Assembly (NCBI GenBank): GCA_016195025.1
Contig: JACQAL010000015.1
Span: forward strand, 1-64,000
Reading direction: 5' to 3'
Source of the DNA: Bacteroidota bacterium
Lineage (GTDB): Bacteria > Bacteroidota > Bacteroidia > Palsa-948
Length of the DNA: 64,000 bases
Each line of letters begins with the position of its first letter. The stretch's first letter is position 1. The notes beneath the pieces were generated by a model. The model was not told the DNA's origin. It did not search any database and worked only from the letters and a program-made list of their open reading frames with translations. Positions 1 to 64,000 of the stretch are shown here, one piece after another. Position numbers and translations under genes: made by a program.

Positions 1-426
1 TCTTTGCATAATCTGATAATGGGAAGCAAGAACATCTCTGCCATCACGGTAGATATTTATAAAGTAGGCATCTGGAAATATTTCCATTAATGAATGGGCG
101 ACAAGAATATTTTTGGGAACTTTTTCAGATACATAATCAAATTTTTCAAACTTTTGCCTATTAAAAAATGAGTGGTAGAATTTTCTAAAGTTTTCGCTAA
201 GTTCATCATTGGAAGAAATAAAAAACTCCGCTTCGGATTCTTTCCATCCGTTTTTCATCCGTTCATAAAGGTGAAAAATATCATGAGTAAAATTAAATTC
301 ATTGCCGCTGAACTGGTATCCTCCGCCTATCCTGGAATGAGAGGTAAGAATTCTTTGAAGTAATGTCGTACCGGACCTGCTGCTTCCTCCGACAAAAATA
401 AAACGAGGTAATTTACTTTTTTCCAC
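1..426 (-). CDS. PAPS-dependent sulfotransferase, N-terminal part (runs off left edge)
   Basis: Reading the minus strand from a GTG at 426 gives 142 residues that stay open to the window edge. The first 25 residues contain FVGGSSRSGTT, the 5'-phosphosulfate-binding loop of sulfotransferases. Near the edge is INIYRDGRDVLASHY, the 3'-phosphate-binding segment. The family moves a sulfo group from PAPS onto a sugar, lipid or protein. An in-frame TAG lies about 16 codons upstream and no ATG lies between, so GTG 426 is the best start (protein begins MEKSKLPRF). It starts 8 bases after the FemAB-like gene stops, so it is the current last visible gene of the polysaccharide operon. The C-terminus is outside the window. 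The substrate is unknown, and a surface glycan is an inference from context. Confidence 0.85.
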   Translation of the reverse strand, partial: MEKSKLPRFIFVGGSSRSGTTLLQRILTSHSRIGGGYQFSGNEFNFTHDIFHLYERMKNGWKESEAEFFISSNDELSENFRKFYHSFFNRQKFEKFDYVSEKVPKNILVAHSLMEIFPDAYFINIYRDGRDVLASHYQIMQR

Positions 427-434
427 TTCTGATT

Positions 435-1400
435 TTAAAGAGAAATAGTATAATATGTTTTCACTTCCACCCTATTTGTAAAACCTTTTTTGAATTTTGA
501 AATATTATTCTTTTTCTCATCATCAAATTTATCAACAATATCCATATTCATTTTTTTCAGACCGATTTGTTTGCCATACGATATGGAATGATAGATGGGA
601 TAATGCGCAATGGAAATATTTTCTGCCATAAGTGACCTGTCATTTACCGCAACAGAATAAAATGCTTCTTCGGTACCATGCAAAAAAAGATTTGCCGATA
701 CTAAGTTATCCGAATAAAAGGCGGTCGTTAAATATGCGCCCCCTTGTTTTATCATTTCATATTGCAATTCCCATGTAACATCGTTCCGGGTTTGTCTTCC
801 GGAAGTATGTAGGTGAAAATTTTTAAACTCATCAAAAAGCTTTTTATCCGCATTGTCCTTATTCATAATATTTACCTTTAAATTACGTTCCCCCCAATTG
901 ATGAGTGATTTATAACTTTTCCGAATGTTGGATTTTATTATTTCCAGCGGCAACGCAAGATCGATAATTCCGTAATGCTCGTTTGAAACAGAAACAATAT
1001 TATTGAAATAATTGGAAATAAGATACTCATCATAATAGCATCTAAGATTAAAAATCTTTCCCTGATTCTTCAGTGCATCTATTTTATTAAAAAAAAAATT
1101 AAAAACCTGATCGATTATTTCCGGTTTGTCTTTCAGGAAATGAACTGTAAACGGAAAATGGAAATAAGAGAGAGTGTTTGAATCAGAAAAGCAAATTGCA
1201 ATTAATACCGGCTCGTGGTTATTATAAATTACAATACTGAGATTTTTATGACGATTATTATAGTATTCGTTGTAATATTTTTGAGAAAGAGGCAGCCAAA
1301 AATATTGCGATGAAATTTTTTTCCATAAACGCGATTCATAAAAAATTTTTATATCATCTTCGCTGATTTCAGAGAACATTTTCAAATACACATTGCCCAT
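435..1400 (-). CDS. FemAB/GNAT-like acyltransferase
   Basis: 321 residues, ATG start. The C-terminal half has the layout of the FemAB-like/GNAT_6 acyltransferase fold: an IRKSYKSLINWG segment near residue 160, then HTSGRQTR and a strand-rich stretch ending with the late GLKKMNMDIV segment. Members attach amino acids or acyl groups to peptidoglycan or sugar nucleotides, often in exopolysaccharide clusters. There is no signal peptide, so it is probably cytoplasmic. It lies 1 base from the GT2 gene upstream and 8 bases from the sulfotransferase downstream, which argues for co-transcription. The donor and acceptor cannot be told from sequence. The N-terminal 120 residues are divergent. Confidence 0.65.
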   Translation of the reverse strand: MGNVYLKMFSEISEDDIKIFYESRLWKKISSQYFWLPLSQKYYNEYYNNRHKNLSIVIYNNHEPVLIAICFSDSNTLSYFHFPFTVHFLKDKPEIIDQVFNFFFNKIDALKNQGKIFNLRCYYDEYLISNYFNNIVSVSNEHYGIIDLALPLEIIKSNIRKSYKSLINWGERNLKVNIMNKDNADKKLFDEFKNFHLHTSGRQTRNDVTWELQYEMIKQGGAYLTTAFYSDNLVSANLFLHGTEEAFYSVAVNDRSLMAENISIAHYPIYHSISYGKQIGLKKMNMDIVDKFDDEKKNNISKFKKGFTNRVEVKTYYTISL

Positions 1401-1401
1401 A

Positions 1402-2043
1402 TTATTTTTTATGTTTTTGTTTGAGCAACTTTAAATAAGTGCGCATCGTCTTTTTATTATTAGTCAGATTGCCGTTATGCTTTCTATACCTGTAGAGAGG
1501 AAGAATAATATTATAGATTTTATATTTCTGAAGAAATCTTTTTCGCAAGTCCTCTTCTTCGCGCGCCCTGAAATTTTTATCATAGAGCCCTATATCAAAA
1601 AGTCGCTCCTTTCGGAACATTATCCCACAGGCAATCGGTTTTTTTTCTGCTGAAATAAGTTCCTGATGATTTTCTTTTTCATCTACAAGAAAGTAATCAA
1701 CAGATACCGCATCAAGGTTATTGTTTTCTATAAGGAATAAAGATTGCATTCTGAGCAATTCATTGTGCATGTAATCATCGGCATCGAGAAAAACTACAAA
1801 TTGTCCCCTCGCCTTTTTAATTCCGGTGTTACGGGCTTCTGCTAAACCAACATTTTTTTCTAAATGAATCAATCGGATTTCACTGTCATAATTTTTAAGA
1901 ATCTCTTTGGTAGCGTCCGTGCTTGCATCGTTTACAATAATGATTTCAAATTTTTTTCTCTCAAGCGTTTGATTCAATACGCTACGAATAGCGCGCTCAA
2001 TATATTTATCGTAATTGTACGCAGTAATAATTACAGATATCAT
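1402..2043 (-). CDS. Family 2 glycosyltransferase
   Basis: 213 residues, ATG start. The N-terminus (VIITAYNYDKYIERAIRSVL) is the nucleotide-sugar binding start of the GT-A fold. IIVNDASTDAT follows at about 35-44, and the metal-binding DAD motif is at 87-89 (FLDADDYM). It is short for a GT2 enzyme (usually 250-350), ending soon after the RAREEEDLRKRF acceptor-side segment with a basic tail. It therefore looks like a compact but complete GT-A domain. Probable role: adding one sugar to a lipid-linked glycan at the inner face of the membrane. It is tightly packed between the GT4 gene (11 bases) and the FemAB-like gene (1 base). Confidence 0.85.
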   Translation of the reverse strand: MISVIITAYNYDKYIERAIRSVLNQTLERKKFEIIIVNDASTDATKEILKNYDSEIRLIHLEKNVGLAEARNTGIKKARGQFVVFLDADDYMHNELLRMQSLFLIENNNLDAVSVDYFLVDEKENHQELISAEKKPIACGIMFRKERLFDIGLYDKNFRAREEEDLRKRFLQKYKIYNIILPLYRYRKHNGNLTNNKKTMRTYLKLLKQKHKK

Positions 2044-2054
2044 TTTGAAAAAAA

Positions 2055-3224
2055 TTAGTTTTTAAATATTTTCTCCCAGAAGTCATCTATTTCTTTAATA
2101 AAATTATTTGCTGTGTGCACTTCATAGCAAATTCTTACGCTTTCTTTTTGCATTCTTTCATGCAATGCGGGATGTTTAAGATAATTTATTAAGCAGTCAG
2201 CTATTCCCTTTGCGCTATCTTCTTTTGCCAGGAATCCATTACTATTTTCTTTAACATAATAGTATGTCTGTCCAACATTTCTTGCAATAATTGCATTACC
2301 GCTTGCCATGGCTTCGTTCATTGAAAGCGAAGTGAAGTTTTCATACTCCTGAGTGGAAACAAAACATTTTGATTCATTAAAGATGGCGGCCATATCGGTT
2401 ACGTTGTTTCTTAATTCGGCCCAATCTGCAAGATGATAATCTTTTATTTTTTGCTTTACGATTTCCTCCTGTTCTCCCTGACCGCAAATTAACACTTTCC
2501 ACCCTTCCAAAAAGGATTTATCCAATAAATTAATTGCCTCGATAAACATTAAAGGATTTTTTTGGGCGGTTAACCATGCTGCGAACACAATTATGTTTTT
2601 TTTTTCATTTGCCGGAAAAAAATTTTCTGAATTACAAAAACAATATTTAACGGGATATATAAAAGGATTCGATCGTATGATTTTATTCTTTTCGACATAT
2701 TCTTTAAATAAATCATACCATGAATATATTCCATCAATTTTAATATTTTGAAACAGTGGGTCAAATTTCTGGTGAAAAATTTTAAATGCTTTACTGCCTG
2801 TATTGTTATACTCATATGGAAAAGTGCAGTGGATAAAATTAATTACAATTTTCGGACGAATGTTTTTGGGAAGTTTCTGGATAAATATCAATTTGTCATA
2901 AAAGGTCTCATGGTAATACTGGCAAATATGAATGAGGTCCAGGCGGTATACGATTATAATATATAACAGGTGAATGTTTTCAAGTATTTTTTTAAACCGG
3001 TTGTTTATGTTAAGAAGTTTTAAAATCCTTTTTCTGATTTTCTGATAATCGGATTTAAGAGTAATATCATTATAAGAGTTTTTATCAGTAAAGAAGAAAA
3101 GATTATGCTTTGGAGAGCCGTTATAATAGCGGTAGAAAAAATCAATAAAGAAACGCTGCGCTCCGCCACCTCCGGATAAGTTGGAAATGCCTATATGAAA
3201 TAAAGCTATATTATACTTTTTCAT
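2055..3224 (-). CDS. Family 4 glycosyltransferase (GT-B fold)
   Basis: 389 residues from the ATG at 3224; an upstream TTG at 3230 would add two residues. The N-terminus has the glycine run SNLSGGGGAQRF typical of GT4 donor-side loops. The C-terminal Rossmann half shows FAAWLTAQKNP, VLICGQGEQEE and a final NEAMASGNAIIARNVG segment with the acidic residues that hold the nucleotide sugar. No signal peptide. Role: sugar transfer during glycan assembly. It is preceded 15 bases upstream by a methyltransferase and followed by a GT2 enzyme in the same operon. Sugar specificity cannot be read. Confidence 0.85.
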   Translation of the reverse strand: MKKYNIALFHIGISNLSGGGGAQRFFIDFFYRYYNGSPKHNLFFFTDKNSYNDITLKSDYQKIRKRILKLLNINNRFKKILENIHLLYIIIVYRLDLIHICQYYHETFYDKLIFIQKLPKNIRPKIVINFIHCTFPYEYNNTGSKAFKIFHQKFDPLFQNIKIDGIYSWYDLFKEYVEKNKIIRSNPFIYPVKYCFCNSENFFPANEKKNIIVFAAWLTAQKNPLMFIEAINLLDKSFLEGWKVLICGQGEQEEIVKQKIKDYHLADWAELRNNVTDMAAIFNESKCFVSTQEYENFTSLSMNEAMASGNAIIARNVGQTYYYVKENSNGFLAKEDSAKGIADCLINYLKHPALHERMQKESVRICYEVHTANNFIKEIDDFWEKIFKN

Positions 3225-3239
3225 CAGCAAACAATGCTC

Positions 3240-4115
3240 TTATTTTCTTCCACGCAAAGTTATGCCATAACGGTCAATATGCTCATGCACAATTTTTAAT
3301 CCGGATGACCGAAACCAATCCCGGACTTCAGGCAAGGTATGGCGGGAACAATTCTGAGGATGATACCAATCATAATTGATAACCGCATTATCATGAAAAG
3401 AAATACCCTCATTCCAAAAACATTTCATATAAAAATGATAAAAAAAACGATGGATGTCATATTCTCCTTCTTCTATGTCCAGAATCTCCACAGCGGGAAT
3501 TTTAACTTTTGTTTTTAAACCCGAAAGGGTTTTCCCCAATTGAGTGATTTGCTCGCACGCTTTCATTGCCTCCTCATAGGAAAGCCGGGAAATTTTTTGC
3601 CTTACATAATCATCGACAAATTCCCTTACGGGAGCTTTTTGCTTATAGACATAAATGGCAATTTCTCCATTGGATTCCAACAAGCAAGACAAATTCTCAA
3701 ATGCTTTTTTGGGATTTTCCGTATGATGCAACACTTCCTGACAATAAATGAAATCAAATTTTCCAAGAGAGGATAAATCAGCCAGCAAATCAAAGGATTT
3801 GATCCAAATATTTTTATATCCGCTTAAGTTGCTTTGAGCGACCCCGGCAGAAACAAGGTCGATACCGCCCACTTCTGTTTCTGTCGAATGGGAATGTTCG
3901 CGGAGCAATGCTGTAACGCGCCCGTTACCGCAACCGGCATCTAAAATTCTTTTTTTATCGGAAAGAAAATCTTTTAATCCTTCCAAGGAATTCCATCCGT
4001 TTCGGTCCAAAATCCATTGTTGTATTTCAGAGCCCTTGTGAAGAGTTGGTGCAAACGCCAACTGTGTATTATTTTTCCATTTGTCATCAAAACTTTGCCT
4101 TGTATTATTATCCAT
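3240..4115 (-). CDS. Class I SAM-dependent methyltransferase
   Basis: 291 residues, ATG start. SAM-binding motif I is clear at about 57-68 (ILDAGCGNGRVT), followed by FDFIYCQEVLHHTENP as motif IV and its flank, as in the Methyltransf_11 type. The N-terminal sequence RQSFDDKWKNN resembles methyltransferases of sugar or glycan clusters. Soluble. It sits 8 bases after the epimerase gene and before the GT4 gene, so a sugar or aglycone methylation is likely, but the acceptor is unknown. Confidence 0.85.
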   Translation of the reverse strand: MDNNTRQSFDDKWKNNTQLAFAPTLHKGSEIQQWILDRNGWNSLEGLKDFLSDKKRILDAGCGNGRVTALLREHSHSTETEVGGIDLVSAGVAQSNLSGYKNIWIKSFDLLADLSSLGKFDFIYCQEVLHHTENPKKAFENLSCLLESNGEIAIYVYKQKAPVREFVDDYVRQKISRLSYEEAMKACEQITQLGKTLSGLKTKVKIPAVEILDIEEGEYDIHRFFYHFYMKCFWNEGISFHDNAVINYDWYHPQNCSRHTLPEVRDWFRSSGLKIVHEHIDRYGITLRGRK

Positions 4116-4123
4116 CCTAGATA

Positions 4124-4990
4124 CTAAATTAATGCTGTTATTCCTTCGCTGAAATTTACTTTAGGGACAGAAAGCAATTTACACATTTTGCCAATATCGC
4201 CAATGAGGTTTTTTGATTCAATGTTTTTTATTTCGAACAATGGCTTCTTCTGCAATTTTCCGCCAATAGTTTCTGCAATTTGTTTAATAGATAGTATTTC
4301 GGGGCCTGCAATATTGATTTTATGGCTGCCATTTAAGGCCATTGTTTTAATTACTGCTGAGGCTGCATCCTCTACATGAACCGGATTTATTTTAATACCT
4401 TCTTTGCCCTGCAAAATAATTGGTTTCTCTTGCTTAACAGAGTCAACGAGACGAGGAATCAGCATGGAACATTTTTGATTTTTTCCATACACAAAAAAGA
4501 AACGCAATGTTATTACATCAAAAAAAGAATTATAGTTTTCAGCAATTATTTCTGAGCATAATTTTGTGCTAAGATAAAATCCAATATCATTATTTGAAAC
4601 TACAGGGGTATCTTCATTAAAACCGGATTCATTGTTCCCATAAATTCCTCCTGAAGAAGCATAAATAAATTTTTTTGCGTCAGAATACTTTGCATAGTTT
4701 AGCAATTTAAGAGTGCTAAGTGTGTTTACTCTGAAAATTTCTTCTGATTTCTCCGGAAACTCTCTGAAATGCTCAGATTGCGCGAGATGAATAATGGCAT
4801 CTATTTTTTCAGGAAGAAAATTTACATTCCAATCTTCCGATAAATCGCAAAAAATAGTTTTCACTTTTTTTGAAAATTCATTTTGCAATTTACGGTTATG
4901 ATTCAATATAAAAATTTCATTCCCTTCTGTAATTTTATTTACAAGAGAACTCCCGATTAATCCGCTTGCACCTGTAATGAGTATTTTCAA
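4124..4990 (-). CDS. NAD-dependent sugar epimerase/dehydratase (SDR)
   Basis: 288 residues. The TTG at 4990 is the likely start because the Rossmann strand MKILITGASGLIG begins there and no ATG precedes it. The dinucleotide loop TGASGLIG is at 6-13, the catalytic YxxxK is Y139/K143 (FYLSTK), and the serine pair is at 112-113. The family modifies nucleotide sugars (epimerase, dehydratase or reductase). It is shorter than typical 310-340 residue members, with a reduced C-terminal substrate lobe. Its stop and the stop of the upstream GT4 gene are nearly adjacent in the operon, with about 1 base between genes. Confidence 0.85.
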   Translation of the reverse strand: MKILITGASGLIGSSLVNKITEGNEIFILNHNRKLQNEFSKKVKTIFCDLSEDWNVNFLPEKIDAIIHLAQSEHFREFPEKSEEIFRVNTLSTLKLLNYAKYSDAKKFIYASSGGIYGNNESGFNEDTPVVSNNDIGFYLSTKLCSEIIAENYNSFFDVITLRFFFVYGKNQKCSMLIPRLVDSVKQEKPIILQGKEGIKINPVHVEDAASAVIKTMALNGSHKINIAGPEILSIKQIAETIGGKLQKKPLFEIKNIESKNLIGDIGKMCKLLSVPKVNFSEGITALI

Positions 4991-4991
4991 T

Positions 4992-6314
4992 TTACTTGTT
5001 TAGATTTTGAAATAATTCAGACGGAATTTTATTTTCTACCAATGGATGTTCAACCTTGGGGCTTTGGCTATTATAAGAATTTGGATTTAGAGGATGAAAC
5101 ATATTCATTAAATCAATTTCCGTTTTCCCAAACCAGATTTTATCATAAATCTTTCCAAACATATACTGCGCTGTTTTTTCGGAATGATATTTCTCCACGT
5201 ATTTTCTTCCTGCCATTCCCAGTTCTTTTCTGAGTTGCGGATTACGAATCAGGATTTTTAAATTCTCTTTAATGTTTTCGGGAGTTGAGGATAAAACAGG
5301 GCTTTCATTAAGATATGAAAATCTCCTGTAGACGCGTGTATAAGGCTCATATTCCAGGTTCGATATGACGGGCAGCCCCAACGCCATTCCTTCAACAGCG
5401 CTCATTGCATAACCGACCAGCAGCTGTTCTGCAAGTATGTCCGCTTCGTAGGATAAAATTCTTCTCACATCTTCATTCTGGAATTTTTCAATTAATATGA
5501 ACCGGACTTTTAATCCTTCTTTCCTCAATTCTTCTACTGCATTTACAATAAATTCAGAACCTTTAATTGTTTTATGATTCGGAGAATGGACTACCACAAC
5601 TTCTTCATTAACCCCATCTTTTAAATTATATTCTTTCTTGATTTCCCATTGCTGCGTATCTATGGATAAATTACAGAAAGGCAAAACATCCCACCGTGAT
5701 TTTCCTTCCAGAATATTGCTGGCAATGAAAGCATCGCACTCCTTTCCCCAGTACTCTACAGATTTTGATATAAGTGCTTCATTTACTGATTGTTTAGGAT
5801 AATGAGTCAGTAAGCCATGGAGATAAGAAAAATTTGAAATCATGGAATACTGCAAAAAATCACCGCCATAAGGAATAACAACTATTTTCCCTCCAAACTT
5901 CTTAATCCATCTTCCCTCATTAAACCGAAAAGGCGTTTCATTTAAGATTATTCCGTCACATGAAATGTGAAATATGTCAAAATGCTTGAGAAGAAAATCA
6001 AAAACAAAATAATGCCTGAATGTATATTTGAAAAAAGTCGGCATAACCCAGTAGTTGTCCTTAAGAATATCCTCCACATACAAATCAAAATCATTTTTTT
6101 GATTTATACTGCCATAATATTGCTTCATTACGGTTTGAGCTTTGTATCCTGCTTTTTTCAGAGCATTCGCCCAATATTTATTATTAATCAATGGCTCCAT
6201 TCCAAAAAAAATTCTTGGCTCGCAGCCCTGTTTTGATTTACGATAGGAAAAAGCAATCACATTCCAATAAACCGAAAAAAAATAATAAATAATTCTGCCA
6301 AAAAAAACAGTCAT
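4992..6314 (-). CDS. Family 4-like glycosyltransferase
   Basis: 440 residues, ATG start. The first 20 residues are hydrophobic (FFGRIIYYFFSVYWNVIAF), which could be a membrane-associating helix. The C-terminal half shows VVVVHSPNHKTIKGSEFI and the GYAMSAVEGMALGLPVISN donor-binding segment of GT-B enzymes. A conserved C-terminal tail follows YVEKYHSEKTAQ. Probably a cytoplasmic membrane-associated glycan-assembly enzyme. It sits 27 bases after the ATP-grasp gene and 1 base before the epimerase. The N-terminal lobe is not diagnostic. Confidence 0.75.
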   Translation of the reverse strand: MTVFFGRIIYYFFSVYWNVIAFSYRKSKQGCEPRIFFGMEPLINNKYWANALKKAGYKAQTVMKQYYGSINQKNDFDLYVEDILKDNYWVMPTFFKYTFRHYFVFDFLLKHFDIFHISCDGIILNETPFRFNEGRWIKKFGGKIVVIPYGGDFLQYSMISNFSYLHGLLTHYPKQSVNEALISKSVEYWGKECDAFIASNILEGKSRWDVLPFCNLSIDTQQWEIKKEYNLKDGVNEEVVVVHSPNHKTIKGSEFIVNAVEELRKEGLKVRFILIEKFQNEDVRRILSYEADILAEQLLVGYAMSAVEGMALGLPVISNLEYEPYTRVYRRFSYLNESPVLSSTPENIKENLKILIRNPQLRKELGMAGRKYVEKYHSEKTAQYMFGKIYDKIWFGKTEIDLMNMFHPLNPNSYNSQSPKVEHPLVENKIPSELFQNLNK

Positions 6315-6341
6315 ACTATTGTTATTTATTTATTATACCAT

Positions 6342-7538
6342 TTAGAATTCAACTATAAATTCAACCTTCGGTGCCATGTAATTGATTAAATCGTCAACTT
6401 CTTTTTTGTCTTTTCCCTTCACTAAAATATATCCCGGACGTTCCATATCATTTTTGAAATCCGGAGTCAGCATTTGCCCTTCCCTGACAAGTAATTCACA
6501 CGCAATCACTGACGGATTTTTTTTTACATCCTCGATTCCTTTTACTTCTTTAAGAATACCCAAAGGGGAACTCCAAAAATACCATCCTAATTGATACGTT
6601 TGGGTGTGTCTTTCAAGCAGGGGAGGTTTTCCCGAAAGGATTCTTGCAAGTTCCAAAGGATAATCATATCCGGTGGAGATATAACCGATAGGGAAAAAAT
6701 TCAAACCTCCGCCAGGCCTTCCTCCAACTTCCAGCAAATAAACATTGTTATCTGAAATGATAATTTCAAAATGCGCACTTCCGAAATTTAATCCCAGCAC
6801 CTTACATGCCTTGTCAACTATTCTGGTAATTTCTTCTTTATGCCGATGTCCTGTCTCTCCCGGAAAGTATAATTTCTGAACTATTGTGTAACTGTTTTCA
6901 TAATTTTTTTTATCAGAAATTGAAATGATGGTAGTATTTCCATCATGTATTAATACTTCAACAGTATGTTCAGTACCTTCAATATATTCTTCAAGCAAAA
7001 ATTCATCTGCCAAATAGAATTTCAGGGATTCCTTCAACTTATTTCGCAGTTCTTCAAGAGAACGTATAAAATAAACTCCACGGGATGCCCCACCGGCAAA
7101 GGAAGGTTTTAATATGCAGGGGAAAAATTCCCAATCAATTTTTTTTCCGCTCATAACGTTTTTTGCATTGAAACTTTTTGAATAGGCGGTTTTTAAGCCG
7201 GCATCTATCCATAATTTTTTCATGCGCGATTTCTGCAAAACATTTTCAGCCGCTTCGGCAGAAAAACCCGGCAGTTTAAATTCTTTGCTGGCAGCAGAAG
7301 CAGAGCGCACTGCAAAATCATTCAGCGCCATAACGGCATCGAGTTTATATTTCTTCAGCGAATTAATAACCTCGGATGGATTGTACAAGTCAGCAACGAT
7401 TGTTTCAGATGCGATGGCATAGGAATCAGCGCAAGGTTTTTTATCCAGAACAATGACCTTATACCCTGATTCGCGTAAATGTTTTACCGCAGGCATCGCC
7501 ATTGTATTGCCACCCAACACAGCAATGAACGAACTCAT
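6342..7538 (-). CDS. ATP-grasp ligase family protein
   Basis: 398 residues from the ATG at 7538 (MSSFIAVLGG). A TTG at 7553 would add five residues and overlap the previous gene. The layout is pre-ATP-grasp Rossmann domain (1-110), then ATP-grasp. CILKPSFAGGASRGVYFI is the ATP loop, LLEEYIEGTEHTVEVLI the hinge, and HFEIIISDNNVYLLEVGGRPGGG the metal-binding strand with its E and R. The family makes amide or similar bonds with an acyl-phosphate intermediate, as in carbamoyl-phosphate-synthase-like and amino-acid ligases. In this operon it could couple an amino acid to a sugar or precursor. That is inference. Confidence 0.8.
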   Translation of the reverse strand: MSSFIAVLGGNTMAMPAVKHLRESGYKVIVLDKKPCADSYAIASETIVADLYNPSEVINSLKKYKLDAVMALNDFAVRSASAASKEFKLPGFSAEAAENVLQKSRMKKLWIDAGLKTAYSKSFNAKNVMSGKKIDWEFFPCILKPSFAGGASRGVYFIRSLEELRNKLKESLKFYLADEFLLEEYIEGTEHTVEVLIHDGNTTIISISDKKNYENSYTIVQKLYFPGETGHRHKEEITRIVDKACKVLGLNFGSAHFEIIISDNNVYLLEVGGRPGGGLNFFPIGYISTGYDYPLELARILSGKPPLLERHTQTYQLGWYFWSSPLGILKEVKGIEDVKKNPSVIACELLVREGQMLTPDFKNDMERPGYILVKGKDKKEVDDLINYMAPKVEFIVEF

Positions 7539-7545
7539 AACCCGA

Positions 7546-8226
7546 TCAATCAATGACTTTAAGTTGATTGTATAATTTCATTTCAGATTGAAACACATTT
7601 GATTTGGTATTTACCGCGTCATTTTTATATAAGTAAAGAGTAAATTCATACGGCATATAATCATGACGCAGCACAAATCTTTTTGTGAGTTCAGAAGTAA
7701 TTTTCAGAATTCTATCGAACTGCGGATGAAAATTAACATCCGATTCAAAATCAACCAGCGGACTGCAAAAGTTCGCGCTAACTCCTTTCCGGCATAATGC
7801 AAACATCTTCTGAAGCATCTGCCGGATATGCTCATGGGAATCTATTTCTTCCGTTTTACTCGTAAGTGCTCCGGACGAAAAAACCCAATCGTGCACTTCG
7901 TTAAATTTTCCGGAAGTGATGTCGGTTAATCTGAAATTAATTTTTGGATAGCGCTTGTTTGCTTCATTAATTAATCCGGGAACTATATCAATGCCGGTGT
8001 ATTTTCCTTTCCATCCATTCTGCTGGAGATGTCTCCACAAATCTCCGTATCCGCATCCAATATCAAGCACGCTGTCATTTTTTTCAAAGCCCGTTACTTG
8101 TTTGAGATAATGAAACCGGAACCGCTGCCTTCCCCTCAACCATCCCAAAGATTTTTGAACAGGCCCGAATTGTTTTAATCTGCTTTCGTATCGGTTAATT
8201 ATTTTCTTTTTGTCCTTTTCCTTCAT
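7546..8226 (-). CDS. Class I SAM-dependent methyltransferase
   Basis: 226 residues from the ATG at 8226. An in-frame ATG at 8271 would add 15 residues and lengthen the overlap with the upstream gene to 77 bases. I prefer 8226 because the start MKEKDKKKIINRYESRL matches the usual helical N-terminus of this subfamily. SAM motif I is VLDIGCGYGDLWRHL. A GIDIVPGLI acidic loop and WVFSSGALT follow. Soluble. It even so overlaps the end of the spermidine-synthase-like gene by 32 bases, so translation is probably coupled. Acceptor unknown. Confidence 0.8.
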   Translation of the reverse strand: MKEKDKKKIINRYESRLKQFGPVQKSLGWLRGRQRFRFHYLKQVTGFEKNDSVLDIGCGYGDLWRHLQQNGWKGKYTGIDIVPGLINEANKRYPKINFRLTDITSGKFNEVHDWVFSSGALTSKTEEIDSHEHIRQMLQKMFALCRKGVSANFCSPLVDFESDVNFHPQFDRILKITSELTKRFVLRHDYMPYEFTLYLYKNDAVNTKSNVFQSEMKLYNQLKVID

Positions 8227-10468
8227 GAATACATTTCTGAATTTTATATTCCTTGCCGAGATAATATTCATTCACGGGTTTCCAATCGGTGTTGCACGGA
8301 TAATTACAGAATTGAATACTCATACTGAAATAATCTCCGATATAAGAATTTTGTTCTAAAATATTTTTCACCTGCCAGTTGTTAAATGTAGTCAAATACC
8401 TGCTTGCCGCTTCCTCATTAACTGAAAATGGTTTCAATGCTCCCAGTAAAAAAAATTTATAGCATCTGATTTCAGGCAAAGCAAGATGGAGGGTTTTAGT
8501 TTTTACGGGATCATATTGTCCGCCAACCATCACAATTCCATCGGAAGATAAATGTGTTTTTACAATCCCGAAAAATTCTTTGGAGTTAATATTGTTGCTG
8601 TATGCCACCTGTGAACGTAGCGGGTCCAGCAAAATAATATCGAACTTTTCATTTACACTGTTAAGAAAACGCCTGCCATCCTCAATGACGGTAATAAGTT
8701 TCGGATGAAACAAAATATTTTTTATCTCCGGAATTTTTGCGAAATTATCCAACAGCGTTTTATTAATTTCAACAAGAGTTACTTTTTTTGTACTGGGGAA
8801 TTTCAAAAATGCTTCAGTGATTGAGCCCGCGCCAAAACCTATTATCAAAATATTTTCTGCCTTCTTTGCATACCGGATGCTTTCCAGGCATTCATAATAA
8901 TAAGTATATCCGGGGCGAAAACCATGACTGCTTCCATTAATAAAATTTCTATACACGGATGTATCATTGTAATAAGTAACGATGACGGATTGTCTTCCCT
9001 CTTCCAGCGCGGTCTTATGATTATTGCTTTTGAATTTATGCGGATAATTTGAATGAATAGAAGAATAAAAAGAATAATTATCGGGAAAAGCAAGAAAGTT
9101 GAAAATGATGAGAATTGCTGCAAGAATTATTGCAGGTATTTTATTTTGTTTTCTTCTAATTGTTCCCAGCAGGAAAAGCGTGTTCACCGAAGAAAACACC
9201 GCAAGCGTTCCCGATGTTTTTATCAGAGGCAAAAGAACAAACCCGGTAAGCATTCCGCCCATTACATTTCCGAGCACATTGAAAAAATAAATATTTCCAA
9301 CAGTATTTCCTTCGGCATTTATTTTTCTCTTGGTGATTTCATTTATTAAAGGAAAACTTGCACCCATGATGATGGTGGGAATCAAAACAAATAACAAGGG
9401 ATAGAAAAAGATATCATAGTTGATTACGAACTCCCGTATTCCATGAGATGAATTAAACAAAGGATGCGTGTCATTGTTAAATGACTCATCGGTAATTGCA
9501 GAAAAATAATTTGGAAAAGTATTTAATTGATAGAATAAATAAAATGAAACTATTACAAATAACCCGAGCAAAAATTGCAGCATGAAATAAAAATTCTTTT
9601 TCTTATGAAAAGAAAATTTTTTAGTTATGTTATTTACAAAATAACTTCCAATCGCAAGACCGAGCAAATAGACAAAAAGCACTGTAGAAAATGCGTAAGC
9701 AGAATCTTTTGTAAGAATACTTATGATGCGGAACCAAACAAGTTCATACCCGATTGCAGCAAAACCCGTAATGAAAACAATTAAATATGTTAAATGAATT
9801 GGAATAAAGTTTTTGCTCCCATCCGGCAGATTAGCGTTTTCCTGTTCCGAAGAAGAAAATTCGGTTTGAAATTTTTTTCCCGAAAAATATACTATCATGC
9901 CGATGAATAAATTCAGCGCTGATGCACAATAAACTGCAGTATCTAAACCAAAAAATGAAATGATAAAAAAAGTTGCGAACAGCGCACCGCTTGCAGCACC
10001 CAGCGTATTTACAAAATATAAACGGCTGACACTGCGAAAAAAATCTTTCCGAATGCGATTATATATTTTTACAAGAAGTGGCAGCGTTGCACCCATCAAC
10101 AAAGTGGGAAGCGAAAGAAAAAGAAATAATAATACTGCTGTAAAAAAATAATTCACTCCGGCAGTTTTCTGTCCTATGAAATCAAGAATGTATGGGCTTG
10201 CAACTCCGAACAACCCGATTAAAATTTCTATGCCCAAATAAAGTTTTATTTTTTCTTTGACCTTCTCCGATAATTTTCCTCCCACATATCCGCCAATTCC
10301 CATCCCGAACATATAAATGCTCACAATAAGAGTGACTGAATAAAATCCCACTCCATAATACACCGTAAGCAATCGCTGCCAGGCAACCTGATAGATGAGC
10401 GCAGCAGCGCCTGAAAGAAAAAATACAAGTAAAATTATTAATAATGAAAATGCAGTTGTTTTTTTCAT
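8195..10468 (-). CDS. Fused membrane domain / spermidine-synthase-like protein
   Basis: 757 residues from the ATG at 10468; an ATG at 10486 is possible but lies in remnant sequence. The first ~460 residues form 10-12 membrane helices with two related segments, IYQVAWQR (about 25) and IGYELVWFR (about 240), suggesting an internal duplication. After about 490 comes a cytoplasmic aminopropyltransferase-like Rossmann domain: ILIIGFGAGSITEAF, then VTLVEINK, VIEDGRRFL and IILLDPL. True SpeE has a GGGDG loop; here it is GFGAG, so polyamine synthesis is doubtful. The family (fused MFS/spermidine synthase) is widespread and its function is poorly defined. First gene of the left operon. Confidence 0.8.
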   Translation of the reverse strand: MKKTTAFSLLIILLVFFLSGAAALIYQVAWQRLLTVYYGVGFYSVTLIVSIYMFGMGIGGYVGGKLSEKVKEKIKLYLGIEILIGLFGVASPYILDFIGQKTAGVNYFFTAVLLFLFLSLPTLLMGATLPLLVKIYNRIRKDFFRSVSRLYFVNTLGAASGALFATFFIISFFGLDTAVYCASALNLFIGMIVYFSGKKFQTEFSSSEQENANLPDGSKNFIPIHLTYLIVFITGFAAIGYELVWFRIISILTKDSAYAFSTVLFVYLLGLAIGSYFVNNITKKFSFHKKKNFYFMLQFLLGLFVIVSFYLFYQLNTFPNYFSAITDESFNNDTHPLFNSSHGIREFVINYDIFFYPLLFVLIPTIIMGASFPLINEITKRKINAEGNTVGNIYFFNVLGNVMGGMLTGFVLLPLIKTSGTLAVFSSVNTLFLLGTIRRKQNKIPAIILAAILIIFNFLAFPDNYSFYSSIHSNYPHKFKSNNHKTALEEGRQSVIVTYYNDTSVYRNFINGSSHGFRPGYTYYYECLESIRYAKKAENILIIGFGAGSITEAFLKFPSTKKVTLVEINKTLLDNFAKIPEIKNILFHPKLITVIEDGRRFLNSVNEKFDIILLDPLRSQVAYSNNINSKEFFGIVKTHLSSDGIVMVGGQYDPVKTKTLHLALPEIRCYKFFLLGALKPFSVNEEAASRYLTTFNNWQVKNILEQNSYIGDYFSMSIQFCNYPCNTDWKPVNEYYLGKEYKIQKCIHEGKGQKENN

Positions 10469-10563
10469 TCTAATCTGCACCACCATTCAAAATTTATAAA
10501 CGGCAAGCGGATGTGATTTTTTTTATTGATACCCTTTAATAGTTCTTTTAAAAACCGAATGCC
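10465..10563 (-). pseudogene. Remnant of the 3' end of an asparagine synthase gene
   Basis: The minus strand reads 32 residues ending INFEWWCRLE before a TGA. The tail of the intact asnB at 11715-13607 ends INKKINHRLLIW, then FMNFEWWCRIF. The remnant has INKKNHIRLPFINFEWWCR, and RFLKELLK upstream resembles QYVKELLL of asnB. The nucleotide match is also direct: the 15 bases CACCACCATTCAAAA occur in both. The stop overlaps the next gene's start as ATGA. No start codon or catalytic part is left. I infer an old second copy, or a recombination scar, at the head of the glycan operon. Confidence 0.75.
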
Positions 10564-10570
10564 AAAGGTA
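10563..10570 (-). promoter_or_regulatory. Bacteroidota -7 box for the left polysaccharide operon
   Basis: TACCTTTG on the minus strand matches the TAnnTTTG consensus exactly. It lies about 95 bases before the first gene of the ten-gene minus-strand run. No clear TTTG is present at the -33 position. Confidence 0.5.
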
Positions 10571-11010
10571 GTTGAACTTTGAAAATACAGAACCGGTTTG
10601 CAAAAAAGTTTTTTATTACTTTACAAACGCTTGTTGCCCGACTCCGGTACACTTCCGGCTTTTATGCACGGCAGGCGACTTATCAACAGCTTATTTCATT
10701 TTTTACGTTGCGGAAATTTTTTTCTGAAGCTATTTTTCATAGGAGCAACGTGCGTGCTGAAAAAATATTTGGTGTGTTGAAAATTTATTTTTCATGAATT
10801 TCCCTGAAAAGTTTGGCAGGGCTTTTGCAAGGTATGGATAACGAACGGAAGCGACAAAACATCAAAAGAAAAAAAACATGAAGCAACACTACTCAGGGAA
10901 TAAATAAAACACCGAGTTCCTTATCCTGCTGAAGCGGGATGAAACCTTAGCGGCAACACAGACCGCGAAGATGAGCATAAGCGGGGAATAATTGTAAAAC
11001 CTATGAAACA
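10571..11010. other. Intergenic stretch, no gene recognised
   Basis: About 440 bases between the divergent glycan operon and the AbrB-like gene. Only short open frames occur, none with recognisable protein character. No RNA gene or clear repeat was seen. The last ~100 bases become richer in G and C toward the AbrB-like gene. Confidence 0.4.
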
Positions 11011-11394
11011 ATGGAAAAATCCATTTTTCAGGTTACCTTAACGGGCGGCATCATCACCTTTCCTGCTGACTTGCTCAAGCAGACCAACCTCAAAGAAGGC
11101 GATGTGCTCGATATTGAAGTGCAAAGCGGAAACCGCTTTACGCTCATACGCGAAGCAGCTCACCGCGACCTGTTCAAACCGGGCGCGCAGGTAACCAGGC
11201 AGCAGGTGGAAACGTATCTGAGCAATCACGGATTCCACCCTTCCAGTAACGACCCGGATGTGTGGGAGGCGCCCATCAAGCGCAATACTGCCGAAGCAAA
11301 GTCGCTGGGTAAGTTGTACACCGTGTCGGTGAATGTTCCCGACCTGGTGGGCGACCCGCGCAGGTTTGCCGCGTTCATACGCAGGCATCCTTAA
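11011..11394 (+). CDS. AbrB-like swapped-hairpin domain protein
   Basis: 127 residues, ATG start. Residues 5-50 fit the SpoVT/AbrB/MazE swapped-hairpin pattern: a strand, GGIITFPADLLKQTNLKEGD, then VLDIEVQSGNRFTLI. Such domains bind DNA as dimers (transition-state regulators or antitoxins). The remaining 75 residues (from FKPGAQVTRQQVETYL) are not recognised. Base composition is visibly richer in G and C than neighbouring genes, with codons such as CGC, GGC and CTG. The gene stands alone between two minus-strand glycan regions and has its own terminator, so horizontal acquisition is plausible. No toxin gene is next to it. Confidence 0.5.
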   Translation: MEKSIFQVTLTGGIITFPADLLKQTNLKEGDVLDIEVQSGNRFTLIREAAHRDLFKPGAQVTRQQVETYLSNHGFHPSSNDPDVWEAPIKRNTAEAKSLGKLYTVSVNVPDLVGDPRRFAAFIRRHP

Positions 11395-11414
11395 GTGAGG
11401 TTGGATCGAACATG

Positions 11415-11471
11415 CCGAAGGGCAGAAGCAAAGGCGCAGCAGCGCCAATGTTTCCTGCCCTTTGGTTTTTT
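11415..11471 (+). terminator. Rho-independent terminator after the AbrB-like gene
   Basis: CCGAAGGGCAG at 11415-11425 pairs with CTGCCCTTTGG at 11455-11465 (11 pairs, one wobble), followed by six T. The loop contains a second hairpin, GGCGC-AGCA-GCGCC at 11433-11446. It begins 20 bases after the stop codon. Confidence 0.75.
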
Positions 11472-11487
11472 GTTACGGTTGCTGAAA

Positions 11488-11640
11488 GGAAATCTGTTCT
11501 TCCAATCTTCCAATCTTCCATCATTCCTATAACAAGAGATTCCGATAAATAAGGAGGAAGTATGGTAGAAGTAACATAGAAGTAATCTATAAGTATACCA
11601 CCAGTAACATATAAGTGTATTATAAGTATATCATAAGGTT
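11488..11640. repeat. Low-complexity word repeats between AbrB-like gene and asnB
   Basis: Starts with TTCCAATCTTCCAATCTTCC, then several variants of a word built on AGTAA/CATA/TAAGTATA (for example GAAGTAATCTATAAGTATA, AACATATAAGTGTATTATA). No open frame of note. It resembles the other intergenic word repeats in this window. Confidence 0.6.
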
Positions 11641-11714
11641 ACAGAATGACACTGCCTAACTGCAAATGCTGAATAAATTTTAAACTATACGACAAAGTTG
11701 GCAGGAAAATTAGT

Positions 11715-13607
11715 TTAATCTCTTATTTTTTCTCCGTTCAAAAATATCCTGCACCACCATTCAAAATTCATGAACGACCATATTAACAGGCGGTGATTTA
11801 TTTTTTTATTGATATGCTCGTCAACAGTCGCTTTTATAAATTTTTTGTTTATGAACTCGGAGGAAACGGTTTTTTTATTCAGCAGCAGTTCCTTTACATA
11901 CTGCGCATTTTCTCCCCTGTACCACGATTCATCAGGAGCAGAAAAGCCCTGTTTCTTCCTGTTAATTATTTTTTGGGGCAAGAAATCGAGCATGGCTTTT
12001 CGCAATACATTTTTTCCATCATCAAATTCGTGGTATACTGATTTTTTCTTTTCCAGATTTTCATCTATCCGCTCAATTTCTTTTTTCAGATTTCCTAATT
12101 TATGTTTTACAGGAATTTTTTGTGCGAAGTTAACCAAATCATTATCTAAAAACGGAAACCGCTCTTCCAATCCGTTTGCCATGGAGAGTTTATCGCCCAC
12201 CAAAAGAAGTCCCGGTAAAAAAGTTTTTATTTCGAAGAACAATGAATTCTGAATATGCTGCTCAGGTGAATCATATTTTAATTTTTCGTTGAAGAGAAAA
12301 ACATTTTCAAAGACCTTTCTGGGTTTTGATGCGTTTGAAATTTTTACCGTGCCGGTGAACAATTCATTTTTTCTTTCATCGGGTACAAGCCGCTGCCAGA
12401 AATCATAATATAAATTAAAAAATTCTTTTTGATTTACAGAATTAAAAACGCGGTAATACCTCCATGGATAACCGCCATATAATTCATCACCGCCTGTTCC
12501 CTGTAAACAAACCTTCACAAATTTAGAAGCAAGCCGGCTGATATAATAATTCGGATACGACATGCCCACGCGCAAATCTTCGAGATGATAAACCACGCGC
12601 GGAAGCGACCAACTTAAATCTCCGGCATTGATGATTTGCTCATAATGTTCCGTCTTGAAATAATTCGCCATGAGTTCTGCCGCTTTGCGTTCATCGTAAT
12701 TTGCTTCCACTCCGGTTACTTCGCTCATGTCGAATCCGCAGGTGAAAGTGGTAAGCCGTTTTACCTGCTGCGATGCAATGGCTGTAATCGAACCCGAATC
12801 CATTCCTCCTGATAAATAAGAACCAACCGGAACATCAGAAATCATTTGGCGCGCTACTGCCTGTTTGAACAACCGCTGCGTTTCATTTTTTGCATCTGCA
12901 AAACTCATTTTCTCATCCGGTTCAGAAAAATCATAATCCCACCACGAATTATGTTTTACAAAACTGCTCGTTGAATCAACTTTCACCGTGTTGGCTGGTG
13001 GAAGCATGATTACACCATCGAACAAAGTGTGATACGCAAAAAGATTCTGAAATGTGAAATATTCATTCAGCGCTTCATAATTTAATTTCATCCTGAACTC
13101 AGGATGTGCAACGATTGCTTTTATTTCGGAAGCAAATACGAGCGACTTTCCGTTAAACCAATAATACAGCGGCTTCACGCCAAACCTGTCGCGGGAAAGA
13201 ATTAACTGTTTTTCTTTTTTGTTCCATGCGGCAACGGCAAACATTCCGTTGAGCCGCTCGAAAAACCCGGTTCCGTACTCGGCTAATCCTTCCACGATAA
13301 CTTCTGTATCGGTGGTGGAAATAAATTCATGTCCTTTTTTCTGAAGTTCTTTTTTAAGTTCGGGAAAATTATAAATGCATCCGTTGAAAATCAAAATCCA
13401 TACCCCATTTTTGGAAGACATGGGCTGCGCTCCGCGCGAAGAAATATCAAGTATGGCAAGCCGCCTGTGAGCAAGCGCAATATTGCCTTCCACAAAATGA
13501 CCTTCTCCATCGGGACCGCGGTGCGCAATTTGTTCAGCCATTTTTTTAATGACTGATTCTGCAACCGGTTCCTGGTTCAAATTAAATATTCCTGCTATGC
13601 CGCACAC
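11715..13607 (-). CDS. asnB: Asparagine synthase (glutamine-hydrolysing)
   Basis: 630 residues from a GTG at 13607, which leaves Cys2 as the N-terminal nucleophile after Met removal (MCGIAGIFN). Glutaminase domain 1-~200: R49 in HRRLAILD and N75 in FNGCIYN. The motif has Cys where most enzymes have Glu (NGEIYN). The synthetase domain carries the ATP-pyrophosphatase loop SGGMDS at 266-271. The enzyme amidates aspartate, or in glycan clusters another carboxylate, using glutamine. It is longer than E. coli AsnB (554) and typical of the ~630-residue group found in exopolysaccharide loci. A 3'-end remnant of a similar gene lies at 10465-10563. Confidence 0.9.
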   Translation of the reverse strand: MCGIAGIFNLNQEPVAESVIKKMAEQIAHRGPDGEGHFVEGNIALAHRRLAILDISSRGAQPMSSKNGVWILIFNGCIYNFPELKKELQKKGHEFISTTDTEVIVEGLAEYGTGFFERLNGMFAVAAWNKKEKQLILSRDRFGVKPLYYWFNGKSLVFASEIKAIVAHPEFRMKLNYEALNEYFTFQNLFAYHTLFDGVIMLPPANTVKVDSTSSFVKHNSWWDYDFSEPDEKMSFADAKNETQRLFKQAVARQMISDVPVGSYLSGGMDSGSITAIASQQVKRLTTFTCGFDMSEVTGVEANYDERKAAELMANYFKTEHYEQIINAGDLSWSLPRVVYHLEDLRVGMSYPNYYISRLASKFVKVCLQGTGGDELYGGYPWRYYRVFNSVNQKEFFNLYYDFWQRLVPDERKNELFTGTVKISNASKPRKVFENVFLFNEKLKYDSPEQHIQNSLFFEIKTFLPGLLLVGDKLSMANGLEERFPFLDNDLVNFAQKIPVKHKLGNLKKEIERIDENLEKKKSVYHEFDDGKNVLRKAMLDFLPQKIINRKKQGFSAPDESWYRGENAQYVKELLLNKKTVSSEFINKKFIKATVDEHINKKINHRLLIWSFMNFEWWCRIFLNGEKIRD

Positions 13608-13693
13608 CGTGAGTTCAACATTTAAAATTCAAGGTTTGAAGTTAGGGGAAAAAAGCAAACAGGCATTAGGCAAGATGCAAAATCATTATACTA

Positions 13694-13768
13694 CCGTTGC
13701 ATTACAATTTTCTTTGAAATAATTCCCGCTGCGGTTTTCTCTTGCAGGAAATAAATTCCTTCTTGCTG
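13694..13768 (-). pseudogene. T9SS sorting-domain tail left after an in-frame TGA
   Basis: Directly after, and in frame with, the TGA that ends the next gene, the minus strand reads 24 residues (QQEGIYFLQEKTAAGI...IVMQR) to a TAG. This is the last third of a T9SS type A C-terminal domain (compare NGIYFLQVNTIEKIYTAKII in the neighbouring RCC1 gene). The earlier YPNP and N-x-x-G-E parts are missing. I infer a deletion that joined a body gene to a foreign sorting-domain end, with a stop at the joint. Confidence 0.75.
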
Positions 13769-15142
13769 TCAATTCACCTGTATAGTATTAAGCCCTCCGG
13801 CAATAGTAGTGGTAGTTGAAGATGCGCCTCCTACAGCACCCAGTTTAAAAGTACTTGCCACAAAGCAATTGCTGTCAAGAGTAACTGTAATAGTGCCTTT
13901 AATTGTCATTTTATTCCATTTGTTCGTTGTGCCCGGATTTCCAGTCCCATCCATTTTAACTGTATCTAAATGGGTAGTTGTGCTGGCATTAATAAATAAT
14001 ATCACATCATTGGTAGCAGTATCAACTATTCCGGCAGTATATTTTAACGTTCCGGTATTGTAGTTAAACTGGCGATAATATTGGCTGATGCTGCTTGCAT
14101 TGCCAATAATTGTAAGTGTAGCTGTTGTTGAAATATTTATTTCTAAACTGTTTTGCAAACTTCCGGTAGTAATGCCGGAAAAATCTATACTTCTGCTGTT
14201 TGACCCATTCAAAATAAATTTTGTTGTTCCATTTATGACTGTTGTTTGTGCCGATGACCATAAAATTCCTCCCCCGATATTAAAATTACCGCTATTCATT
14301 GTAAAAGTGGAGCCGGTTTGGCTTACATTCTTAAAATCACCGTTGCAGGTTAAATCGTTAAGGAGAGTAACTGTTCCTCCTGAACTTGAGAACTGAACAT
14401 TATTCAAGTTAGTTCCATTCAATTTAAGATTAAACGGAGAAAGAGGATTTAACCTGAAGTCGCCCTGCCATGTAATTGTTCCGGATACATAGGTTAATGT
14501 TATACCTGAACTGCCGCTCACACCATAAGTGGCTTGGTTGGCTATAGTAACATTGCCATTCAAATCCGTATCATTGCCTATTGCATGAGCGCCTTGCCAT
14601 GTTCCGCCTGTAAAAATAATTTTTACTGCCCCGTTAGTAGTATTCCCCATATTTATTCCTCCGTTTGTTCCGGTCAATGTCAGCGTTTCAGCAACACTAG
14701 GTGTAAGTGTTGTCGCTCCGCTAATGGTAAGCAAACCGGATAAGGTCAGGTTTCCGTTTAATGTTTTTGTACCGGTAAGGTTAAATTTCATCGGCATGTT
14801 CCACACAAACCCGTTTGATTTGATAGTGGAAGCGCCCGAAACAATCAGCCCTATTGTGCTGCTGCCTGTGGCAACCATGCTTGCTCCAAAAGTAACATTG
14901 CCGTTCACTGTTAAAGTTCCGGTTAATGTAATTGTGTTTGTATAATTTGTAAAGTCAATTGTTGCGCAAGTGCCATTGGCAGTGCTAACAGTGCATTGAG
15001 TAGTTGAATTCACATCAAATACTGCATTGTCAGTAGATAATGGCACTGCACCGTCACCGGTGCCGCCAGATACTGTGCTCCAGTTACCTGCGGTATTCCA
15101 GTCATGAGAGTTTGTGTTATCTGTCCAATAATAAGTTGCCAT
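13769..15142 (-). CDS. Gly/Thr/Asn-rich beta-helix-like surface protein, probably decayed
   Basis: 457 residues, ATG start. It opens with a WNTAGNWS...VPLSTDNAVFD segment, common at the start of strand-rich cell-surface repeats. The rest is low-complexity T/G/N/S sequence with recurring LTLSG/LTISG/TLNGN pieces expected to form a right-handed beta-solenoid. It lacks a signal peptide, and its own C-terminus ends just before a stranded T9SS tail (13694-13768), so export is doubtful. The 842-residue protein at 24469 has similar repeats. It is 18 bases downstream of an RCC1-repeat gene and belongs to a duplicated block. Function unknown. Confidence 0.65.
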   Translation of the reverse strand: MATYYWTDNTNSHDWNTAGNWSTVSGGTGDGAVPLSTDNAVFDVNSTTQCTVSTANGTCATIDFTNYTNTITLTGTLTVNGNVTFGASMVATGSSTIGLIVSGASTIKSNGFVWNMPMKFNLTGTKTLNGNLTLSGLLTISGATTLTPSVAETLTLTGTNGGINMGNTTNGAVKIIFTGGTWQGAHAIGNDTDLNGNVTIANQATYGVSGSSGITLTYVSGTITWQGDFRLNPLSPFNLKLNGTNLNNVQFSSSGGTVTLLNDLTCNGDFKNVSQTGSTFTMNSGNFNIGGGILWSSAQTTVINGTTKFILNGSNSRSIDFSGITTGSLQNSLEINISTTATLTIIGNASSISQYYRQFNYNTGTLKYTAGIVDTATNDVILFINASTTTHLDTVKMDGTGNPGTTNKWNKMTIKGTITVTLDSNCFVASTFKLGAVGGASSTTTTIAGGLNTIQVN

Positions 15143-15160
15143 GTAAATTTAGTTTGTTGG

Positions 15161-16585
15161 TTAATGTTGAATGATGATTTTTGCCGTATATATTTTTTCT
15201 ATTGTATTTACCTGTAAAAAATAAATTCCATTCGCTTGGTTGGAAATATCAATGGTGAGATTCCTCACTGCGTTCGGAATGACACTTCGTGTCACTTTTT
15301 CGCCCATTATATTATAGATGTTTAAACCGAAAATTGTAGACCGCAAACCAGAAACCGTAAATACTCCGTTTGTTGGATTCGGATACAGTAAAATATTTTC
15401 CTGCTCTGCAATTTCATTTACTCCCGCTGTATTCGTGCATACTCCTCCAATCACCTGCACGGGTGATGGTTTGCATCCACAGCCGGTGGTGCTAAATGTT
15501 CCGTCTCCTAAACCACCCTCTACATTATACCCCCATGCCCAAAGTGTGCTGTCTTTTTTCATGGCCAAGGAATGATATAAATCACCTGCCGCAATAGCAA
15601 TAATACTGTTTAAAGAACCAGATTGAACAGGGTTCCATCTGTTCGTAGTGGTGCCATCGCCAAGCTGTCCTTCCGTATTATCTCCGCACGCCCAAACCGT
15701 GCTGTCCTTTTTTAGAAAAAGAGAATAATCATAACTACCGGCAGCAATGGCGGAAATACCAGTGTTTACCTGTATAGGAACAGAACTGTTGGTATTTGTA
15801 CCATTGCCAAATGCTCCTGAAAGGTTATTCCCCCATGCCCAAACCGTGCCGTCATTTTTTAATGCAATGGAATAAACTGTACCCGCGGCAATGGCAGTAA
15901 TTCCGGTGAGAGAACTTACCAGCACAGGAGTCCATTTGTCTATGGTAGTTCCATCACCTAATTGTCCATTATTATTGAGCCCCCAAGCCCAAACTGTTCC
16001 GTCATTTTTAACCGCAAGGGAATATGCGTTACCTGTCGCAATTGCAATAATGCCGGTGAGCCCTTTCACTTGCACGGGAGAAGATTTATTAATGGTTGTG
16101 CTGTCGCCTAACTGACCAAAAGTATTAAGCCCCCATGACCAAACCGTTCCGTCATTCTTCAAAGCATGAGAATGATGATTGGCAGCATCAATAGCAATAA
16201 TACCCGAAAGCCCGCTTACCTGAACAACGCCTTTGCATTGGCAGGCATTGGTATTGGTTGTTCCATCACCCAACTGACCTACCTGATTTCTGCCCCACGC
16301 CCATACGGTTCCGTCATTTTTTAGTGCGAGCGAATGACACGCCCCTGCAGCCACCGAAATAATTCCTGAAAGAGAATTTATTTGCATGGGAACTGCCGTA
16401 TTGGGAAGTGTGCTGTCACCTAATTGGCCATTGTAATTAGCTCCCCAAACCCTTACAATACCATCAGAACAAACAGCTAACGAATGGAGGCCTCCACCTG
16501 CTATAACTTTATTCTGCGCAAAAGAAAAAGTATGCAGTAAAAAATTTGCAAGAGCAAAAAGAAGAAGGGAGCGGAGAGAGAACAT
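15161..16585 (-). CDS. RCC1-repeat secreted protein with T9SS sorting domain (copy 1)
   Basis: 474 residues, ATG start. Signal peptide 1-23 (ends TFSFAQ). Residues ~28-385 hold about seven RCC1-type repeats of ~50 residues with the core DGTVWAWGxNxxGQLGDGTT and IIAIAAGxxHSLALK, expected to form a beta-propeller. The C-terminal ~75 residues are a T9SS type A domain: ILLYPNPTNGVFTV, LNIYNIMGEKV, then GIYFLQVNT and a basic end. The loop before the penultimate strands holds SVIPNAVRNLTID, which looks repeat-derived. The protein should cross the inner membrane by Sec and reach the surface by T9SS. Ligand unknown. Confidence 0.85.
   Translation of the reverse strand: MFSLRSLLLFALANFLLHTFSFAQNKVIAGGGLHSLAVCSDGIVRVWGANYNGQLGDSTLPNTAVPMQINSLSGIISVAAGACHSLALKNDGTVWAWGRNQVGQLGDGTTNTNACQCKGVVQVSGLSGIIAIDAANHHSHALKNDGTVWSWGLNTFGQLGDSTTINKSSPVQVKGLTGIIAIATGNAYSLAVKNDGTVWAWGLNNNGQLGDGTTIDKWTPVLVSSLTGITAIAAGTVYSIALKNDGTVWAWGNNLSGAFGNGTNTNSSVPIQVNTGISAIAAGSYDYSLFLKKDSTVWACGDNTEGQLGDGTTTNRWNPVQSGSLNSIIAIAAGDLYHSLAMKKDSTLWAWGYNVEGGLGDGTFSTTGCGCKPSPVQVIGGVCTNTAGVNEIAEQENILLYPNPTNGVFTVSGLRSTIFGLNIYNIMGEKVTRSVIPNAVRNLTIDISNQANGIYFLQVNTIEKIYTAKIIIQH
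15258..15300. repeat. Interspersed repeat word inside the sorting domain of RCC1 copy 1
   Basis: Contains ATTCCTCACTGCGTTCGGAA followed by a small hairpin TGACAC-TTC-GTGTCA. On the coding strand it specifies VTRSVIPNAVRNL. I recall the peptide PNAVRNL/PNEVRNL as a product of a widespread noncoding bacterial repeat. Copy 2 has a different word at the same site. Confidence 0.6.
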
Positions 16586-16611
16586 CTGGTAAAGTTATAA
16601 ATATTTGTTTG

Positions 16612-16731
16612 CTATGTATTAAATGAACTGCCGTCAAATATTACGTCATCGGTTGATGTTGGAACGGCTCCACCGCTCCAGTTGCCAGCCGTATTCCAAT
16701 CGGAACCAGGTCCAATAAAAGTTGTTGCCAT
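16612..16731 (-). pseudogene. Truncated N-terminal copy of the Gly/Thr-rich protein
   Basis: A 39-residue frame starting MATTFIGPGSDWNTAGNWS and ending TDDVIFDGSSFNT before a TAG. It aligns with the start of the intact gene at 15142 (MATYYWTDNTNSHDWNTAGN...STDNAVFD). The flanking downstream-gene sequence is also shared: the ~65 bases beyond the ATG are nearly identical at 15143-15200 and 16732-16800. This is the broken partner in a tandem duplication of [RCC1 gene - Gly/Thr-rich gene]. Confidence 0.8.
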
Positions 16732-16750
16732 GTGAATTTAGTTTAATTGG

Positions 16751-18184
16751 TTAATGTTGAATGATGATTTTTGCCGTATATATTTTTTCTATTGTATTTA
16801 TCTGTAAAAAATAAATTCTTTGCGGCTGGTTTGATAAATTTATGGTGAGTGAAGTCGAACTGTCAATGGTTAGATGATTAGATGGTTCAATGGTTGAATA
16901 CACTTTCTCTCCCAGCACATTTACAATTTCAACAGAAGAAATTTGTGCAGAAGATTTAATTGTAAAGTTTTCATTTGCCGGATTGGGATAAACAGCAATA
17001 TTGTTCTCCTCTTCAATTTCATTTACTGCTGCCGTGTTCGGACAAACTCCGCCAATCACCTGCACGGGTGTTGGCATACAGCCGCATCCTGTCGGGTAAA
17101 ATATTCCATTTCCTAATTGGCCATATTGGCCGTATCCCCATGCCCAAAGCGTGCTGTCGCTTTTCATGGCAAGGCAATGATAATGAGTACTTGCGGCAAT
17201 GGCAATAACATTAGTAAGAGAATTCACTTTTACCGGAGTCCATCTGTCTGTTGTTGTACCGTCTCCAAGTTCGCCTTCAGTATTTTCCCCGCAGCTCCAA
17301 ACCGTACTGTCTTTTTTTATGAAAAGCGAAAAAGTATTTCCGCCTGAAATAGCAAGAATCCCTGAGTTTACCTGTATAGGAACAAAACTATTGGTATTGG
17401 TGCCGTTCCCGAATTGCCCGGTAGCGTTAGCGCCCCAAACCCAAACCGTGCTGTCATTTTTCAAGGCAAGAGAATGATTTGCTCCGGCATCAATAGCCAT
17501 AATACTTGTGAGAGAGTCAACTTTAACAGGAGTCCATCTGTCTATGGTAGTTCCATCACCTAATTGTCCATTATCATTTCTTCCCCAAGCCCAAACTGTT
17601 CCGTCATTTTTAAGTGCAAGGGAATGGGAAGCGCCTGCTTCAATTGCAATAATTCCGGTGAGCACTTTCACCTGCACAGGAGAAGATTTATTTACAGTGG
17701 TGCTGTCGCCCAATTCCCCGAATAAATTATATCCCCACGCCCAAACCGTTCCGTCATTTTTAAGCGCAAGAGCATGTCCTGAAGCATCAATGGCAATAAC
17801 GCCCGAAAGCCCGATTACCTGTACGGGCGGCTTACACTTGCATCCAGTGGTACTGGTGGTTCCATCGCCCAATTCACCCCCATAATTTCTTCCCCAAGCC
17901 CAAACCGTACCGTCATTTTTTAATGCAAACGAAAAACTACCCCCTGCAGCCACTGAAATAATTCCTGAAAGAGAATTTATTTGCATGGGTACAGCCGTAT
18001 CGGGAAGCGTGCTGTCTCCTAATTGACCGGAGAGATTCCATCCACAAATTTTTACAATACCATCTTTGCAAACCGCTAAGGAATGTCCAACGCCACCTGC
18101 AAACGTCTGCGCAAAAGAAAAAGATGGCAAGAAAAAATTTGCAAGAGCAAAAAGAAGAAGGGAGCGGAGTGGTAGTGGGTTCAT
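16751..18184 (-). CDS. RCC1-repeat secreted protein with T9SS sorting domain (copy 2)
   Basis: 477 residues, ATG start overlapping the stop of a small upstream frame (TAATG). Signal peptide about 1-25 (ends SFSFAQ). About seven RCC1-type repeats fill ~28-385, with the same repeat order as copy 1, so the two are tandem paralogues. The T9SS domain begins AVYPNPANENFTI and ends with the same LQINTIEKIYTAKIIIQH tail as copy 1. Its variable loop reads STIEPSNHLTIDSSTSLTI, which is unrelated to copy 1 and is built from two other repeat words. Predicted surface or secreted beta-propeller. Confidence 0.85.
   Translation of the reverse strand: MNPLPLRSLLLFALANFFLPSFSFAQTFAGGVGHSLAVCKDGIVKICGWNLSGQLGDSTLPDTAVPMQINSLSGIISVAAGGSFSFALKNDGTVWAWGRNYGGELGDGTTSTTGCKCKPPVQVIGLSGVIAIDASGHALALKNDGTVWAWGYNLFGELGDSTTVNKSSPVQVKVLTGIIAIEAGASHSLALKNDGTVWAWGRNDNGQLGDGTTIDRWTPVKVDSLTSIMAIDAGANHSLALKNDSTVWVWGANATGQFGNGTNTNSFVPIQVNSGILAISGGNTFSLFIKKDSTVWSCGENTEGELGDGTTTDRWTPVKVNSLTNVIAIAASTHYHCLAMKSDSTLWAWGYGQYGQLGNGIFYPTGCGCMPTPVQVIGGVCPNTAAVNEIEEENNIAVYPNPANENFTIKSSAQISSVEIVNVLGEKVYSTIEPSNHLTIDSSTSLTINLSNQPQRIYFLQINTIEKIYTAKIIIQH
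16854..16900. repeat. Word repeats inside the sorting domain of RCC1 copy 2
   Basis: Contains GTCAATGGTTAGATGATTAG followed by ATGGTTCAATGGTTGAA, a run of TGGTT/GATTAGA words, next to a GAAGTCGAAC word. It occupies the same loop position where copy 1 has an unrelated repeat word. Confidence 0.6.
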
Positions 18185-18318
18185 TAGTAAGCTACAATAA
18201 AGGTAAATTTTTTTTCGGTTGCTCTTGCCACTACATCATCAGCGTCATAAAGTTTTGCGTATTGGGCATTCGCAATTCCGCAAAGGACAGTTAAGGTGAT
18301 AAGTAATTTTATTTTCAT
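18184..18318 (-). pseudogene. 44-residue secreted stub upstream of RCC1 copy 2
   Basis: ATG at 18318 to TAA at 18184. It encodes a clear signal peptide (MKIKLLITLTVLCGIANAQ) and 25 further residues (YAKLYDADDVVARAT...). The stop overlaps the RCC1 start as TAATG. The sequence after the signal peptide resembles the beginnings of longer secreted repeat proteins. I read it as a truncated gene, or possibly a small coupled leader. Confidence 0.5.
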
Positions 18319-18395
18319 TTAATCATAAAAGTACATAAAAATAAACTTGTTAGTTATCAGCCTTAGTTAATAGTTATTAAGTTTATGGGTTGAAT

Positions 18396-19454
18396 TTACA
18401 AAACTCTTGCCTGTCTTTTCTTTTCAATTTTCTTTGCAATAACTTCATTTAACAAAACAGAAAATAATATTGAACTTACAATAAGTATTAATCCGTATCC
18501 TGCATCAATTTTAGGAATTTTTAATACGATTAAACAATTAAGTAAAAGTATATGACATAAATAAACAGGATACGATAGTTCTCCAATTGCTAAATCTATT
18601 TTAAAATATTTAGTGTGATAAAAAATAAATGGTATGGCAAGAAAAATCATACAGTAATAAAAAATTTCTTTTTGAGAAAAAGAAATTGAACCATAAAGTA
18701 TTGTAAAACTTATTACCAATAATAAAATTAAATTCAAATATGCTTTCTTGATTTTAATCGAATTATATTTTTTATAAATACGATAGGAAATATTTCCTAA
18801 TAAGAAAAAAAACAATTCTGACGGGAAAAAACGATATGACCAGGGGTCATTATCTAATCCGATTTTATTCAGATAAAAACGCAATAAAAGACTCAGCATT
18901 ACTAAAATGAAAATGAAGATTAATTTTAATCTCACAAGGAACGGGGCTAATAAATAAAATAATAACTCCACCCCAATAGTCCACGCTTGCGGAACCAGTA
19001 AAAATTTATATAAATGCGGATCTGTTAAATGATAGTTAGCAGTAAAAAATAATTGTCCGCTGTTTTTATCTACTCCTAAAAACATTACCGCATCCTGAAA
19101 AAAAAGAGCAATATTTGTAAACAAAACAAAAAATATTCCGCCAAAATTCATTTTTGGAAAATCATTGATATACAAATCAGTTGTATCGTTATGAACAAGC
19201 AGAATAAATAAAAATGATAAAAGAAGAATGCACCAGTAGATTGGAAATAATCTCAGAAATCTGTTCGTGATAAACAAATAAAATGAATTGTTCTTACCTG
19301 TATATTTTTCATTTAGAATTAATGACATGTAAAAACCGGAAATGATGTAAAATGCTTTTACTGCTATTAATCCTCCCACCATTGTAATGCCAAAAATAGG
19401 ATTTGAATGTGCTATTACAACAGAGATTGCTAATATTATTCGAAGTATTCCCAT
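18396..19454 (-). CDS. Acyltransferase family 3 membrane protein
   Basis: 352 residues, ATG start, about ten membrane helices. The N-terminus (GILRIILAISVVIAHSNPIFG) carries the His of the acyltransferase 3 family (OafA/NodX/WecH). The later RFLRLFPIYWCIL segment has the conserved RxxRxxP-like motif, and QAWTIGVELLFYLLAPFL has the conserved W-S/T-x-x-x-E-x-x-F-Y pattern. It O-acetylates (or O-acylates) a sugar during glycan export. Located just upstream of no other minus gene but in the same direction as the exporter genes, so it is probably the last gene of that set. Confidence 0.9.
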   Translation of the reverse strand: MGILRIILAISVVIAHSNPIFGITMVGGLIAVKAFYIISGFYMSLILNEKYTGKNNSFYLFITNRFLRLFPIYWCILLLSFLFILLVHNDTTDLYINDFPKMNFGGIFFVLFTNIALFFQDAVMFLGVDKNSGQLFFTANYHLTDPHLYKFLLVPQAWTIGVELLFYLLAPFLVRLKLIFIFILVMLSLLLRFYLNKIGLDNDPWSYRFFPSELFFFLLGNISYRIYKKYNSIKIKKAYLNLILLLVISFTILYGSISFSQKEIFYYCMIFLAIPFIFYHTKYFKIDLAIGELSYPVYLCHILLLNCLIVLKIPKIDAGYGLILIVSSILFSVLLNEVIAKKIEKKRQARVL

Positions 19455-19484
19455 TGCAATATAGAAATGAAATTTAAGAGCAAT

Positions 19485-20624
19485 TCATTTGAAAGATTTA
19501 ATTGCCTTCACCACATAAATAAAATCTTCTTCTGTCATTTTATTATGCAGGGGAATTGACATAGAAAATTTATCAGCAAGGTATGCCGAAGGAAAATCTT
19601 TTTGCTTGAGGTTAAATTTCTTTGCGTAAAATTCAAGCAGGTGTACCGCGTGAGTTCCCGGGCGCGTGCTGATTCCTTTTTGCTGGAGTTCTTCCATGAT
19701 TTCATTTCGCTTCATGGGAGATTTTTTTTCGTCAATAAGCAAAACATAACTCTGCCATCCATGCCTGTATCCCTTCGGCACAACAGGAGTTTTCAGCCAT
19801 TTAATATTTTTCAGTTCGCTGGAATAATAATTTGCCCATTTGTTGCGCTCATCAATATAGTCATCTAATTTTTTTATCTGCACAGCGCCCACTGCTCCCT
19901 GCAAATCAGTCATGCGGTAATTGAAGCCGAGCATTTTAAATTCGGGAAGAATGTATGGCTTGCTGCCGTGATGCCGCTGTTCTTCCGAAATGGAAGCACC
20001 ATGATTGCGCAGTGAATTAATTTTTTCTGCGAGCGCATCATCGTTGGTGGTGAGCATTCCACCTTCGCCCGTGGTAATTGATTTTCTCGGGTGAAAAGAA
20101 AAACATCCGAGCGTTCCCAAACTTCCGGCAGGTTTTCCTTTATATTCTGCGCCTGCAGCGCAAGCAGCGTCTTCAATTATTAAAAGATGTGGAGCAATTT
20201 TTTTTATTTCATCTATATCCGCGCACAATCCGAACAGATGAACAGGAATAATGGCTTTTGTTCTGCGGGAAATTTTCTTCTTAATTTTTTTTACATCCAT
20301 GTTGAAAGTGGATAAATCAATATCACAGAAAACAGGAGTGGCATTGCAATACAAAACCGCGTTGGCAGTTGCCACCCAGGTGAACGAGGGAAGTATTACT
20401 TCATCGCCTTTTTTAATTCCGGCAGCAAGAAGCGCAAGATGCAAAGCCGTGGTGCAATTGGAAACCGCGAGCGCGTGTTTAACCTGATGCCGCCCGGCAA
20501 AAAGTTTTTCAAACTCTTTTACTTTTGGTCCCTGCGTAACCCATCCGCTGAAAACCGGTTCGCGCAGCGCATTCCATTCTTCTTCGCCAAGAGAGGGCTG
20601 AGCAATTTGGATTATTCGCTTCAT
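19485..20624 (-). CDS. DegT/DnrJ/EryC1/StrS aminotransferase
   Basis: 379 residues, ATG start. PLP-dependent sugar aminotransferase: CTTALHLALLAAG at 57-69, FTWVATANAVLY, EDAACAAG around 151-158, and the PLP lysine K181 in FSFHPRKSITTGEGGM. It converts a keto-sugar nucleotide to an amino sugar, such as perosamine-, QuiNAc4N- or bacillosamine-type products. It starts 3 bases after the epimerase gene stops, so the two are co-translated. The exact sugar is not readable. Confidence 0.92.
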   Translation of the reverse strand: MKRIIQIAQPSLGEEEWNALREPVFSGWVTQGPKVKEFEKLFAGRHQVKHALAVSNCTTALHLALLAAGIKKGDEVILPSFTWVATANAVLYCNATPVFCDIDLSTFNMDVKKIKKKISRRTKAIIPVHLFGLCADIDEIKKIAPHLLIIEDAACAAGAEYKGKPAGSLGTLGCFSFHPRKSITTGEGGMLTTNDDALAEKINSLRNHGASISEEQRHHGSKPYILPEFKMLGFNYRMTDLQGAVGAVQIKKLDDYIDERNKWANYYSSELKNIKWLKTPVVPKGYRHGWQSYVLLIDEKKSPMKRNEIMEELQQKGISTRPGTHAVHLLEFYAKKFNLKQKDFPSAYLADKFSMSIPLHNKMTEEDFIYVVKAIKSFK

Positions 20625-20627
20625 AAC

Positions 20628-21617
20628 TTAAACCGCAACCGGTTTATTCATAGTTGCATCGCGCCATTCAATCAACCGTGTTAAGCCCTGCACGAGATTA
20701 TATTTATGTTTGAAGCCAAGTTCTTTTTCGGCTTTCTCCGTAGAGCCGATTCTGTTTTTCACCAGCGCGCGCGCATCGTCTGCGCTGTAAGGTTTGTAAT
20801 TCACTTTCAGGTTTGATTTTCTCAGAGCAAGAATTGTATCGCATAATTTTTTTACGGTTGTTTGCACACCGGTCCCCACATTGTAATATCCAAATTTCAC
20901 ATCGCTCTTCAGCGCATCTACATTGCAGTGCGCCACATCTTCCACATAAATGAAATCGTATGCCTGCGAGCCATCGCCATTTATAGTTGGCGGTTCATTC
21001 GCATCAATTTTATTCAGCATGATGGGAACAACTCCGCTGTAAACTGCATGTTGGTCTTGCCCGGGGCCATATACATTCATGTAGCGCAAACCGATTACAG
21101 GCAGGCCGTACCTGTCATTAAAAGCAGTGCACATGGCCTCGCCTGCAATTTTAGTTGCTCCATAAAAATTTTTATTGTTGAACGGATGTTCTTCGGTCAT
21201 GGGAACTTCCACCGCATCGCCATATACCGAAGCGGAAGAGGAATAAATTAATTTCTTCACATTATTTTTCACGCATGTTTCCAGTACATTAAAAGTTCCG
21301 CCAATATTTACATCAAATGCTGTGCGCGGATAATCTTTGCAGTGCAGAAGCCACATGGCAGCAAGATGAATTACATAATCCACTCCCTTCATGGCATCGT
21401 TCAGAATATCCGTATCACGGATGTCGCCTCCGAGCGAAAAAATTTTGCATCGTGAATCGTTCAGGGAATTTTTGATGTTCTCCATTTTTCCGCGCGCGAA
21501 GTTGTCGTAGATGATAACTTCTTTCGCGCCCTCTTTTAAAAGTTCAGCCACAATAAATCCACCTATGAAGCCCGCGCCTCCGATGACGAGAACTCTGCTG
21601 TCTTTAATGTTATTCAT
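20628..21617 (-). CDS. NAD-dependent sugar epimerase (extended SDR)
   Basis: 329 residues, ATG start. NAD loop GGAGFIG at 13-19, SSSASVYG at 126-133 and catalytic Y152/K156 (FYGATKIAGE). RYMNVYGPGQ is typical of UDP-glucose 4-epimerase-like enzymes. Full length for the family. It lies between the ABC exporter ATPase (3 bases) and the aminotransferase (3 bases), so it probably supplies a nucleotide sugar for the exported glycan. Substrate not determined. Confidence 0.9.
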   Translation of the reverse strand: MNNIKDSRVLVIGGAGFIGGFIVAELLKEGAKEVIIYDNFARGKMENIKNSLNDSRCKIFSLGGDIRDTDILNDAMKGVDYVIHLAAMWLLHCKDYPRTAFDVNIGGTFNVLETCVKNNVKKLIYSSSASVYGDAVEVPMTEEHPFNNKNFYGATKIAGEAMCTAFNDRYGLPVIGLRYMNVYGPGQDQHAVYSGVVPIMLNKIDANEPPTINGDGSQAYDFIYVEDVAHCNVDALKSDVKFGYYNVGTGVQTTVKKLCDTILALRKSNLKVNYKPYSADDARALVKNRIGSTEKAEKELGFKHKYNLVQGLTRLIEWRDATMNKPVAV

Positions 21618-21620
21618 TGA

Positions 21621-22925
21621 TTATACTTTTTGAATTTGCCATTCTGATAGGGGTTCAATGTAGCCATGAACAGTTGCCCAGGGATATTCGAAATCGCCCG
21701 CTTTGGTTTCTTTCAGCACTTCAAAGGGGTAAAAATACTCAATCACATCCACCGAACTTCCGGTATGAAAATAAAAAACACTGAACCTCAAGGCGTATGA
21801 ATCCGGCATAAGATTCGTATTTAATAGCAATTCAATTTTATGCAGCCCCTTCTCAAATGAATTTCGTTTATACTGTTCATTATCCGAAACAGCGGATGCG
21901 ATTGTCTCCCCGAACTTTGAAACCACTCCCACCAACACATTTGCGTCCTCGATTTTTTTATGCACTTCGAATTCCAAATTTATTTTCAGTTTTTCTCTGA
22001 AAAAAAATCTATTGGCAATTTCTCCGGCTTCATTGAGGATAAATGCTTTCCTGAATTTCCCGTCCCCGGAATTATGTTTGCTCAGTTTTTCGGGTATATT
22101 TTTTTCAATTCCATTCTTCTCACTATACAATTCAAAACTGGATTGCAGATATTTAGTAATGGCATCTTCGGAAGTTCCCGAAAATTCAATCGTTCCGTTC
22201 TTCAGAAAAATTCCTTTGTTGCAAAGCGCACGTAGCGAAGGCATATTGTGGCTCACAAATAAAACCGTTCTTCCCTGCAGCGAAACATCTTTCATTTTTC
22301 CCAAACATTTTTTCTGAAATTCCGCATCGCCTACAGCAAGCACTTCGTCCACAATTAAAATTTCGGGTTCAAGATGAGCGGCAACTGCAAACGCAAGCCG
22401 AACATACATGCCGGAAGAATACCGTTTCACAGGCGTGTCAATATATTTTTCCACTCCTGAAAAATCCACAATCTCGTCAAACTGTTTCCGGATTTCATTT
22501 TTTGTCATTCCTAGAATGGCTCCGTTGAGAAAAATATTTTCCCTGCCGGTAAGTTCGGGATGAAATCCGGTTCCCACTTCAAGCAAACTTGCGATTCTGC
22601 CTTTGATTTTCACTTCTCCCAATGTGGGAGAGGTTACGCGGGAAAGAATTTTCAGAATGGTGGATTTTCCCGCACCGTTTTTTCCGATGATGCCCAGCAC
22701 ATCTCCCTGCCTTACTTCAAAGTTCACATTGCGAAGCGCCCACACATATTCGCTGCCTCCATTGAGAGAAATTTTATTTTCAAATCCTATTTTTAAATAG
22801 GGGTCTTCTTTTCCGCGTATGCCGGCCCACCAGCGATTTAAATCGTGCGAAAGAGTTCCTGTTCCGATTTTTCCAAGCCGGTACTGCTTACTCAGGTTTT
22901 CAACTTTAATGACTGTGTCGCTCAT
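21621..22925 (-). CDS. Polysaccharide ABC exporter ATPase (Wzt-like)
   Basis: 434 residues, ATG start. Walker A GKNGAGKS 81-88, signature YSSGMYVRLAFA around 169, Walker B ILIVDEVLAV 189-198. The hallmark VGTGFHPELTGRENIFLNG (117-135) places it in the O-antigen/teichoic/capsule exporter family. Residues ~285-434 form an extra Wzt-type carbohydrate-binding domain (FRKAFILNEAGEIANRFFF onward). In characterised homologues this domain recognises the glycan's end and gates export. Pairs with the permease 3 bases upstream. Confidence 0.92.
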   Translation of the reverse strand: MSDTVIKVENLSKQYRLGKIGTGTLSHDLNRWWAGIRGKEDPYLKIGFENKISLNGGSEYVWALRNVNFEVRQGDVLGIIGKNGAGKSTILKILSRVTSPTLGEVKIKGRIASLLEVGTGFHPELTGRENIFLNGAILGMTKNEIRKQFDEIVDFSGVEKYIDTPVKRYSSGMYVRLAFAVAAHLEPEILIVDEVLAVGDAEFQKKCLGKMKDVSLQGRTVLFVSHNMPSLRALCNKGIFLKNGTIEFSGTSEDAITKYLQSSFELYSEKNGIEKNIPEKLSKHNSGDGKFRKAFILNEAGEIANRFFFREKLKINLEFEVHKKIEDANVLVGVVSKFGETIASAVSDNEQYKRNSFEKGLHKIELLLNTNLMPDSYALRFSVFYFHTGSSVDVIEYFYPFEVLKETKAGDFEYPWATVHGYIEPLSEWQIQKV

Positions 22926-22928
22926 TTT

Positions 22929-23780
22929 TTAAACAGTATCCATAAAACTTTTTTCAACTTTATTGAAAATAAAAATTCCAATCAGCAAAACTATCAACAT
23001 AAATCCCGCGCTGTAAGAAAGATTCGCCCAATTGAATTCTCCGGTTCCAAGAAAAGCAAACTTGAAAGTTTCAATGATGGCTGTCATCGGATTTGCAAGA
23101 AAAAGTAATTTCATTTTTCCGGAAATGAAAGAAAGCGGATACACAACGGGGGTTAAATACATGAGCAGCTGGGTTCCGAAAACTACGAGTTGCTGTAAGT
23201 CACGATATTTGGTGGTAAGCGATGAAATAATAATTCCCAGCCCTAAGCCAAGCCCCGCCATTATTAAAAGTAAAAACGGAGTAAGCAGCATATAAATGTT
23301 CGGATGAATTTGCGCTCCTTTGGAAAAATAAAAAAATAAAAATCCAATGAATAATAAAAACTGCACAAGAAATTTCGCAAGATTGGAAATAATAATTGAA
23401 AGCGGCACTACTAATCTTGGAAAATAAACTTTGCCGAAAATTCCTGCATTGGCAACGAATGTGTTTGAAGTTTTTGTAAAACAATCGGCAAAATAATTCC
23501 AGCCCACAATGCCACACATGTAAAATAAAACCTGCGGCAATCCATCGGTAGGAATTTTTGCTATTCTGCCAAAAATAATTGTGAATACAATGGTGGAAAT
23601 TACGGGCTGAATCAAAAACCAGAGAGGACCTAAAACTGTTTGCTTATACTGCGAAATGAAATCGCGCCACACAAACATTCCGATTAAATCGCGCGATTTC
23701 CAAAGAGAATGAAAATCCAAATCCCACCAAACCGATTTCGGTTTAAGAACCAATGACCATCTTTCAGCATTTTTCTCCAT
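22929..23780 (-). CDS. Polysaccharide ABC exporter permease (Wzm-like)
   Basis: 283 residues, ATG start. ABC-2 type membrane protein with about six helices. The N-terminal WRDFISQYKQTVLGPLWF is the conserved amphipathic/coupling segment of polysaccharide exporters, and the late VVYPLSFISGKMKLLFLANP is the usual re-entrant region. Together with the Wzt-like ATPase it moves lipid-linked glycan across the inner membrane. First gene of its operon; the 688-base region upstream is repeat-rich. Confidence 0.92.
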   Translation of the reverse strand: MEKNAERWSLVLKPKSVWWDLDFHSLWKSRDLIGMFVWRDFISQYKQTVLGPLWFLIQPVISTIVFTIIFGRIAKIPTDGLPQVLFYMCGIVGWNYFADCFTKTSNTFVANAGIFGKVYFPRLVVPLSIIISNLAKFLVQFLLFIGFLFFYFSKGAQIHPNIYMLLTPFLLLIMAGLGLGLGIIISSLTTKYRDLQQLVVFGTQLLMYLTPVVYPLSFISGKMKLLFLANPMTAIIETFKFAFLGTGEFNWANLSYSAGFMLIVLLIGIFIFNKVEKSFMDTV

Positions 23781-23901
23781 AGTAAAAACACAAAGATAAT
23801 ACTATGGCGAAATAAAAAGACACATTCTGAAATAAAGTTGAAAAACAACATTTGATGGTTTGCAATCAATTATTACTACCTGCCAATGTGTTTTAGCAAC
23901 T

Positions 23902-24090
23902 TCGCAATCAACTGTGAATAGTTCCGAATCAACTGCGCAAAACTTAGAATCTATTGTTAACACTTGGGAAGCAACTGCATGAAACTTGCAATCAACTGCG
24001 TGAACCTTGCAATCAACTACGCGAACCTTGCAATCAACTACTCGAACCCTGCAATCAACTGCGCAAACCTCAAAATTTATTGCGCGAACT
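23902..24090. repeat. Tandem array of nine 21-bp units
   Basis: Nine consecutive 21-bp units, most containing CAATCAACT followed by GCG or ACG and AACC. Units 5-8 (23986-24069) are nearly identical; the outer ones are worn. The period equals seven codons. On the minus strand one frame is open through all nine units and repeats V-(R/H/C)-(A/V)-V-D-(C/S)-(K/E), and a tenth partial unit (VIIDCK) follows. There is no ATG and a TGA stands just upstream, so I do not call a gene. Confidence 0.8.
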
Positions 24091-24244
24091 TCTCACAGCG
24101 TTATAGAAAGTTTTATAATGGATTCTGAAGATTAAAAGCAATTGTGCAATCTTCCGAATCAACCGTACCGGTTTTGCAAATAACCTTATCAAGTTCGAAA
24201 GCAATTATGTCAACTGCAAAATTTCCACAAAAAAATATTGGAAC

Positions 24245-24363
24245 AGGACTTACGCAGTTCTCGCCACTAAAACACAAAAACACAAAATTTCACTAAACTT
24301 TAGTGTGTATTCTTTTGTGATTTTGTGATTTCGTGGCATTGCTTTTACTTTTGCGTAAGTCCT
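24245..24363. mobile_element. 119-bp inverted-repeat element (MITE-like)
   Basis: AGGACTTACGCA at 24245-24256 is perfectly inverted as TGCGTAAGTCCT at 24352-24363. Inside, GCCAC pairs with GTGGC, and the A/C-rich left arm (AACACAAAAACACAAAATTT) is largely complementary to the T/G-rich right arm. It has no coding capacity and could fold into a long hairpin. No clear target-site duplication was found. Confidence 0.6.
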
Positions 24364-24468
24364 ATGGAAAATTTGTTTATTTCTTTTGAATCATTTTTGT
24401 AACTTTTATTAATTAAATGCGTTCAGAATAGAAAATTGCTATCTTTATCATATTAAATAATCCATTCT

Positions 24469-26997
24469 ATGAAAAGTTTTTACCTGCATTTATCTTTTCT
24501 TCTTGTATTTTGTTTGCTGTTTCTGCATTCTTTTGCAGTACTTCACACTTCAGTTGCAAATGGTGCGTGGAACACCGCAGCTATATGGAGTCCTGCCACA
24601 GTTCCAGGTTCTGCCGATGATGTTGTTATTGCTGTTGGAACTACTGTAACAAATTTATCAGGGGGAACTAATTTCTGTAATAATTTAACAAACAATGGTA
24701 CTCTTAATTTGTCTGGGAGTTTACAGATATTTGGAACCACATTTACTAATAATAGTTCATTTACTTGTACTCAAACTTTAACATTAAGGACAGGTTCCAC
24801 AGTTACAGTTTCCGGTTCAGGCAGTTTTACTTGCGGAACATTTCAAATAAGCGGCAATGCAAATATTAATACTCCCGTAGCAGTAACCATTAATGCAACT
24901 ACTGTAAATGTTGCTTCTGCTAAAACAGCTACAAATAACGGAACCGTAAGTTGCACTAATCTTGCTATAACAGGAACATGGACCAATGCTTCAGGTTCTT
25001 CTCTTTCTGTGAAGGTAATAGGAGGCACAGGAACATTAAATGCTTCAGCAATTTCCAACACAGTTTCCATCATTAATACGAGTGCCAGTTCAGATGTTAC
25101 TTCTGCAGATTTAAAAAGGCCTGCCAGTGGATATAATATTTTAGTGCTTTCAAGCGCAGGAACAAAAATCTTGCAGAGTAATTTAACTGTAACAGGAAAT
25201 TTAACTGTAAGCGGCCCATTTAATGTAAATACAAAAAATATGACGCTGGGAGGGAATTGGACGCAAAATAATGCCTCTCTCTCCAACAATACAGGAACTT
25301 GTACTTTTAATGGAGGCGCTGCACAAACCATCAGCGGAACTATTGCATCCATCCCATTTACAAACCTGACGCTAAACAATGCCTCCGGTTTAACGCCATC
25401 TATTCCCATAACTATTTCAGGCAATAACACACTTACCTCAGGAACACTTACCATCAGTTCCACGCTCACTTACAATGGTGCTGCCGCTCAAACAATTTCA
25501 GGAGCAGGAAGCATTACTTGTTCTACTGCAGGAACAATTACGATTAATAATGCAGCGGGAGTTACTACAAGTTCTGCTATGACAATTGACGGAACAATTA
25601 CCGTTTCTGCAGGAACTTTTAATACAGGAGCAACTACCATTACGTTGCCTTCAGATGCCGCACATACGGGCAGAATTGGAAATTCAGCCGGGACAATTGT
25701 GGGTTCTGACTGGAGGCAGCAAAGATTTATTGCTTCTGCCAGCGCCAACTGGGATGATTTTTCAACACCTATCAACGGAAATAATCTTGGCGACTGGGAT
25801 AATGAATTATACCTAAGCATTGCATCAGGTTGCCCCGATGGAACGGCTGCGGGCTTTAAATCCGTATATTATTTTGATGCCGCTACTCAGGCATGGGTGG
25901 CTGTTACCACGTGTGCACCGGCATTACCGGCAACCAGAGGATATGAACTCTGGCTTGGTTCTGACATGAGTAATTATAACCCGGCAGTTCTTGGAACTGT
26001 TGACAGCAGGGGAACTCCCAACTTTGGCAACAAAGCCGCCACTCTTGCAAGCGGAGTTGGAAACTGGACGCTAATTGGAAATCCGTATGCATCGGGAATT
26101 GACTGGGCATTGGTGTTTGCAGATGCTTCAGGTCTTTCAAACTTTTTCCAGATTTATGACCAAAGTATAAACAACTATGTTACTACTCCCAACGGTGGAA
26201 TAATTTGTTCCACGCAAGGGTTCTGGGTTCAGAATTCAGGCGGAGCGCCTTCGCTAACTTTTAAGGAATCACATAAAACTGCAACGAATGTTTCGTTTGT
26301 ACGCCAGTCAATGTATGCTACCAATGATATGCTGAAGATGAAATTGTATACGCTTGATAAAAAAAATGCTTCCGAATTAATAGTAAAAATAAATAATGAA
26401 GGAACAGATTATTTCAATGCCGCTCAAGATGCATCTTACAGAAGAAGCAAAGACACCATTTCTCCCGGATTAACAGCCGTTACTTCCGATGGAATAAAAA
26501 CCATGTATAAAACTGTTCCTAAAAAAACTTCTTTATCTGTTCCGCTTTCAGCGCAGGTATATGTTCCCGGAACTTATTACATCGACTTCAATGGAATCAA
26601 TACCGTTTTCGGATATAACTGCATTTCATTGGAGGATAAAGAAACAGGAGTAATTGTAAAATTGACTTCTGACAAAACCTATTCATTCACCCAGTCCGAC
26701 ATCTCCAAAGAACATTTATTCGTTCTCCATTTTGAAAATGTTTGCACTGATCAAACTCCTTTTGCAAATACTGTGAGAGTATATTCTGTGGAAGATGGCG
26801 CTGCTGTAAATTTTAATTTTGATGAAGCAACAAGCGCTCAGATTTCAGTTTATAACCTACTGGGAGAAAATGTTGCGAATGAAAATGTAAAAACAGAAAA
26901 AGAAATCGTAACCATTCCTCTTGCTGCAAAAAACCAAGTTTATATTGTAAGAGTGACTACCTCAAACGGAACAACAGCTTACAAAATTTTTTACTAA
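24469..26997 (+). CDS. Secreted beta-solenoid protein with T9SS sorting domain
   Basis: 842 residues, ATG start. Signal peptide about 1-23. Then a WNTAAIWSPATVPGSADDVV opening and ~330 residues of T/N/G/S-rich strand repeats (for example TISGNNTLTSGTLTISSTLT) that suggest a right-handed beta-solenoid. From ~430 comes a region with NWTLIGNPYASGIDW and QGFWVQNSGG, common in large T9SS cargo. The last ~75 residues are a type A sorting domain (RVYSVEDGAAVNFNF, ISVYNLLGENV, VYIVRVTTSNG). Its sorting loop is ordinary and holds no repeat word. A possible -7 box TATCTTTA is at 24440-24447. Function unknown; adhesion is a guess. Confidence 0.8.
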   Translation: MKSFYLHLSFLLVFCLLFLHSFAVLHTSVANGAWNTAAIWSPATVPGSADDVVIAVGTTVTNLSGGTNFCNNLTNNGTLNLSGSLQIFGTTFTNNSSFTCTQTLTLRTGSTVTVSGSGSFTCGTFQISGNANINTPVAVTINATTVNVASAKTATNNGTVSCTNLAITGTWTNASGSSLSVKVIGGTGTLNASAISNTVSIINTSASSDVTSADLKRPASGYNILVLSSAGTKILQSNLTVTGNLTVSGPFNVNTKNMTLGGNWTQNNASLSNNTGTCTFNGGAAQTISGTIASIPFTNLTLNNASGLTPSIPITISGNNTLTSGTLTISSTLTYNGAAAQTISGAGSITCSTAGTITINNAAGVTTSSAMTIDGTITVSAGTFNTGATTITLPSDAAHTGRIGNSAGTIVGSDWRQQRFIASASANWDDFSTPINGNNLGDWDNELYLSIASGCPDGTAAGFKSVYYFDAATQAWVAVTTCAPALPATRGYELWLGSDMSNYNPAVLGTVDSRGTPNFGNKAATLASGVGNWTLIGNPYASGIDWALVFADASGLSNFFQIYDQSINNYVTTPNGGIICSTQGFWVQNSGGAPSLTFKESHKTATNVSFVRQSMYATNDMLKMKLYTLDKKNASELIVKINNEGTDYFNAAQDASYRRSKDTISPGLTAVTSDGIKTMYKTVPKKTSLSVPLSAQVYVPGTYYIDFNGINTVFGYNCISLEDKETGVIVKLTSDKTYSFTQSDISKEHLFVLHFENVCTDQTPFANTVRVYSVEDGAAVNFNFDEATSAQISVYNLLGENVANENVKTEKEIVTIPLAAKNQVYIVRVTTSNGTTAYKIFY

Positions 26998-27017
26998 CTG
27001 AATTCGGTTAAGATTTT

Positions 27018-27299
27018 CTATTTATTAGTTTCTAAAGAATCTTTTCTTATTTCCTTTTCATTTTTCTTTCTGTGCGGTAATCCAAAATTTATTTTAAACC
27101 ACACGCGTTCGTGAAAAAAATACAAAGCCATCTTTGTCAAAATTTCAAAACCTCCTATTTTAACTCCCATTAGGGGATTGCCTGTAATAAACCATCCCAC
27201 CAACATAGTATCAAAAGTTCCCACAACTCTCCATGTAATTGTTTTGGCAAAATGCCTTTTAATAGAGGGATCTTTCAAAAAAAAGTTTTCTAAAAACAT
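27018..27299 (-). CDS. DUF2061 small membrane protein
   Basis: 93 residues, ATG start. The core KRHFAKTITWRVVGTFDTML, then GWFITGNPLMGVKIGGFE and FFHERVWFKINFG, is the DUF2061 pattern, with two predicted membrane helices. The tail is charged. The family's role is not known, but it often neighbours sulfate-assimilation genes. Here it is divergent from cysC, 106 bases apart, which fits that association. Its own promoter is visible at 27322-27350. Confidence 0.85.
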   Translation of the reverse strand: MFLENFFLKDPSIKRHFAKTITWRVVGTFDTMLVGWFITGNPLMGVKIGGFEILTKMALYFFHERVWFKINFGLPHRKKNEKEIRKDSLETNK

Positions 27300-27321
27300 A
27301 ATATTATTCTTTGAGTATTAA

Positions 27322-27350
27322 CAAAGATATATTAAAAGGAATCAAAGCAA
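27322..27350 (-). promoter_or_regulatory. Promoter of the DUF2061 gene
   Basis: On the minus strand TTG (27350-27348), an 18-base spacer, then TATCTTTG (27329-27322), an exact TAnnTTTG box. The start codon is 22 bases downstream. Confidence 0.6.
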
Positions 27351-27391
27351 TAAATTTTTTCCGTAAAATATTTTCTTCTTCTTGGTATTAT

Positions 27392-27399
27392 TACCTTTG
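27392..27399 (+). promoter_or_regulatory. -7 box of cysC, very close to its start codon
   Basis: TACCTTTG matches TAnnTTTG exactly and ends 6 bases before the ATG at 27406. Transcription would start at or next to the ATG, suggesting a leaderless mRNA. The -33 position holds only T-rich sequence. Confidence 0.5.
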
Positions 27400-27405
27400 C
27401 CTGCA

Positions 27406-28005
27406 ATGGAAAAAAATATTATTCCCCACCGCCACTCCATTACAAAATCTGACCGGCATCGCGCAAATAAACACCGTTCGCTTGTAATCTGGTTTACCGG
27501 TTTATCCGGCTCTGGAAAATCTACACTTGCCGGAAAAGTAGAAGCACTGCTTTTTAAAGAAGGAATAAAAACTTATATTCTTGACGGAGATAATGTGCGC
27601 ACCGGACTGAATAAAAATCTCAGTTTCTCTCCTGAAGACAGAAAAGAAAACATCAGGCGAATTGGTGAAGCGGCAAAACTTTTTGTTGATGCTGGCGTAG
27701 TGGTGCTCACTGCATTTATTTCTCCCTATCGCGAAGACAGAAATTCAGTGAGAAAACTTCTCGATAAAAATGAATTCATAGAAGTGTATGTAAAATGCCC
27801 CGTTGAAATTTGCGAGCAGCGCGATGTAAAAGGGCTTTATGCAAAAGCGCGCAAAGGAGAAATAAAAGATTTCACCGGCATAAACGCTCCTTATGAAGAA
27901 CCCGAAAATCCGGAAATCACTATTGAAACAAATCTTGCTTCAGAAGAAGCATGCGCATGGAAAATTTACCAGCGGGTGATTGAATTAATCAGAATTAAAT
28001 CTTAA
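27406..28005 (+). CDS. cysC: Adenylylsulfate (APS) kinase
   Basis: 199 residues from the ATG at 27406; an upstream TTG at 27382 lies before the -7 box and is unlikely. P-loop GLSGSGKST at 32-40, [16 protein letters not shown] as the APS-binding region, and [17 protein letters not shown] as the lid segment. It phosphorylates APS to PAPS in the cytoplasm. No cysD, cysN or cysH is in the window, so PAPS here may serve sulfotransferases such as the one at 1-426. Followed 12 bases later by rdgB. Confidence 0.95.
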
Positions 28006-28017
28006 CGTTTATTTTTC

Positions 28018-28599
28018 ATGCAACTTGTTTTTGCAACTAACAACCCGTATAAACTAAATGAAGTCCGGGAATTGTTGCACAAAAAAATTTCTCTCCTCTC
28101 ACTTTCAGACATTAGATGCTTTGAAGAACTTTCCGAAACAGGAAATTCGCTTGAAGAAAATGCAAAGCAAAAAGCAAAATTTGTCCATGAAAAATATAAT
28201 GTGAATTGTTTTGCCGATGATACAGGACTTGAAATTGAATCTCTGAATGGAAAACCCGGAGTTCTTTCTGCACGCTATGCGGGCGAACAAAAAAGTTTTG
28301 AGGACAATATTCAAAAAGTTTTGGCTGAGATGAAAAATATTGAAAACAGAAAAGCAAAATTCCGAACCGTTATTTATTTGTTTCTGAACAATGAAGAATA
28401 TTTTTTTGAAGGCAGCGTGAAAGGAATCATTCTGAAAGAAAAAAGAGGCAAAGATGGATTTGGCTACGATCCGATTTTTCAACCGGACGGATTTCAAAAA
28501 TCATTCGCAGAAATGACTCTCGAAGAAAAAAATAAAATATCTCATCGCGCAGTTGGAATAAAAAAACTTGCAGCGTTTCTGAATAAAATGAAAAATTAA
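28018..28599 (+). CDS. rdgB: RdgB/HAM1 noncanonical purine NTP pyrophosphatase
   Basis: 193 residues, ATG start. The family signature is complete: FATNNPYKLNEV at the N-terminus, ADDTGLEIESLNGKPGVLSA in the middle, GKDGFGYDPIF, and the C-terminal SHRA. It hydrolyses dITP/XTP to monophosphates, cleaning the nucleotide pool. Usual length. It ends with a 4-base overlap with the convergent ddl gene. Confidence 0.95.
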   Translation: MQLVFATNNPYKLNEVRELLHKKISLLSLSDIRCFEELSETGNSLEENAKQKAKFVHEKYNVNCFADDTGLEIESLNGKPGVLSARYAGEQKSFEDNIQKVLAEMKNIENRKAKFRTVIYLFLNNEEYFFEGSVKGIILKEKRGKDGFGYDPIFQPDGFQKSFAEMTLEEKNKISHRAVGIKKLAAFLNKMKN

Positions 28600-29576
28600 T
28601 TTCCGGCAAGCGCTTCTTCAACAGCATTGCTGAAAAGTTCTTTCTTGGAAATGCCGGAATATTCTGCCTGCTGCGGAAGCAAACTTCTCTCCGTCATTCC
28701 GGGAATGCTGTTCACTTCGAGCAAAAATAATTTTCCTTTCTTCACAATGTAATCTATGCGAATCATTCCTTTGCATCCAAGAATGGTATAAATATATTCG
28801 CTGAGGTTTTTGCATTCGGCTTCGAGCGGAAGAAGAATCCGCGCAGGAGTAATTTCCTGGGTGGCTTTGTCTTTATACTTCGCATCAAAATCAAAAAATT
28901 CTTTTTGCGCAACAATTTCTGTAATGGCAAGTGATTTCACTTTCCCCCTGAAGCGAATAACTCCGCAGGTAATTTCTGTTCCTTCAATAAATTCTTCTAT
29001 GATAACTTCATCGCCTTCTTTCAGCGCTTTTTGAACAGCTGGAATTAATTCTTCTCTGCGTTTCACTTTTGTGGTGCCAATGCTCGAACCTCCTTCGTTT
29101 GGTTTTACAAAAACGGGAAGAGAAACGTTTGCCAAAATTGTGTCGTCAGAAAATTTATTTTTTTTATTTACTACAATTGATTGTGCCGTGTTCACGCCAA
29201 ACCTGCTGAGTGCTGCTACTGTAAATGCTTTATTGAATGTGAGCGCGGATTGCACAACTCCACAGGAAGTATAAGGCAAACCAATCATATCAAAATATCC
29301 CTGAAGTTTTCCATCTTCGCCCGGAGTTCCGTGAATTGCCATGAAAGCGCAGTCGAAATTTATTTTTCGTTTTAAGATAGTAGCAGAAAAATCATTTTTG
29401 TCTATGGAATATTCCTGCCCGTCATCCGAAAGAAACCATTTATTTTTTGTGATTACAATTTTATAGCAGCAATATTTATTCGAATCCAAATGTTTTATTA
29501 CAACATCTGCGCTCTGAAGCGAAATAACCGATTCGCCCGAATATCCGCCAGTAACCACCGCAATATTTTTTCTCAT
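28596..29576 (-). CDS. ddl: D-alanine--D-alanine ligase
   Basis: 326 residues, ATG start. N-terminal GGYSGESVISLQSA is the Ddl nucleotide-domain motif, AIHGTPGEDGKLQGYFDMIG the substrate loop, VFVKPNEGGSSIGTTKV the ATP-grasp loop, and LLEVNSIPGMTERSLLP the catalytic C-terminus. It makes D-Ala-D-Ala for peptidoglycan in the cytoplasm. The gene lies divergent from a PASTA protein gene, a pairing that suits cell-wall context. Confidence 0.95.
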   Translation of the reverse strand: MRKNIAVVTGGYSGESVISLQSADVVIKHLDSNKYCCYKIVITKNKWFLSDDGQEYSIDKNDFSATILKRKINFDCAFMAIHGTPGEDGKLQGYFDMIGLPYTSCGVVQSALTFNKAFTVAALSRFGVNTAQSIVVNKKNKFSDDTILANVSLPVFVKPNEGGSSIGTTKVKRREELIPAVQKALKEGDEVIIEEFIEGTEITCGVIRFRGKVKSLAITEIVAQKEFFDFDAKYKDKATQEITPARILLPLEAECKNLSEYIYTILGCKGMIRIDYIVKKGKLFLLEVNSIPGMTERSLLPQQAEYSGISKKELFSNAVEEALAGN

Positions 29577-29653
29577 GCCGGGAAAATATTTTTGAGTTTC
29601 ATTCGTAGGGGTAAAAGTAATTTCTCATTCATCAATCTAAAATAGATAATTCA

Positions 29654-29661
29654 TACATTTG
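29654..29661 (+). promoter_or_regulatory. -7 box upstream of the PASTA gene
   Basis: TACATTTG, an exact TAnnTTTG match, ends 23 bases before the ATG at 29685. No clear -33 TTTG was seen. Confidence 0.45.
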
Positions 29662-29684
29662 TTAACATTTCATTGTTACTCAGC

Positions 29685-30509
29685 ATGAGCACAAAAGAAA
29701 AAAATGAACCGGGAATTTTCAGGCGCATTTTTCTTTTTCTGAAAAGCAAACGATTCCGCATTCATTTTATTATTGCAGTGATTTTTATCTTTTTAATTTT
29801 CTGGGGTGCATTCAAGTCGCTGGCGGTTTATACTCTTCATGGAGAAACTATTTCTGTTCCTGATTTTTCAGGAATAAAAACAGATGACCTCGATAAATTT
29901 ATTTCGGAGAAAAAAATAAAATATCAAATTATTGATTCGGTTTTTGATTCCAACATTTCAGGCGGAATTGTTATCAGGCAAGACCCTGAAAAAAATTCTT
30001 CTGTGAAACAAAATAGAACCATCTATTTAACCGTCAGCGCCAAAATGCCACCTCTTGTTAAGATGCCAAATCTGGTGGATGCTTCGATGCGACAAGCGCT
30101 TGCTGTTTTGGAATCATACGGATTGAAAGCCGGAAAAAGAGAATACAAACCCGATCCTTGTATTAATTGTGTGATAGCGCAAATGCTGAAAGGAAAAAAA
30201 ATTAATGCAGGTGAAATGATTCCAAAAGGAAGCGTGATTGATTTGATACTTGGTCAAGGGCAAGATGGAGAAAAAATAAGCGTACCTTGTGTAATTGGTT
30301 TATCACAGAAAGAAGCCATCGAAAAACTTGCCGAGAATGGAATGAGCGAAGGAGCAATCACCTGCACCGATTGTAAAATAAGTGCCGATAAAGAAAAAGC
30401 AAAAGTGTATAAACAAAATCCGGCATGTTCTGCCGGAGTAATTAATCCGGGAAGTTCAATTGATTTGGTCATGAGCATTCATCCGCAAAAAAATAATGAT
30501 GATGAATAA
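29685..30509 (+). CDS. Membrane-anchored PASTA-domain protein
   Basis: 274 residues from the ATG at 29685 (MSTKEKNEPGIF). One membrane helix at ~28-48, then three PASTA domains facing the periplasm: 55-120 (VPDFSGIKTDDLDKFISEKK), 125-195 (MPNLVDASMRQALAVLESYG) and 203-270 (VPCVIGLSQKEAIEKLAENG). Paired Cys occur in domains 2 and 3. PASTA domains bind muropeptide or beta-lactam-like ligands. There is no kinase or transpeptidase domain. The next gene starts inside its last 14 bases. Confidence 0.9.
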   Translation: MSTKEKNEPGIFRRIFLFLKSKRFRIHFIIAVIFIFLIFWGAFKSLAVYTLHGETISVPDFSGIKTDDLDKFISEKKIKYQIIDSVFDSNISGGIVIRQDPEKNSSVKQNRTIYLTVSAKMPPLVKMPNLVDASMRQALAVLESYGLKAGKREYKPDPCINCVIAQMLKGKKINAGEMIPKGSVIDLILGQGQDGEKISVPCVIGLSQKEAIEKLAENGMSEGAITCTDCKISADKEKAKVYKQNPACSAGVINPGSSIDLVMSIHPQKNNDDE

Positions 30510-32421
30510 AAAAAGAAAACACACAAACATGTTACGATGGATTTTGCTTTTCATCTTTTATTTTTCATTTATGTTTTTACATTCTCAGGAAGTGATTACA
30601 AATTTTTCTTTCAATCCAACAGTTGCAGAAAAATACCGGCAGATTAAAAACAGCACGCAGAAAAAAATACCGGTTGCGCTCGATACACTTTCGCTTCCTT
30701 TCCTCGATGATTTTTCAAAAGATGGCATTTATCCCGATACATCGCTTTGGCTCGACAGCAATGTTTTTATTAACCGCGATTATCCGATTGCTCCGCCCAC
30801 ACTGGGTGTTGCAACATTTGATGGCGTGAGCAAAACCGGATTGCCTTATGACACAAATATTGTGAATGTGGGTTCCTATCCTGCAGACACGCTAACTTCA
30901 AAACCAATTAATCTTTCTCTATATCAACCTATAGATTCTGTTTTTTTCTCTTTCTTTTGGCAGGCGCAGGGAAGAGGCGACCGACCTGATATTAGTGATT
31001 CGCTTCTCCTGCAATTCAAAAATGCTTCATTGCCCGATTCTCTCGCATGGAAAACTGTTTGGTTCAGAAAAGGATTTACCGCCACTTCACCGCCCGATTC
31101 ACTTTTTCATCTTGTAATGCTGAAAGTGGATACTGCCTTTCTGAAAAATGGTTTTCAATTCCGATTTACAAACTGGGCAACCATTTCAGGCAACGTTGAC
31201 CACTGGCATATTGATTATGTTTTCCTTGATAAAAACAGGGGAGTGAACAATACGGTTTTTGATGACGTTGCCTTTGCTTATAATTCAAAATCGCTATTGA
31301 AAAATTATTATGCCATGCCGTGGGAGCAGTACACGCAAGCAGAAATGAAATCAAATTTTTCTTTCTGCATTCATAATCTTGACACAGCAATAAAAAATAC
31401 TTCCTTTGTTGATACAATTTTTAATGAGTGCGGATATAATGGAAACTCCGATAATATTAATCCGAATATAACTACCGGCTGCGCGGGCAACCCGCAATTT
31501 GCAAATCCTCCTGCATCAAATCTTCCTTTATATTCATTTCCTAATTTAACTTGGGATACTTCTTTTCTTCTTCAAGCCACGCTCTCGACTTCTACCGATA
31601 TTGACCGATGGAACGATACGCTTCGCTTCACACAAAACCTGAAAAATTATTATGCCTACGATGACGGAACGGTGGAAGGCGGCTACGGAATAAATTCTTC
31701 TCCCGCAGAAATTGCCTACAAGTTTACGCTCAACAAGCCGGATATTTTGTATGCGGTGGAAATGCTGTTCGACTGGATTCCGCCAAATGCTCATCAGCAG
31801 GAATTCAAAGTGCAGGTATGGGATGACAGCGGAGGATTTCCCGGAAATGTAATTTACCAGAGCAGCATGGAATCTCCGCACTACTACTATACCTATCACA
31901 GCGATTGGGGAAACCTCACCAATATGTTTTTCCCCTACATGCTCAAAAGCCCGTTAAGTGTGAGCGGAACTTTTTATGTGGGCTTGATTCAATATACATT
32001 TCCATCTTCCACACTGCTGAATCTTGGCATTGATAAAAACACCGACTCAAGAACAAAAATGTATTTTAATCTCGATGACGGAAACGGTTGGGCGCAATCG
32101 CAAATTATTACTCCCTGCTCGTGGATGATTCGCCCGGTTCTCGGTTCAACAAAAGGATTATCAGTGCATGAAAAAGAAAGGGAAGAAACTCCCATCCTTG
32201 TTTTTCCGAATCCATCTAACGGCAAATTTATAATCGAAAGCGAAGAAAAGCAATCACAAGTTGAAATTATAAATCTTCTCGGAGAAATAATATATAAAGC
32301 CGGAATCAATAATCAGAAATCTGAAATTGATTTATCTTCTCAGCCCGAAGGAATTTACTTTTTACGAGCAACTGACGAGAAGGGAATTGTACACGCGCAA
32401 AAAATTATCCTTTCGAAATAA
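30496..32421 (+). CDS. Secreted protein with T9SS sorting domain
   Basis: 641 residues; first ATG at 30496, but translation may start at a later Met (30529, MLRWILLFIFYFSFM) in front of the signal peptide that ends LHSQ. The body (~35-560) shows recurring strand patterns (SVFFSFFWQAQGRGD, LDTLSLPFLDDFSKDG) without a domain I can name. The C-terminus is a type A domain: PILVFPNPSNGKFII, VEIINLLGEIIY, IDLSSQPEGIYFLRA. The loop before IDLSS (INNQKSE) comes from an AATCA/AATCAGAAATC word. Overlaps the PASTA gene by 14 bases. Confidence 0.8.
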   Translation: MMMNKKRKHTNMLRWILLFIFYFSFMFLHSQEVITNFSFNPTVAEKYRQIKNSTQKKIPVALDTLSLPFLDDFSKDGIYPDTSLWLDSNVFINRDYPIAPPTLGVATFDGVSKTGLPYDTNIVNVGSYPADTLTSKPINLSLYQPIDSVFFSFFWQAQGRGDRPDISDSLLLQFKNASLPDSLAWKTVWFRKGFTATSPPDSLFHLVMLKVDTAFLKNGFQFRFTNWATISGNVDHWHIDYVFLDKNRGVNNTVFDDVAFAYNSKSLLKNYYAMPWEQYTQAEMKSNFSFCIHNLDTAIKNTSFVDTIFNECGYNGNSDNINPNITTGCAGNPQFANPPASNLPLYSFPNLTWDTSFLLQATLSTSTDIDRWNDTLRFTQNLKNYYAYDDGTVEGGYGINSSPAEIAYKFTLNKPDILYAVEMLFDWIPPNAHQQEFKVQVWDDSGGFPGNVIYQSSMESPHYYYTYHSDWGNLTNMFFPYMLKSPLSVSGTFYVGLIQYTFPSSTLLNLGIDKNTDSRTKMYFNLDDGNGWAQSQIITPCSWMIRPVLGSTKGLSVHEKEREETPILVFPNPSNGKFIIESEEKQSQVEIINLLGEIIYKAGINNQKSEIDLSSQPEGIYFLRATDEKGIVHAQKIILSK

Positions 32422-32451
32422 TTTTTCAAAAACTATTTTAGATTATTTTTG
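32422..32451 (+). promoter_or_regulatory. Promoter of tRNA-Leu
   Basis: TATTTTTG at 32444-32451 matches TAnnTTTG exactly and is 18 bases before the tRNA. A TTTTC element lies at the -33 distance (32422-32426). Confidence 0.55.
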
Positions 32452-32469
32452 CCAACCTTACTCCTTAAC

Positions 32470-32556
32470 GCTTGGGTGGTGGAATTGGTAGACACGCAGG
32501 ACTTAAAATCCTGTGGACCTTATACGTCCGTACGGGTTCGATTCCCGTCCCGAGCA
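32470..32556 (+). tRNA. tRNA-Leu (anticodon TAA)
   Basis: 87 bases. Acceptor stem GCTTGGG/CCCGAGC plus discriminator A; anticodon arm CAGGA-CTTAAAA-TCCTG with anticodon TAA; variable arm TGGACCTTATACGTCC; T arm CGGGTTCGATTCCCG. The long variable arm is class II, as expected for leucine. CCA is not encoded. Confidence 0.97.
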
Positions 32557-32559
32557 CTT

Positions 32560-33705
32560 GTGAAATTTTCCGAATTTAATCTTGACGCAAAACTGATGGA
32601 AGGACTTTCCTCTATGGGTTTTGAAACGCCAACTCCCATCCAGGAAAAAACCATTCCTATTATTTCGGCCGGAAAAGATTTAATTGCCTGCGCGCAAACG
32701 GGAACCGGAAAAACAGCCGCGTATCTTTTGCCGCTCCTCAGCAAACTTTCTGCGCACCCTTCTGATTATGTTGACACGCTGATTATTTCTCCTACGCGCG
32801 AACTCGCTTTGCAGATTGACCGCGCGCTGGAAGGATTTGCATATTTCACTTCGGTAAGTTCCATTGCTGTGTACGGAGGAAATGATGGTGGTTCGTTCGA
32901 GCAGGAGAAAAAAGCATTAACACATGGAGCGAATATTATAATTGCTACGCCCGGAAGATTGAAATCGCATCTCAACATGGGCTATGTGAAATTTGATATG
33001 CTGAAGCATTTGATTCTGGATGAAGCCGACCGCATGCTCGACATGGGTTTTTACGAAGACATTATGGCAATTATAAAATATCTTCCCGCGAAAAGGCAAA
33101 CATTACTTTTTTCCGCCACCATGCCACCGAGAATCCGCGAGATGGCAAAAAAAATTCTTCATCACCCCGAACAAATAAATATTGCCATATCAAAACCTGC
33201 CGAAGGAATTTTGCAGGCAGCGTATTTGGTTTACGATAATCAGAAAAACGATTTGATTGTACATCTTCTTAAAGGAAAGAACCTGCAAAGCGTTTTAATT
33301 TTTTCTGCAACTAAAAGTAATGTGAAAATTCTGGAGCGTGATTTATATAAACTTGGTTTATCCGTTGCCGCCATTCATTCTGACCTTGAACAAAAAGAGC
33401 GCGAAGAAGTGCTGCGTGATTTCACCGCGCGAAAAACGCAGGTGCTTGTCGCCACCGATATTCTTGCCAGAGGGATAGACATTGAAGGAATTGATTTGGT
33501 AATTAATTACGATGTGCCGCGCGATGCCGAAGATTACGTTCACCGGATTGGGCGCACCGCGCGCGCGCAAAGCACCGGAGTTGCCATCACGCTTATTAAT
33601 GAAAAAGACCAGCGCAATTTTAAAAGGATAGAAGATTTCCTGGGAAAAGAAATTTTTAAACCTGCATTGCCGCTGAATATCGGCAAAGGTCCCGCTCTAC
33701 GGTAG
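32560..33705 (+). CDS. DEAD-box ATP-dependent RNA helicase
   Basis: 381 residues from the GTG at 32560 (MKFSEFNLDAKL), the canonical N-terminus for this group. The frame upstream runs through the tRNA and is not coding. Motifs in order: GFETPTPIQ (Q), AQTGTGKT (I), PTRELALQ (Ia), ATPGRL (Ib), DEAD (II), SAT (III), VLVATDILARGIDIEG (V) and HRIGRTAR (VI). The C-terminal extension is very short. It unwinds RNA, for example in ribosome assembly or mRNA turnover. The start codon is 3 bases after the tRNA 3' end, so its mRNA probably begins by tRNA 3' processing. Confidence 0.93.
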   Translation: MKFSEFNLDAKLMEGLSSMGFETPTPIQEKTIPIISAGKDLIACAQTGTGKTAAYLLPLLSKLSAHPSDYVDTLIISPTRELALQIDRALEGFAYFTSVSSIAVYGGNDGGSFEQEKKALTHGANIIIATPGRLKSHLNMGYVKFDMLKHLILDEADRMLDMGFYEDIMAIIKYLPAKRQTLLFSATMPPRIREMAKKILHHPEQINIAISKPAEGILQAAYLVYDNQKNDLIVHLLKGKNLQSVLIFSATKSNVKILERDLYKLGLSVAAIHSDLEQKEREEVLRDFTARKTQVLVATDILARGIDIEGIDLVINYDVPRDAEDYVHRIGRTARAQSTGVAITLINEKDQRNFKRIEDFLGKEIFKPALPLNIGKGPALR

Positions 33706-33737
33706 CGCACGCTGTGTAAAACTCTGTTCAAACTACA

Positions 33738-33769
33738 TTAGTCATTTATTAATAGTCATTAGTCATTAG
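33738..33769. repeat. TAGTCATTAG word repeat
   Basis: TAGTCATTTATTAATAGTCA followed by TTAGTCATTAGC just upstream of the symporter gene. It is a short tandem word of the same kind as those at 42514 and 54420. Confidence 0.6.
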
Positions 33770-33784
33770 CTGTTACTTTGCGGT

Positions 33785-35260
33785 ATGAGCCCTGCATTGA
33801 TATTAATCTGCGTTGGAATTTACACCATCCTTTTATTTGCTGTTACCTATTTCACTGCTAAGAATGCCGACAATAAAAGTTTTTTCATAGGCAACCGCAG
33901 TTCGCGGTGGTACGTGGTGGCGTATGGAATGATTGGCGCATCGCTCAGCGGTGTAACGTTCATGAGTGTGCCGGGCGATGTTGGCAAAGGAGCTTTCTCA
34001 TATTTTCAAATGGTACTCGGATATTTGCTCGGATATTTTGTCATTGCATTTGTGCTGCTTCCGCTCTATTATAAATTAAATCTCACCAGCATTTATTCCT
34101 ATCTGAAAACACGGCTTGGAATTTATTCTTATAAAACAGGCGCGTTCTTTTTTATTTTGTCGAGAGTGATTGGCGCTTCGTTCCGTTTATTTATTGTGGT
34201 GAATGTGCTGCAAATTTTTGTCTTCGATGCGTGGGGAGTTCCGTTTGCAGTTACTACAAGTATTTTTATTCTTCTCATCATCGCATACACTTTTAAAGGA
34301 GGAGTGAAAACAATTGTGTGGACGGATTTATTGCAGACAACTTTCATGCTTCTTTCACTGCTGCTTTCCGTTTATCTAATCAGCAGGCAAATGAATTTTT
34401 CCATAGGAGAAATGTTCAGCACCATAAAAGATTCCGCGTACTCAAAAATTATAGTGAGTAAGTGGCACACAAAAACTTTTTTACCGAAACACTTTTTCGG
34501 GGGAATGTTCATTGCCATTGCCATGACGGGGCTTGACCAGGAGATGATGCAGAAAAATATTTCGTGCAAGAACATTGGCGATGCGCAGAAGAATGTTGTC
34601 ACATTTTCTTTCACGCTCGTGCTTGTGAATTTTATTTTCCTCTGCCTTGGCGCGCTCCTATATATATATGTAAGCGCAAAGGGAATTTCCATTCCCGAGC
34701 GCACCACCGATGATTTATTCCCCGCCATTGCGCTTCAACATTTAGGAACTTTATCCGCTCTCTTTTTTATTATAGGATTGATTTCTGCTGCGTATCCTTC
34801 TGCCGATGGCGCGCTCACTGCACTCACCGCATCTTTCTGTATTGACTTTTTAAATTTTGAATCCGGAAAAAATTTATCGGAAGAAAGAAAAATTTCTGTA
34901 AGAAAAATTGTTCATGTATGCTTTGCAATAATTCTTCTTCTGGTGATTGTAGTTTTCAGAATGATAAATGACGAAGCGGTGATTCGCCAGCTTTTTAAAG
35001 TTGCAAACTATACGTATGGTCCGCTGCTCGGATTATTTTTCTTCGGGATACTTACAAAAAGAAACGTGAACGATAAATTTGTCCCGCTCATTTGCCTGCT
35101 CTCTCCTCTGCTCTGCTATTTTCTTGACACAAATTCAAAAAAACTGTTCAGCGGCTATTTATTTGGAAACGAACTGCTAATTGTGAATGGACTTATTACT
35201 TTTGGCGGATTATTTCTTCTGAATAAAAAAGCAGATGCAACTTCAGCCCGAATTAATTGA
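33785..35260 (+). CDS. Sodium:solute symporter (SSS family)
   Basis: 491 residues, ATG start, about 13 membrane helices. The N-terminal FFIGNRSSRWYVVAYGMIGASLSGVTFMS is the typical helix-1 region with the Na-site residues. AMTGLDQEMMQKNISC and SAAYPSADGALTALTASF are further SSS family signatures. It imports an organic solute with sodium. The solute is not predictable. A near-consensus TTACTTTG ends 4 bases before the ATG. It overlaps the ferritin-like gene by 26 bases. Confidence 0.9.
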   Translation: MSPALILICVGIYTILLFAVTYFTAKNADNKSFFIGNRSSRWYVVAYGMIGASLSGVTFMSVPGDVGKGAFSYFQMVLGYLLGYFVIAFVLLPLYYKLNLTSIYSYLKTRLGIYSYKTGAFFFILSRVIGASFRLFIVVNVLQIFVFDAWGVPFAVTTSIFILLIIAYTFKGGVKTIVWTDLLQTTFMLLSLLLSVYLISRQMNFSIGEMFSTIKDSAYSKIIVSKWHTKTFLPKHFFGGMFIAIAMTGLDQEMMQKNISCKNIGDAQKNVVTFSFTLVLVNFIFLCLGALLYIYVSAKGISIPERTTDDLFPAIALQHLGTLSALFFIIGLISAAYPSADGALTALTASFCIDFLNFESGKNLSEERKISVRKIVHVCFAIILLLVIVVFRMINDEAVIRQLFKVANYTYGPLLGLFFFGILTKRNVNDKFVPLICLLSPLLCYFLDTNSKKLFSGYLFGNELLIVNGLITFGGLFLLNKKADATSARIN

Positions 35261-35795
35261 TTTGCTTCAGCGCGCCTACTCGGCAGAGAAAGCAGCAGCG
35301 TTTGCTTACCAGGGACATGCCGGCTCTGTTAAAAATGCGCAAGAGAAAAAAGCAATTCATCAAATAGAAATGGATGAATGGAATCACCGCAGGGAAGTTT
35401 TACAAATAATGAATCACTATGGAATTCCCATTTCAAAATGGTATGAGTTTCGTTTTCATGTTATCGGAAAAATAATTTCTGGGAGTTGTTATGTGATTGG
35501 CTGGTTCATGCCATTTTATTTTGCAGGGCGGCTGGAGAGCGGAAACGTGTGCGAATATTTCCGCATGATGCATTTCTTTCACGCTATTGGAATTAAAGAA
35601 CACGATAAAATCCTCTACGAGATGGGCATGAAAGAAAAAGAGCACGAGATTTATTTTCTTGAGCCCATCAAAAACAACAAACTGCTTCCTTTCTTTGAGA
35701 AATTATTTTCGTGGGGGAACAAAAGCAAATTCAACGATATTGACCTTGAAAAAAAGTATTCTATAGAGGAATCTGAAGTTTACTGCAAAAAATAA
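35235..35795 (+). CDS. Ferritin-like di-iron protein (COQ7-like)
   Basis: 186 residues, ATG start inside the end of the symporter gene. Four-helix di-iron ligand pattern: E18 (SAEKAAAFAYQGHAG), E48xxH51 (EMDEWNHR), E101 (LESGNVCEYF), and E134xxH137 (EKEHEIYFLE). A hydrophobic segment at ~78-98 (GKIISGSCYVIGWFMPFYFAG) suggests membrane association, as in COQ7-like hydroxylases. It could hydroxylate a quinone or membrane lipid. That is inference from fold. The convergent ABC exporter gene ends 1 base away. Confidence 0.75.
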   Translation: MQLQPELIDLLQRAYSAEKAAAFAYQGHAGSVKNAQEKKAIHQIEMDEWNHRREVLQIMNHYGIPISKWYEFRFHVIGKIISGSCYVIGWFMPFYFAGRLESGNVCEYFRMMHFFHAIGIKEHDKILYEMGMKEKEHEIYFLEPIKNNKLLPFFEKLFSWGNKSKFNDIDLEKKYSIEESEVYCKK

Positions 35796-35796
35796 T

Positions 35797-37566
35797 TTAC
35801 ACCAACTCTTTCTTAAACTGCAACTCAAAAAGTTTTTTGTATTGCCCGTTCTGCGCGAGAAGTTGGCGGTGAGTGCCGGTTTCAATAATTTCTCCATGAG
35901 CGAGCACAATAATTTTATCCGCCCGCTGAATGGTAGCAAGGCGGTGTGCAATTACAATAGAGGTTCGGTTCTTCATTAAAATTTCCGTTGCGCGCTGAAT
36001 TAAAATTTCACTCTCGGTATCCACGCTCGAAGTGGCTTCGTCAAGGATTAAAATTTTGGGGTTATACAAATAGGCGCGAATAAAAGAAATCAACTGCCGC
36101 TGCCCTACTGAAAGAGTTGCTCCGCGTTCCATCACGTTGTAATCGTAATTTTTAGGAAGGCGCATAATAAAATCATGCGCGCCAATCATCTTTGATGCAG
36201 CAATTATTTCTTTGCGCTTAATTTCAGGATTGCTAAGGGAAATATTATTTGCAACGGTATCGGAATATAAAAACACATCCTGCAAAACAATTCCGGTATT
36301 TTTCCGAAGGGAATTTAATTCATACTCACGAATATTTTTTCCGTCAATTAAAATTTCTCCTTTGGAATATTCATAAAACCTGTTTATCAATCCTGCAATG
36401 GAAGATTTTCCCGCACCTGTTGCACCAACGAGCGCAATGGTTTCTCCCTGCATTGCACTGAAAGAAATATTTTTCAGAACATAATTCTCATCATAATAAG
36501 CAAACCACACGTTTTTAAATTCAATGGTGCCGCCTGCTGCCCTCTCCCATTTCCCTCCCCCAGCGGGGGAGGGACTAAGGGCGGGGGCTTTCGTATCCAT
36601 CACCCTAAACACCCTCTCGCTCGCCACAATTCCCATCTGAAGTGTGTTGAATCTATCGGCAATCATTCTTATAGGGCGAAAAAGCATGTTGATATACATA
36701 ATGAACGCCACCAATTGCCCAACCGAAAATTCATTACTGAAAACTCCGCGCCCGCCCCACCATACTATGAGCCCGATGGAAACTGAAGAAAGAATTTCTA
36801 TGAACGGAAAAAAAATGGAGTAATACCAGATGGAACGGATATTTGCATCGCGGTGCGTTGCATTAATTGCCCTGAACTTTTTCATTTCTTCTTCTTCGCG
36901 GTTGAAAATCTGCACCACGCTCATGCCGGTGATGTGTTCCTGCACAAAAGCATTCAGCCGCGCAATTTGCGTTCGCACTTCGTTGAAAGTTTTATTTACA
37001 CCATTCTTAAAAATGTTTGCACCAATGAGAAGCACAGGAAAAATCGTTAAGCTGATGAGCGAAAGTTTCCAGTTGGTATAAAACATTACGGAGATAATTA
37101 CAATGAGTTTCAGGAAATCGCCAAGAATTACGAGAAGTCCTTCGGAAAAAATATCAGAGATGGCTTCCATATCGGAAATCACGCGCGTGATTAAAGTTCC
37201 AATCGGAGTTTTGTCGAAGTAGTGCAAATGCAAATGATTGATATGCGAAAAAAGTTTTACGCGCATGTCCTTGATAATTGTTTGCCCCAGCCAGCCGGCA
37301 AGATATTCATTGGCGAATTGAAGCAGCGTTTCAAAAAGCAAAATGCCCGTCATGATGAGCGTCATCTTCAAAAGCATTTCTTTATCCGGCTTTACGATAT
37401 AATTATCGAGTGTGAATTGCGTGAGCATGGCGCGCACAGGCGAAACAAAAGCAAAAACAATAGCAAAGATTGCAGCAAGAAGAAACATTCGTTTATAGGG
37501 CTTGGCATAGGAAAGAACTCTGCGCAGTAAGGCGAAAGAAAATTTTTGCTGAATGTCGGCACTCAT
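35797..37566 (-). CDS. ABC exporter, fused membrane and ATPase domains (MsbA-like)
   Basis: 589 residues, ATG start. Six helices in 1-320, then the nucleotide-binding domain: Walker A GATGAGKS 381-388, Q-loop VLQDVFLYSDTV, signature LSVGQRQL, Walker B ILILDEATSSVD and H-loop IVIAHRLATIQRADKI. It exports lipids or other hydrophobic compounds as a dimer. The linker between the domains holds an 18-residue insert, about 327-344 (KAPALSPSPAGGGKWERA), made from a GC-rich palindromic repeat. Overlaps truA by 4 bases. Confidence 0.92.
   Translation of the reverse strand: MSADIQQKFSFALLRRVLSYAKPYKRMFLLAAIFAIVFAFVSPVRAMLTQFTLDNYIVKPDKEMLLKMTLIMTGILLFETLLQFANEYLAGWLGQTIIKDMRVKLFSHINHLHLHYFDKTPIGTLITRVISDMEAISDIFSEGLLVILGDFLKLIVIISVMFYTNWKLSLISLTIFPVLLIGANIFKNGVNKTFNEVRTQIARLNAFVQEHITGMSVVQIFNREEEEMKKFRAINATHRDANIRSIWYYSIFFPFIEILSSVSIGLIVWWGGRGVFSNEFSVGQLVAFIMYINMLFRPIRMIADRFNTLQMGIVASERVFRVMDTKAPALSPSPAGGGKWERAAGGTIEFKNVWFAYYDENYVLKNISFSAMQGETIALVGATGAGKSSIAGLINRFYEYSKGEILIDGKNIREYELNSLRKNTGIVLQDVFLYSDTVANNISLSNPEIKRKEIIAASKMIGAHDFIMRLPKNYDYNVMERGATLSVGQRQLISFIRAYLYNPKILILDEATSSVDTESEILIQRATEILMKNRTSIVIAHRLATIQRADKIIVLAHGEIIETGTHRQLLAQNGQYKKLFELQFKKELV
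36541..36592. repeat. Palindromic GC-rich repeat inside the ABC exporter gene
   Basis: The core TCCCTCCCCCAG/CGGGGGAGGGA is a hairpin with a 10-base stem, flanked by CTCTCCCATTTC and CTAAGGGCGGGGGCTTTC. It is in frame and codes for the linker insert APALSPSPAGGGKWER. Its composition differs sharply from the surrounding gene. Confidence 0.75.
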
Positions 37567-38327
37567 TTCTTAAAAATATTTTTTGGATATTCTACTTTTG
37601 TCAGATACAATCCGCAGGCGGGAACAAGAGCGCCTGCATTGCGGCAATCTTTGCTTTCAATTATTTTTTTGAAATCATCGAGCGTGATTTTATGCTTCCC
37701 TAAATCCATCATGGTGCCGGCAATCATGCGTACCATTCCGCGAAGAAAGCGGTTGGCACGAATGGTGAAAGTTAAACTATCGGATTTTTTTTCCCACTTG
37801 GCATGAAAAATTTTACACTTGTTTGTTTTCGCCTGTGTGTGCACTTTGCTGAAGGCAGAAAAATCTTCCTGCTTCTTCAAAAATTTTCCGGCTTTGTTCA
37901 TTAAAGGCAAATCAAGTTCACCGTAATAGTAATAAGAATGTTTCAGCAAAAAAGGATTTCTCTTCTGATGAATAAAATATTGATAGGTTCTTGCCATGGC
38001 ATCAAAGCGCGCATTGGCATCTTTCTTCACAGCATAAATTCCGTCAATCGCAATATCCTGCGGAATCATTTTGTTGAATTTATATAACCAATCTGTTGCG
38101 GAATCATTATGCAAATTATTTTTCTTCGAATCAAAATGCGCATAAAGTTCTTTTGCATGAACACCGGAATCAGTTCTGCAGCAGCCGGTGAGTTCTATTT
38201 TTTCATTCAGAAGTTGTGAAAGCCCTTCCTGAATTTTCTGCTGAACAGTTTGGGAAGAATTTTTCTGAATCTGCCAGCCGTTGTAATGCGTGCCGTCAAA
38301 AGAAAGTTTTATGAAGTAGCGGTGCAC
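37563..38327 (-). CDS. truA: tRNA pseudouridine(38-40) synthase
   Basis: 254 residues from a GTG at 38327. N-terminal YFIKLSFDGTHYNGWQIQ, catalytic D53 in CCRTDSGVHA, RTYQYFIHQKRNPF and the late FLRGMVRMIAGTMMDLG are all TruA signatures. It isomerises uridines 38-40 in the anticodon arm of many tRNAs. Standard length. Overlaps the ABC exporter gene by 4 bases, so coupled. Confidence 0.95.
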   Translation of the reverse strand: MHRYFIKLSFDGTHYNGWQIQKNSSQTVQQKIQEGLSQLLNEKIELTGCCRTDSGVHAKELYAHFDSKKNNLHNDSATDWLYKFNKMIPQDIAIDGIYAVKKDANARFDAMARTYQYFIHQKRNPFLLKHSYYYYGELDLPLMNKAGKFLKKQEDFSAFSKVHTQAKTNKCKIFHAKWEKKSDSLTFTIRANRFLRGMVRMIAGTMMDLGKHKITLDDFKKIIESKDCRNAGALVPACGLYLTKVEYPKNIFKK

Positions 38328-38365
38328 AAAACAAAAATAAGGAAAGAAGTCAAACGAAAAAAAAA

Positions 38366-38947
38366 TTACTTGTCAAACTTGTAGAACGCTCCGAAGTTAA
38401 ATCCGATATAATTCAAATTTGATTCTGTAAGCATCAGATTGAATTTCAAATTTCCATTCAGAATAAATTTATCAGACACTTCGTACGAAGCGCCAGCCAT
38501 GGGAGCAATTCCGAGTTCGGTTCCATGAGAAATTCCGGAAACAGGAACAATATTGCCACCATTATTTGTCCAGTAATAATCATATTTATATCTCCAGAAA
38601 TAAAGCCCTAAATCACTGCCGGCATACGGTTTCAGTTTATCATTCGAAAAATAATATTCAAACAAACCGGTGAAAGCAGTCATGCCCAGGTGGCTGTGAT
38701 AGTCGCTGTAATAATAATATCCGCGGTAACTGTCTCCTCCAAAAGAATTATAATGAAGGTTTATTCCAGCAGCCATGTTATCTTTCAAAAAATATTTTCC
38801 GGTAATTCCAAATCCAACTCCAACATGAAATGCATTGGAAAAACCTCCCACGGGGATTTGCGGTCCTAAAATAATTCCCGCCTGGAACTGCGCCATGCTT
38901 CTTCCAACAAAGCAGGAAACGACTAAACAACAAAAAATTTTTTTCAT
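38366..38947 (-). CDS. Outer-membrane beta-barrel protein
   Basis: 193 residues, ATG start. Signal peptide 1-19 (ends GRSMAQ). The rest alternates glycine and aromatic residues (GIILGPQIPVGGF, MTAFTGLFEYYF, APMAGASYEV) and ends with FNFGAFYKFDK, an aromatic-ended last strand. About eight strands are predicted. Third of three minus-strand barrel genes. Function unknown; such small barrels are usually structural or adhesive. Confidence 0.8.
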   Translation of the reverse strand: MKKIFCCLVVSCFVGRSMAQFQAGIILGPQIPVGGFSNAFHVGVGFGITGKYFLKDNMAAGINLHYNSFGGDSYRGYYYYSDYHSHLGMTAFTGLFEYYFSNDKLKPYAGSDLGLYFWRYKYDYYWTNNGGNIVPVSGISHGTELGIAPMAGASYEVSDKFILNGNLKFNLMLTESNLNYIGFNFGAFYKFDK

Positions 38948-38957
38948 CTGTATTTTT

Positions 38958-39710
38958 TTAGCGACTTAGTTTAGGGCTTGATGTTTTACTTAATCCAAAC
39001 ATATACGCTGCCGAAAGAGAAAAAACAAGATTATGATTACTGCCAGAAGTGTTACTATTTTTATTGGAGTCCGAAGCATCAGAAAATCCATACGCTGCCC
39101 TGAGCGAGCAATCAACTTCTCCTCCTATTTTTGTTCCAACGCTGATTACAGCGCCAAAGTCAATTGAATTGATTGCAGGTGTTTCACTCACCGTAGTTGT
39201 AGTGGTGGTTTGCTGCCCGTATTGATTGGGAGCGGTAACTGTATTTTCTCCGGTATGATTGGATGAAACAAGAAAAGATAACTGCGGCCCGAGCCCTACA
39301 TACGAATTTCCTCCTCCTCCAAAATGCCCGTTCGCAATAAGAGGAACATCTATGTAAGAAAAATTATATTGCCCGCTGCCTTCCGAAGTTGCCGTATAAG
39401 TAAAAAAGAAAAAACTTGCAGAAGATTCAAACTTATAGTCGTATTTAAAACCTTTAGTAGAATAAAGCGCTTCTGTTTGCAGGGAAATATATTTATTCAA
39501 ATGATATCTTGCCATTAACCCTCCATGATATCCCGGAATGAAATGATTAGTGGTTGAGCCGGAAGTGGTAATATTGGAAAAATTTCCGCCTGCTTTAATT
39601 CCTGCTTCCAGTTGGGCAAAAGAAACTTCAAACAAAGAGCAAAAAATAATTATCGGGAGAAATACTTTTTTCACGCTGGCAATTTTTATTTTGCGAATGT
39701 ATGAAAACAT
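38958..39710 (-). CDS. Porin-family outer-membrane beta-barrel protein
   Basis: 250 residues, ATG start overlapping the previous gene's stop by 1 base. The signal peptide follows a basic N-region (FSYIRKIKIASVKK) and ends VSFAQ. It begins AGIKAGGNFSNITTSG, the usual first strand of the Bacteroidota PorT-like barrel, and later has GGLMARYHLNKYISLQTEALYSTKG and IDVPLIANGHF. A T-rich external loop (QQTTTTTTVSETP) lies near 165. Strand-rich to the end. Function unknown. Paralogous to the next upstream gene in this cluster. Confidence 0.85.
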   Translation of the reverse strand: MFSYIRKIKIASVKKVFLPIIIFCSLFEVSFAQLEAGIKAGGNFSNITTSGSTTNHFIPGYHGGLMARYHLNKYISLQTEALYSTKGFKYDYKFESSASFFFFTYTATSEGSGQYNFSYIDVPLIANGHFGGGGNSYVGLGPQLSFLVSSNHTGENTVTAPNQYGQQTTTTTTVSETPAINSIDFGAVISVGTKIGGEVDCSLRAAYGFSDASDSNKNSNTSGSNHNLVFSLSAAYMFGLSKTSSPKLSR

Positions 39711-40381
39711 TATAATCGCTTATAAATAATTCCATTTCCTCCGCCTCCGCTGTTGTTTCCAAAAACATACCCGACAAAAAACTGAAACGAAAGATTGTGC
39801 GAAGAATTTTCTCCGTCATATAATTTCGTAATGCCGTAAACAGCCCGCAGCGATACCGTTAAAGGAAACTTAAACCGGTAAGTACCTCCGGCAACGAGCG
39901 AATATTCCGTAGTGCTGAATCCATAAATATTGCTCGTGTCAACGTTTTGTATTTGTGTAGAACTGTTCGAAGAAGAAGTAATGCTTCCTCTTTCCTTCGC
40001 ATTAATGATATAGCCAATCTGCGGGCCAATTTGCAAAATTCCTCTCTCGCCAATTGCGGCATTTAAAAGAAAAGGAAAGTCAAGATACGAAAATGAATGC
40101 GTGATATTGGAATCTGCCGAAACCGATGAACTGTTAGTGGAACTTTTCTGTTTGTATCCTCGTTGTGAAAAAAGCATTTCGGGTTGAAAAGAAACTACAT
40201 CGCTGAATTCAAATTTCATAAATCCGCCCGCATAATAACCAAGTTTAAACTTATTATTCTGGTCATTCACGCCACCCTTCACAGTTGAAAAATTCAAACC
40301 CACCAGCGGACCAATAGAAACCTGGCTTTCCGCAGAATTAAAAAAACTAAAAATTAAAAAGAAGAGGGAAAGTTTCTTCAT
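39710..40381 (-). CDS. Porin-family outer-membrane beta-barrel protein
   Basis: 223 residues from the ATG at 40381, where a clean signal peptide starts (MKKLSLFFLIFSFFNSAESQ). An ATG-less extension upstream looks noncoding. Same plan as the neighbouring barrel: SIGPLVGLNFSTVKGG, GYYAGGFMKFEFSDVVSFQPEMLFSQRG and SYLDFPFLLNAAIG. S/T-rich loop segments (SSTNSSSVSADSN) are probably exposed. Leads the three-gene barrel cluster and has a promoter at 40397-40429. Confidence 0.85.
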   Translation of the reverse strand: MKKLSLFFLIFSFFNSAESQVSIGPLVGLNFSTVKGGVNDQNNKFKLGYYAGGFMKFEFSDVVSFQPEMLFSQRGYKQKSSTNSSSVSADSNITHSFSYLDFPFLLNAAIGERGILQIGPQIGYIINAKERGSITSSSNSSTQIQNVDTSNIYGFSTTEYSLVAGGTYRFKFPLTVSLRAVYGITKLYDGENSSHNLSFQFFVGYVFGNNSGGGGNGIIYKRL

Positions 40382-40396
40382 ATTTTTTCTTCTGCA

Positions 40397-40429
40397 CGAA
40401 GATATGCAAATCAATTTTAACACATCAAA
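40397..40429 (-). promoter_or_regulatory. Promoter of the outer-membrane barrel genes
   Basis: Minus strand TTTG (40429-40426), 21 bases, then TATCTTCG (40404-40397), one mismatch to TAnnTTTG. The start codon follows 15 bases later. It is divergent from the moxR promoter. Confidence 0.5.
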
Positions 40430-40475
40430 ATAATTCTGTCGGGCGCTCTTAACATTTTTTAACAAACTAAAGTCA

Positions 40476-40504
40476 TTTACAATTTCATGGCGGTGTTACA
40501 TTTG
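40476..40504 (+). promoter_or_regulatory. Promoter of the moxR-bat operon
   Basis: TACATTTG at 40497-40504 is an exact TAnnTTTG box, with TTTA at 40476-40479 as a weak -33 element (17-base spacing). The ATG of moxR is 21 bases downstream, and at least ten genes follow in the same direction with overlaps or short gaps. Confidence 0.6.
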
Positions 40505-40525
40505 CAGTAAACAAAAGTAAAAACT

Positions 40526-41512
40526 ATGACCGACATTAAAGAACTCAACGAACGCATTCAGCGCGAAAGCGCATTCATTGACCTCATCAATCTTGAAATG
40601 GACAAGGTGATTGTAGGACAAAAATACATGGTTGACCGCTTGCTCATCGGACTCCTTTCCAACGGGCACATTTTGCTCGAAGGTGTTCCCGGGCTGGCAA
40701 AAACACTCGCCATCAAATCTCTTGCTGCCTGCATTCACGCGGACTTCAGCCGCATTCAGTTCACGCCCGATTTGCTTCCGGCAGATTTAATCGGAACTTT
40801 AATTTACAACCAGAAGAAAGAAGAGTTCACCGTTCGCAGAGGTCCCATCTTCGCAAATTTTATTTTGGCAGATGAAATCAATCGCGCTCCGGCAAAAGTT
40901 CAGAGCGCGCTGCTTGAAGCAATGCAGGAAAGACAAGTTACCATTGGCGATTCCACCTATGAACTTCCGCAACCATTTCTTGTTCTCGCAACACAAAATC
41001 CAATCGAACAGGAAGGAACGTATCCGCTTCCCGAAGCGCAGGTTGACCGCTTCATGCTGAAAGTGGTGATTGGTTATCCGAATAAAGAGGAAGAGAAAAA
41101 AATAATTCGAATGAACATAGGGGAAAATTATCCTGCACCGGCAAGAATTTTAAAACCTGCGGATATTCTGAGTGCAAGAAAAATTGTCCGCGAAGTTTAT
41201 ATGGACGAGAAGATTGAAAAATATATTGTGGATATTGTTTTTGCCACGAGAAATCCTGCGGAATATAAACTCAATAAATTTTCTTCGCTCATCAGTTACG
41301 GAGCATCTCCGCGCGCGAGCATAAATCTTGCGCTTGCTTCCAAATCGTATGCGTTCATCAAACGAAGAGGTTATGTGATTCCCGAAGACGTTCGCGCAGT
41401 TTGCCACGATGTGCTTCGTCATCGCATCGGTTTAACGTATGAAGCCGAAGCGGAAAATATCACCAGCGAAAATATTGTGAGTGAAATTCTAAATGCGATT
41501 GAAGTCCCTTAA
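40526..41512 (+). CDS. MoxR-family AAA+ ATPase
   Basis: 328 residues, ATG start. Walker A GVPGLAKT at 53-60, Walker B FILADEIN near 112-119, sensor 1 FLVLATQNPIEQEGTYPLPEAQVDRF, and the C-terminal lid with YGASPRASI. MoxR ATPases work as chaperones that load cofactors or activate VWA proteins. Here it heads the bat operon with its usual partners, a DUF58 protein and two VWA proteins. Cytoplasmic. Confidence 0.95.
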   Translation: MTDIKELNERIQRESAFIDLINLEMDKVIVGQKYMVDRLLIGLLSNGHILLEGVPGLAKTLAIKSLAACIHADFSRIQFTPDLLPADLIGTLIYNQKKEEFTVRRGPIFANFILADEINRAPAKVQSALLEAMQERQVTIGDSTYELPQPFLVLATQNPIEQEGTYPLPEAQVDRFMLKVVIGYPNKEEEKKIIRMNIGENYPAPARILKPADILSARKIVREVYMDEKIEKYIVDIVFATRNPAEYKLNKFSSLISYGASPRASINLALASKSYAFIKRRGYVIPEDVRAVCHDVLRHRIGLTYEAEAENITSENIVSEILNAIEVP

Positions 41513-41571
41513 TTGTGCGAATCGCGAATATGCTTCGAATCTGCGAATGAAAAATGTTGGCTGCTATTCGA

Positions 41572-41599
41572 AGATTCGTAAAAGATTCGTTATCCGCAC
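41572..41599. repeat. GATTCG word repeat upstream of the DUF58 gene
   Basis: AGATTCG, five variable bases, then GATTCGTTATCCGCAC. The same layout recurs at 52554-52581 (24 of 28 bases equal). The preceding stretch has further GCGAAT/TTCGAA words. Confidence 0.55.
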
Positions 41600-41613
41600 C
41601 ACAGAATTTTAAA

Positions 41614-42510
41614 ATGGAAACACAGGAATTATTAAAGAAGGTTCGCAAGATTGAAATAAAGACACGCGGTCTTTCAAGCCATATTTTTTCCGGAGAATAT
41701 CATAGTGCTTTCAAAGGACAAGGAATGGCTTTTAGCGAAGTGAGGGAATACCAGCCAGGTGATGACATTCGCGCGATTGACTGGAACGTAACTGCGCGCT
41801 TCAATCATCCGTTCATAAAAGTTTTTGAAGAAGAAAGAGAATTAACTGTGATGTTGTTGGTGGATGTGAGTGCTTCTGAAAATTTCGGAACACAAAAGCA
41901 AATGAAAAAAGATTTGCTCACAGAAATCTGCGCGGTGCTTGCATTTTCAGCTATACAAAACAACGACAAGACCGGAGTAATATTTTTTTCAGACAAGATT
42001 GAAAAATTTATTCCTCCGAAAAAAGGAAAGACACATATCCTGAGAATCATCCGCGAGTTGCTTGATTTCACTCCCAAATCTTCCGGAACTGATATTGATT
42101 TAGCGCTGCGCTATCTTACAAACGCAATTAAGAAAAGAGCGATTGTGTTTTTAATTTCAGATTTCATAGACGAAAAATTTTTGAGCGAACAAAAACGTGG
42201 ATGCGATTCGCTAAAGATTGCAAGTAAAAAGCACGATATAGTTGCGCTTCGGATTAATGACAAACGCGAAGCAGAACTTCCCGATGTTGGCTTAATCCGA
42301 ATCAAAGATGCGGAGACCGGAAAATTAAAATGGGTGGATACATCCAATCAAAAAATTCGACAGCAATATTCAAAAACTTCTTCAAAGCGTGACGCGCGAT
42401 TGAAAGAAATTTTTACTCGCAGCGGAATTGATTCAACTTCTATCGGCACTTCTGAGTCGTACATAAAACCGTTGATGAATTTGTTTAAGAAAAGAGAAAG
42501 CAAGAGATGA
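41614..42510 (+). CDS. DUF58 VWA-like protein
   Basis: 298 residues from the ATG at 41614 (METQELLKKVRKIEI), the conserved N-terminus of the family. An earlier ATG at 41554 lies in repeat-like sequence. DUF58 core GEYHSAFKGQGMAFSEVREYQPGDDIRAIDWNV... around 30-70, then a VWA-like region with DVSASENF as the MIDAS-type motif. Cytoplasmic partner of MoxR in the operon. Ends with an ATGA overlap into the next gene. Confidence 0.93.
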   Translation: METQELLKKVRKIEIKTRGLSSHIFSGEYHSAFKGQGMAFSEVREYQPGDDIRAIDWNVTARFNHPFIKVFEEERELTVMLLVDVSASENFGTQKQMKKDLLTEICAVLAFSAIQNNDKTGVIFFSDKIEKFIPPKKGKTHILRIIRELLDFTPKSSGTDIDLALRYLTNAIKKRAIVFLISDFIDEKFLSEQKRGCDSLKIASKKHDIVALRINDKREAELPDVGLIRIKDAETGKLKWVDTSNQKIRQQYSKTSSKRDARLKEIFTRSGIDSTSIGTSESYIKPLMNLFKKRESKR

Positions 42511-43556
42511 TAATTCAAAAGTCAAAAGTCAAAAGTCAAAAATTAAAAGCAATTGCAATTTTATTTTCTGCAATCTGCTGCTTGCTTATTGCCACTTTTT
42601 CTTTTTCTCAGAACATAACAGTTACTGCTTCATTAGATACAAATGCAATTCTCATAGGTAAACAAGCAAAATTAAAACTGCGGATTGATTATCAAACCGA
42701 CAAAGGAGATGTGAAAATTGATTTTCCGAAAATCGGAGATACAATCATCAAGCAAATTGAAGTTGTCCGTCAATCTAAGATTGAAAAATTTATTCCGGAT
42801 TCAAATGATTTGGGTCGATTCGCACAACAGCAAACTTTTATTATCTCGTCATTCGATTCCGGCTACTATGCAATTCCGCCTTTCAAATTTTTTCTCAACG
42901 GAGATTCAAGCAAACCAATCGTCACTGAAGCATTGCTTCTCACAGTAAACACCGTTCCGGTGGACACCACGAAAAACATCAAAGACATCAAGCCGCCAAT
43001 CGAAGTTCCATTTTCCTGGAAAGAATATTTGCCCTACGTGTATTGGGGAATTGGCGCGCTTGCAGTTCTCGCAGGAATTATTTTACTCATAAGATATTAT
43101 TTAAAGAAGCGAAAGAAAAAACCTCTTCCCGAAATTATTGTTCCGAAAATTCCTCCGCACATCACCGCGCTTGAGCGATTGGAAAAACTCCGCGAAGAAA
43201 AACTCTGGCAGCAGGGAAAACTCAAAGAATATCATTCGGAACTCTCGGATATTCTTCGCCAGTATATTGAACATCGGTTTTACATCCACGCAATGGAGCA
43301 AGTAACGGATGAAATCATGTATTCGTTCCGAACTGCTGATGTAAGTGAAGAATTAAAAATGAAACTCAGACAAATTCTTTTTCTTTCTGACCTCGTGAAG
43401 TTTGCCAAAGAACAGCCGCTTCCGAATGAGAATGAGCAAAGCATAATAAATGCTTTTGAATTTGTGAATGCAACAAAAACAGAAGTGGCAGCGGCAGTCA
43501 ACAGCAGTCAACAGCCGGAAACAAATAATCAGAAACAAGAAACTACAAACGCGTGA
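42507..43556 (+). CDS. BatD-like periplasmic/membrane protein of the bat operon
   Basis: 349 residues, ATG start overlapping DUF58 by 4 bases. Signal peptide about 1-35 (ends TFSFSQ), with an unusual N-region QKSKVKSQKLKA that comes from a GTCAAAA word repeat. A BatD-type beta domain follows (ITVTASLDTNAILIGKQAKL), one membrane helix at ~177-197 (VYWGIGALAVLAGIILLIRYY), then a basic cytoplasmic helical domain typical of DUF4381-like proteins (ALERLEKLREEKLWQQGKLKEY). The C-terminal 19 residues (VNSSQQPETNNQKQETTNA) are again repeat-like. Expected partner of BatA and BatB. Confidence 0.75.
   Translation: MIIQKSKVKSQKLKAIAILFSAICCLLIATFSFSQNITVTASLDTNAILIGKQAKLKLRIDYQTDKGDVKIDFPKIGDTIIKQIEVVRQSKIEKFIPDSNDLGRFAQQQTFIISSFDSGYYAIPPFKFFLNGDSSKPIVTEALLLTVNTVPVDTTKNIKDIKPPIEVPFSWKEYLPYVYWGIGALAVLAGIILLIRYYLKKRKKKPLPEIIVPKIPPHITALERLEKLREEKLWQQGKLKEYHSELSDILRQYIEHRFYIHAMEQVTDEIMYSFRTADVSEELKMKLRQILFLSDLVKFAKEQPLPNENEQSIINAFEFVNATKTEVAAAVNSSQQPETNNQKQETTNA
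42514..42550. repeat. GTCAAAA word repeat forming a signal-peptide N-region
   Basis: Three tandem copies of AAAGTC-type words (CAAAAGTCAAAAGTCAAAAG and continuation) in frame at the start of the BatD-like gene. They code for QKSKVKSQKLKA, the basic N-region of the signal peptide. Confidence 0.65.
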
Positions 43557-44554
43557 ACTTTTTTTCAAACATATCATTCGCTCAGCCATTTCTGTTGTGG
43601 TTATTGGTTTTAGTTCCGATGCTCATCTTTCTATATATATACAGGGATAATTTCGGTTCAATAAAAATTTCTTCTGCGGAAAATCTTGCCGGAGTTGGAA
43701 TTTCGTACAAAGAATATCTGCGGCATGTTTTATTCGCTTTTAAAATGATTGCAATCGCTTTACTTATTATTGTTCTCGCGCGCCCGCAATCAAAAACAAG
43801 CTGGAAAAATATTACCACGGAAGGAATCGATATTGTTCTTGCAATGGATATTTCCGCGAGCATGCTCGCAAAAGATTTCAAACCGAATCGCCTCGAAGCA
43901 GCAAAATCCGTTGCCATAGATTTTATTGACGCGCGCCCGAGTGACAGAATCGGTTTAGTAATTTTCAGCGGAGAAAGTTTCACGCAATGCCCGCTCACCA
44001 CCGACCACGCGATTATAAAAAATCTCATGGGCGATATTCACACCGGAATGGTTGCAGACGGAACCGCAATCGGAATGGGGCTCGCAACTTCCGTGAGCAG
44101 AATTAAAGACAGCAAAGCAAAAAGCAAAGTAATAATTCTTCTCACCGATGGCGTGAATAACATGGGCGCGGTTTCTCCGCAAACCGCTGCGGATATTGCG
44201 AAAGCATTTGGCATTCGCGTTTACACGATTGGAGTCGGAACGATTGGAAAAGCGCTCGCGCCTGTAGCCATGTATCCGAACGGGCAATATGTTTACGATT
44301 ATGTTCCGGTTGATTTGGATGAAAACATGCTGAAAGGAATTTCGGAAGAAACCGGAGGAAAATATTTTCGCGCTACGAACGAAAGTAAACTTGCTTCTAT
44401 CTATAAAGAAATTGACAAACTGGAAAAAACAATTGTGGAAGAAAGAAAACATACACGAAGGAAGGAAGAATTTTTTCCTTTCGCGCTCACGGCAGGAATT
44501 TTGCTTCTCGTAAATTTCATAGTGAAAAATACATTATTAAAAAGTTTGCCATAA
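43553..44554 (+). CDS. batA: BatA, VWA-domain membrane protein
   Basis: 333 residues from a GTG at 43553 that overlaps the previous stop as GTGA. N-terminal helices (PFLLWLLVLVPMLIFLYIY and another at 57-77), then a VWA domain with MIDAS motif DISAS at 99-103, the conserved DFKPNRLEAAK, TDHAIIKNLM with the MIDAS Thr region, and a C-terminal helix. In Bacteroides these proteins were linked to aerotolerance. Mechanistic role is not settled. One base-free junction with batB (TAA directly followed by ATG). Confidence 0.93.
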   Translation: MNFFSNISFAQPFLLWLLVLVPMLIFLYIYRDNFGSIKISSAENLAGVGISYKEYLRHVLFAFKMIAIALLIIVLARPQSKTSWKNITTEGIDIVLAMDISASMLAKDFKPNRLEAAKSVAIDFIDARPSDRIGLVIFSGESFTQCPLTTDHAIIKNLMGDIHTGMVADGTAIGMGLATSVSRIKDSKAKSKVIILLTDGVNNMGAVSPQTAADIAKAFGIRVYTIGVGTIGKALAPVAMYPNGQYVYDYVPVDLDENMLKGISEETGGKYFRATNESKLASIYKEIDKLEKTIVEERKHTRRKEEFFPFALTAGILLLVNFIVKNTLLKSLP

Positions 44555-45604
44555 ATGTATCGCCTGGATAACATAGATTTTTTATACGGACTCGGAATAA
44601 TTCCCGTTCTGATTCTTCTCTGTGTGCTGAACAGATTATGGAGAAGAAAAGCGCTGACGAAGTTAGGCGACATGGAAATTATTTCTCAACTCATGCCGAT
44701 GGTTTCCGAACAAAAACCAATGCTAAGATTTATTTTATTTCTTGTCGCAGTAACATTTTTAATCTTCGGTTTAGTGAATCCGCAAATTGGTTCCAAACTC
44801 GAAGAAATAAAACGCGAAGGTTCCGATATTGTAATTTGCCTCGATGTTTCCAACAGCATGAAGGCGGAAGATTTCAAACCGAACCGTCTGGCAAAAGCAG
44901 TGCAGTCAATCGAAAAACTCATAGACAAACTGAACAATGACAGAATCGGAATAATTGTTTTCGCAGGAGAAGCATACGTGCAGCTTCCTATTACGACCGA
45001 TTACGCTGCGGCAAAATTATTTTTGGATAACATCAGCACCGATTTAGTTCCGGTGCAGGGAACAGTTATCAGTTCAGCGATTGAACTCGCGGAAAAATCT
45101 TTCGGAACCGAAGAAGGAAAAAATAAAGCCATCATAATTATTTCCGATGGAGAATCGCACGATGACGATGCCATTGCAGCAGCAAAAGCGGCTTCAGAAA
45201 AAGGAACCATCGTTCACACAATCGGAATTGGTTCGCCCGAAGGAGTTCCAATTCCTATATACAGAAACGGAGTGCAGGCAGGATTTAAAAAAGATAAGGA
45301 AGGAAATACGGTGGTGACAAAATTAAATGAGCAGGCGCTGGAAGAAATTGCTTCGGCAGGAAACGGATTGTATGTGCGCGCCACACAGGGAGAAATTGGT
45401 TTGCTTGCGCTTCAGCAGCGAATAAATAAAATGGAAAAGAAAACTTTCGATGCAAAAGTTTATACCGATTACGAAGACCGCTTCCAGATTTTTATTGCCG
45501 CTACACTTTTCTTCCTTCTAATAGAATCCATTCTCACGGAAAGAAAAAGTAAATGGTGGCAAAAAATGTTTGCCCCAACCCTAAAGGGAGATAAAGAAAA
45601 ATGA
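44555..45604 (+). CDS. batB: BatB, VWA-domain membrane protein
   Basis: 349 residues, ATG start right after batA. Two N-terminal helices (11-27 and 58-75). VWA domain with MIDAS DVSNS at 97-101, ITTDYAAAKLFLDN and IIIISDGESHDDD. A C-terminal helix near 313-330 (FQIFIAATLFFLLIES). Paralogue of BatA (shared AEDFKPNRLAK). Ends with an ATGA overlap into batC. Confidence 0.93.
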   Translation: MYRLDNIDFLYGLGIIPVLILLCVLNRLWRRKALTKLGDMEIISQLMPMVSEQKPMLRFILFLVAVTFLIFGLVNPQIGSKLEEIKREGSDIVICLDVSNSMKAEDFKPNRLAKAVQSIEKLIDKLNNDRIGIIVFAGEAYVQLPITTDYAAAKLFLDNISTDLVPVQGTVISSAIELAEKSFGTEEGKNKAIIIISDGESHDDDAIAAAKAASEKGTIVHTIGIGSPEGVPIPIYRNGVQAGFKKDKEGNTVVTKLNEQALEEIASAGNGLYVRATQGEIGLLALQQRINKMEKKTFDAKVYTDYEDRFQIFIAATLFFLLIESILTERKSKWWQKMFAPTLKGDKEK

Positions 45605-46287
45605 AAAGAAAAATGAAAATAAAATTAAATTCTTCTGCCCGATTATTCGCCATTTGGCTGTTTATCGCCTACTGCCAACTGCCTGCTGCCTACTGCTATT
45701 GCCAGGATGACGAATCAAAACTTGTGCGCGAAGGAAATAAAAAGTACAAGGAAAATAAATTCAACGATGCGGAAAAAAATTATCTGAATGCGCTCGGCAA
45801 AAAAAACAATTCCTACAGAGGCGCATTTAATTTGGGGGATTCTTATTTCAAGCAGGGAAAATATAAAGAAGCGGCTGAACAATTTGAAGGACTTACGCAA
45901 ACAAAAACCAGCAACGATACGCTGGCCAAAGTTTATCACAACCTCGGCAACGCTTATCTGAAACAAAAAGAATTTGAGAAAAGCATTAATGCCTATAAAA
46001 ATGCGCTGAAGAAAAATGATGCCGATGAAGACACAAGATATAATTTAGCATTCGCGCAAAAAATGTACAAACAACAACAGGAACAGGAACAAAAAGATAA
46101 TCCGAAAAAAATTGAACCCTCAGCATATGCAAAGAAATTAAAAGAGCAAGCAGACAAATTGGTAGATGAAAGAAAATATAAAGAAGCGCATAATCTCATG
46201 ATGGAAGGACTTAAAAAAGACCAAACGGTAAATGCCTATCAAGCATACATAAAACGAATAAAAGATGTTACAGATGTTCATTATTAA
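45601..46287 (+). CDS. batC: BatC, secreted TPR protein
   Basis: 228 residues, ATG start. Signal peptide about 1-36, with a hydrophobic/Cys-rich core LFIAYCQLPAAYCYCQ that is encoded by a repeat word (CTACTGCC...). Three TPR-like repeats follow: ESKLVREGNKKYKENKFNDAE, NLGDSYFKQGKYKEAAEQFE and NLGNAYLKQKEFEKSINAYK. Then a charged QQQEQEQKDNPKK linker and one more helical pair. Unlike classical BatC, it lacks the long Gln-rich tail with the ISKEDAQRLLEA segment, which is in the next gene. Confidence 0.85.
   Translation: MKRKMKIKLNSSARLFAIWLFIAYCQLPAAYCYCQDDESKLVREGNKKYKENKFNDAEKNYLNALGKKNNSYRGAFNLGDSYFKQGKYKEAAEQFEGLTQTKTSNDTLAKVYHNLGNAYLKQKEFEKSINAYKNALKKNDADEDTRYNLAFAQKMYKQQQEQEQKDNPKKIEPSAYAKKLKEQADKLVDERKYKEAHNLMMEGLKKDQTVNAYQAYIKRIKDVTDVHY
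45663..45703. repeat. TGCCTACTGCC word repeat forming a signal-peptide core
   Basis: TATCGCCTACTGCCAACTGC then CTGCTGCCTACTGCTATTGC in frame. It codes for YCQLPAAYCYC in the signal peptide of BatC. The same kind of word is common in intergenic repeats of this phylum, as I recall. Confidence 0.6.
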
Positions 46288-46288
46288 T

Positions 46289-46741
46289 ATGAAAAGATTT
46301 TTTTTATTAACAGCATTCTTCTCTTGCAAAATAATGTTTGCTCAAACTGTTGATGATTATTTTCATTCATCTGCACAATTATTTATTCATGGCAAAAAAA
46401 ACGAAGCAAAACAAAGATTACAGGAAGCAATTCAAAAATATCCTTCAGATACAAAACTGAGGGGACTACTTGCGAAAATAAAAGATGACGAAAAGAAAAA
46501 CAATCAAGACCAAAACCAAGATAACAGCGACAGTGACAAGAATAAAAATCAGAATAAGAATAAAGACCAGAAAAAAGATAAACAGAAAGAAAAGCAGCAG
46601 CAGGAACAGCAACAAAATATTTCAAAAGAAGATGCGCAGCGTTTGCTCGAAGCAATGAACAACGATGAAAAAAAATTGCGGGATAAAATGAATGAGAAAC
46701 GAGTGAAAGTGGCAAGTTCACAAATAGAAAAAGATTGGTAA
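46289..46741 (+). CDS. BatC-like second protein with Lys/Gln/Asn-rich tail
   Basis: 150 residues from the ATG at 46289, 1 base after batC. Signal peptide 1-19 (MKRFFLLTAFFSCKIMFAQ). One TPR-like hairpin (SSAQLFIHGKKNEAKQRLQE), then ~45 residues of K/N/Q/D low complexity, then ISKEDAQRLLEAMNNDEKKL, the segment that usually ends BatC. BatC therefore looks divided between this gene and the one upstream, each with its own signal peptide. The start at 46265 would lack a clean signal peptide. Confidence 0.7.
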   Translation: MKRFFLLTAFFSCKIMFAQTVDDYFHSSAQLFIHGKKNEAKQRLQEAIQKYPSDTKLRGLLAKIKDDEKKNNQDQNQDNSDSDKNKNQNKNKDQKKDKQKEKQQQEQQQNISKEDAQRLLEAMNNDEKKLRDKMNEKRVKVASSQIEKDW

Positions 46742-46777
46742 AATCTACGAAAAACGAATTTGTACGAAAAATACGAA

Positions 46778-48616
46778 ATGAGAAAAGTTAAAAAATATTT
46801 TTTCTTTTTAATTGCGCTTCTTGCAAGTTGTATTGTGAATGCACAAAAATTTACTGCGACTGCGAGCAAAACAAAAGTGACAGTGGGAGAAACTTTCCAG
46901 GTTGATTTCACCGTGAATGCAAGCGGAAAAAATTTTGTTCCGCCTTCGTTCAATGACTTCACTGTTTATTCCGGACCGAATCAATCCACGAGCATGCAGA
47001 TTATCAACGGAAGCATTTCCCAATCCATTACGCTTTCCTATTATCTCGCTGCGAAAAAAGAAGGAACATTTACAATTGGCGCGGCCTCTATTACAGCAGG
47101 CGGAAATACACTTCAGTCAAACACTCTTTCCATTGAAGCAGTGAAAGGAAGCGCGCAGCAACAAACACAAACGCAGCAGGGAGGAAATCAAAATCAAACT
47201 TCCGCGCAGGCAAGTACAGAAAATCTTTTCTCAAAAACTTTTGTGAGCAAAACAAAAGTGTATGCAGGAGAGCAAATCACCATCACGCATAAAGTTTACA
47301 CACGCATGAACCTGAAAGGATTTCAGGATGTGAAGTTTCCTTCGTACAATGGTTTCTGGGCGCAGGAAGTTCCGCGCAGCGCGCAGTATGAAGTTACGCA
47401 GGAAAATGTGGACGGAGTGAATTACAGCGTGGTGGAAATTAAAAAAGCATTTCTGTTTGCACAGCGAAGCGGAAAAATTGAAATCGAGCCGATAGAAATT
47501 CAATGCGTGGTGCGTGAGAAAACCGGAAAGCGAAATGATCCGTTCGAACAATTTTTCGGACACGATCCTTTCTTCGGTGGAGGATTTGATGCCTACAAAG
47601 ATGTTTTATATACTGTAAAAAGCAATGCCGTAACGATTGATGTAATGCCGCTTCCCGAAGCAAACAAGCCCGCAGATTTTCCCGGAGCGGTTGGAAATTT
47701 TTCTATGAACGCAACGCTCGATAAAGACAAAGTGAAAGCAAACGAAGGAATTAATCTGAAGATTACTATTTCAGGAAAAGGAAATCTGAAACTGATTGAC
47801 GCACCTAAAATGAATTTCCCCGATGAATTTGAAACGTATGACCCGAAGACAAATGAAAATATTTCTGTTACGCAGAACGGTGTTAACGGAAACAAAACAT
47901 TCGAGTATTTAATAATTCCCCGGCACGAAGGCATTTATAAAATCCAGCCGAACAGCTTTACTTACTTTGACGCAGAGAAAAAAAATTACATAGCGCTTCC
48001 TGCAAAAGAATTTACGATTACGGTTGAGAAAGGCGCAGGAGGTTCTGCGAATAACACACCAATGATTTCAAGCGTGGCGAAAGAAGATGTGAAAATGATC
48101 GGAAGCGATATTCGGTACATCAAAACAGGAAACATCAACCTGATAAAAAAAGAAGAATTTTTTTTCGGTTCACCGGGTTTCATAGCGGGATTTACTGTTC
48201 CACCCCTGCTCTTCCTTGCATTTTTATTTTTACGCAGGGAACATATTCGCAGAAACAGCGATGCGGTGCTGGTCAGAAAACGCAGAGCAAGCGGAATCGC
48301 AAAAAAACAATTGGCGCTTGCTGAAAAATCCATGAAGAACAATGACAAAGAAAATTTCTTTGTGAATGTTCTTTCCGCACTTTATAATTATGTTGGCAAC
48401 AAGATGAACATTTCCACTTCCGAGCAATCAAAAGAAAAAGTTATTGAAGTATTAAAGAAAAAAAATATTTCGGAAGAAACTATTAACGAATTAGTGAAAC
48501 TTATGGATGAATGCGAATTTGCGCGTTATGCTCCGGGATTGCAATCAGGAAATTTACAAGAAGTGTACAACCGCGCAGAAAATAGTATAAATAAAATTGA
48601 AGATTCCATCTCATGA
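46778..48616 (+). CDS. batD: BatD, large periplasmic beta-domain protein
   Basis: 612 residues from the ATG at 46778 (MRKVKKYFFFLIALLAS), 36 bases after the previous gene. Signal peptide ends IVNAQ. Several Ig-like strand-rich domains follow, starting KFTATASKTKVTVGETFQVD, with a Q/T-rich linker (~130-150) and GNFSMNATLDKDKVKANEGI in the last. A membrane helix near 470-490 (GFIAGFTVPPLLFLAFLFL) precedes a basic cytoplasmic helical domain. Typical BatD size. Ends with an ATGA overlap into batE. Confidence 0.92.
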   Translation: MRKVKKYFFFLIALLASCIVNAQKFTATASKTKVTVGETFQVDFTVNASGKNFVPPSFNDFTVYSGPNQSTSMQIINGSISQSITLSYYLAAKKEGTFTIGAASITAGGNTLQSNTLSIEAVKGSAQQQTQTQQGGNQNQTSAQASTENLFSKTFVSKTKVYAGEQITITHKVYTRMNLKGFQDVKFPSYNGFWAQEVPRSAQYEVTQENVDGVNYSVVEIKKAFLFAQRSGKIEIEPIEIQCVVREKTGKRNDPFEQFFGHDPFFGGGFDAYKDVLYTVKSNAVTIDVMPLPEANKPADFPGAVGNFSMNATLDKDKVKANEGINLKITISGKGNLKLIDAPKMNFPDEFETYDPKTNENISVTQNGVNGNKTFEYLIIPRHEGIYKIQPNSFTYFDAEKKNYIALPAKEFTITVEKGAGGSANNTPMISSVAKEDVKMIGSDIRYIKTGNINLIKKEEFFFGSPGFIAGFTVPPLLFLAFLFLRREHIRRNSDAVLVRKRRASGIAKKQLALAEKSMKNNDKENFFVNVLSALYNYVGNKMNISTSEQSKEKVIEVLKKKNISEETINELVKLMDECEFARYAPGLQSGNLQEVYNRAENSINKIEDSIS

Positions 48617-49368
48617 AATATTTTTTAAAAATATTGTTTCTTTTTTTCTTTGCTGCTAAAATGTTTGCTTCCGAACCGAAAATTATTTTGGACAGCGCAG
48701 GCATGGCTTACTCAAAAGGAAATTTTCAGAAAGCGGCTGAGCAATACGAAAAAATAATTTCGATGGGATATGAATCTCCGGAAATATATTTCAATCTCGG
48801 CAATGCATATTATAAACTCGATAATCTCGGAAAATCAATTTTAAATTACGAGAAAGCGAAAAAACTTTCTCCGCAGGATGAAGACATTGCATTCAATTTA
48901 AAACTTGCCAACCAGCGAACGGTAGATAAAATTGAACCTGCACCAAAACTTTTTCTCGATGACTGGTGGGATTCGCTCAAAAGTTCACATTCGGAAAAAT
49001 CCTGGAGTATGAGAAGCATTGGTTGTTTTGTGCTATTCCTTTTCTTTCTCGGAATATTTATTATTTCCGGAAAATCCATTAACAAGCAATTTGGTTTCTG
49101 GCTGAGCTTAACTTTTTTTGTTCTCTTTGTTTTAACTTTCACCATTGCACGCGGACGCCACCACGATATTGTTATGCATGATTCCGCTGTGATACTTTCT
49201 TCTTCCGCGGAAATTAAAAACGCTCCTGCTGAAAGCGGCACAAAACTTTTTATCCTGCATGAAGGCGCAAAAGTTTCTTTTTCCGAAACAAACGGTGATT
49301 GGATTCGCGTGGAACTTTCTTCGGATAAAGTGGGATGGGTGAAAAAATCACAATTAGAATTTATTTAA
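48613..49368 (+). CDS. batE: BatE, TPR and SH3-domain membrane protein
   Basis: 251 residues, ATG start. Signal peptide 1-18. TPR repeats 20-100 (SKGNFQKAAEQYEKIISMG, NLGNAYYKLDNLGKSILNYE). Two membrane helices at ~137-157 and ~164-182, then a bacterial SH3 domain from ~190 (VILSSSAEIKNAPAESGTKL, VKKSQLEFI at the end). The order TPR-TM-TM-SH3 is the BatE layout. Last Bat gene; the phosphoesterase gene begins 6 bases later. Confidence 0.9.
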   Translation: MKYFLKILFLFFFAAKMFASEPKIILDSAGMAYSKGNFQKAAEQYEKIISMGYESPEIYFNLGNAYYKLDNLGKSILNYEKAKKLSPQDEDIAFNLKLANQRTVDKIEPAPKLFLDDWWDSLKSSHSEKSWSMRSIGCFVLFLFFLGIFIISGKSINKQFGFWLSLTFFVLFVLTFTIARGRHHDIVMHDSAVILSSSAEIKNAPAESGTKLFILHEGAKVSFSETNGDWIRVELSSDKVGWVKKSQLEFI

Positions 49369-49374
49369 TTCAGC

Positions 49375-49869
49375 TTGACAAGAATTCTTCTTCTTTCCGA
49401 CACGCATAATTTTCTTGATGAAAAAATTTTCAAGTACGCAGAAGCGTGCGACCAAATCTGGCATGCGGGAGATATAGGAACGGTGAAAGTTACAGATGAA
49501 TTAAAAAAAATAAAACCAGTGATTGCCGTTTACGGAAACATTGACGGCATGGATGTTCGAAAAGAATTTCCGCTTCACCAGCGGTTTAAGTGTGAAAGTG
49601 TGGATGTATGGATTACTCATATTGGAGGGAAGCCAAACAATTATTTTCCTGACATAAGAAATATTTTAGAAATAAATCCTCCTAAACTTTTCATCTGCGG
49701 GCACTCGCATATTTGCAAAGTGATGTTTGATAAAAAACACAACATGCTTTACATGAACCCGGGCGCGGCAGGAAATTACGGTGCGCATAAAGTGAAAACG
49801 CTTTTGCGCTTCACCATTGATAAAGCAGAAATAAAAAATTTAGAAGTGATTGAAATCGGAAAATTGTAA
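49375..49869 (+). CDS. YfcE/MJ0936-type metallophosphoesterase
   Basis: 164 residues from a TTG at 49375 (TRILLLSDTHNF). Metal-site motifs in order: SDTH, WHAGDIG, YGNIDG, THIGGKP, CGHSH, NPGAAG. The family hydrolyses phosphodiesters in vitro, and its physiological substrate is unclear. It is 6 bases after batE and probably in the same transcript, with a terminator right after it. Confidence 0.92.
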   Translation: MTRILLLSDTHNFLDEKIFKYAEACDQIWHAGDIGTVKVTDELKKIKPVIAVYGNIDGMDVRKEFPLHQRFKCESVDVWITHIGGKPNNYFPDIRNILEINPPKLFICGHSHICKVMFDKKHNMLYMNPGAAGNYGAHKVKTLLRFTIDKAEIKNLEVIEIGKL

Positions 49870-49872
49870 AAT

Positions 49873-49906
49873 AAAAAAGCCCTCATGAAAAATCACAAGG
49901 GCTTTT
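49873..49906. terminator. Bidirectional terminator between bat operon and siaC
   Basis: AAAAGCCCT at 49875-49883 pairs with AGGGCTTTT at 49898-49906 across a 14-base loop. T-runs on both strands suit termination of the convergent genes. Confidence 0.8.
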
Positions 49907-49923
49907 ACTGAGTACCTGAAAAA

Positions 49924-50304
49924 TTATTCTTCTATCTGAATCATTTTAAACGGAACATTGATGATTGCCTGGTAATCCTCGCCTGCCTCAAGCATATCTT
50001 CATCGTCCTGCTCGTAATACCAGTTAATGACTAATTGGTTTCCGTTTTTATGAATGGATTCGAGTTTCTTAAACACATCAAGAATACATTTAGACGAACT
50101 GGTGTTGAAATATTCCAGTTGAATATTTACAGTAGTTACATTCTGCGGTTTGGAGCCGTATTTTTCGAGCGACTCGACAATGGGTTTGTAAAACTCAATG
50201 GAGTTTTCAGGAATGCTTCTTCCCTTAATTTCCAAAAAACCCTTTTCAAAATCAAAATTGATTGCCGGGGTCTTCGGGGTTGATTCAATGTTTATCTTTT
50301 CCAT
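49924..50304 (-). CDS. SiaC-family regulatory phosphoprotein (DUF1987)
   Basis: 126 residues, ATG start. The family core is EYFNTSSSKCILDVFKKL, with Thr68, the position phosphorylated in Pseudomonas SiaC as I recall, followed by LVINWYYEQDDEDMLEAGEDY. In Pseudomonas, SiaC activates a diguanylate cyclase and is controlled by the kinase SiaB and phosphatase SiaA. Only SiaB is next to it here (26 bases upstream). The downstream target is not in the window. Confidence 0.88.
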   Translation of the reverse strand: MEKINIESTPKTPAINFDFEKGFLEIKGRSIPENSIEFYKPIVESLEKYGSKPQNVTTVNIQLEYFNTSSSKCILDVFKKLESIHKNGNQLVINWYYEQDDEDMLEAGEDYQAIINVPFKMIQIEE

Positions 50305-50330
50305 AGTTATATGAGAGTTATATGAGGATT

Positions 50331-50867
50331 TTATATTTTTATATTTAAACTGAAAAATGAATACTTCTCGTCAATGGGCATGAAGTTGTAATTGAGTTTC
50401 TGTCCGGTCTTTCGTGCAATGTCTATCATTCCTAATCCGCCTCCTCCTTTTGCTGACATTTCTCCGTTTGCCAAAACTTTTTTGTAATATTCTTTTAACT
50501 GGTCGGGGTTCAGTGCATTTATTTCCTGAAGGCGGTTATCCAGCCCGGAAACATTTTCCATGCGAATATAATTTCCTGTAATGATGGTGTATTGGTTGTC
50601 CAGTTTTCCAATCATGAATATGGCGGAACGGGTGCGGTCGGTATTTACATCTACTTCGTCCATGTGGTGATAAAGATTCTGAAGGCATTCAACCAGCACA
50701 TTGTATACTTTTTTCTTCACTTTGGGTTCTTCTTGCAGGTTATCCAATTTTGATTCCATGATTTGAAGAATGGACGTAAGCAATTCAGAAGTAATGTCCC
50801 CTTTAAAGGACAGCAGAATATGGTTGCGCTCCATCTTATCGTAGAAGTCGTAAATATCAAGCATCAT
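50331..50867 (-). CDS. SiaB-family protein kinase (HATPase-like)
   Basis: 178 residues, starting at either ATG of a pair (50867 or 50864). GHKL-type ATP site: N-box VYNVLVECLQNLYHH with E60 and N64, and G-box GGGGLGMIDIARK at 141-153. There is no receiver or sensor domain. It is expected to phosphorylate the SiaC-like protein encoded next. A -7 box is at 50909-50916. Confidence 0.88.
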   Translation of the reverse strand: MMLDIYDFYDKMERNHILLSFKGDITSELLTSILQIMESKLDNLQEEPKVKKKVYNVLVECLQNLYHHMDEVDVNTDRTRSAIFMIGKLDNQYTIITGNYIRMENVSGLDNRLQEINALNPDQLKEYYKKVLANGEMSAKGGGGLGMIDIARKTGQKLNYNFMPIDEKYSFFSLNIKI

Positions 50868-50908
50868 ACTTCGAACTCGGATTTATTCATTTGGAAATTA
50901 TAACCTGA

Positions 50909-50916
50909 CAAATATA
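50909..50916 (-). promoter_or_regulatory. -7 box upstream of siaB-siaC
   Basis: Minus strand TATATTTG, exact to TAnnTTTG, 41 bases before the start codon. A TTTG further upstream is 26 bases away, longer than usual. Confidence 0.45.
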
Positions 50917-50995
50917 TAAATTAATTATGTATACGCGCGAAACAAAAAAATAGTTGAGTAAAATTTGGAATTACTTTTTTCTTCATTGAAAAAAA

Positions 50996-51331
50996 TTACC
51001 CGTTGGAAGTTTCCTGCGCTTCCATCTGTGCAGAAACCGACACGCCCGATTCATGCCTTGCCCCGGTCATTGCCTCCCATTTTCCCACCACCATTGCAAC
51101 TGCCCTGATTATTTTAACTCCTAATTGGCTGGCTGCTTTTTTAAGATCTTCTTTGGCTGCAGCGGGACTCATGTTCTTGCTTTTTTTCCAGAGCATGGTA
51201 GAAGGAAGATTATATGTAATAATGTCGCGTCCTCTTGTCGCTCTCCAACTCGACATATATCCCTTTGAAGAAAGTTCCTTTCTCACTTCCTCCTGCTTCT
51301 CGCTTACTTCAAAACATATCATTACATTCAT
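50996..51331 (-). CDS. Small basic protein of unknown family
   Basis: 111 residues, ATG start. Residues 1-80 look like a compact alpha/beta (ferredoxin-like) domain: a MNVMICFEVS strand, a charged helix EKQEEVRKELSSKG, then RDIITYNLPS and a KEDLKKAASQLGVKIIRAVAMVV helix-strand. The last 25 residues are polar and probably disordered. I do not recognise the family. It is upstream of siaB with 128 bases between them. Confidence 0.6.
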   Translation of the reverse strand: MNVMICFEVSEKQEEVRKELSSKGYMSSWRATRGRDIITYNLPSTMLWKKSKNMSPAAAKEDLKKAASQLGVKIIRAVAMVVGKWEAMTGARHESGVSVSAQMEAQETSNG

Positions 51332-51580
51332 AATGGTTTAGTGTTGTCTTCGTAAAAGTAGTATACGAAGAAGTTAATGTTTCAAAAATTTATCTCCGGC
51401 AAAATACAGAGCCCGTAAATTTTCGGACAAAAGTACAAAATTGATTTTAACTGCAAAATGCAAAATTATATTTAATAATTATCTCTTCCCCGCTTCTTAC
51501 ACAAAAGACAAAGACAAAAACCTGATGGATATGCTCAAAGCAAGTTTGGAAGTGAAGCGGAGAGCGTCCTGAAAATTCTT

Positions 51581-52405
51581 CTACTGGACTTTAGAATCCA
51601 ATTTGTTTTTCAATCCTTTCCAACTGATGATTTTTGCTTTCACGCTGCCGACAAGAATAGGCGCTTCCACATAGAGCGGAATTTTATTTTTATCATCAGT
51701 CGCCCACACGGTCATGCCTTCTCCGCCTTTGAAAATAGTTCCTTCCACCAATTTCGGGCTGAACTTTATGCAATTGAAAACGGTCTTATCATCCATTTTC
51801 AATTTATCTTTTCCCAGATAGCGCAGGTAAAGATTGTAAACCTTGTTATCGAGAAAGAGCGTGATGCCCACCGTATCGTTCACTTTGCATTTTGAAAAAT
51901 CCACACTGCGCGAATAATAAATCATGGTAAGCGGGTCGAATGCGCAGGGAGAAATAGCCACCGTATCGAGGCGCGGAGATTTTTTTTTCTCTTTGGTAAC
52001 GCAGTATGCTTTGAGTTTACTGAAATTGAAAAAACATTCGTTGTAAAAAAAACGCCCGCCCTCCTGCACATCGCGGATATAGCGGAAGGGCTTGAGCGAA
52101 GAAGTATCCACCCATGCTTCAAACCGGTCGTGCACGTGATAAATCCAGTCGTACGAAGGAAAAGTTCCTCCTATTCCGCTCAACTTGTAGCAGGGAATTC
52201 CGTTGCACTCCGATGGCTCCGTCTTAAAAGTAACCTCACCCGCATTGAGCCAGATGAAACCCCAGTTGTAGGATGTTTCGTACACGAGTTCTTCGCCTGA
52301 GGAAAATGCCTCGTTGGTGATAGCGCAATCAATGCCTGAAAATTTAAACGAGAAGGAAAACAGGAAAAGAAAAAATAAAATCATTCCGCTGAACAACCAT
52401 TTCAT
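51581..52405 (-). CDS. DUF3108 periplasmic protein
   Basis: 274 residues, ATG start. Signal peptide about 1-28. FSSGEELVYETSYNWGFIWL then AGEVTF starts the DUF3108 beta-rich fold. DPLTMIYYSRSVDF and the late EGMTVWATDDKNKIPLYVEA are also typical. Probably periplasmic or outer-membrane associated. The function of the family is unknown. Alone between repeats and siaB region. Confidence 0.88.
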   Translation of the reverse strand: MKWLFSGMILFFLFLFSFSFKFSGIDCAITNEAFSSGEELVYETSYNWGFIWLNAGEVTFKTEPSECNGIPCYKLSGIGGTFPSYDWIYHVHDRFEAWVDTSSLKPFRYIRDVQEGGRFFYNECFFNFSKLKAYCVTKEKKKSPRLDTVAISPCAFDPLTMIYYSRSVDFSKCKVNDTVGITLFLDNKVYNLYLRYLGKDKLKMDDKTVFNCIKFSPKLVEGTIFKGGEGMTVWATDDKNKIPLYVEAPILVGSVKAKIISWKGLKNKLDSKVQ

Positions 52406-52439
52406 GCTGCAAAGTTAGTCAGGTTTTCGAAAAGAGATA

Positions 52440-52581
52440 AAGTCCCAAGCATCAAGTCCCAAGTCGCAAGTCCCAAGAAACAGCCAACAGCAACGGTCCG
52501 AACAAAGTTAACTCGTCTCCGACTTGTCGGAGCGGTGCCGTATTCCATCGGACAGATTCGCAGTTGATTCGTTATCCGCAC
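52440..52581. repeat. Mosaic of repeat words between DUF3108 and glyA
   Basis: AAGTCCCAAG words (52440-52478), then a palindrome CTCCGAC-TT-GTCGGAG at 52517-52532, then an AGATTCG/GATTCGTTATCCGCAC word (52554-52581) that also occurs at 41572-41599. No gene. Confidence 0.65.
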
Positions 52582-52585
52582 ATTT

Positions 52586-53860
52586 CTACCATGCGAACAG
52601 CGGGTACTTCTTCATCCACTTGTTCACTTCTTTTTTCACGGAAGAGATTTTCATTTCATCCTCCGTGTTCATCAGCACCTCGTCAATCAGCGAAACAATT
52701 TTCACCATATCTTTTTCTCTGAGCCCGCGCGTGGTAACGGCAGGCGTTCCTATTCTCATGCCGGAAGTAACGAAGGGTGATTTATCATCGAAGGGAACCA
52801 TGTTTTTGTTCACCGTGATGTCGGCTTTGATGAGCGCGTCTTCGGCTTTTTTTCCGGTGAGGTTTTTATTGCGAAGGTCAATCAACATACAGTGATTATC
52901 GGTTCCGCCTGAAATGATATTGTAACCTCTATCTAAAAACGCTTTTGCCATGGCGCGCGCGTTCTTCACCACTTGCGTTGTGTATTTCAGAAATGATTCT
53001 TCGAGCGCTTCTCCGAATGAAACTGCTTTTGCGGCAATCACATGTTCCAAAGGTCCACCTTGAGTTCCCGGAAAAACTGCTCCGTCCAAAACTGCCGACA
53101 TCATTTTGATTTCTCCTTTGGGAGTTGTTAATCCCCAGGGGTTCTGAAAATCTTTTCCCATCATAATAATTCCACCGCGCGGACCGCGCAAAGTTTTATG
53201 AGTGGTTGAAGTTACGATGTGGCAATGCGGAAGCGGGTCGCTCAATAATCCGCGCGCAATCAATCCGGCAGGATGCGCAATGTCTGCCATGAGCAAAGCG
53301 TTTACAGAGTTGGCAATTTTCCGCAGGCGCGCATAATCCCAATCGCGCGAGTAAGCCGATGCACCGCAGATAATCAGTTTAGGTTTTTCCAGTTGCGCTT
53401 TTTTCTCCACTTCGTCATAATCCACTCTGCCGGTTTCTTTGTTCACGCTGTAGAAACACGGCACATATAATTTGCCGGAAAAGTTTACAGGCGAGCCGTG
53501 CGTGAGATGCCCTCCGTGAGAAAGATTGAAGCCGAGAATTTTATCTCCGGGCTTGAGCACACCGAGCATGACCGAGGCATTTGCCTGCGCGCCCGAGTGC
53601 GGCTGAACATTCGCCCACTGGGCATTGAACAATGTTTTTATTCTTTCAATAGCGAGGTCTTCTACTTTATCCACCACTTCGCAGCCGCCATAATATCTTT
53701 TATGCGGAAGCCCTTCGGCATATTTATTTGTGAGGACAGAGCCCATGGCACGCATGGTTTGCTCGCTCGCAAAATTTTCGGAAGCGATGAGTTCGAGCCC
53801 GCGCAGTTGGCGCGCGCGTTCTTCTTTGATGAACTGAAAAATCTGTTTGTCGGGTTTCAT
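52586..53860 (-). CDS. glyA: Serine hydroxymethyltransferase
   Basis: 424 residues, ATG start. [12 protein letters not shown] near 23-34, [15 protein letters not shown] near 48-61, and the PLP-binding K222 in [14 protein letters not shown]. It interconverts serine and glycine with tetrahydrofolate, feeding one-carbon metabolism. Standard length. It is flanked by repeat words on its 3' side and by a GxxExxY gene on its 5' side. Confidence 0.97.
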
Positions 53861-53891
53861 GGAGGTTACTAATAACGAATGATTACGAATA

Positions 53892-54317
53892 TTACAAATT
53901 ATTGTGTTCGGGTGATTCCGCTTTTTCTTTATTCAGTAATTCTATATTGAGCACTCTTTTAAATTTCACTTCGCTTCTGCCAAAAGAAACTAAGATTCCT
54001 AATTTAAAATTGGAAACAACGAGGTAGTTTTGCAATTGCTCAAAGTGTGATTTTGTAAATCTATCTGAAGTTTTAATCTCTACAACTATTTGATTGTTTA
54101 TTAAGAAATCAAAATAGTTTTTTCCTACAATACTCTTCTTAAATTTTACAGGAAACAAAAGTTGCTCTTTTATCTCTAACGATGCATTCTTCAAAGAAAT
54201 ACCAAATGCTTTTTGAAATACTTTTTCCCTATGGCCTCCGCCAATTTCGTTAAAGGTTTCAAAAGCGCAGCCAACAATTTTATAACTTAGTTCAGGATAT
54301 AACAAATCTACTTTCAT
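53892..54317 (-). CDS. GxxExxY-family protein
   Basis: 141 residues, ATG start. [18 protein letters not shown] then REKVFQKAF is the family motif (G-x-x-E-x-x-Y, here with F for Y). [16 protein letters not shown] follows as a PD-(D/E)XK-nuclease-like core. The role is unknown. Such genes are often isolated and near repeats, as here. Confidence 0.88.
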
Positions 54318-54392
54318 CCATTATAATATTCATTGGCATTCGTTATTAATCACCAGCAAACATACGAAATCACCGAAAAGCGAAATCAGGCG

Positions 54393-54850
54393 GAAAGTTG
54401 GAAGGTTGGAATAATGGAAGGTTGGGAATGGTTAATGGTTAATGGTTAATGGTTAATGGTTAATGGCAGGTTGATGTTGTTAGATTATAGTTTCGGGTGA
54501 AGGGATTGGAGATTAGGAATGGTTAATGGCAGGTTGATGTTGTTAGATTATAGTTTGTGATGACGGTGTGGCAGTTTCATGTGAAGGAATTAAGGATTTA
54601 GGATTTTAGATTAAGGATTTGTCGTGTGAAATGATATTTGATAGTTGTTAGTTGATGGTTGATAGTTGAGGAAATCAGGATTTAAGATTAAGGATTAAGG
54701 ATTAAGGATTTTAGATTGAGGATTTATGTTGTGGAATGATGGTTTTGCCACTGATTACGCTGATTTACACTGATTGGATGATGGTTTATAATGCTAATAT
54801 ACTAATTGATACTAATGAAACGAATGATACAAATAATAATACGAATACTA
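54393..54850. repeat. Intergenic region built of short repeat words
   Basis: Contains five GGTTAAT words in tandem (54421-54465), a 39-base direct repeat (54455-54493 and 54518-54556, both including TGGCAGGTTGATGTTGTTAG), AAGGATTAAGGATT words (54595-54725) and a CACTGATTACGCTGATT word (54749-54775), then ACTAAT/AATGATAC words. No coding potential. Confidence 0.8.
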
Positions 54851-54860
54851 TACATTTGGT

Positions 54861-55802
54861 TTATGGTTTTTCCATTTGGATATCGGCATCTGTCATGCTG
54901 CTGGTTCTGACGGAGACCTGCGTGGTGTTGGTTTTGTAACCGGCTTTTGTTATTTCGAGTTGGTAGTTGCCTTCGGGAATCCGTTTGAAGGAGTAATGAC
55001 CGGAGCGATTGGTGCGTGTGGTGCGTGTATCGTCTGGCGGGGCAGTGGTGCGAGCGCGGAAGCCGCTTGCGAGGACGCCTTTGAGTGAGACGAGCGCGCC
55101 TCCGAGGGCTGCGGTGGTGAGTTTGTCGGTTACGGTGCCTTTGACGCCTGTTTTTCCTGCGGTGTCAATTATTTTGCGTGCGTTGTGGTAGGCGGTGTAG
55201 AAATCGTGGTGAGAGGTTTTGAAGGTTTCGATGTTGTTATCGAGTTTTCGTTTTAGTTGTGTGTGGAGTTGTTCGATGATGGTTTCGATGTCGGAGGTTG
55301 CGGTTTTTGTTTCGGTGCGCGCGGTGCGGGGTGCAGATATGATGGCGTTGAAATCGGAGATTGCCTGTGTGAGGGCTGCGATGGTGGCTGAAGTGATGCC
55401 GTAGTTGGCGAGGTTTGCGAGGTTGTTGTTTGCTGCATCTCTGACTATGGTTGTTTTGTCTATAAGGAGTGTGTCGCGTGCGTGGAGGAGGGCTGATTTT
55501 GTGTAGTTGACGAGTTCGTAGAGTTGGTTGTTGTTGTTATCGGCTGCATAGGATTTGATGGCGGAGATGTGCGTGATTGCTATGTCTACGAGTGTTTTGC
55601 GTTTTGTGTTTTTATCTTTTGTTGTGCCTGTTGATTTTTGTTCCTGCTGCTGGCGGGCGGTATTGAGGTTGCCGATGAGGACTCCGAAGGCGTTGAAATT
55701 ATTTGTGAAGACGGTGTTTGATTGCCAGTCGGTTTGATGGTTGATGCATATTTGTTGTGTGGTGAGGCACATGGTGCGGAAGTTTTCTTGGTGGTCGTTC
55801 AT
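54861..55802 (-). CDS. Protein with C-terminal carboxypeptidase-regulatory-like domain
   Basis: 313 residues, ATG start. No signal peptide. The first ~215 residues are helical and rich in N/T/A (for example LVNYTKSALLHARDTLLIDK). The last ~90 form a CarboxypepD_reg-like beta sandwich: GVKGTVTDKLTTAALGGALV, GHYSFKRIPEGNYQLEITKA. Base and codon use differ from neighbours (richer in G+C and C-ending codons), suggesting transfer. 39 bases downstream of the HTH gene and on the same strand. Function unknown. Confidence 0.7.
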   Translation of the reverse strand: MNDHQENFRTMCLTTQQICINHQTDWQSNTVFTNNFNAFGVLIGNLNTARQQQEQKSTGTTKDKNTKRKTLVDIAITHISAIKSYAADNNNNQLYELVNYTKSALLHARDTLLIDKTTIVRDAANNNLANLANYGITSATIAALTQAISDFNAIISAPRTARTETKTATSDIETIIEQLHTQLKRKLDNNIETFKTSHHDFYTAYHNARKIIDTAGKTGVKGTVTDKLTTAALGGALVSLKGVLASGFRARTTAPPDDTRTTRTNRSGHYSFKRIPEGNYQLEITKAGYKTNTTQVSVRTSSMTDADIQMEKP

Positions 55803-55841
55803 GGTGAAAAGTTTTAAAGTTGGGGGTTGGGAGTTGGGAGT

Positions 55842-56162
55842 TTATTTTTGAAGGATTGGTTTGGGGGTTGCGATTCCGTTTTCGAGCACTTTTGGTCTTT
55901 TGTTTATTATTTTTTGGGCTTCTTCTTCACTGATGAAAAAAAAGTTTTCCAAGTTACCTCCCGCTGCGGGAATTACAGAAATAAAATTCGGGAAAAGAAG
56001 TTTGGAACGCTCATTCTTGAAATTACAGAGAGTAACTTCGGTGATGCCTGCGTCTTCAGCAATTTCTTTTTGGCTTTTAGAACTTGTACGGATTAAGTTG
56101 CGGAGTTTTTCTTCGTAATACTCTGCGCGTTCTTTTGCGGTGAGCAATTGGTGCGAATTCAT
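55842..56162 (-). CDS. Small helix-turn-helix protein (XRE-like)
   Basis: 106 residues from the second ATG (56162). An N-terminal helix with charged residues, then SQKEIAEDAGITEVTLCNFKNERS, which is the recognition helix region of an XRE-type HTH (about 28-52). The end IATPKPILQK is short and polar. Likely DNA binding and possibly regulator of the adjacent accessory gene. Not a full phage repressor, as the C-terminal half is only ~50 residues. Confidence 0.65.
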   Translation of the reverse strand: MNSHQLLTAKERAEYYEEKLRNLIRTSSKSQKEIAEDAGITEVTLCNFKNERSKLLFPNFISVIPAAGGNLENFFFISEEEAQKIINKRPKVLENGIATPKPILQK

Positions 56163-56486
56163 CATTCGCGAATATTAAATTCTCTTTTCAATAAAGCATT
56201 AAAGGGGGCTTTAATAAATGATATACCATCGGTAGTGGGGAATCCGAAAATGGGACAAGGGACATGGGGCAAGTGGCAAGGGAAATTCACCCGTCCCCTG
56301 TCCTCTGTTCCTTATCCCTCCGTTCGCAAACCTGATTTGTTTCAGAATAAAAAGAAAAGAAGGCAGCGAGGATGCTATGCTCAACGGGGGTTTTGGCTTG
56401 CAAAAAATATCTGCGCTTTTACGAAACCTTTTTTTTCCAACTGCGTAACATTGCGCGATTGCTTTCTTCTAACTAAAAATATTCTC
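56163..56486. other. Intergenic stretch before the fibre-like gene
   Basis: 324 bases without a gene I accept. An open frame exists in phase with the next gene, but it contains repeat words: GGGACAAGGGACATGGGGCA near 56252 and a C-rich CCCGTCCCCTGTCCTCTG near 56290. The signal peptide of the next gene begins only at 56487. Confidence 0.55.
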
Positions 56487-59168
56487 ATGAAAAAACTTTT
56501 CCTCTCCTCCGTAATTGCAATTACCATTCTGAGCGCAGCGCAGAATATTATTGCGCAGGGCACCTGGGTTGCCAGCGGAAACAACATAGTATACACTATG
56601 AGAAATGTGGGAATCAACACCGCCTCGCCCGCAGCCCCGCTCGATGTAAACGGTTTAATAAATTCGCTGAGCATGAAAGCGCAGAATGCGAACTTTGCAA
56701 CGGCAGTGGTAACAGGAAATTTTTCTGCTGGCAGTTTGAATGTGAGCGGCAATGCAGCGGTCAATGGTTCGTTGTCAGTAGCCAGCGGACAGTTTTCAGT
56801 TGGAAACATTTCGGTAAACGGCACTCCTGCAAACAGCAGCATCACTTCTTCATCTGGAATAATAAATTTTGCAAGCAATAATTTAACAACGGGCGGAACT
56901 ATTTCTTCCACGAATATTTCTTCGCTGCAAAATGAAGCCGATACGAACACCTCTCACATTTCCAATCTTCAATCAGCAATCAGCAATATTCATTCTTCGC
57001 AGTGGAGCAGCAATCCCGATGGCAGCATATCATTCAACGGAAATGTGTTTGTAAAAAACTTAGGAGTTGCCAATGCCGTTTCCATAGGAAGTTTCCGCTT
57101 CTCAAACGGCAGCAACCAGATTCAACCTATTATTACCGACAGCATCCGCACGCCTTATGCCATGGCGCTTTCTTCGGGAGGGCAGAAAATTTCTCTCAAT
57201 GCCGACAGTGTTTCAGTGGGAAACAGCGTGCGTGTAGATAACGGGCAACTGAATGTTGCGGGAAATATTTCCGCCAGCGGAAACATTTCTTCAGGCACTC
57301 TTACGGCAGGCAGCATTGTAACTTCGCAACTCACCATTGACACGCTTCACGCGCTCAGCCGCGTGGCAGTGAATCATTCGCTGCTGCTTACAAAAGCAAC
57401 AGCAAATAATTATGCCGAAGTTTCCACTACAAGCAGCAATGTGGATTTGGTATTGCAGGGCGATTCGGCAAAGAGAGTAGGCATTGGCACTACTTCTCCC
57501 ACTGAAAAACTTACGGTGCAGGGCAACGGAAAATTTTCGGGCAATGTTACCGCCAACTGCGTGAACGCAAACTGCCTTCACGTGGCAGGTCAAACGCAGT
57601 TTGACAGCGTGAAAGTGGGAAGTAAAATTCAGTTGGGAAATTCACTTAACATTTATGGCAGCGGCTCGTCTTCCGGTTTTTACAATATGCTTTTTACGGA
57701 TTTAAGCCAGTTCAGCAATCCTGACCCCAATCTTTATATTCAAAGCATACCAGGCACGCCACCCATAACGAGTTTGGGACCTGCTCCCTTCAACACAATT
57801 CTTAATTTTAACAGCGTGGGAAATGTGGGAATCGGAAAGGATAATCCGCAAGAGAAATTAGATGTGACAGGCAATGGAAAATTTTCAGGAACGATTGATG
57901 CCGCAAACTATTTAAAGAACGGCCAGCCGTTTGCAGGCGAATGGATAACTGCATCAAACGGAACAGATGTTTACAATACCAATTCCGGTCATGTAGGAAT
58001 CGGAACAAATAATCCGGTTCGTGAACTGCATGTTTATACCGAACATGTAATTCCCAATCCTCCACCCTGCCCGCCCAGTTGTTTTGCGGGCACGCATAAC
58101 GGAATGCGGCTGGAAGATAAAACCACCATTGGAAGCGCTCCTCCGGTAATTACCGCGTATGACATTGCTCCCATTAACGGAACACTATATATAAGTAAAG
58201 CCGATTTATCTGACCCTCATAAGATAGACGAGAAACTCGTAATCCAGTCAAATGGCTTTGTGGGAATCGGGCATGGCACACCGCAGGCGGAACTGGACGT
58301 AAAAGGCAGCGGGCTTTTTTCAGGCAATGTGGGAATAGGAACTACTACACCTCTTGCGAAATTAGATGTAAGAGGCGGTAATGCTCTTTTTTCTGGTAGT
58401 GTAGGAATAGGCATTACAAACCCGCAGGGCTGCATGAATGTGGTGTGCCCCATTCCCGTGGCGCAGGATGCCAAGCACCAGATTTTTACTGCGGAGAATG
58501 CGCAGGTGGGCTCGCCTTATTTTTCAGTGCTTAATGATGGAAGCGTGGAAGCAAGCGGTACAATTAATGCCGCAAATTATTTAAAGAACGGAAAATCTTT
58601 TGCAGGCGAATGGGTGACTGCTGCGAATGGAAAAGACATTTACAATACGAATAGTGGGAATGTAGGAATTGGAACAAGCGCTCCGCAAGCCCCCTTACAT
58701 ATCTATGGCTCCGGTGACCAGTTTATTGATATAAGTTCAAGCAGCGGTAGTTCTTACACTAGATTATTGGCAGTAACAAGCAATAGCAAAACAGAATCCC
58801 AGTTGCAATACAAAGGCACTTTTGGTATCTATGAACTTGGAGGAACTGTAAAATTATTTATCGATGGAAGCGGCAATGTTATTTGTGACCATCTTTTTAC
58901 CAAGGTGCTTGACGTTGCGCCCGATTATGTTTTTGAAAAAGAATACCCGCTCATGCCGCTCGAAGAAGTGGAAAAATATAAGGATAAGTTCAAGCACCTG
59001 CCCGATGTGCCCAGCGCAAAGGAATTTGAAAAGAATGGCATGAGTGTGGGAGATTTTTCCCTCGTGCTTTTAAAGAAAATAGAAGAACTTAGTTTATACA
59101 CAATAGAATTGCAAAAGCAGAATAAAGCAATGGAAGAAAGAATTGTAAAACTGGAGAAAGGAAAATAA
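56487..59168 (+). CDS. Fibre-like surface protein with repeated VGIGTxxP motifs
   Basis: 893 residues from the ATG at 56487, where the signal peptide starts (MKKLFLSSVIAITILSAAQ). Body: strand-rich S/N/G sequence with at least seven copies of NVGIGTxxPxxxLDVxGxGxFSG spread from ~30 to ~760, as in trimeric beta-helical fibres. The last ~85 residues are a helical/coiled-coil cap (VFEKEYPLMPLEEVEKY, HLPDVPSAKEFEKNG, LLKKIEELSLYTIELQ), the tail fibre-type end found in many Bacteroidota proteins. Probably surface-displayed, trimeric. Function unknown. A phrase of CAATCAGCAATCAGC words is in the coding part near 56960. Confidence 0.75.
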   Translation: MKKLFLSSVIAITILSAAQNIIAQGTWVASGNNIVYTMRNVGINTASPAAPLDVNGLINSLSMKAQNANFATAVVTGNFSAGSLNVSGNAAVNGSLSVASGQFSVGNISVNGTPANSSITSSSGIINFASNNLTTGGTISSTNISSLQNEADTNTSHISNLQSAISNIHSSQWSSNPDGSISFNGNVFVKNLGVANAVSIGSFRFSNGSNQIQPIITDSIRTPYAMALSSGGQKISLNADSVSVGNSVRVDNGQLNVAGNISASGNISSGTLTAGSIVTSQLTIDTLHALSRVAVNHSLLLTKATANNYAEVSTTSSNVDLVLQGDSAKRVGIGTTSPTEKLTVQGNGKFSGNVTANCVNANCLHVAGQTQFDSVKVGSKIQLGNSLNIYGSGSSSGFYNMLFTDLSQFSNPDPNLYIQSIPGTPPITSLGPAPFNTILNFNSVGNVGIGKDNPQEKLDVTGNGKFSGTIDAANYLKNGQPFAGEWITASNGTDVYNTNSGHVGIGTNNPVRELHVYTEHVIPNPPPCPPSCFAGTHNGMRLEDKTTIGSAPPVITAYDIAPINGTLYISKADLSDPHKIDEKLVIQSNGFVGIGHGTPQAELDVKGSGLFSGNVGIGTTTPLAKLDVRGGNALFSGSVGIGITNPQGCMNVVCPIPVAQDAKHQIFTAENAQVGSPYFSVLNDGSVEASGTINAANYLKNGKSFAGEWVTAANGKDIYNTNSGNVGIGTSAPQAPLHIYGSGDQFIDISSSSGSSYTRLLAVTSNSKTESQLQYKGTFGIYELGGTVKLFIDGSGNVICDHLFTKVLDVAPDYVFEKEYPLMPLEEVEKYKDKFKHLPDVPSAKEFEKNGMSVGDFSLVLLKKIEELSLYTIELQKQNKAMEERIVKLEKGK

Positions 59169-59171
59169 GTG

Positions 59172-59666
59172 ATGAGAAGAATTTTATTTATACTTCTTTT
59201 TTTATTTACCGCAAAAACTTTTTTTGCGCAGGATAGTTTATATTATAAAAATAATATAGTATATGCTGAAGGTTTGGGAAATGCAGGTTACGGAGTATAT
59301 TCTCTTAATTATGAAAGAAAAATTAAAGAAACAAATAATGGATTTATTACGCTGAGAGTTGGATTTGCCTATAATTATAATAAGAATTTATTTTTTCCTA
59401 TACTCATCAACAAAGTAAATAACAAACATAAAAAGAATCATTTTGAGTTTGGCGGAGGAATAACAACTACCTTATTTAAAAGTGCTTCTCTAGATTTAGC
59501 TTATACTGGCCCAACAGCAAATCTAATGTATAGATATCAGAAACCTAATGGAAAATTTATTTTCCGAGCAGGATGGACACCGGTATTATATCTTATAGAT
59601 TCAGATACGCTAATTACTATTTATTTTCTTTTATTTCCCGGAATAAGTTTCGGCTATGCATTTTAA
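59172..59666 (+). CDS. Small outer-membrane barrel-like protein
   Basis: 164 residues from the ATG at 59172. Signal peptide 1-19 (ends TFFAQ). Alternating aromatic/glycine strands (ITLRVGFAYNYN, HFEFGGGITTTLFKSASLDL, NLMYRYQKPNGKFIFRAGW) and an aromatic C-terminus (GISFGYAF). A 5-8 strand barrel is likely. It lies 3 bases after the fibre gene, so the two may function together. Confidence 0.7.
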   Translation: MRRILFILLFLFTAKTFFAQDSLYYKNNIVYAEGLGNAGYGVYSLNYERKIKETNNGFITLRVGFAYNYNKNLFFPILINKVNNKHKKNHFEFGGGITTTLFKSASLDLAYTGPTANLMYRYQKPNGKFIFRAGWTPVLYLIDSDTLITIYFLLFPGISFGYAF

Positions 59667-59681
59667 TTAAAAAGAACAACA

Positions 59682-61859
59682 ATGAAAATAAAAAAAATAA
59701 CAACAGCAATTTTTCTGAGTTGTATTTTTCTTTCAGATGTTTTTCTTTATGCGCAAGGCAATCAAATGAATCTTCAGAAATACTGGCATTACCGTTATCG
59801 CTTGAAAAATTATTTTATGGTGATGGGTGATGGTTCGGGAGAAAGTTTGCCGGCAACAATAAGAAATATTTATGGCATATCTTCTATGCAATGGTCAGAA
59901 ACCCCGCGCTACATGGGCTGGTATCTGGGAGTGCTTGCCACCGAATATAAACTGCTTGCCGATAACGGGCAAACTTCTCCCTCTGATTTAACCAATGAAT
60001 TGACAAAACAGGAATTATATTATGCACTCAAAGCAATAGAACGGATTGATATTCTTGCAGAGGTTGCTTATAAAAAACCCTATGACCCGGTTGCTAACCT
60101 TAATGGATTTTTAATTGAAGACGATGTAAGCCCTCTTTTTGTTCAGCAGCATATTAATGAATTGAATAAACCCATAGGCGTTAATCCCATAAGCACAACA
60201 TGGCTAAACGGCAGTGGCGAGCCAGCTTATGTAGATAAAAATACTTCGCTTTCTGTTTTAGCACAAAATCCTGCGAGTCAGGATATGATAGAAGAACTAT
60301 TCATTGGCTTTTCGCTTATCAGCAAATGTGTTCCAAATGTTTCCATGACTTTTCATGATAACAATGGTAATCTTATAAGCGATAATTTACATCAGAGAGC
60401 GCTTGATGAAATGGATAGAATATTAACTTATGTAGCCGCTTTTAATGATCCCCAGAAAAATACATGGACGATCTATGACCCCGATAATAATTATACTGGC
60501 AATGCTCAAGGGGGAGATTTGCGAGCATACTCACATGGTTTTGCCCATGCAGGTAATTTTATTTACTTGGGAAAAAATTATGAAGGAGGTGGGAGCGAAG
60601 GAGTGTTTGAGCCATTGTGGCAATCGGCACAAACTTTGGGTTGTACTGTACGGAACAATCAGAATGACCATATTGCGCTTGGCTTGGCGTCTATTTGCGA
60701 TTGCTGGAATGATTTCAACGCAAGTACTCCAAATCAAACCAAAGCAGGTATAAAGCGACAAGGAGATTATGATGCTCATTATTTTCTTGCAGAAGGGGGA
60801 GAACCATGCGATTGGGCTTCCAATCATTACGGTTTCGATTTATTTTACGGAGCATTACACCGGTTTTTGCATAACTACGATATAAGTGAAGACCCTGCTA
60901 TTTCTTTATGCGATATACAAACCATTTTAGATAATGCGCCATGGGATGGTCCGTATTCTCATTTTGAAACTGTAGAAGTGCCACCAAACTCAGGAAATTT
61001 TTTCTGCGTGCAGAGTACAAAAGATATTGCTCCTAATGGATGGGGAAGTAGTTTGCGTTTTTCAGTTGCCCCTACTCCTGGAAATGAGGCACAGATAAAT
61101 GGAGATTGTGGTTTCAGGGGCAACTACAATGGTCTTGACTATATGCTATTTCATAATTTATATTATTTGCTGAATGGAATGCCCGGGCAATTGGTGCATG
61201 GAATTTATCCCCTCCCGGGAGATGATTGTGACCCGGGCTCCGGCTCGCAGCCCCTCCCCTATGTTGTAAACACAGATAAATTTGTTTTTGTTAACGGCTT
61301 GCTTGAAAAACAACTTACTGAAACTTGCAGCGGAGGTGGCTATGCAACTTATCATGGCGATGTGCGGATTTTTGGCGGGCAAAGAGGAGTCACGGTAATG
61401 AACACATATGTTGAGTATGGTTCTCATTTCCACATAAGCATTGACCCCAATAATTGCGGAGTTAATCCTGATATTTACGTTTTTGACCCATCCGCTTATC
61501 AACGCGTTAATCAAAACCAAAATAACAATAACAACAGCACGCTTCCTCCCTATACAATGTCAGAGGAATTCAAAAAAACATCAATCATTCCGGCAGTATT
61601 AATTTCACCAAATCCCAACCATGGCTTCTTTACTGTGCAATTGCTGCAAGATGCTGCGCAAGCGCAAGGCGCAAAAGATCGTTCGGCTTCACTCACTGCA
61701 AGCATTACCATTTACAATGACATGGTGCAGGAAATTTATAAATCGGCAATCAGCAGTAATCAATCATCAATTGATTTATCTTCCCAGCCCAAAGGAATTT
61801 ATTTTGTGAAGGTGCAGAGCGCGAGCAAGATTTATACTGAAAAAGTGGTGATACAGTAA
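59682..61859 (+). CDS. Large secreted protein with T9SS sorting domain
   Basis: 725 residues, ATG start. Signal peptide about 1-25 (ends FLYAQ). The ~600-residue body has no domain I recognise; it contains several Trp/Gly-rich segments (SHGFAHAGNFIYLGKN, EGGEPCDWASNHYGFDLFYG) and paired Cys. The T9SS type A end reads AVLISPNPNHGFFTV, ITIYNDMVQEIY, IDLSSQPKGIYFVKV and YTEKVVIQ. The loop before IDLSS (SAISSNQSS) comes from an AATCAGCAGTAATCAATCATC word. Followed by two repeat units that each contain another copy of a sorting-domain tail. Confidence 0.78.
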   Translation: MKIKKITTAIFLSCIFLSDVFLYAQGNQMNLQKYWHYRYRLKNYFMVMGDGSGESLPATIRNIYGISSMQWSETPRYMGWYLGVLATEYKLLADNGQTSPSDLTNELTKQELYYALKAIERIDILAEVAYKKPYDPVANLNGFLIEDDVSPLFVQQHINELNKPIGVNPISTTWLNGSGEPAYVDKNTSLSVLAQNPASQDMIEELFIGFSLISKCVPNVSMTFHDNNGNLISDNLHQRALDEMDRILTYVAAFNDPQKNTWTIYDPDNNYTGNAQGGDLRAYSHGFAHAGNFIYLGKNYEGGGSEGVFEPLWQSAQTLGCTVRNNQNDHIALGLASICDCWNDFNASTPNQTKAGIKRQGDYDAHYFLAEGGEPCDWASNHYGFDLFYGALHRFLHNYDISEDPAISLCDIQTILDNAPWDGPYSHFETVEVPPNSGNFFCVQSTKDIAPNGWGSSLRFSVAPTPGNEAQINGDCGFRGNYNGLDYMLFHNLYYLLNGMPGQLVHGIYPLPGDDCDPGSGSQPLPYVVNTDKFVFVNGLLEKQLTETCSGGGYATYHGDVRIFGGQRGVTVMNTYVEYGSHFHISIDPNNCGVNPDIYVFDPSAYQRVNQNQNNNNNSTLPPYTMSEEFKKTSIIPAVLISPNPNHGFFTVQLLQDAAQAQGAKDRSASLTASITIYNDMVQEIYKSAISSNQSSIDLSSQPKGIYFVKVQSASKIYTEKVVIQ
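61741..61772. repeat. AATCAGC word repeat in the T9SS loop
   Basis: AATCGGCAATCAGCAGTAAT followed by CAATCATC. It encodes the variable loop of the sorting domain and resembles the CAATCAGCAATCAGC word near 56960. Confidence 0.5.
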
Positions 61860-62052
61860 CTCACCCTGTCCTTCTGACATCCCTCTCTTTGTAAAGAGAG
61901 GGAAAGAGGGAGAGTTTGTTTGAAGGTTTTTACGGAGAAGGTGGTAATTCAGTAACTCACCCTGTCCTTCGGACATCCCTCTCTTTTTGAAAGAGAGGGA
62001 AAGAGGGAGAGTTTGTTTGAAGGTTTTTACGGAGAAGGTGGTAATACAATAG
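61860..62052. repeat. Two 96-97-bp direct repeats with hairpins and copied T9SS tails
   Basis: Unit A 61860-61955 and unit B 61956-62052 are almost identical. Each holds a perfect hairpin (CCCTCTCTTT-gt-AAAGAGAGGG in A) and ends with AAGGTTTTTACGGAGAAGG plus a TGGTAAT... stretch that reads KVFTEKVVIQ or KVFTEKVVIQ-like in the gene's own frame, then a stop. The preceding gene ends KIYTEKVVIQ, using different codons. Confidence 0.8.
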
Positions 62053-62099
62053 CAAACCCGCACTCAGTAATCAGCGCCTGCTGCTTTCCCCAACTTTCT

Positions 62100-62107
62100 T
62101 ACCTTAG
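62100..62107 (+). promoter_or_regulatory. Possible -7 box of the last T9SS gene
   Basis: TACCTTAG, one mismatch to TAnnTTTG, 14 bases before the ATG at 62122. Confidence 0.35.
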
Positions 62108-62121
62108 CAAAAAGTTATTGC

Positions 62122-63975
62122 ATGAAAAAATTCTTCCCGCTCTTCTTCTTCATCGCCTTCACGCAATTGTTCGCACAAAAAACAATCAGGCATGCCGATG
62201 GCTCGTACTTCAAACAATGCAGCCATTTTGAAATTACAAAACCGCTTTGGCAGTTGGCGAAAGAAAATCCGGCAGCAGAAAAAACAGGAGCGCATGGCGA
62301 AGCGGCAGACCGCAAAAGAAAATTTGCGCGCGTGTTTTCTCCGCCTTCTGTAACAACTTCCGCAGACCCGGTGGTGCAAAAAACAGAAGGCAATGTTTCC
62401 ACCCATGGCGCCATTGAAAACTTTGACGGCACTTACAGCGCTGACGGATGGTATCCGCTTGACCCAACGGGAATGGCGGGACCCAATCATTTTGTGCAAT
62501 GCGTGAATTCAAATTACCAGGTGTTCGGCAAAACAGGCGTGCCCGTTACCGCCATCATTGATTTAGCCACGCTCTTTCCGAATTCAACTGACGATGGCGA
62601 CCCGATTGTGATGTATGATAAGTTTGCCGACCGCTGGTTTATTTCCGAGTTCCAGTCGGTGCCTCCTGTTTCCGGCAACGAAGTCCAGATGCTGATAGCA
62701 GTTTCCGCCACCAACGACCCTGCGGGAAGTTATTATCTCTACACGTTTGAACCCGATTCAGCCGATTATATTGATTACCCCAAGTTTTCCATCTGGGCGG
62801 ACGGATATTACGAAACCTGCAACTGCGATTTTCAGAAAGTAACCGTGTATGACCGAACCAAAATGCTTGCGGGCGATACCACTGCCGGCTTCATCGTGAT
62901 TCCTTCGGTGAATCCCAACCCGAATGGTTTTTGGTGCCCGCAAACATTATTTGCCGATGGGCAACTTCCCCCTTACGGCTCGCCCGAATATTTATTTTAT
63001 TACACCGATGATAACTGGGGCGCTCCCTACCAAGACATGATTTATATTTATAAAGTAACCGCCAACTGGAGCACCAAAACCGGAACGCTCGCTGCGGATG
63101 ATTCGCTCGCCACGCAGCCGTTCAATTCTTATTTCACCGGGGGAACCCTGCAGGATATTGCGCAGCCGGGCACCACTATTAAATTAGATGCGCTCGATGG
63201 ATTTTTCGCGTACCGCATTCCGTACGTGCGGTGGAGCACTTACAATTCCGCAGTGATGAGTTACCCGGTGAATACGGGAAACAAAGTGGCGGGCATACGC
63301 TGGTATGAATTGCGGCAGGACAGCGCCACCAATAAATGGAGCATTGCACAGCAGAGTACCTACGCGCCTGCCGATACGGTGAGCCGCTGGAATGCGGGAA
63401 TAGGAATGGACATGAACGGAAACATAGGGCTGGCGTTTAATGTTGCTTCAGCGAAATCGGTTTTTCCGGGCATCCGCTACACGGGAAGAAATGCCTGCGA
63501 TAGTTTGGGCACCATGACGCTTGCCGAAAGCACGCCCGTTACCGGCTCTTCTAACTGGACGGATAACCGCTGGGGCGACTACTCGCATATTTCACTCGAC
63601 CCCACCGATGGAATTACTTTCTGGCATACGAACCAATACATAGGAACAGCGCATTCGCTGAACACGCGGATTTTTTCTTTCCAGATTCCTCTTTGCAGTT
63701 CAGGAGTGCCGTCTCTTTCCTCTGCTCCTGCAGAACTGCACGCGTTTCAATCTGGAAATATGCTGTACATAAAAGCAACAGGATTAACTTCGGAAAAAAA
63801 CTTTGAAGTCGGGTTGTACACGCTGGAAGGAAAACTCATCAGCCGCCAATTAGTTTCTCCCGTTGCGGGAACGCTTGAAACCGCTATGAACATTTTCGGA
63901 TTCGCGCGGGGAATTTATTTAGTGAGAATCATCAGCGACAATTTTCAACGAACCGTAAAAGTGAGTGTGGAGTAG
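62122..63975 (+). CDS. Secreted protein with degenerate T9SS sorting domain
   Basis: 617 residues, ATG start. Signal peptide about 1-19 (MKKFFPLFFFIAFTQLFAQ). The ~500-residue body includes DPTGMAGPNHFVQCVNSNYQ, VMYDKFADRWFISEFQS and YTRNACDSLGT-like segments, suggesting a beta-propeller or sialidase-like lectin fold, but I cannot name the family. C-terminal ~75 residues: a sorting-domain-like end, YTLEGKLISRQLVS, ARGIYLVRIISDNFQRTVKV. The usual YPNP is absent, so recognition by the T9SS is less certain. No repeat words in its loop. Confidence 0.72.
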   Translation: MKKFFPLFFFIAFTQLFAQKTIRHADGSYFKQCSHFEITKPLWQLAKENPAAEKTGAHGEAADRKRKFARVFSPPSVTTSADPVVQKTEGNVSTHGAIENFDGTYSADGWYPLDPTGMAGPNHFVQCVNSNYQVFGKTGVPVTAIIDLATLFPNSTDDGDPIVMYDKFADRWFISEFQSVPPVSGNEVQMLIAVSATNDPAGSYYLYTFEPDSADYIDYPKFSIWADGYYETCNCDFQKVTVYDRTKMLAGDTTAGFIVIPSVNPNPNGFWCPQTLFADGQLPPYGSPEYLFYYTDDNWGAPYQDMIYIYKVTANWSTKTGTLAADDSLATQPFNSYFTGGTLQDIAQPGTTIKLDALDGFFAYRIPYVRWSTYNSAVMSYPVNTGNKVAGIRWYELRQDSATNKWSIAQQSTYAPADTVSRWNAGIGMDMNGNIGLAFNVASAKSVFPGIRYTGRNACDSLGTMTLAESTPVTGSSNWTDNRWGDYSHISLDPTDGITFWHTNQYIGTAHSLNTRIFSFQIPLCSSGVPSLSSAPAELHAFQSGNMLYIKATGLTSEKNFEVGLYTLEGKLISRQLVSPVAGTLETAMNIFGFARGIYLVRIISDNFQRTVKVSVE

Positions 63976-64000
63976 AGAAATAAGGTATAAGGTATATGGG

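Follow-up and report, generated by a model that had tools for sequence, protein, structure and literature searches.

Hairpin-linked copies of a sorting-domain end behind the stop codon of a T9SS secreted-protein gene in a Bacteroidota bacterium

Rhs and CdiA genes carry displaced, orphan C-terminal modules, in which a new C-terminal end stands before an older one behind the stop. Compared to these modules, the piece that would have moved in the locus described here is an export signal of roughly 75–200 nt flanked by palindromes and not a toxin module. Short palindromes dispersed beside or inside genes are known as REP, including GTAG- and CGTC-tagged forms, and ORFs next to GTAG REPs often take their stop codon from the REP terminus, according to excerpts of PMC3733652. 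The palindrome of our locus, referred to as hairpin (i), is likewise short, dispersed and found beside or inside genes, and its AACTC supplies a stop as the GTAG termini do. Unlike REP, which these excerpts present as a single hairpin of 20–40 bp, hairpin (i) is Y-shaped with a length of 60 nt and carries a sorting-tail segment (PMC3733652).

The locus lies in a window of 64,000 nt, which is the whole stretch of DNA analysed and corresponds to C15:1-64000; labels of this kind denote contigs of the own draft genome of the bacterium (3.5 Mb, 79 contigs). Rickettsia palindromic elements, as characterised in parts of PMC10969869 and PMC3733652, are inserted in frame in protein genes. A similar situation was observed at C37:4803-4862, where a T9SS gene of 446 aa (MKKVLRFLLK...ALSILFIAVCGGANAQ) contains hairpin (i) in frame in its signal-peptide region; this is a resemblance, not membership. 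At C54 and C76, a second, different palindrome (CATCCCCCTTATTCCCCCTTCAAAAAGGGGGACAG) lies inside the sorting domain, in frame and immediately ahead of TEKVVIQ/E, again like the Rickettsia elements; it is also found at C42. Hairpin (i) differs from the Rickettsia elements covered by the same excerpts in its sequence, its smaller size and its preference for T9SS gene ends. The units of the window share with BIMEs (REP clusters) the combination of hairpins with a conserved spacer, which is tail DNA in our case. Measured against the portions of PMC2817692 and PMC3733652 that deal with BIMEs, the spacer is a former coding end and the units are arranged head-to-tail instead of alternating.

The ends of hairpin (i) are AACTC/GAGTT, with variants such as ACCTC/GAGGT. 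Neither GTAG nor CGTC was found at an end, and copies with GTC have it internally. The own genome harbours three Y1_Tnp genes, none of which has a hairpin (i) core within 1.5 kb; a RAYT origin of hairpin (i) was rejected on this ground. Hairpin (i) resembles REP/RPE-type palindromes in its behaviour at and within genes, but since neither GTAG or CGTC ends nor RAYT linkage was found in these comparisons, it was not assigned to that type; the hairpin-tail units are a variant of REP/RPE-like biology. In a comparison with MITE criteria, in which Y1_Tnp was the only transposase class searched, a T was found before hairpin (i) and often an A after it, while no empty site was found. Domain and allelic exchange of P. 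gingivalis surface proteins, and not a post-stop tail arrangement, is the subject of the part of PMC5266723 that was consulted. In the open literature searched, neither sorting tails behind the stop of T9SS genes nor hairpins at the ends of such genes were described.

According to the ORF list, the 725-aa ORF closes with KIYTEKVVIQ-TAA at 61859. Its protein scores 38.8 bits against TIGR04183 (residues 641–725, cut-off 23) and 42 bits against PF18962 (cut-off 27), both above the cut-off. A sequence-only reading of the window had described two units of about 96 bp after the stop of this gene, each composed of a hairpin, a KVFTEKVVIQ-like stretch and a stop, with DNA differing from the KIYTEKVVIQ end of the gene itself. 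This description was accurate: the units measure 96 and 97 bp, the repeat search found direct repeats of 75 nt at 91% and 69 nt at 86%, both tails read KVFTEKVVIQ-stop, and 7 of 33 bases (unit 1) and 8 of 33 bases (unit 2) differ from the gene's own tail. The coordinates are summarised in Table 1.

Table 1. Position of the gene, its end and the two hairpin-tail units in the window, and of further joints in the own genome
Feature	Position	Strand	Remarks
T9SS type A secreted-protein gene, 725 aa	59682..61859	+	ORF, TIGR04183, PF18962
A-type end cassette (last 75 nt of the sorting domain)	61785..61859	+	common to unrelated genes
KIYTEKVVIQ, the gene's own last 10 codons and stop	61827..61859	+	
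Hairpin (i) copy 1, Y-shaped palindrome	61858..61916	+	R1 match 82 bits; z = -3.31
Unit 1, hairpin and extra tail, 96 bp	61860..61955	+	ends TAA
Extra tail 1, KVFTEKVVIQ-TAA, B-type	61923..61955	+	31/33 with C48:53009 end
Hairpin (i) copy 2, Y-shaped palindrome	61954..62013	+	R1 match 91.3 bits, best of the genome; z = -3.42
Unit 2, hairpin and extra tail, 97 bp	61956..62052	+	ends TAG
Extra tail 2, KVFTEKVVIQ-TAG, B-type	62020..62052	+	30/33 with C48:53009 end
Hairpin-to-tail joints elsewhere	C26:6.5k, C13:20.0k, C42:53.4k, C53:29.4k, C71:3.6k, C18:3.0k, C60:337-400		

The initial AA of the first hairpin copy forms the final two bases of the gene's TAA. Hairpin patterns occur in the window at these two places only, with none expected from 100 shuffles. 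The hairpin parts alone fold better than shuffled sequences (z = -3.3 and -3.4), whereas unit 1 including its tail folds less strikingly (z = -1.75, 13 of 200 shuffles equally good). A search of 61500–62400 against Rfam yielded nothing above the gathering threshold, only two sub-threshold snoRNA matches. The extra tails comprise the last 10 codons only and stand behind stops; no open frame there encodes a complete T9SS type A sorting domain. The gene and the tail of unit 1 are in one frame, but a TGA within the hairpin adds a second stop between them; the tail of unit 2 is shifted by one base. By ordinary translation, the extra tails would not become part of the gene product.

The gene's own end matches other genes of the genome more closely than the paralog at C48. 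Its last 33 bases are identical to those at C26, C60 and C16 (33/33) and nearly so to those at C13 (32/33). Over the last 75 nt, 73 positions agree with each of these four places, compared to 64 of 75 with C48, and the informative sites favour C60 and likewise C26 over C48 by 9:0, and C13 and C16 by 10:1. The sorting domain at C48 is nevertheless the nearest to that of the 725-aa gene in the own genome (69% amino acid identity over residues 630–725), with 82% DNA identity over a stretch of 151 nt that precedes the last 96 nt. The identity to C60 is 97.4% over the last 76 nt, and similarity is absent upstream. At E ≤ 1e-10, the C26 protein aligns to the 725-aa protein only in residues 630–725 and the C60 protein does not match it at all. 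Judged from these alignments, the gene ends in a mosaic, in which a C48-like domain is followed by an A-type cassette also present in unrelated genes. No clear ortholog of the 725-aa protein by which the insertion could be dated was found: 11 of the 40 genomes searched, including the own genome, match at E ≤ 1e-10, and the matches in other genomes are partial with 32–62% identity.

For the extra tails, the donor end proposed in the sequence-only reading was looked for in the genome, and a close donor-type end was found at C48:53009, a CTD gene of 584 aa. The tails share 31/33 and 30/33 bases with this end, compared to 26/33 and 25/33 with the gene's own tail. Among seven complete hairpin-linked tails, six of the nine variable sense-codon sites are in third position (hypergeometric P = 0.018), which is a modest bias across related tails, and the stop is kept in all of them as TAA, TAG or TGA. 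A comparable pattern was observed at C78, where two genes carry another tail family (LQTSKGSVG.KKM) on either side of hairpin (i), which has the opposite orientation there. The paired tails of each gene match at 44/54 positions in both cases, and of the 19 sense-codon differences, counted by hand, 13 are in third position and none is in second. Drift of tails that had been copied a single time into non-coding DNA would not leave a third-position bias and kept stops; the extra tails resemble gene ends that worked for most of their history.

In hairpin (i), AACTC...GAGTT surrounds two stems, a small one (GTCC..GGAC) and a long one (CCCTCTC..GAGAGGG). A covariance model gave 96 matches in the own genome, corresponding to about 55 places after merging by hand, and matches in 25 of the 60 genomes searched, the own genome included. 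The covariation set comprised 54 matches from several genomes, which were fitted to the model and include both strands of some copies. In this set, 14 of 18 pairs changed on both sides, 97.7% of the cells pair, and 95 two-sided changes stand against 4 one-sided ones, a result reached by none of 500 shuffles. Since few changes are one-sided (G-U), a DNA palindrome would fit better than an RNA. Chloroflexi, Cyanobacteria, Saganbacteria and Bacteroidetes together supplied 14 stretches with an exact copy of the core, indicating that the palindrome belongs to a wide family whose origin is not here; viral contigs gave no match to the core.

At several places, hairpin (i) provides the TAA of the preceding gene. 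Five of the 55 hairpin places begin between -4 and +10 relative to a CTD stop (150 stops considered), compared to 0.035 expected under uniform placement, an expectation that is too low because palindromes favour intergenic gaps. At C57:4175-4235, a 296-aa ORF without NCBIfam match ends in VVIQ with B-type bases GTGGTAATTCAGTAA and is directly followed by the hairpin, as if part of a tail had taken the place of the ORF's end. Two T9SS genes at C26 (10.7 kb and 16.9 kb) share the same last 45 bases and have an identical hairpin behind the stop.

The region with the units yielded 58 matches in the own genome at E ≤ 10, and a scan with the tail pattern found 18 places, with none in the reversed-pattern control. 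The joint itself, GAGAGTTT[G/C]TTTGAA[A/G]GTTTTT, is present at two places in the window and seven elsewhere in the own genome. The sequence-only reading would have been contradicted by the lack of any other locus with a matching tail and hairpin, but the joint recurs at C26, C13, C42, C53, C71, C18 and C60:337-400. A complete tail with stop is present in seven of the nine joints. The joint at C71 is cut after GTTTTT, and that at C13 is interrupted by what appears, read by eye, to be another small palindrome (CCGATGAATATCGG). At C60:24.5k (24540), the hairpin is present and cut at GTTTG before the tail. An intact sorting-domain gene in front is missing at C53, C71, C18 and C60:337.

Close upstream of the joint at C18, we observed a remnant of the N-terminal part of the 725-aa gene as well as a homolog of the 165-aa gene of the window (59169-59666), in changed order. 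A repeat, DLFQ[N/Y]K[K/E], is found near the 5' part of the long ORF 56148-59168 of the window and again at C18, C60 and C4, where it is fused to half of hairpin (i).

Of 100 genomes searched, including 6 others of the same genus, only the own genome matched the unit DNA. From its absence in the 99 other genomes, the unit looks like a recent feature of the own lineage. A tail-spacer-tail pattern with VVIQ/VIIQ tails, which is narrow and misses other tail families, was found in 1 of 395 genomes, namely the own genome, at C15 and C26.

A census of CTD genes, which is incomplete with 150 of 408 candidate places scored, revealed second ends behind C15, C26, C32:18762 and C17:58750. The second end at C32:18762 is a fragment of 33 codons (LSSQPKGIYFVKL...KVYTEKVVIE), and that at C17:58750 reads NSGFKKLVVVK and is followed by hairpin (i). 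Most of the 150 genes lack a second end, so that the rate is low. The strict tail pattern was found downstream of 3/150 genes, compared to 1/150 on the reverse strand and none in five shuffles. Two looser patterns did not exceed the control (5/150 and 1/150 downstream, 6/150 and 3/150 on the reverse strand). Weak blastn tail matches in downstream DNA, for example at C55, C58, C62 and C60:76744, were dropped, as they proved not to be tails on inspection.

The cases at C13, C16, C42 and C78 stem from DNA searches outside this census. The 443-aa gene at C42 belongs to type B by its sorting domain (TIGR04131, 57 bits); behind it come a type A fragment that stays open for 63 codons, hairpin (i) and then KVFTEKVLVE. 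At C16, CTD fragments lie behind a 282-aa ORF. Sharing of the last 96 nt at E ≤ 1e-8 extends to 266 pairs of CTD genes. Among 361 comparable CTD pairs, 16 use the same codon for at least 90% of their identical residues, some of these being neighbours and plain paralogs.

We consider it probable that recombination among the 3' ends of T9SS sorting-domain genes left the two units behind as relics, the palindrome serving as boundary and probably also as homology handle. Recombination between sorting-domain ends and a hairpin repeat had already been offered as one explanation in the sequence-only reading, along with an origin of the tails from another gene end instead of simple slippage; both proposals gain support from the mosaic ends, the match to C48 and the coding-type divergence of the tails. 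A B-type tail (KV[F/Y]TEKVVIQ), once the end of a related gene, would have become joined to the palindrome, and the hairpin-plus-tail joint would then have been copied to several places. The end of the sorting domain of the 725-aa gene would have been replaced by the A-type cassette, as in C26, C60, C13 and C16. With the cassette having taken over the gene end, the older hairpin-linked tails would now lie behind the stop and not in the protein. The tandem units may reflect a second integration or an unequal exchange via the shared tail or hairpin. Under this order of events, the B-type tails may be what the 725-aa gene carried formerly. All complete hairpin-linked tails read KVF, while in tails not located behind this hairpin KVY or KIY is found, or a different hairpin takes that position. 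Hence, the joint may go back to a single event and have travelled in one piece, which would make a displacement of each gene's own old tail unnecessary.

The main rival to recombination among gene ends is that hairpin and tail constitute a small non-autonomous mobile element served by a transposase in trans, with AACTC just inside the stop as left end and a captured T9SS tail as right end. We regard this as unlikely, although an identical joint at nine places, four of them away from intact sorting-domain genes, together with the common KVF reading of the complete hairpin-linked tails, is what such an element would leave. The units adjoin the TAA exactly at C15, C26, C13 and C42, but other left joints pass through CCTGCC...GGCAGG (C53, C71, C60:24540), and the right ends are ragged, stopping in GTTTG at C60:24540 and in GTTTTT at C71 and being interrupted at C13. 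The three Y1_Tnp genes provide candidates for the transposase, yet their loci, taken with 1.5 kb on each side, are free of the CCCTCTC/GAGAGGG core. The almost exclusively two-sided change of the hairpin pairs is as expected for a DNA palindrome, whereas stop-preserving third-position variation is unexpected of non-coding cargo.

Local slippage or target duplication is disfavoured and in our judgement very improbable. Arrival of the palindrome at the stop would have been followed by a duplication of the tail of the gene beyond it and by drift; tail, hairpin and tail in this order are also seen twice at C78, where the hairpin has the opposite orientation. The extra tails are nevertheless nearer to C48 than to the tail of their own gene, and the differences between tails are of the coding kind. 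We give equally little credence to a present function, with the hairpin ending or protecting the transcript, or with the tails serving as spare sorting signals by read-through or as donors for gene-end repair. Hairpins at T9SS stops do exceed chance and their structure is maintained by paired changes, but no intrinsic terminator-like or promoter-like site was found in 61700–62200, and read-through would have to pass two stops to reach the tail of unit 1 and would meet that of unit 2 out of phase.

Genomes with more than 100 T9SS genes must keep the sorting signal on unrelated proteins or spread it over them. Stacked ends behind stops would be direct footprints of the copying of this signal between genes, and the boundaries of the exchange would be identified as dispersed palindromes. 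It appears doubtful that tail-swapping is active, with hairpins at T9SS stops marking and promoting the exchange of the last 75–200 nt. If true, proteins could thereby acquire, mend or alter their export signal, and the displaced tails would be a record of the swaps. Short tail-like ORFs behind T9SS genes would also call for caution in annotation, as debris and not as genes.
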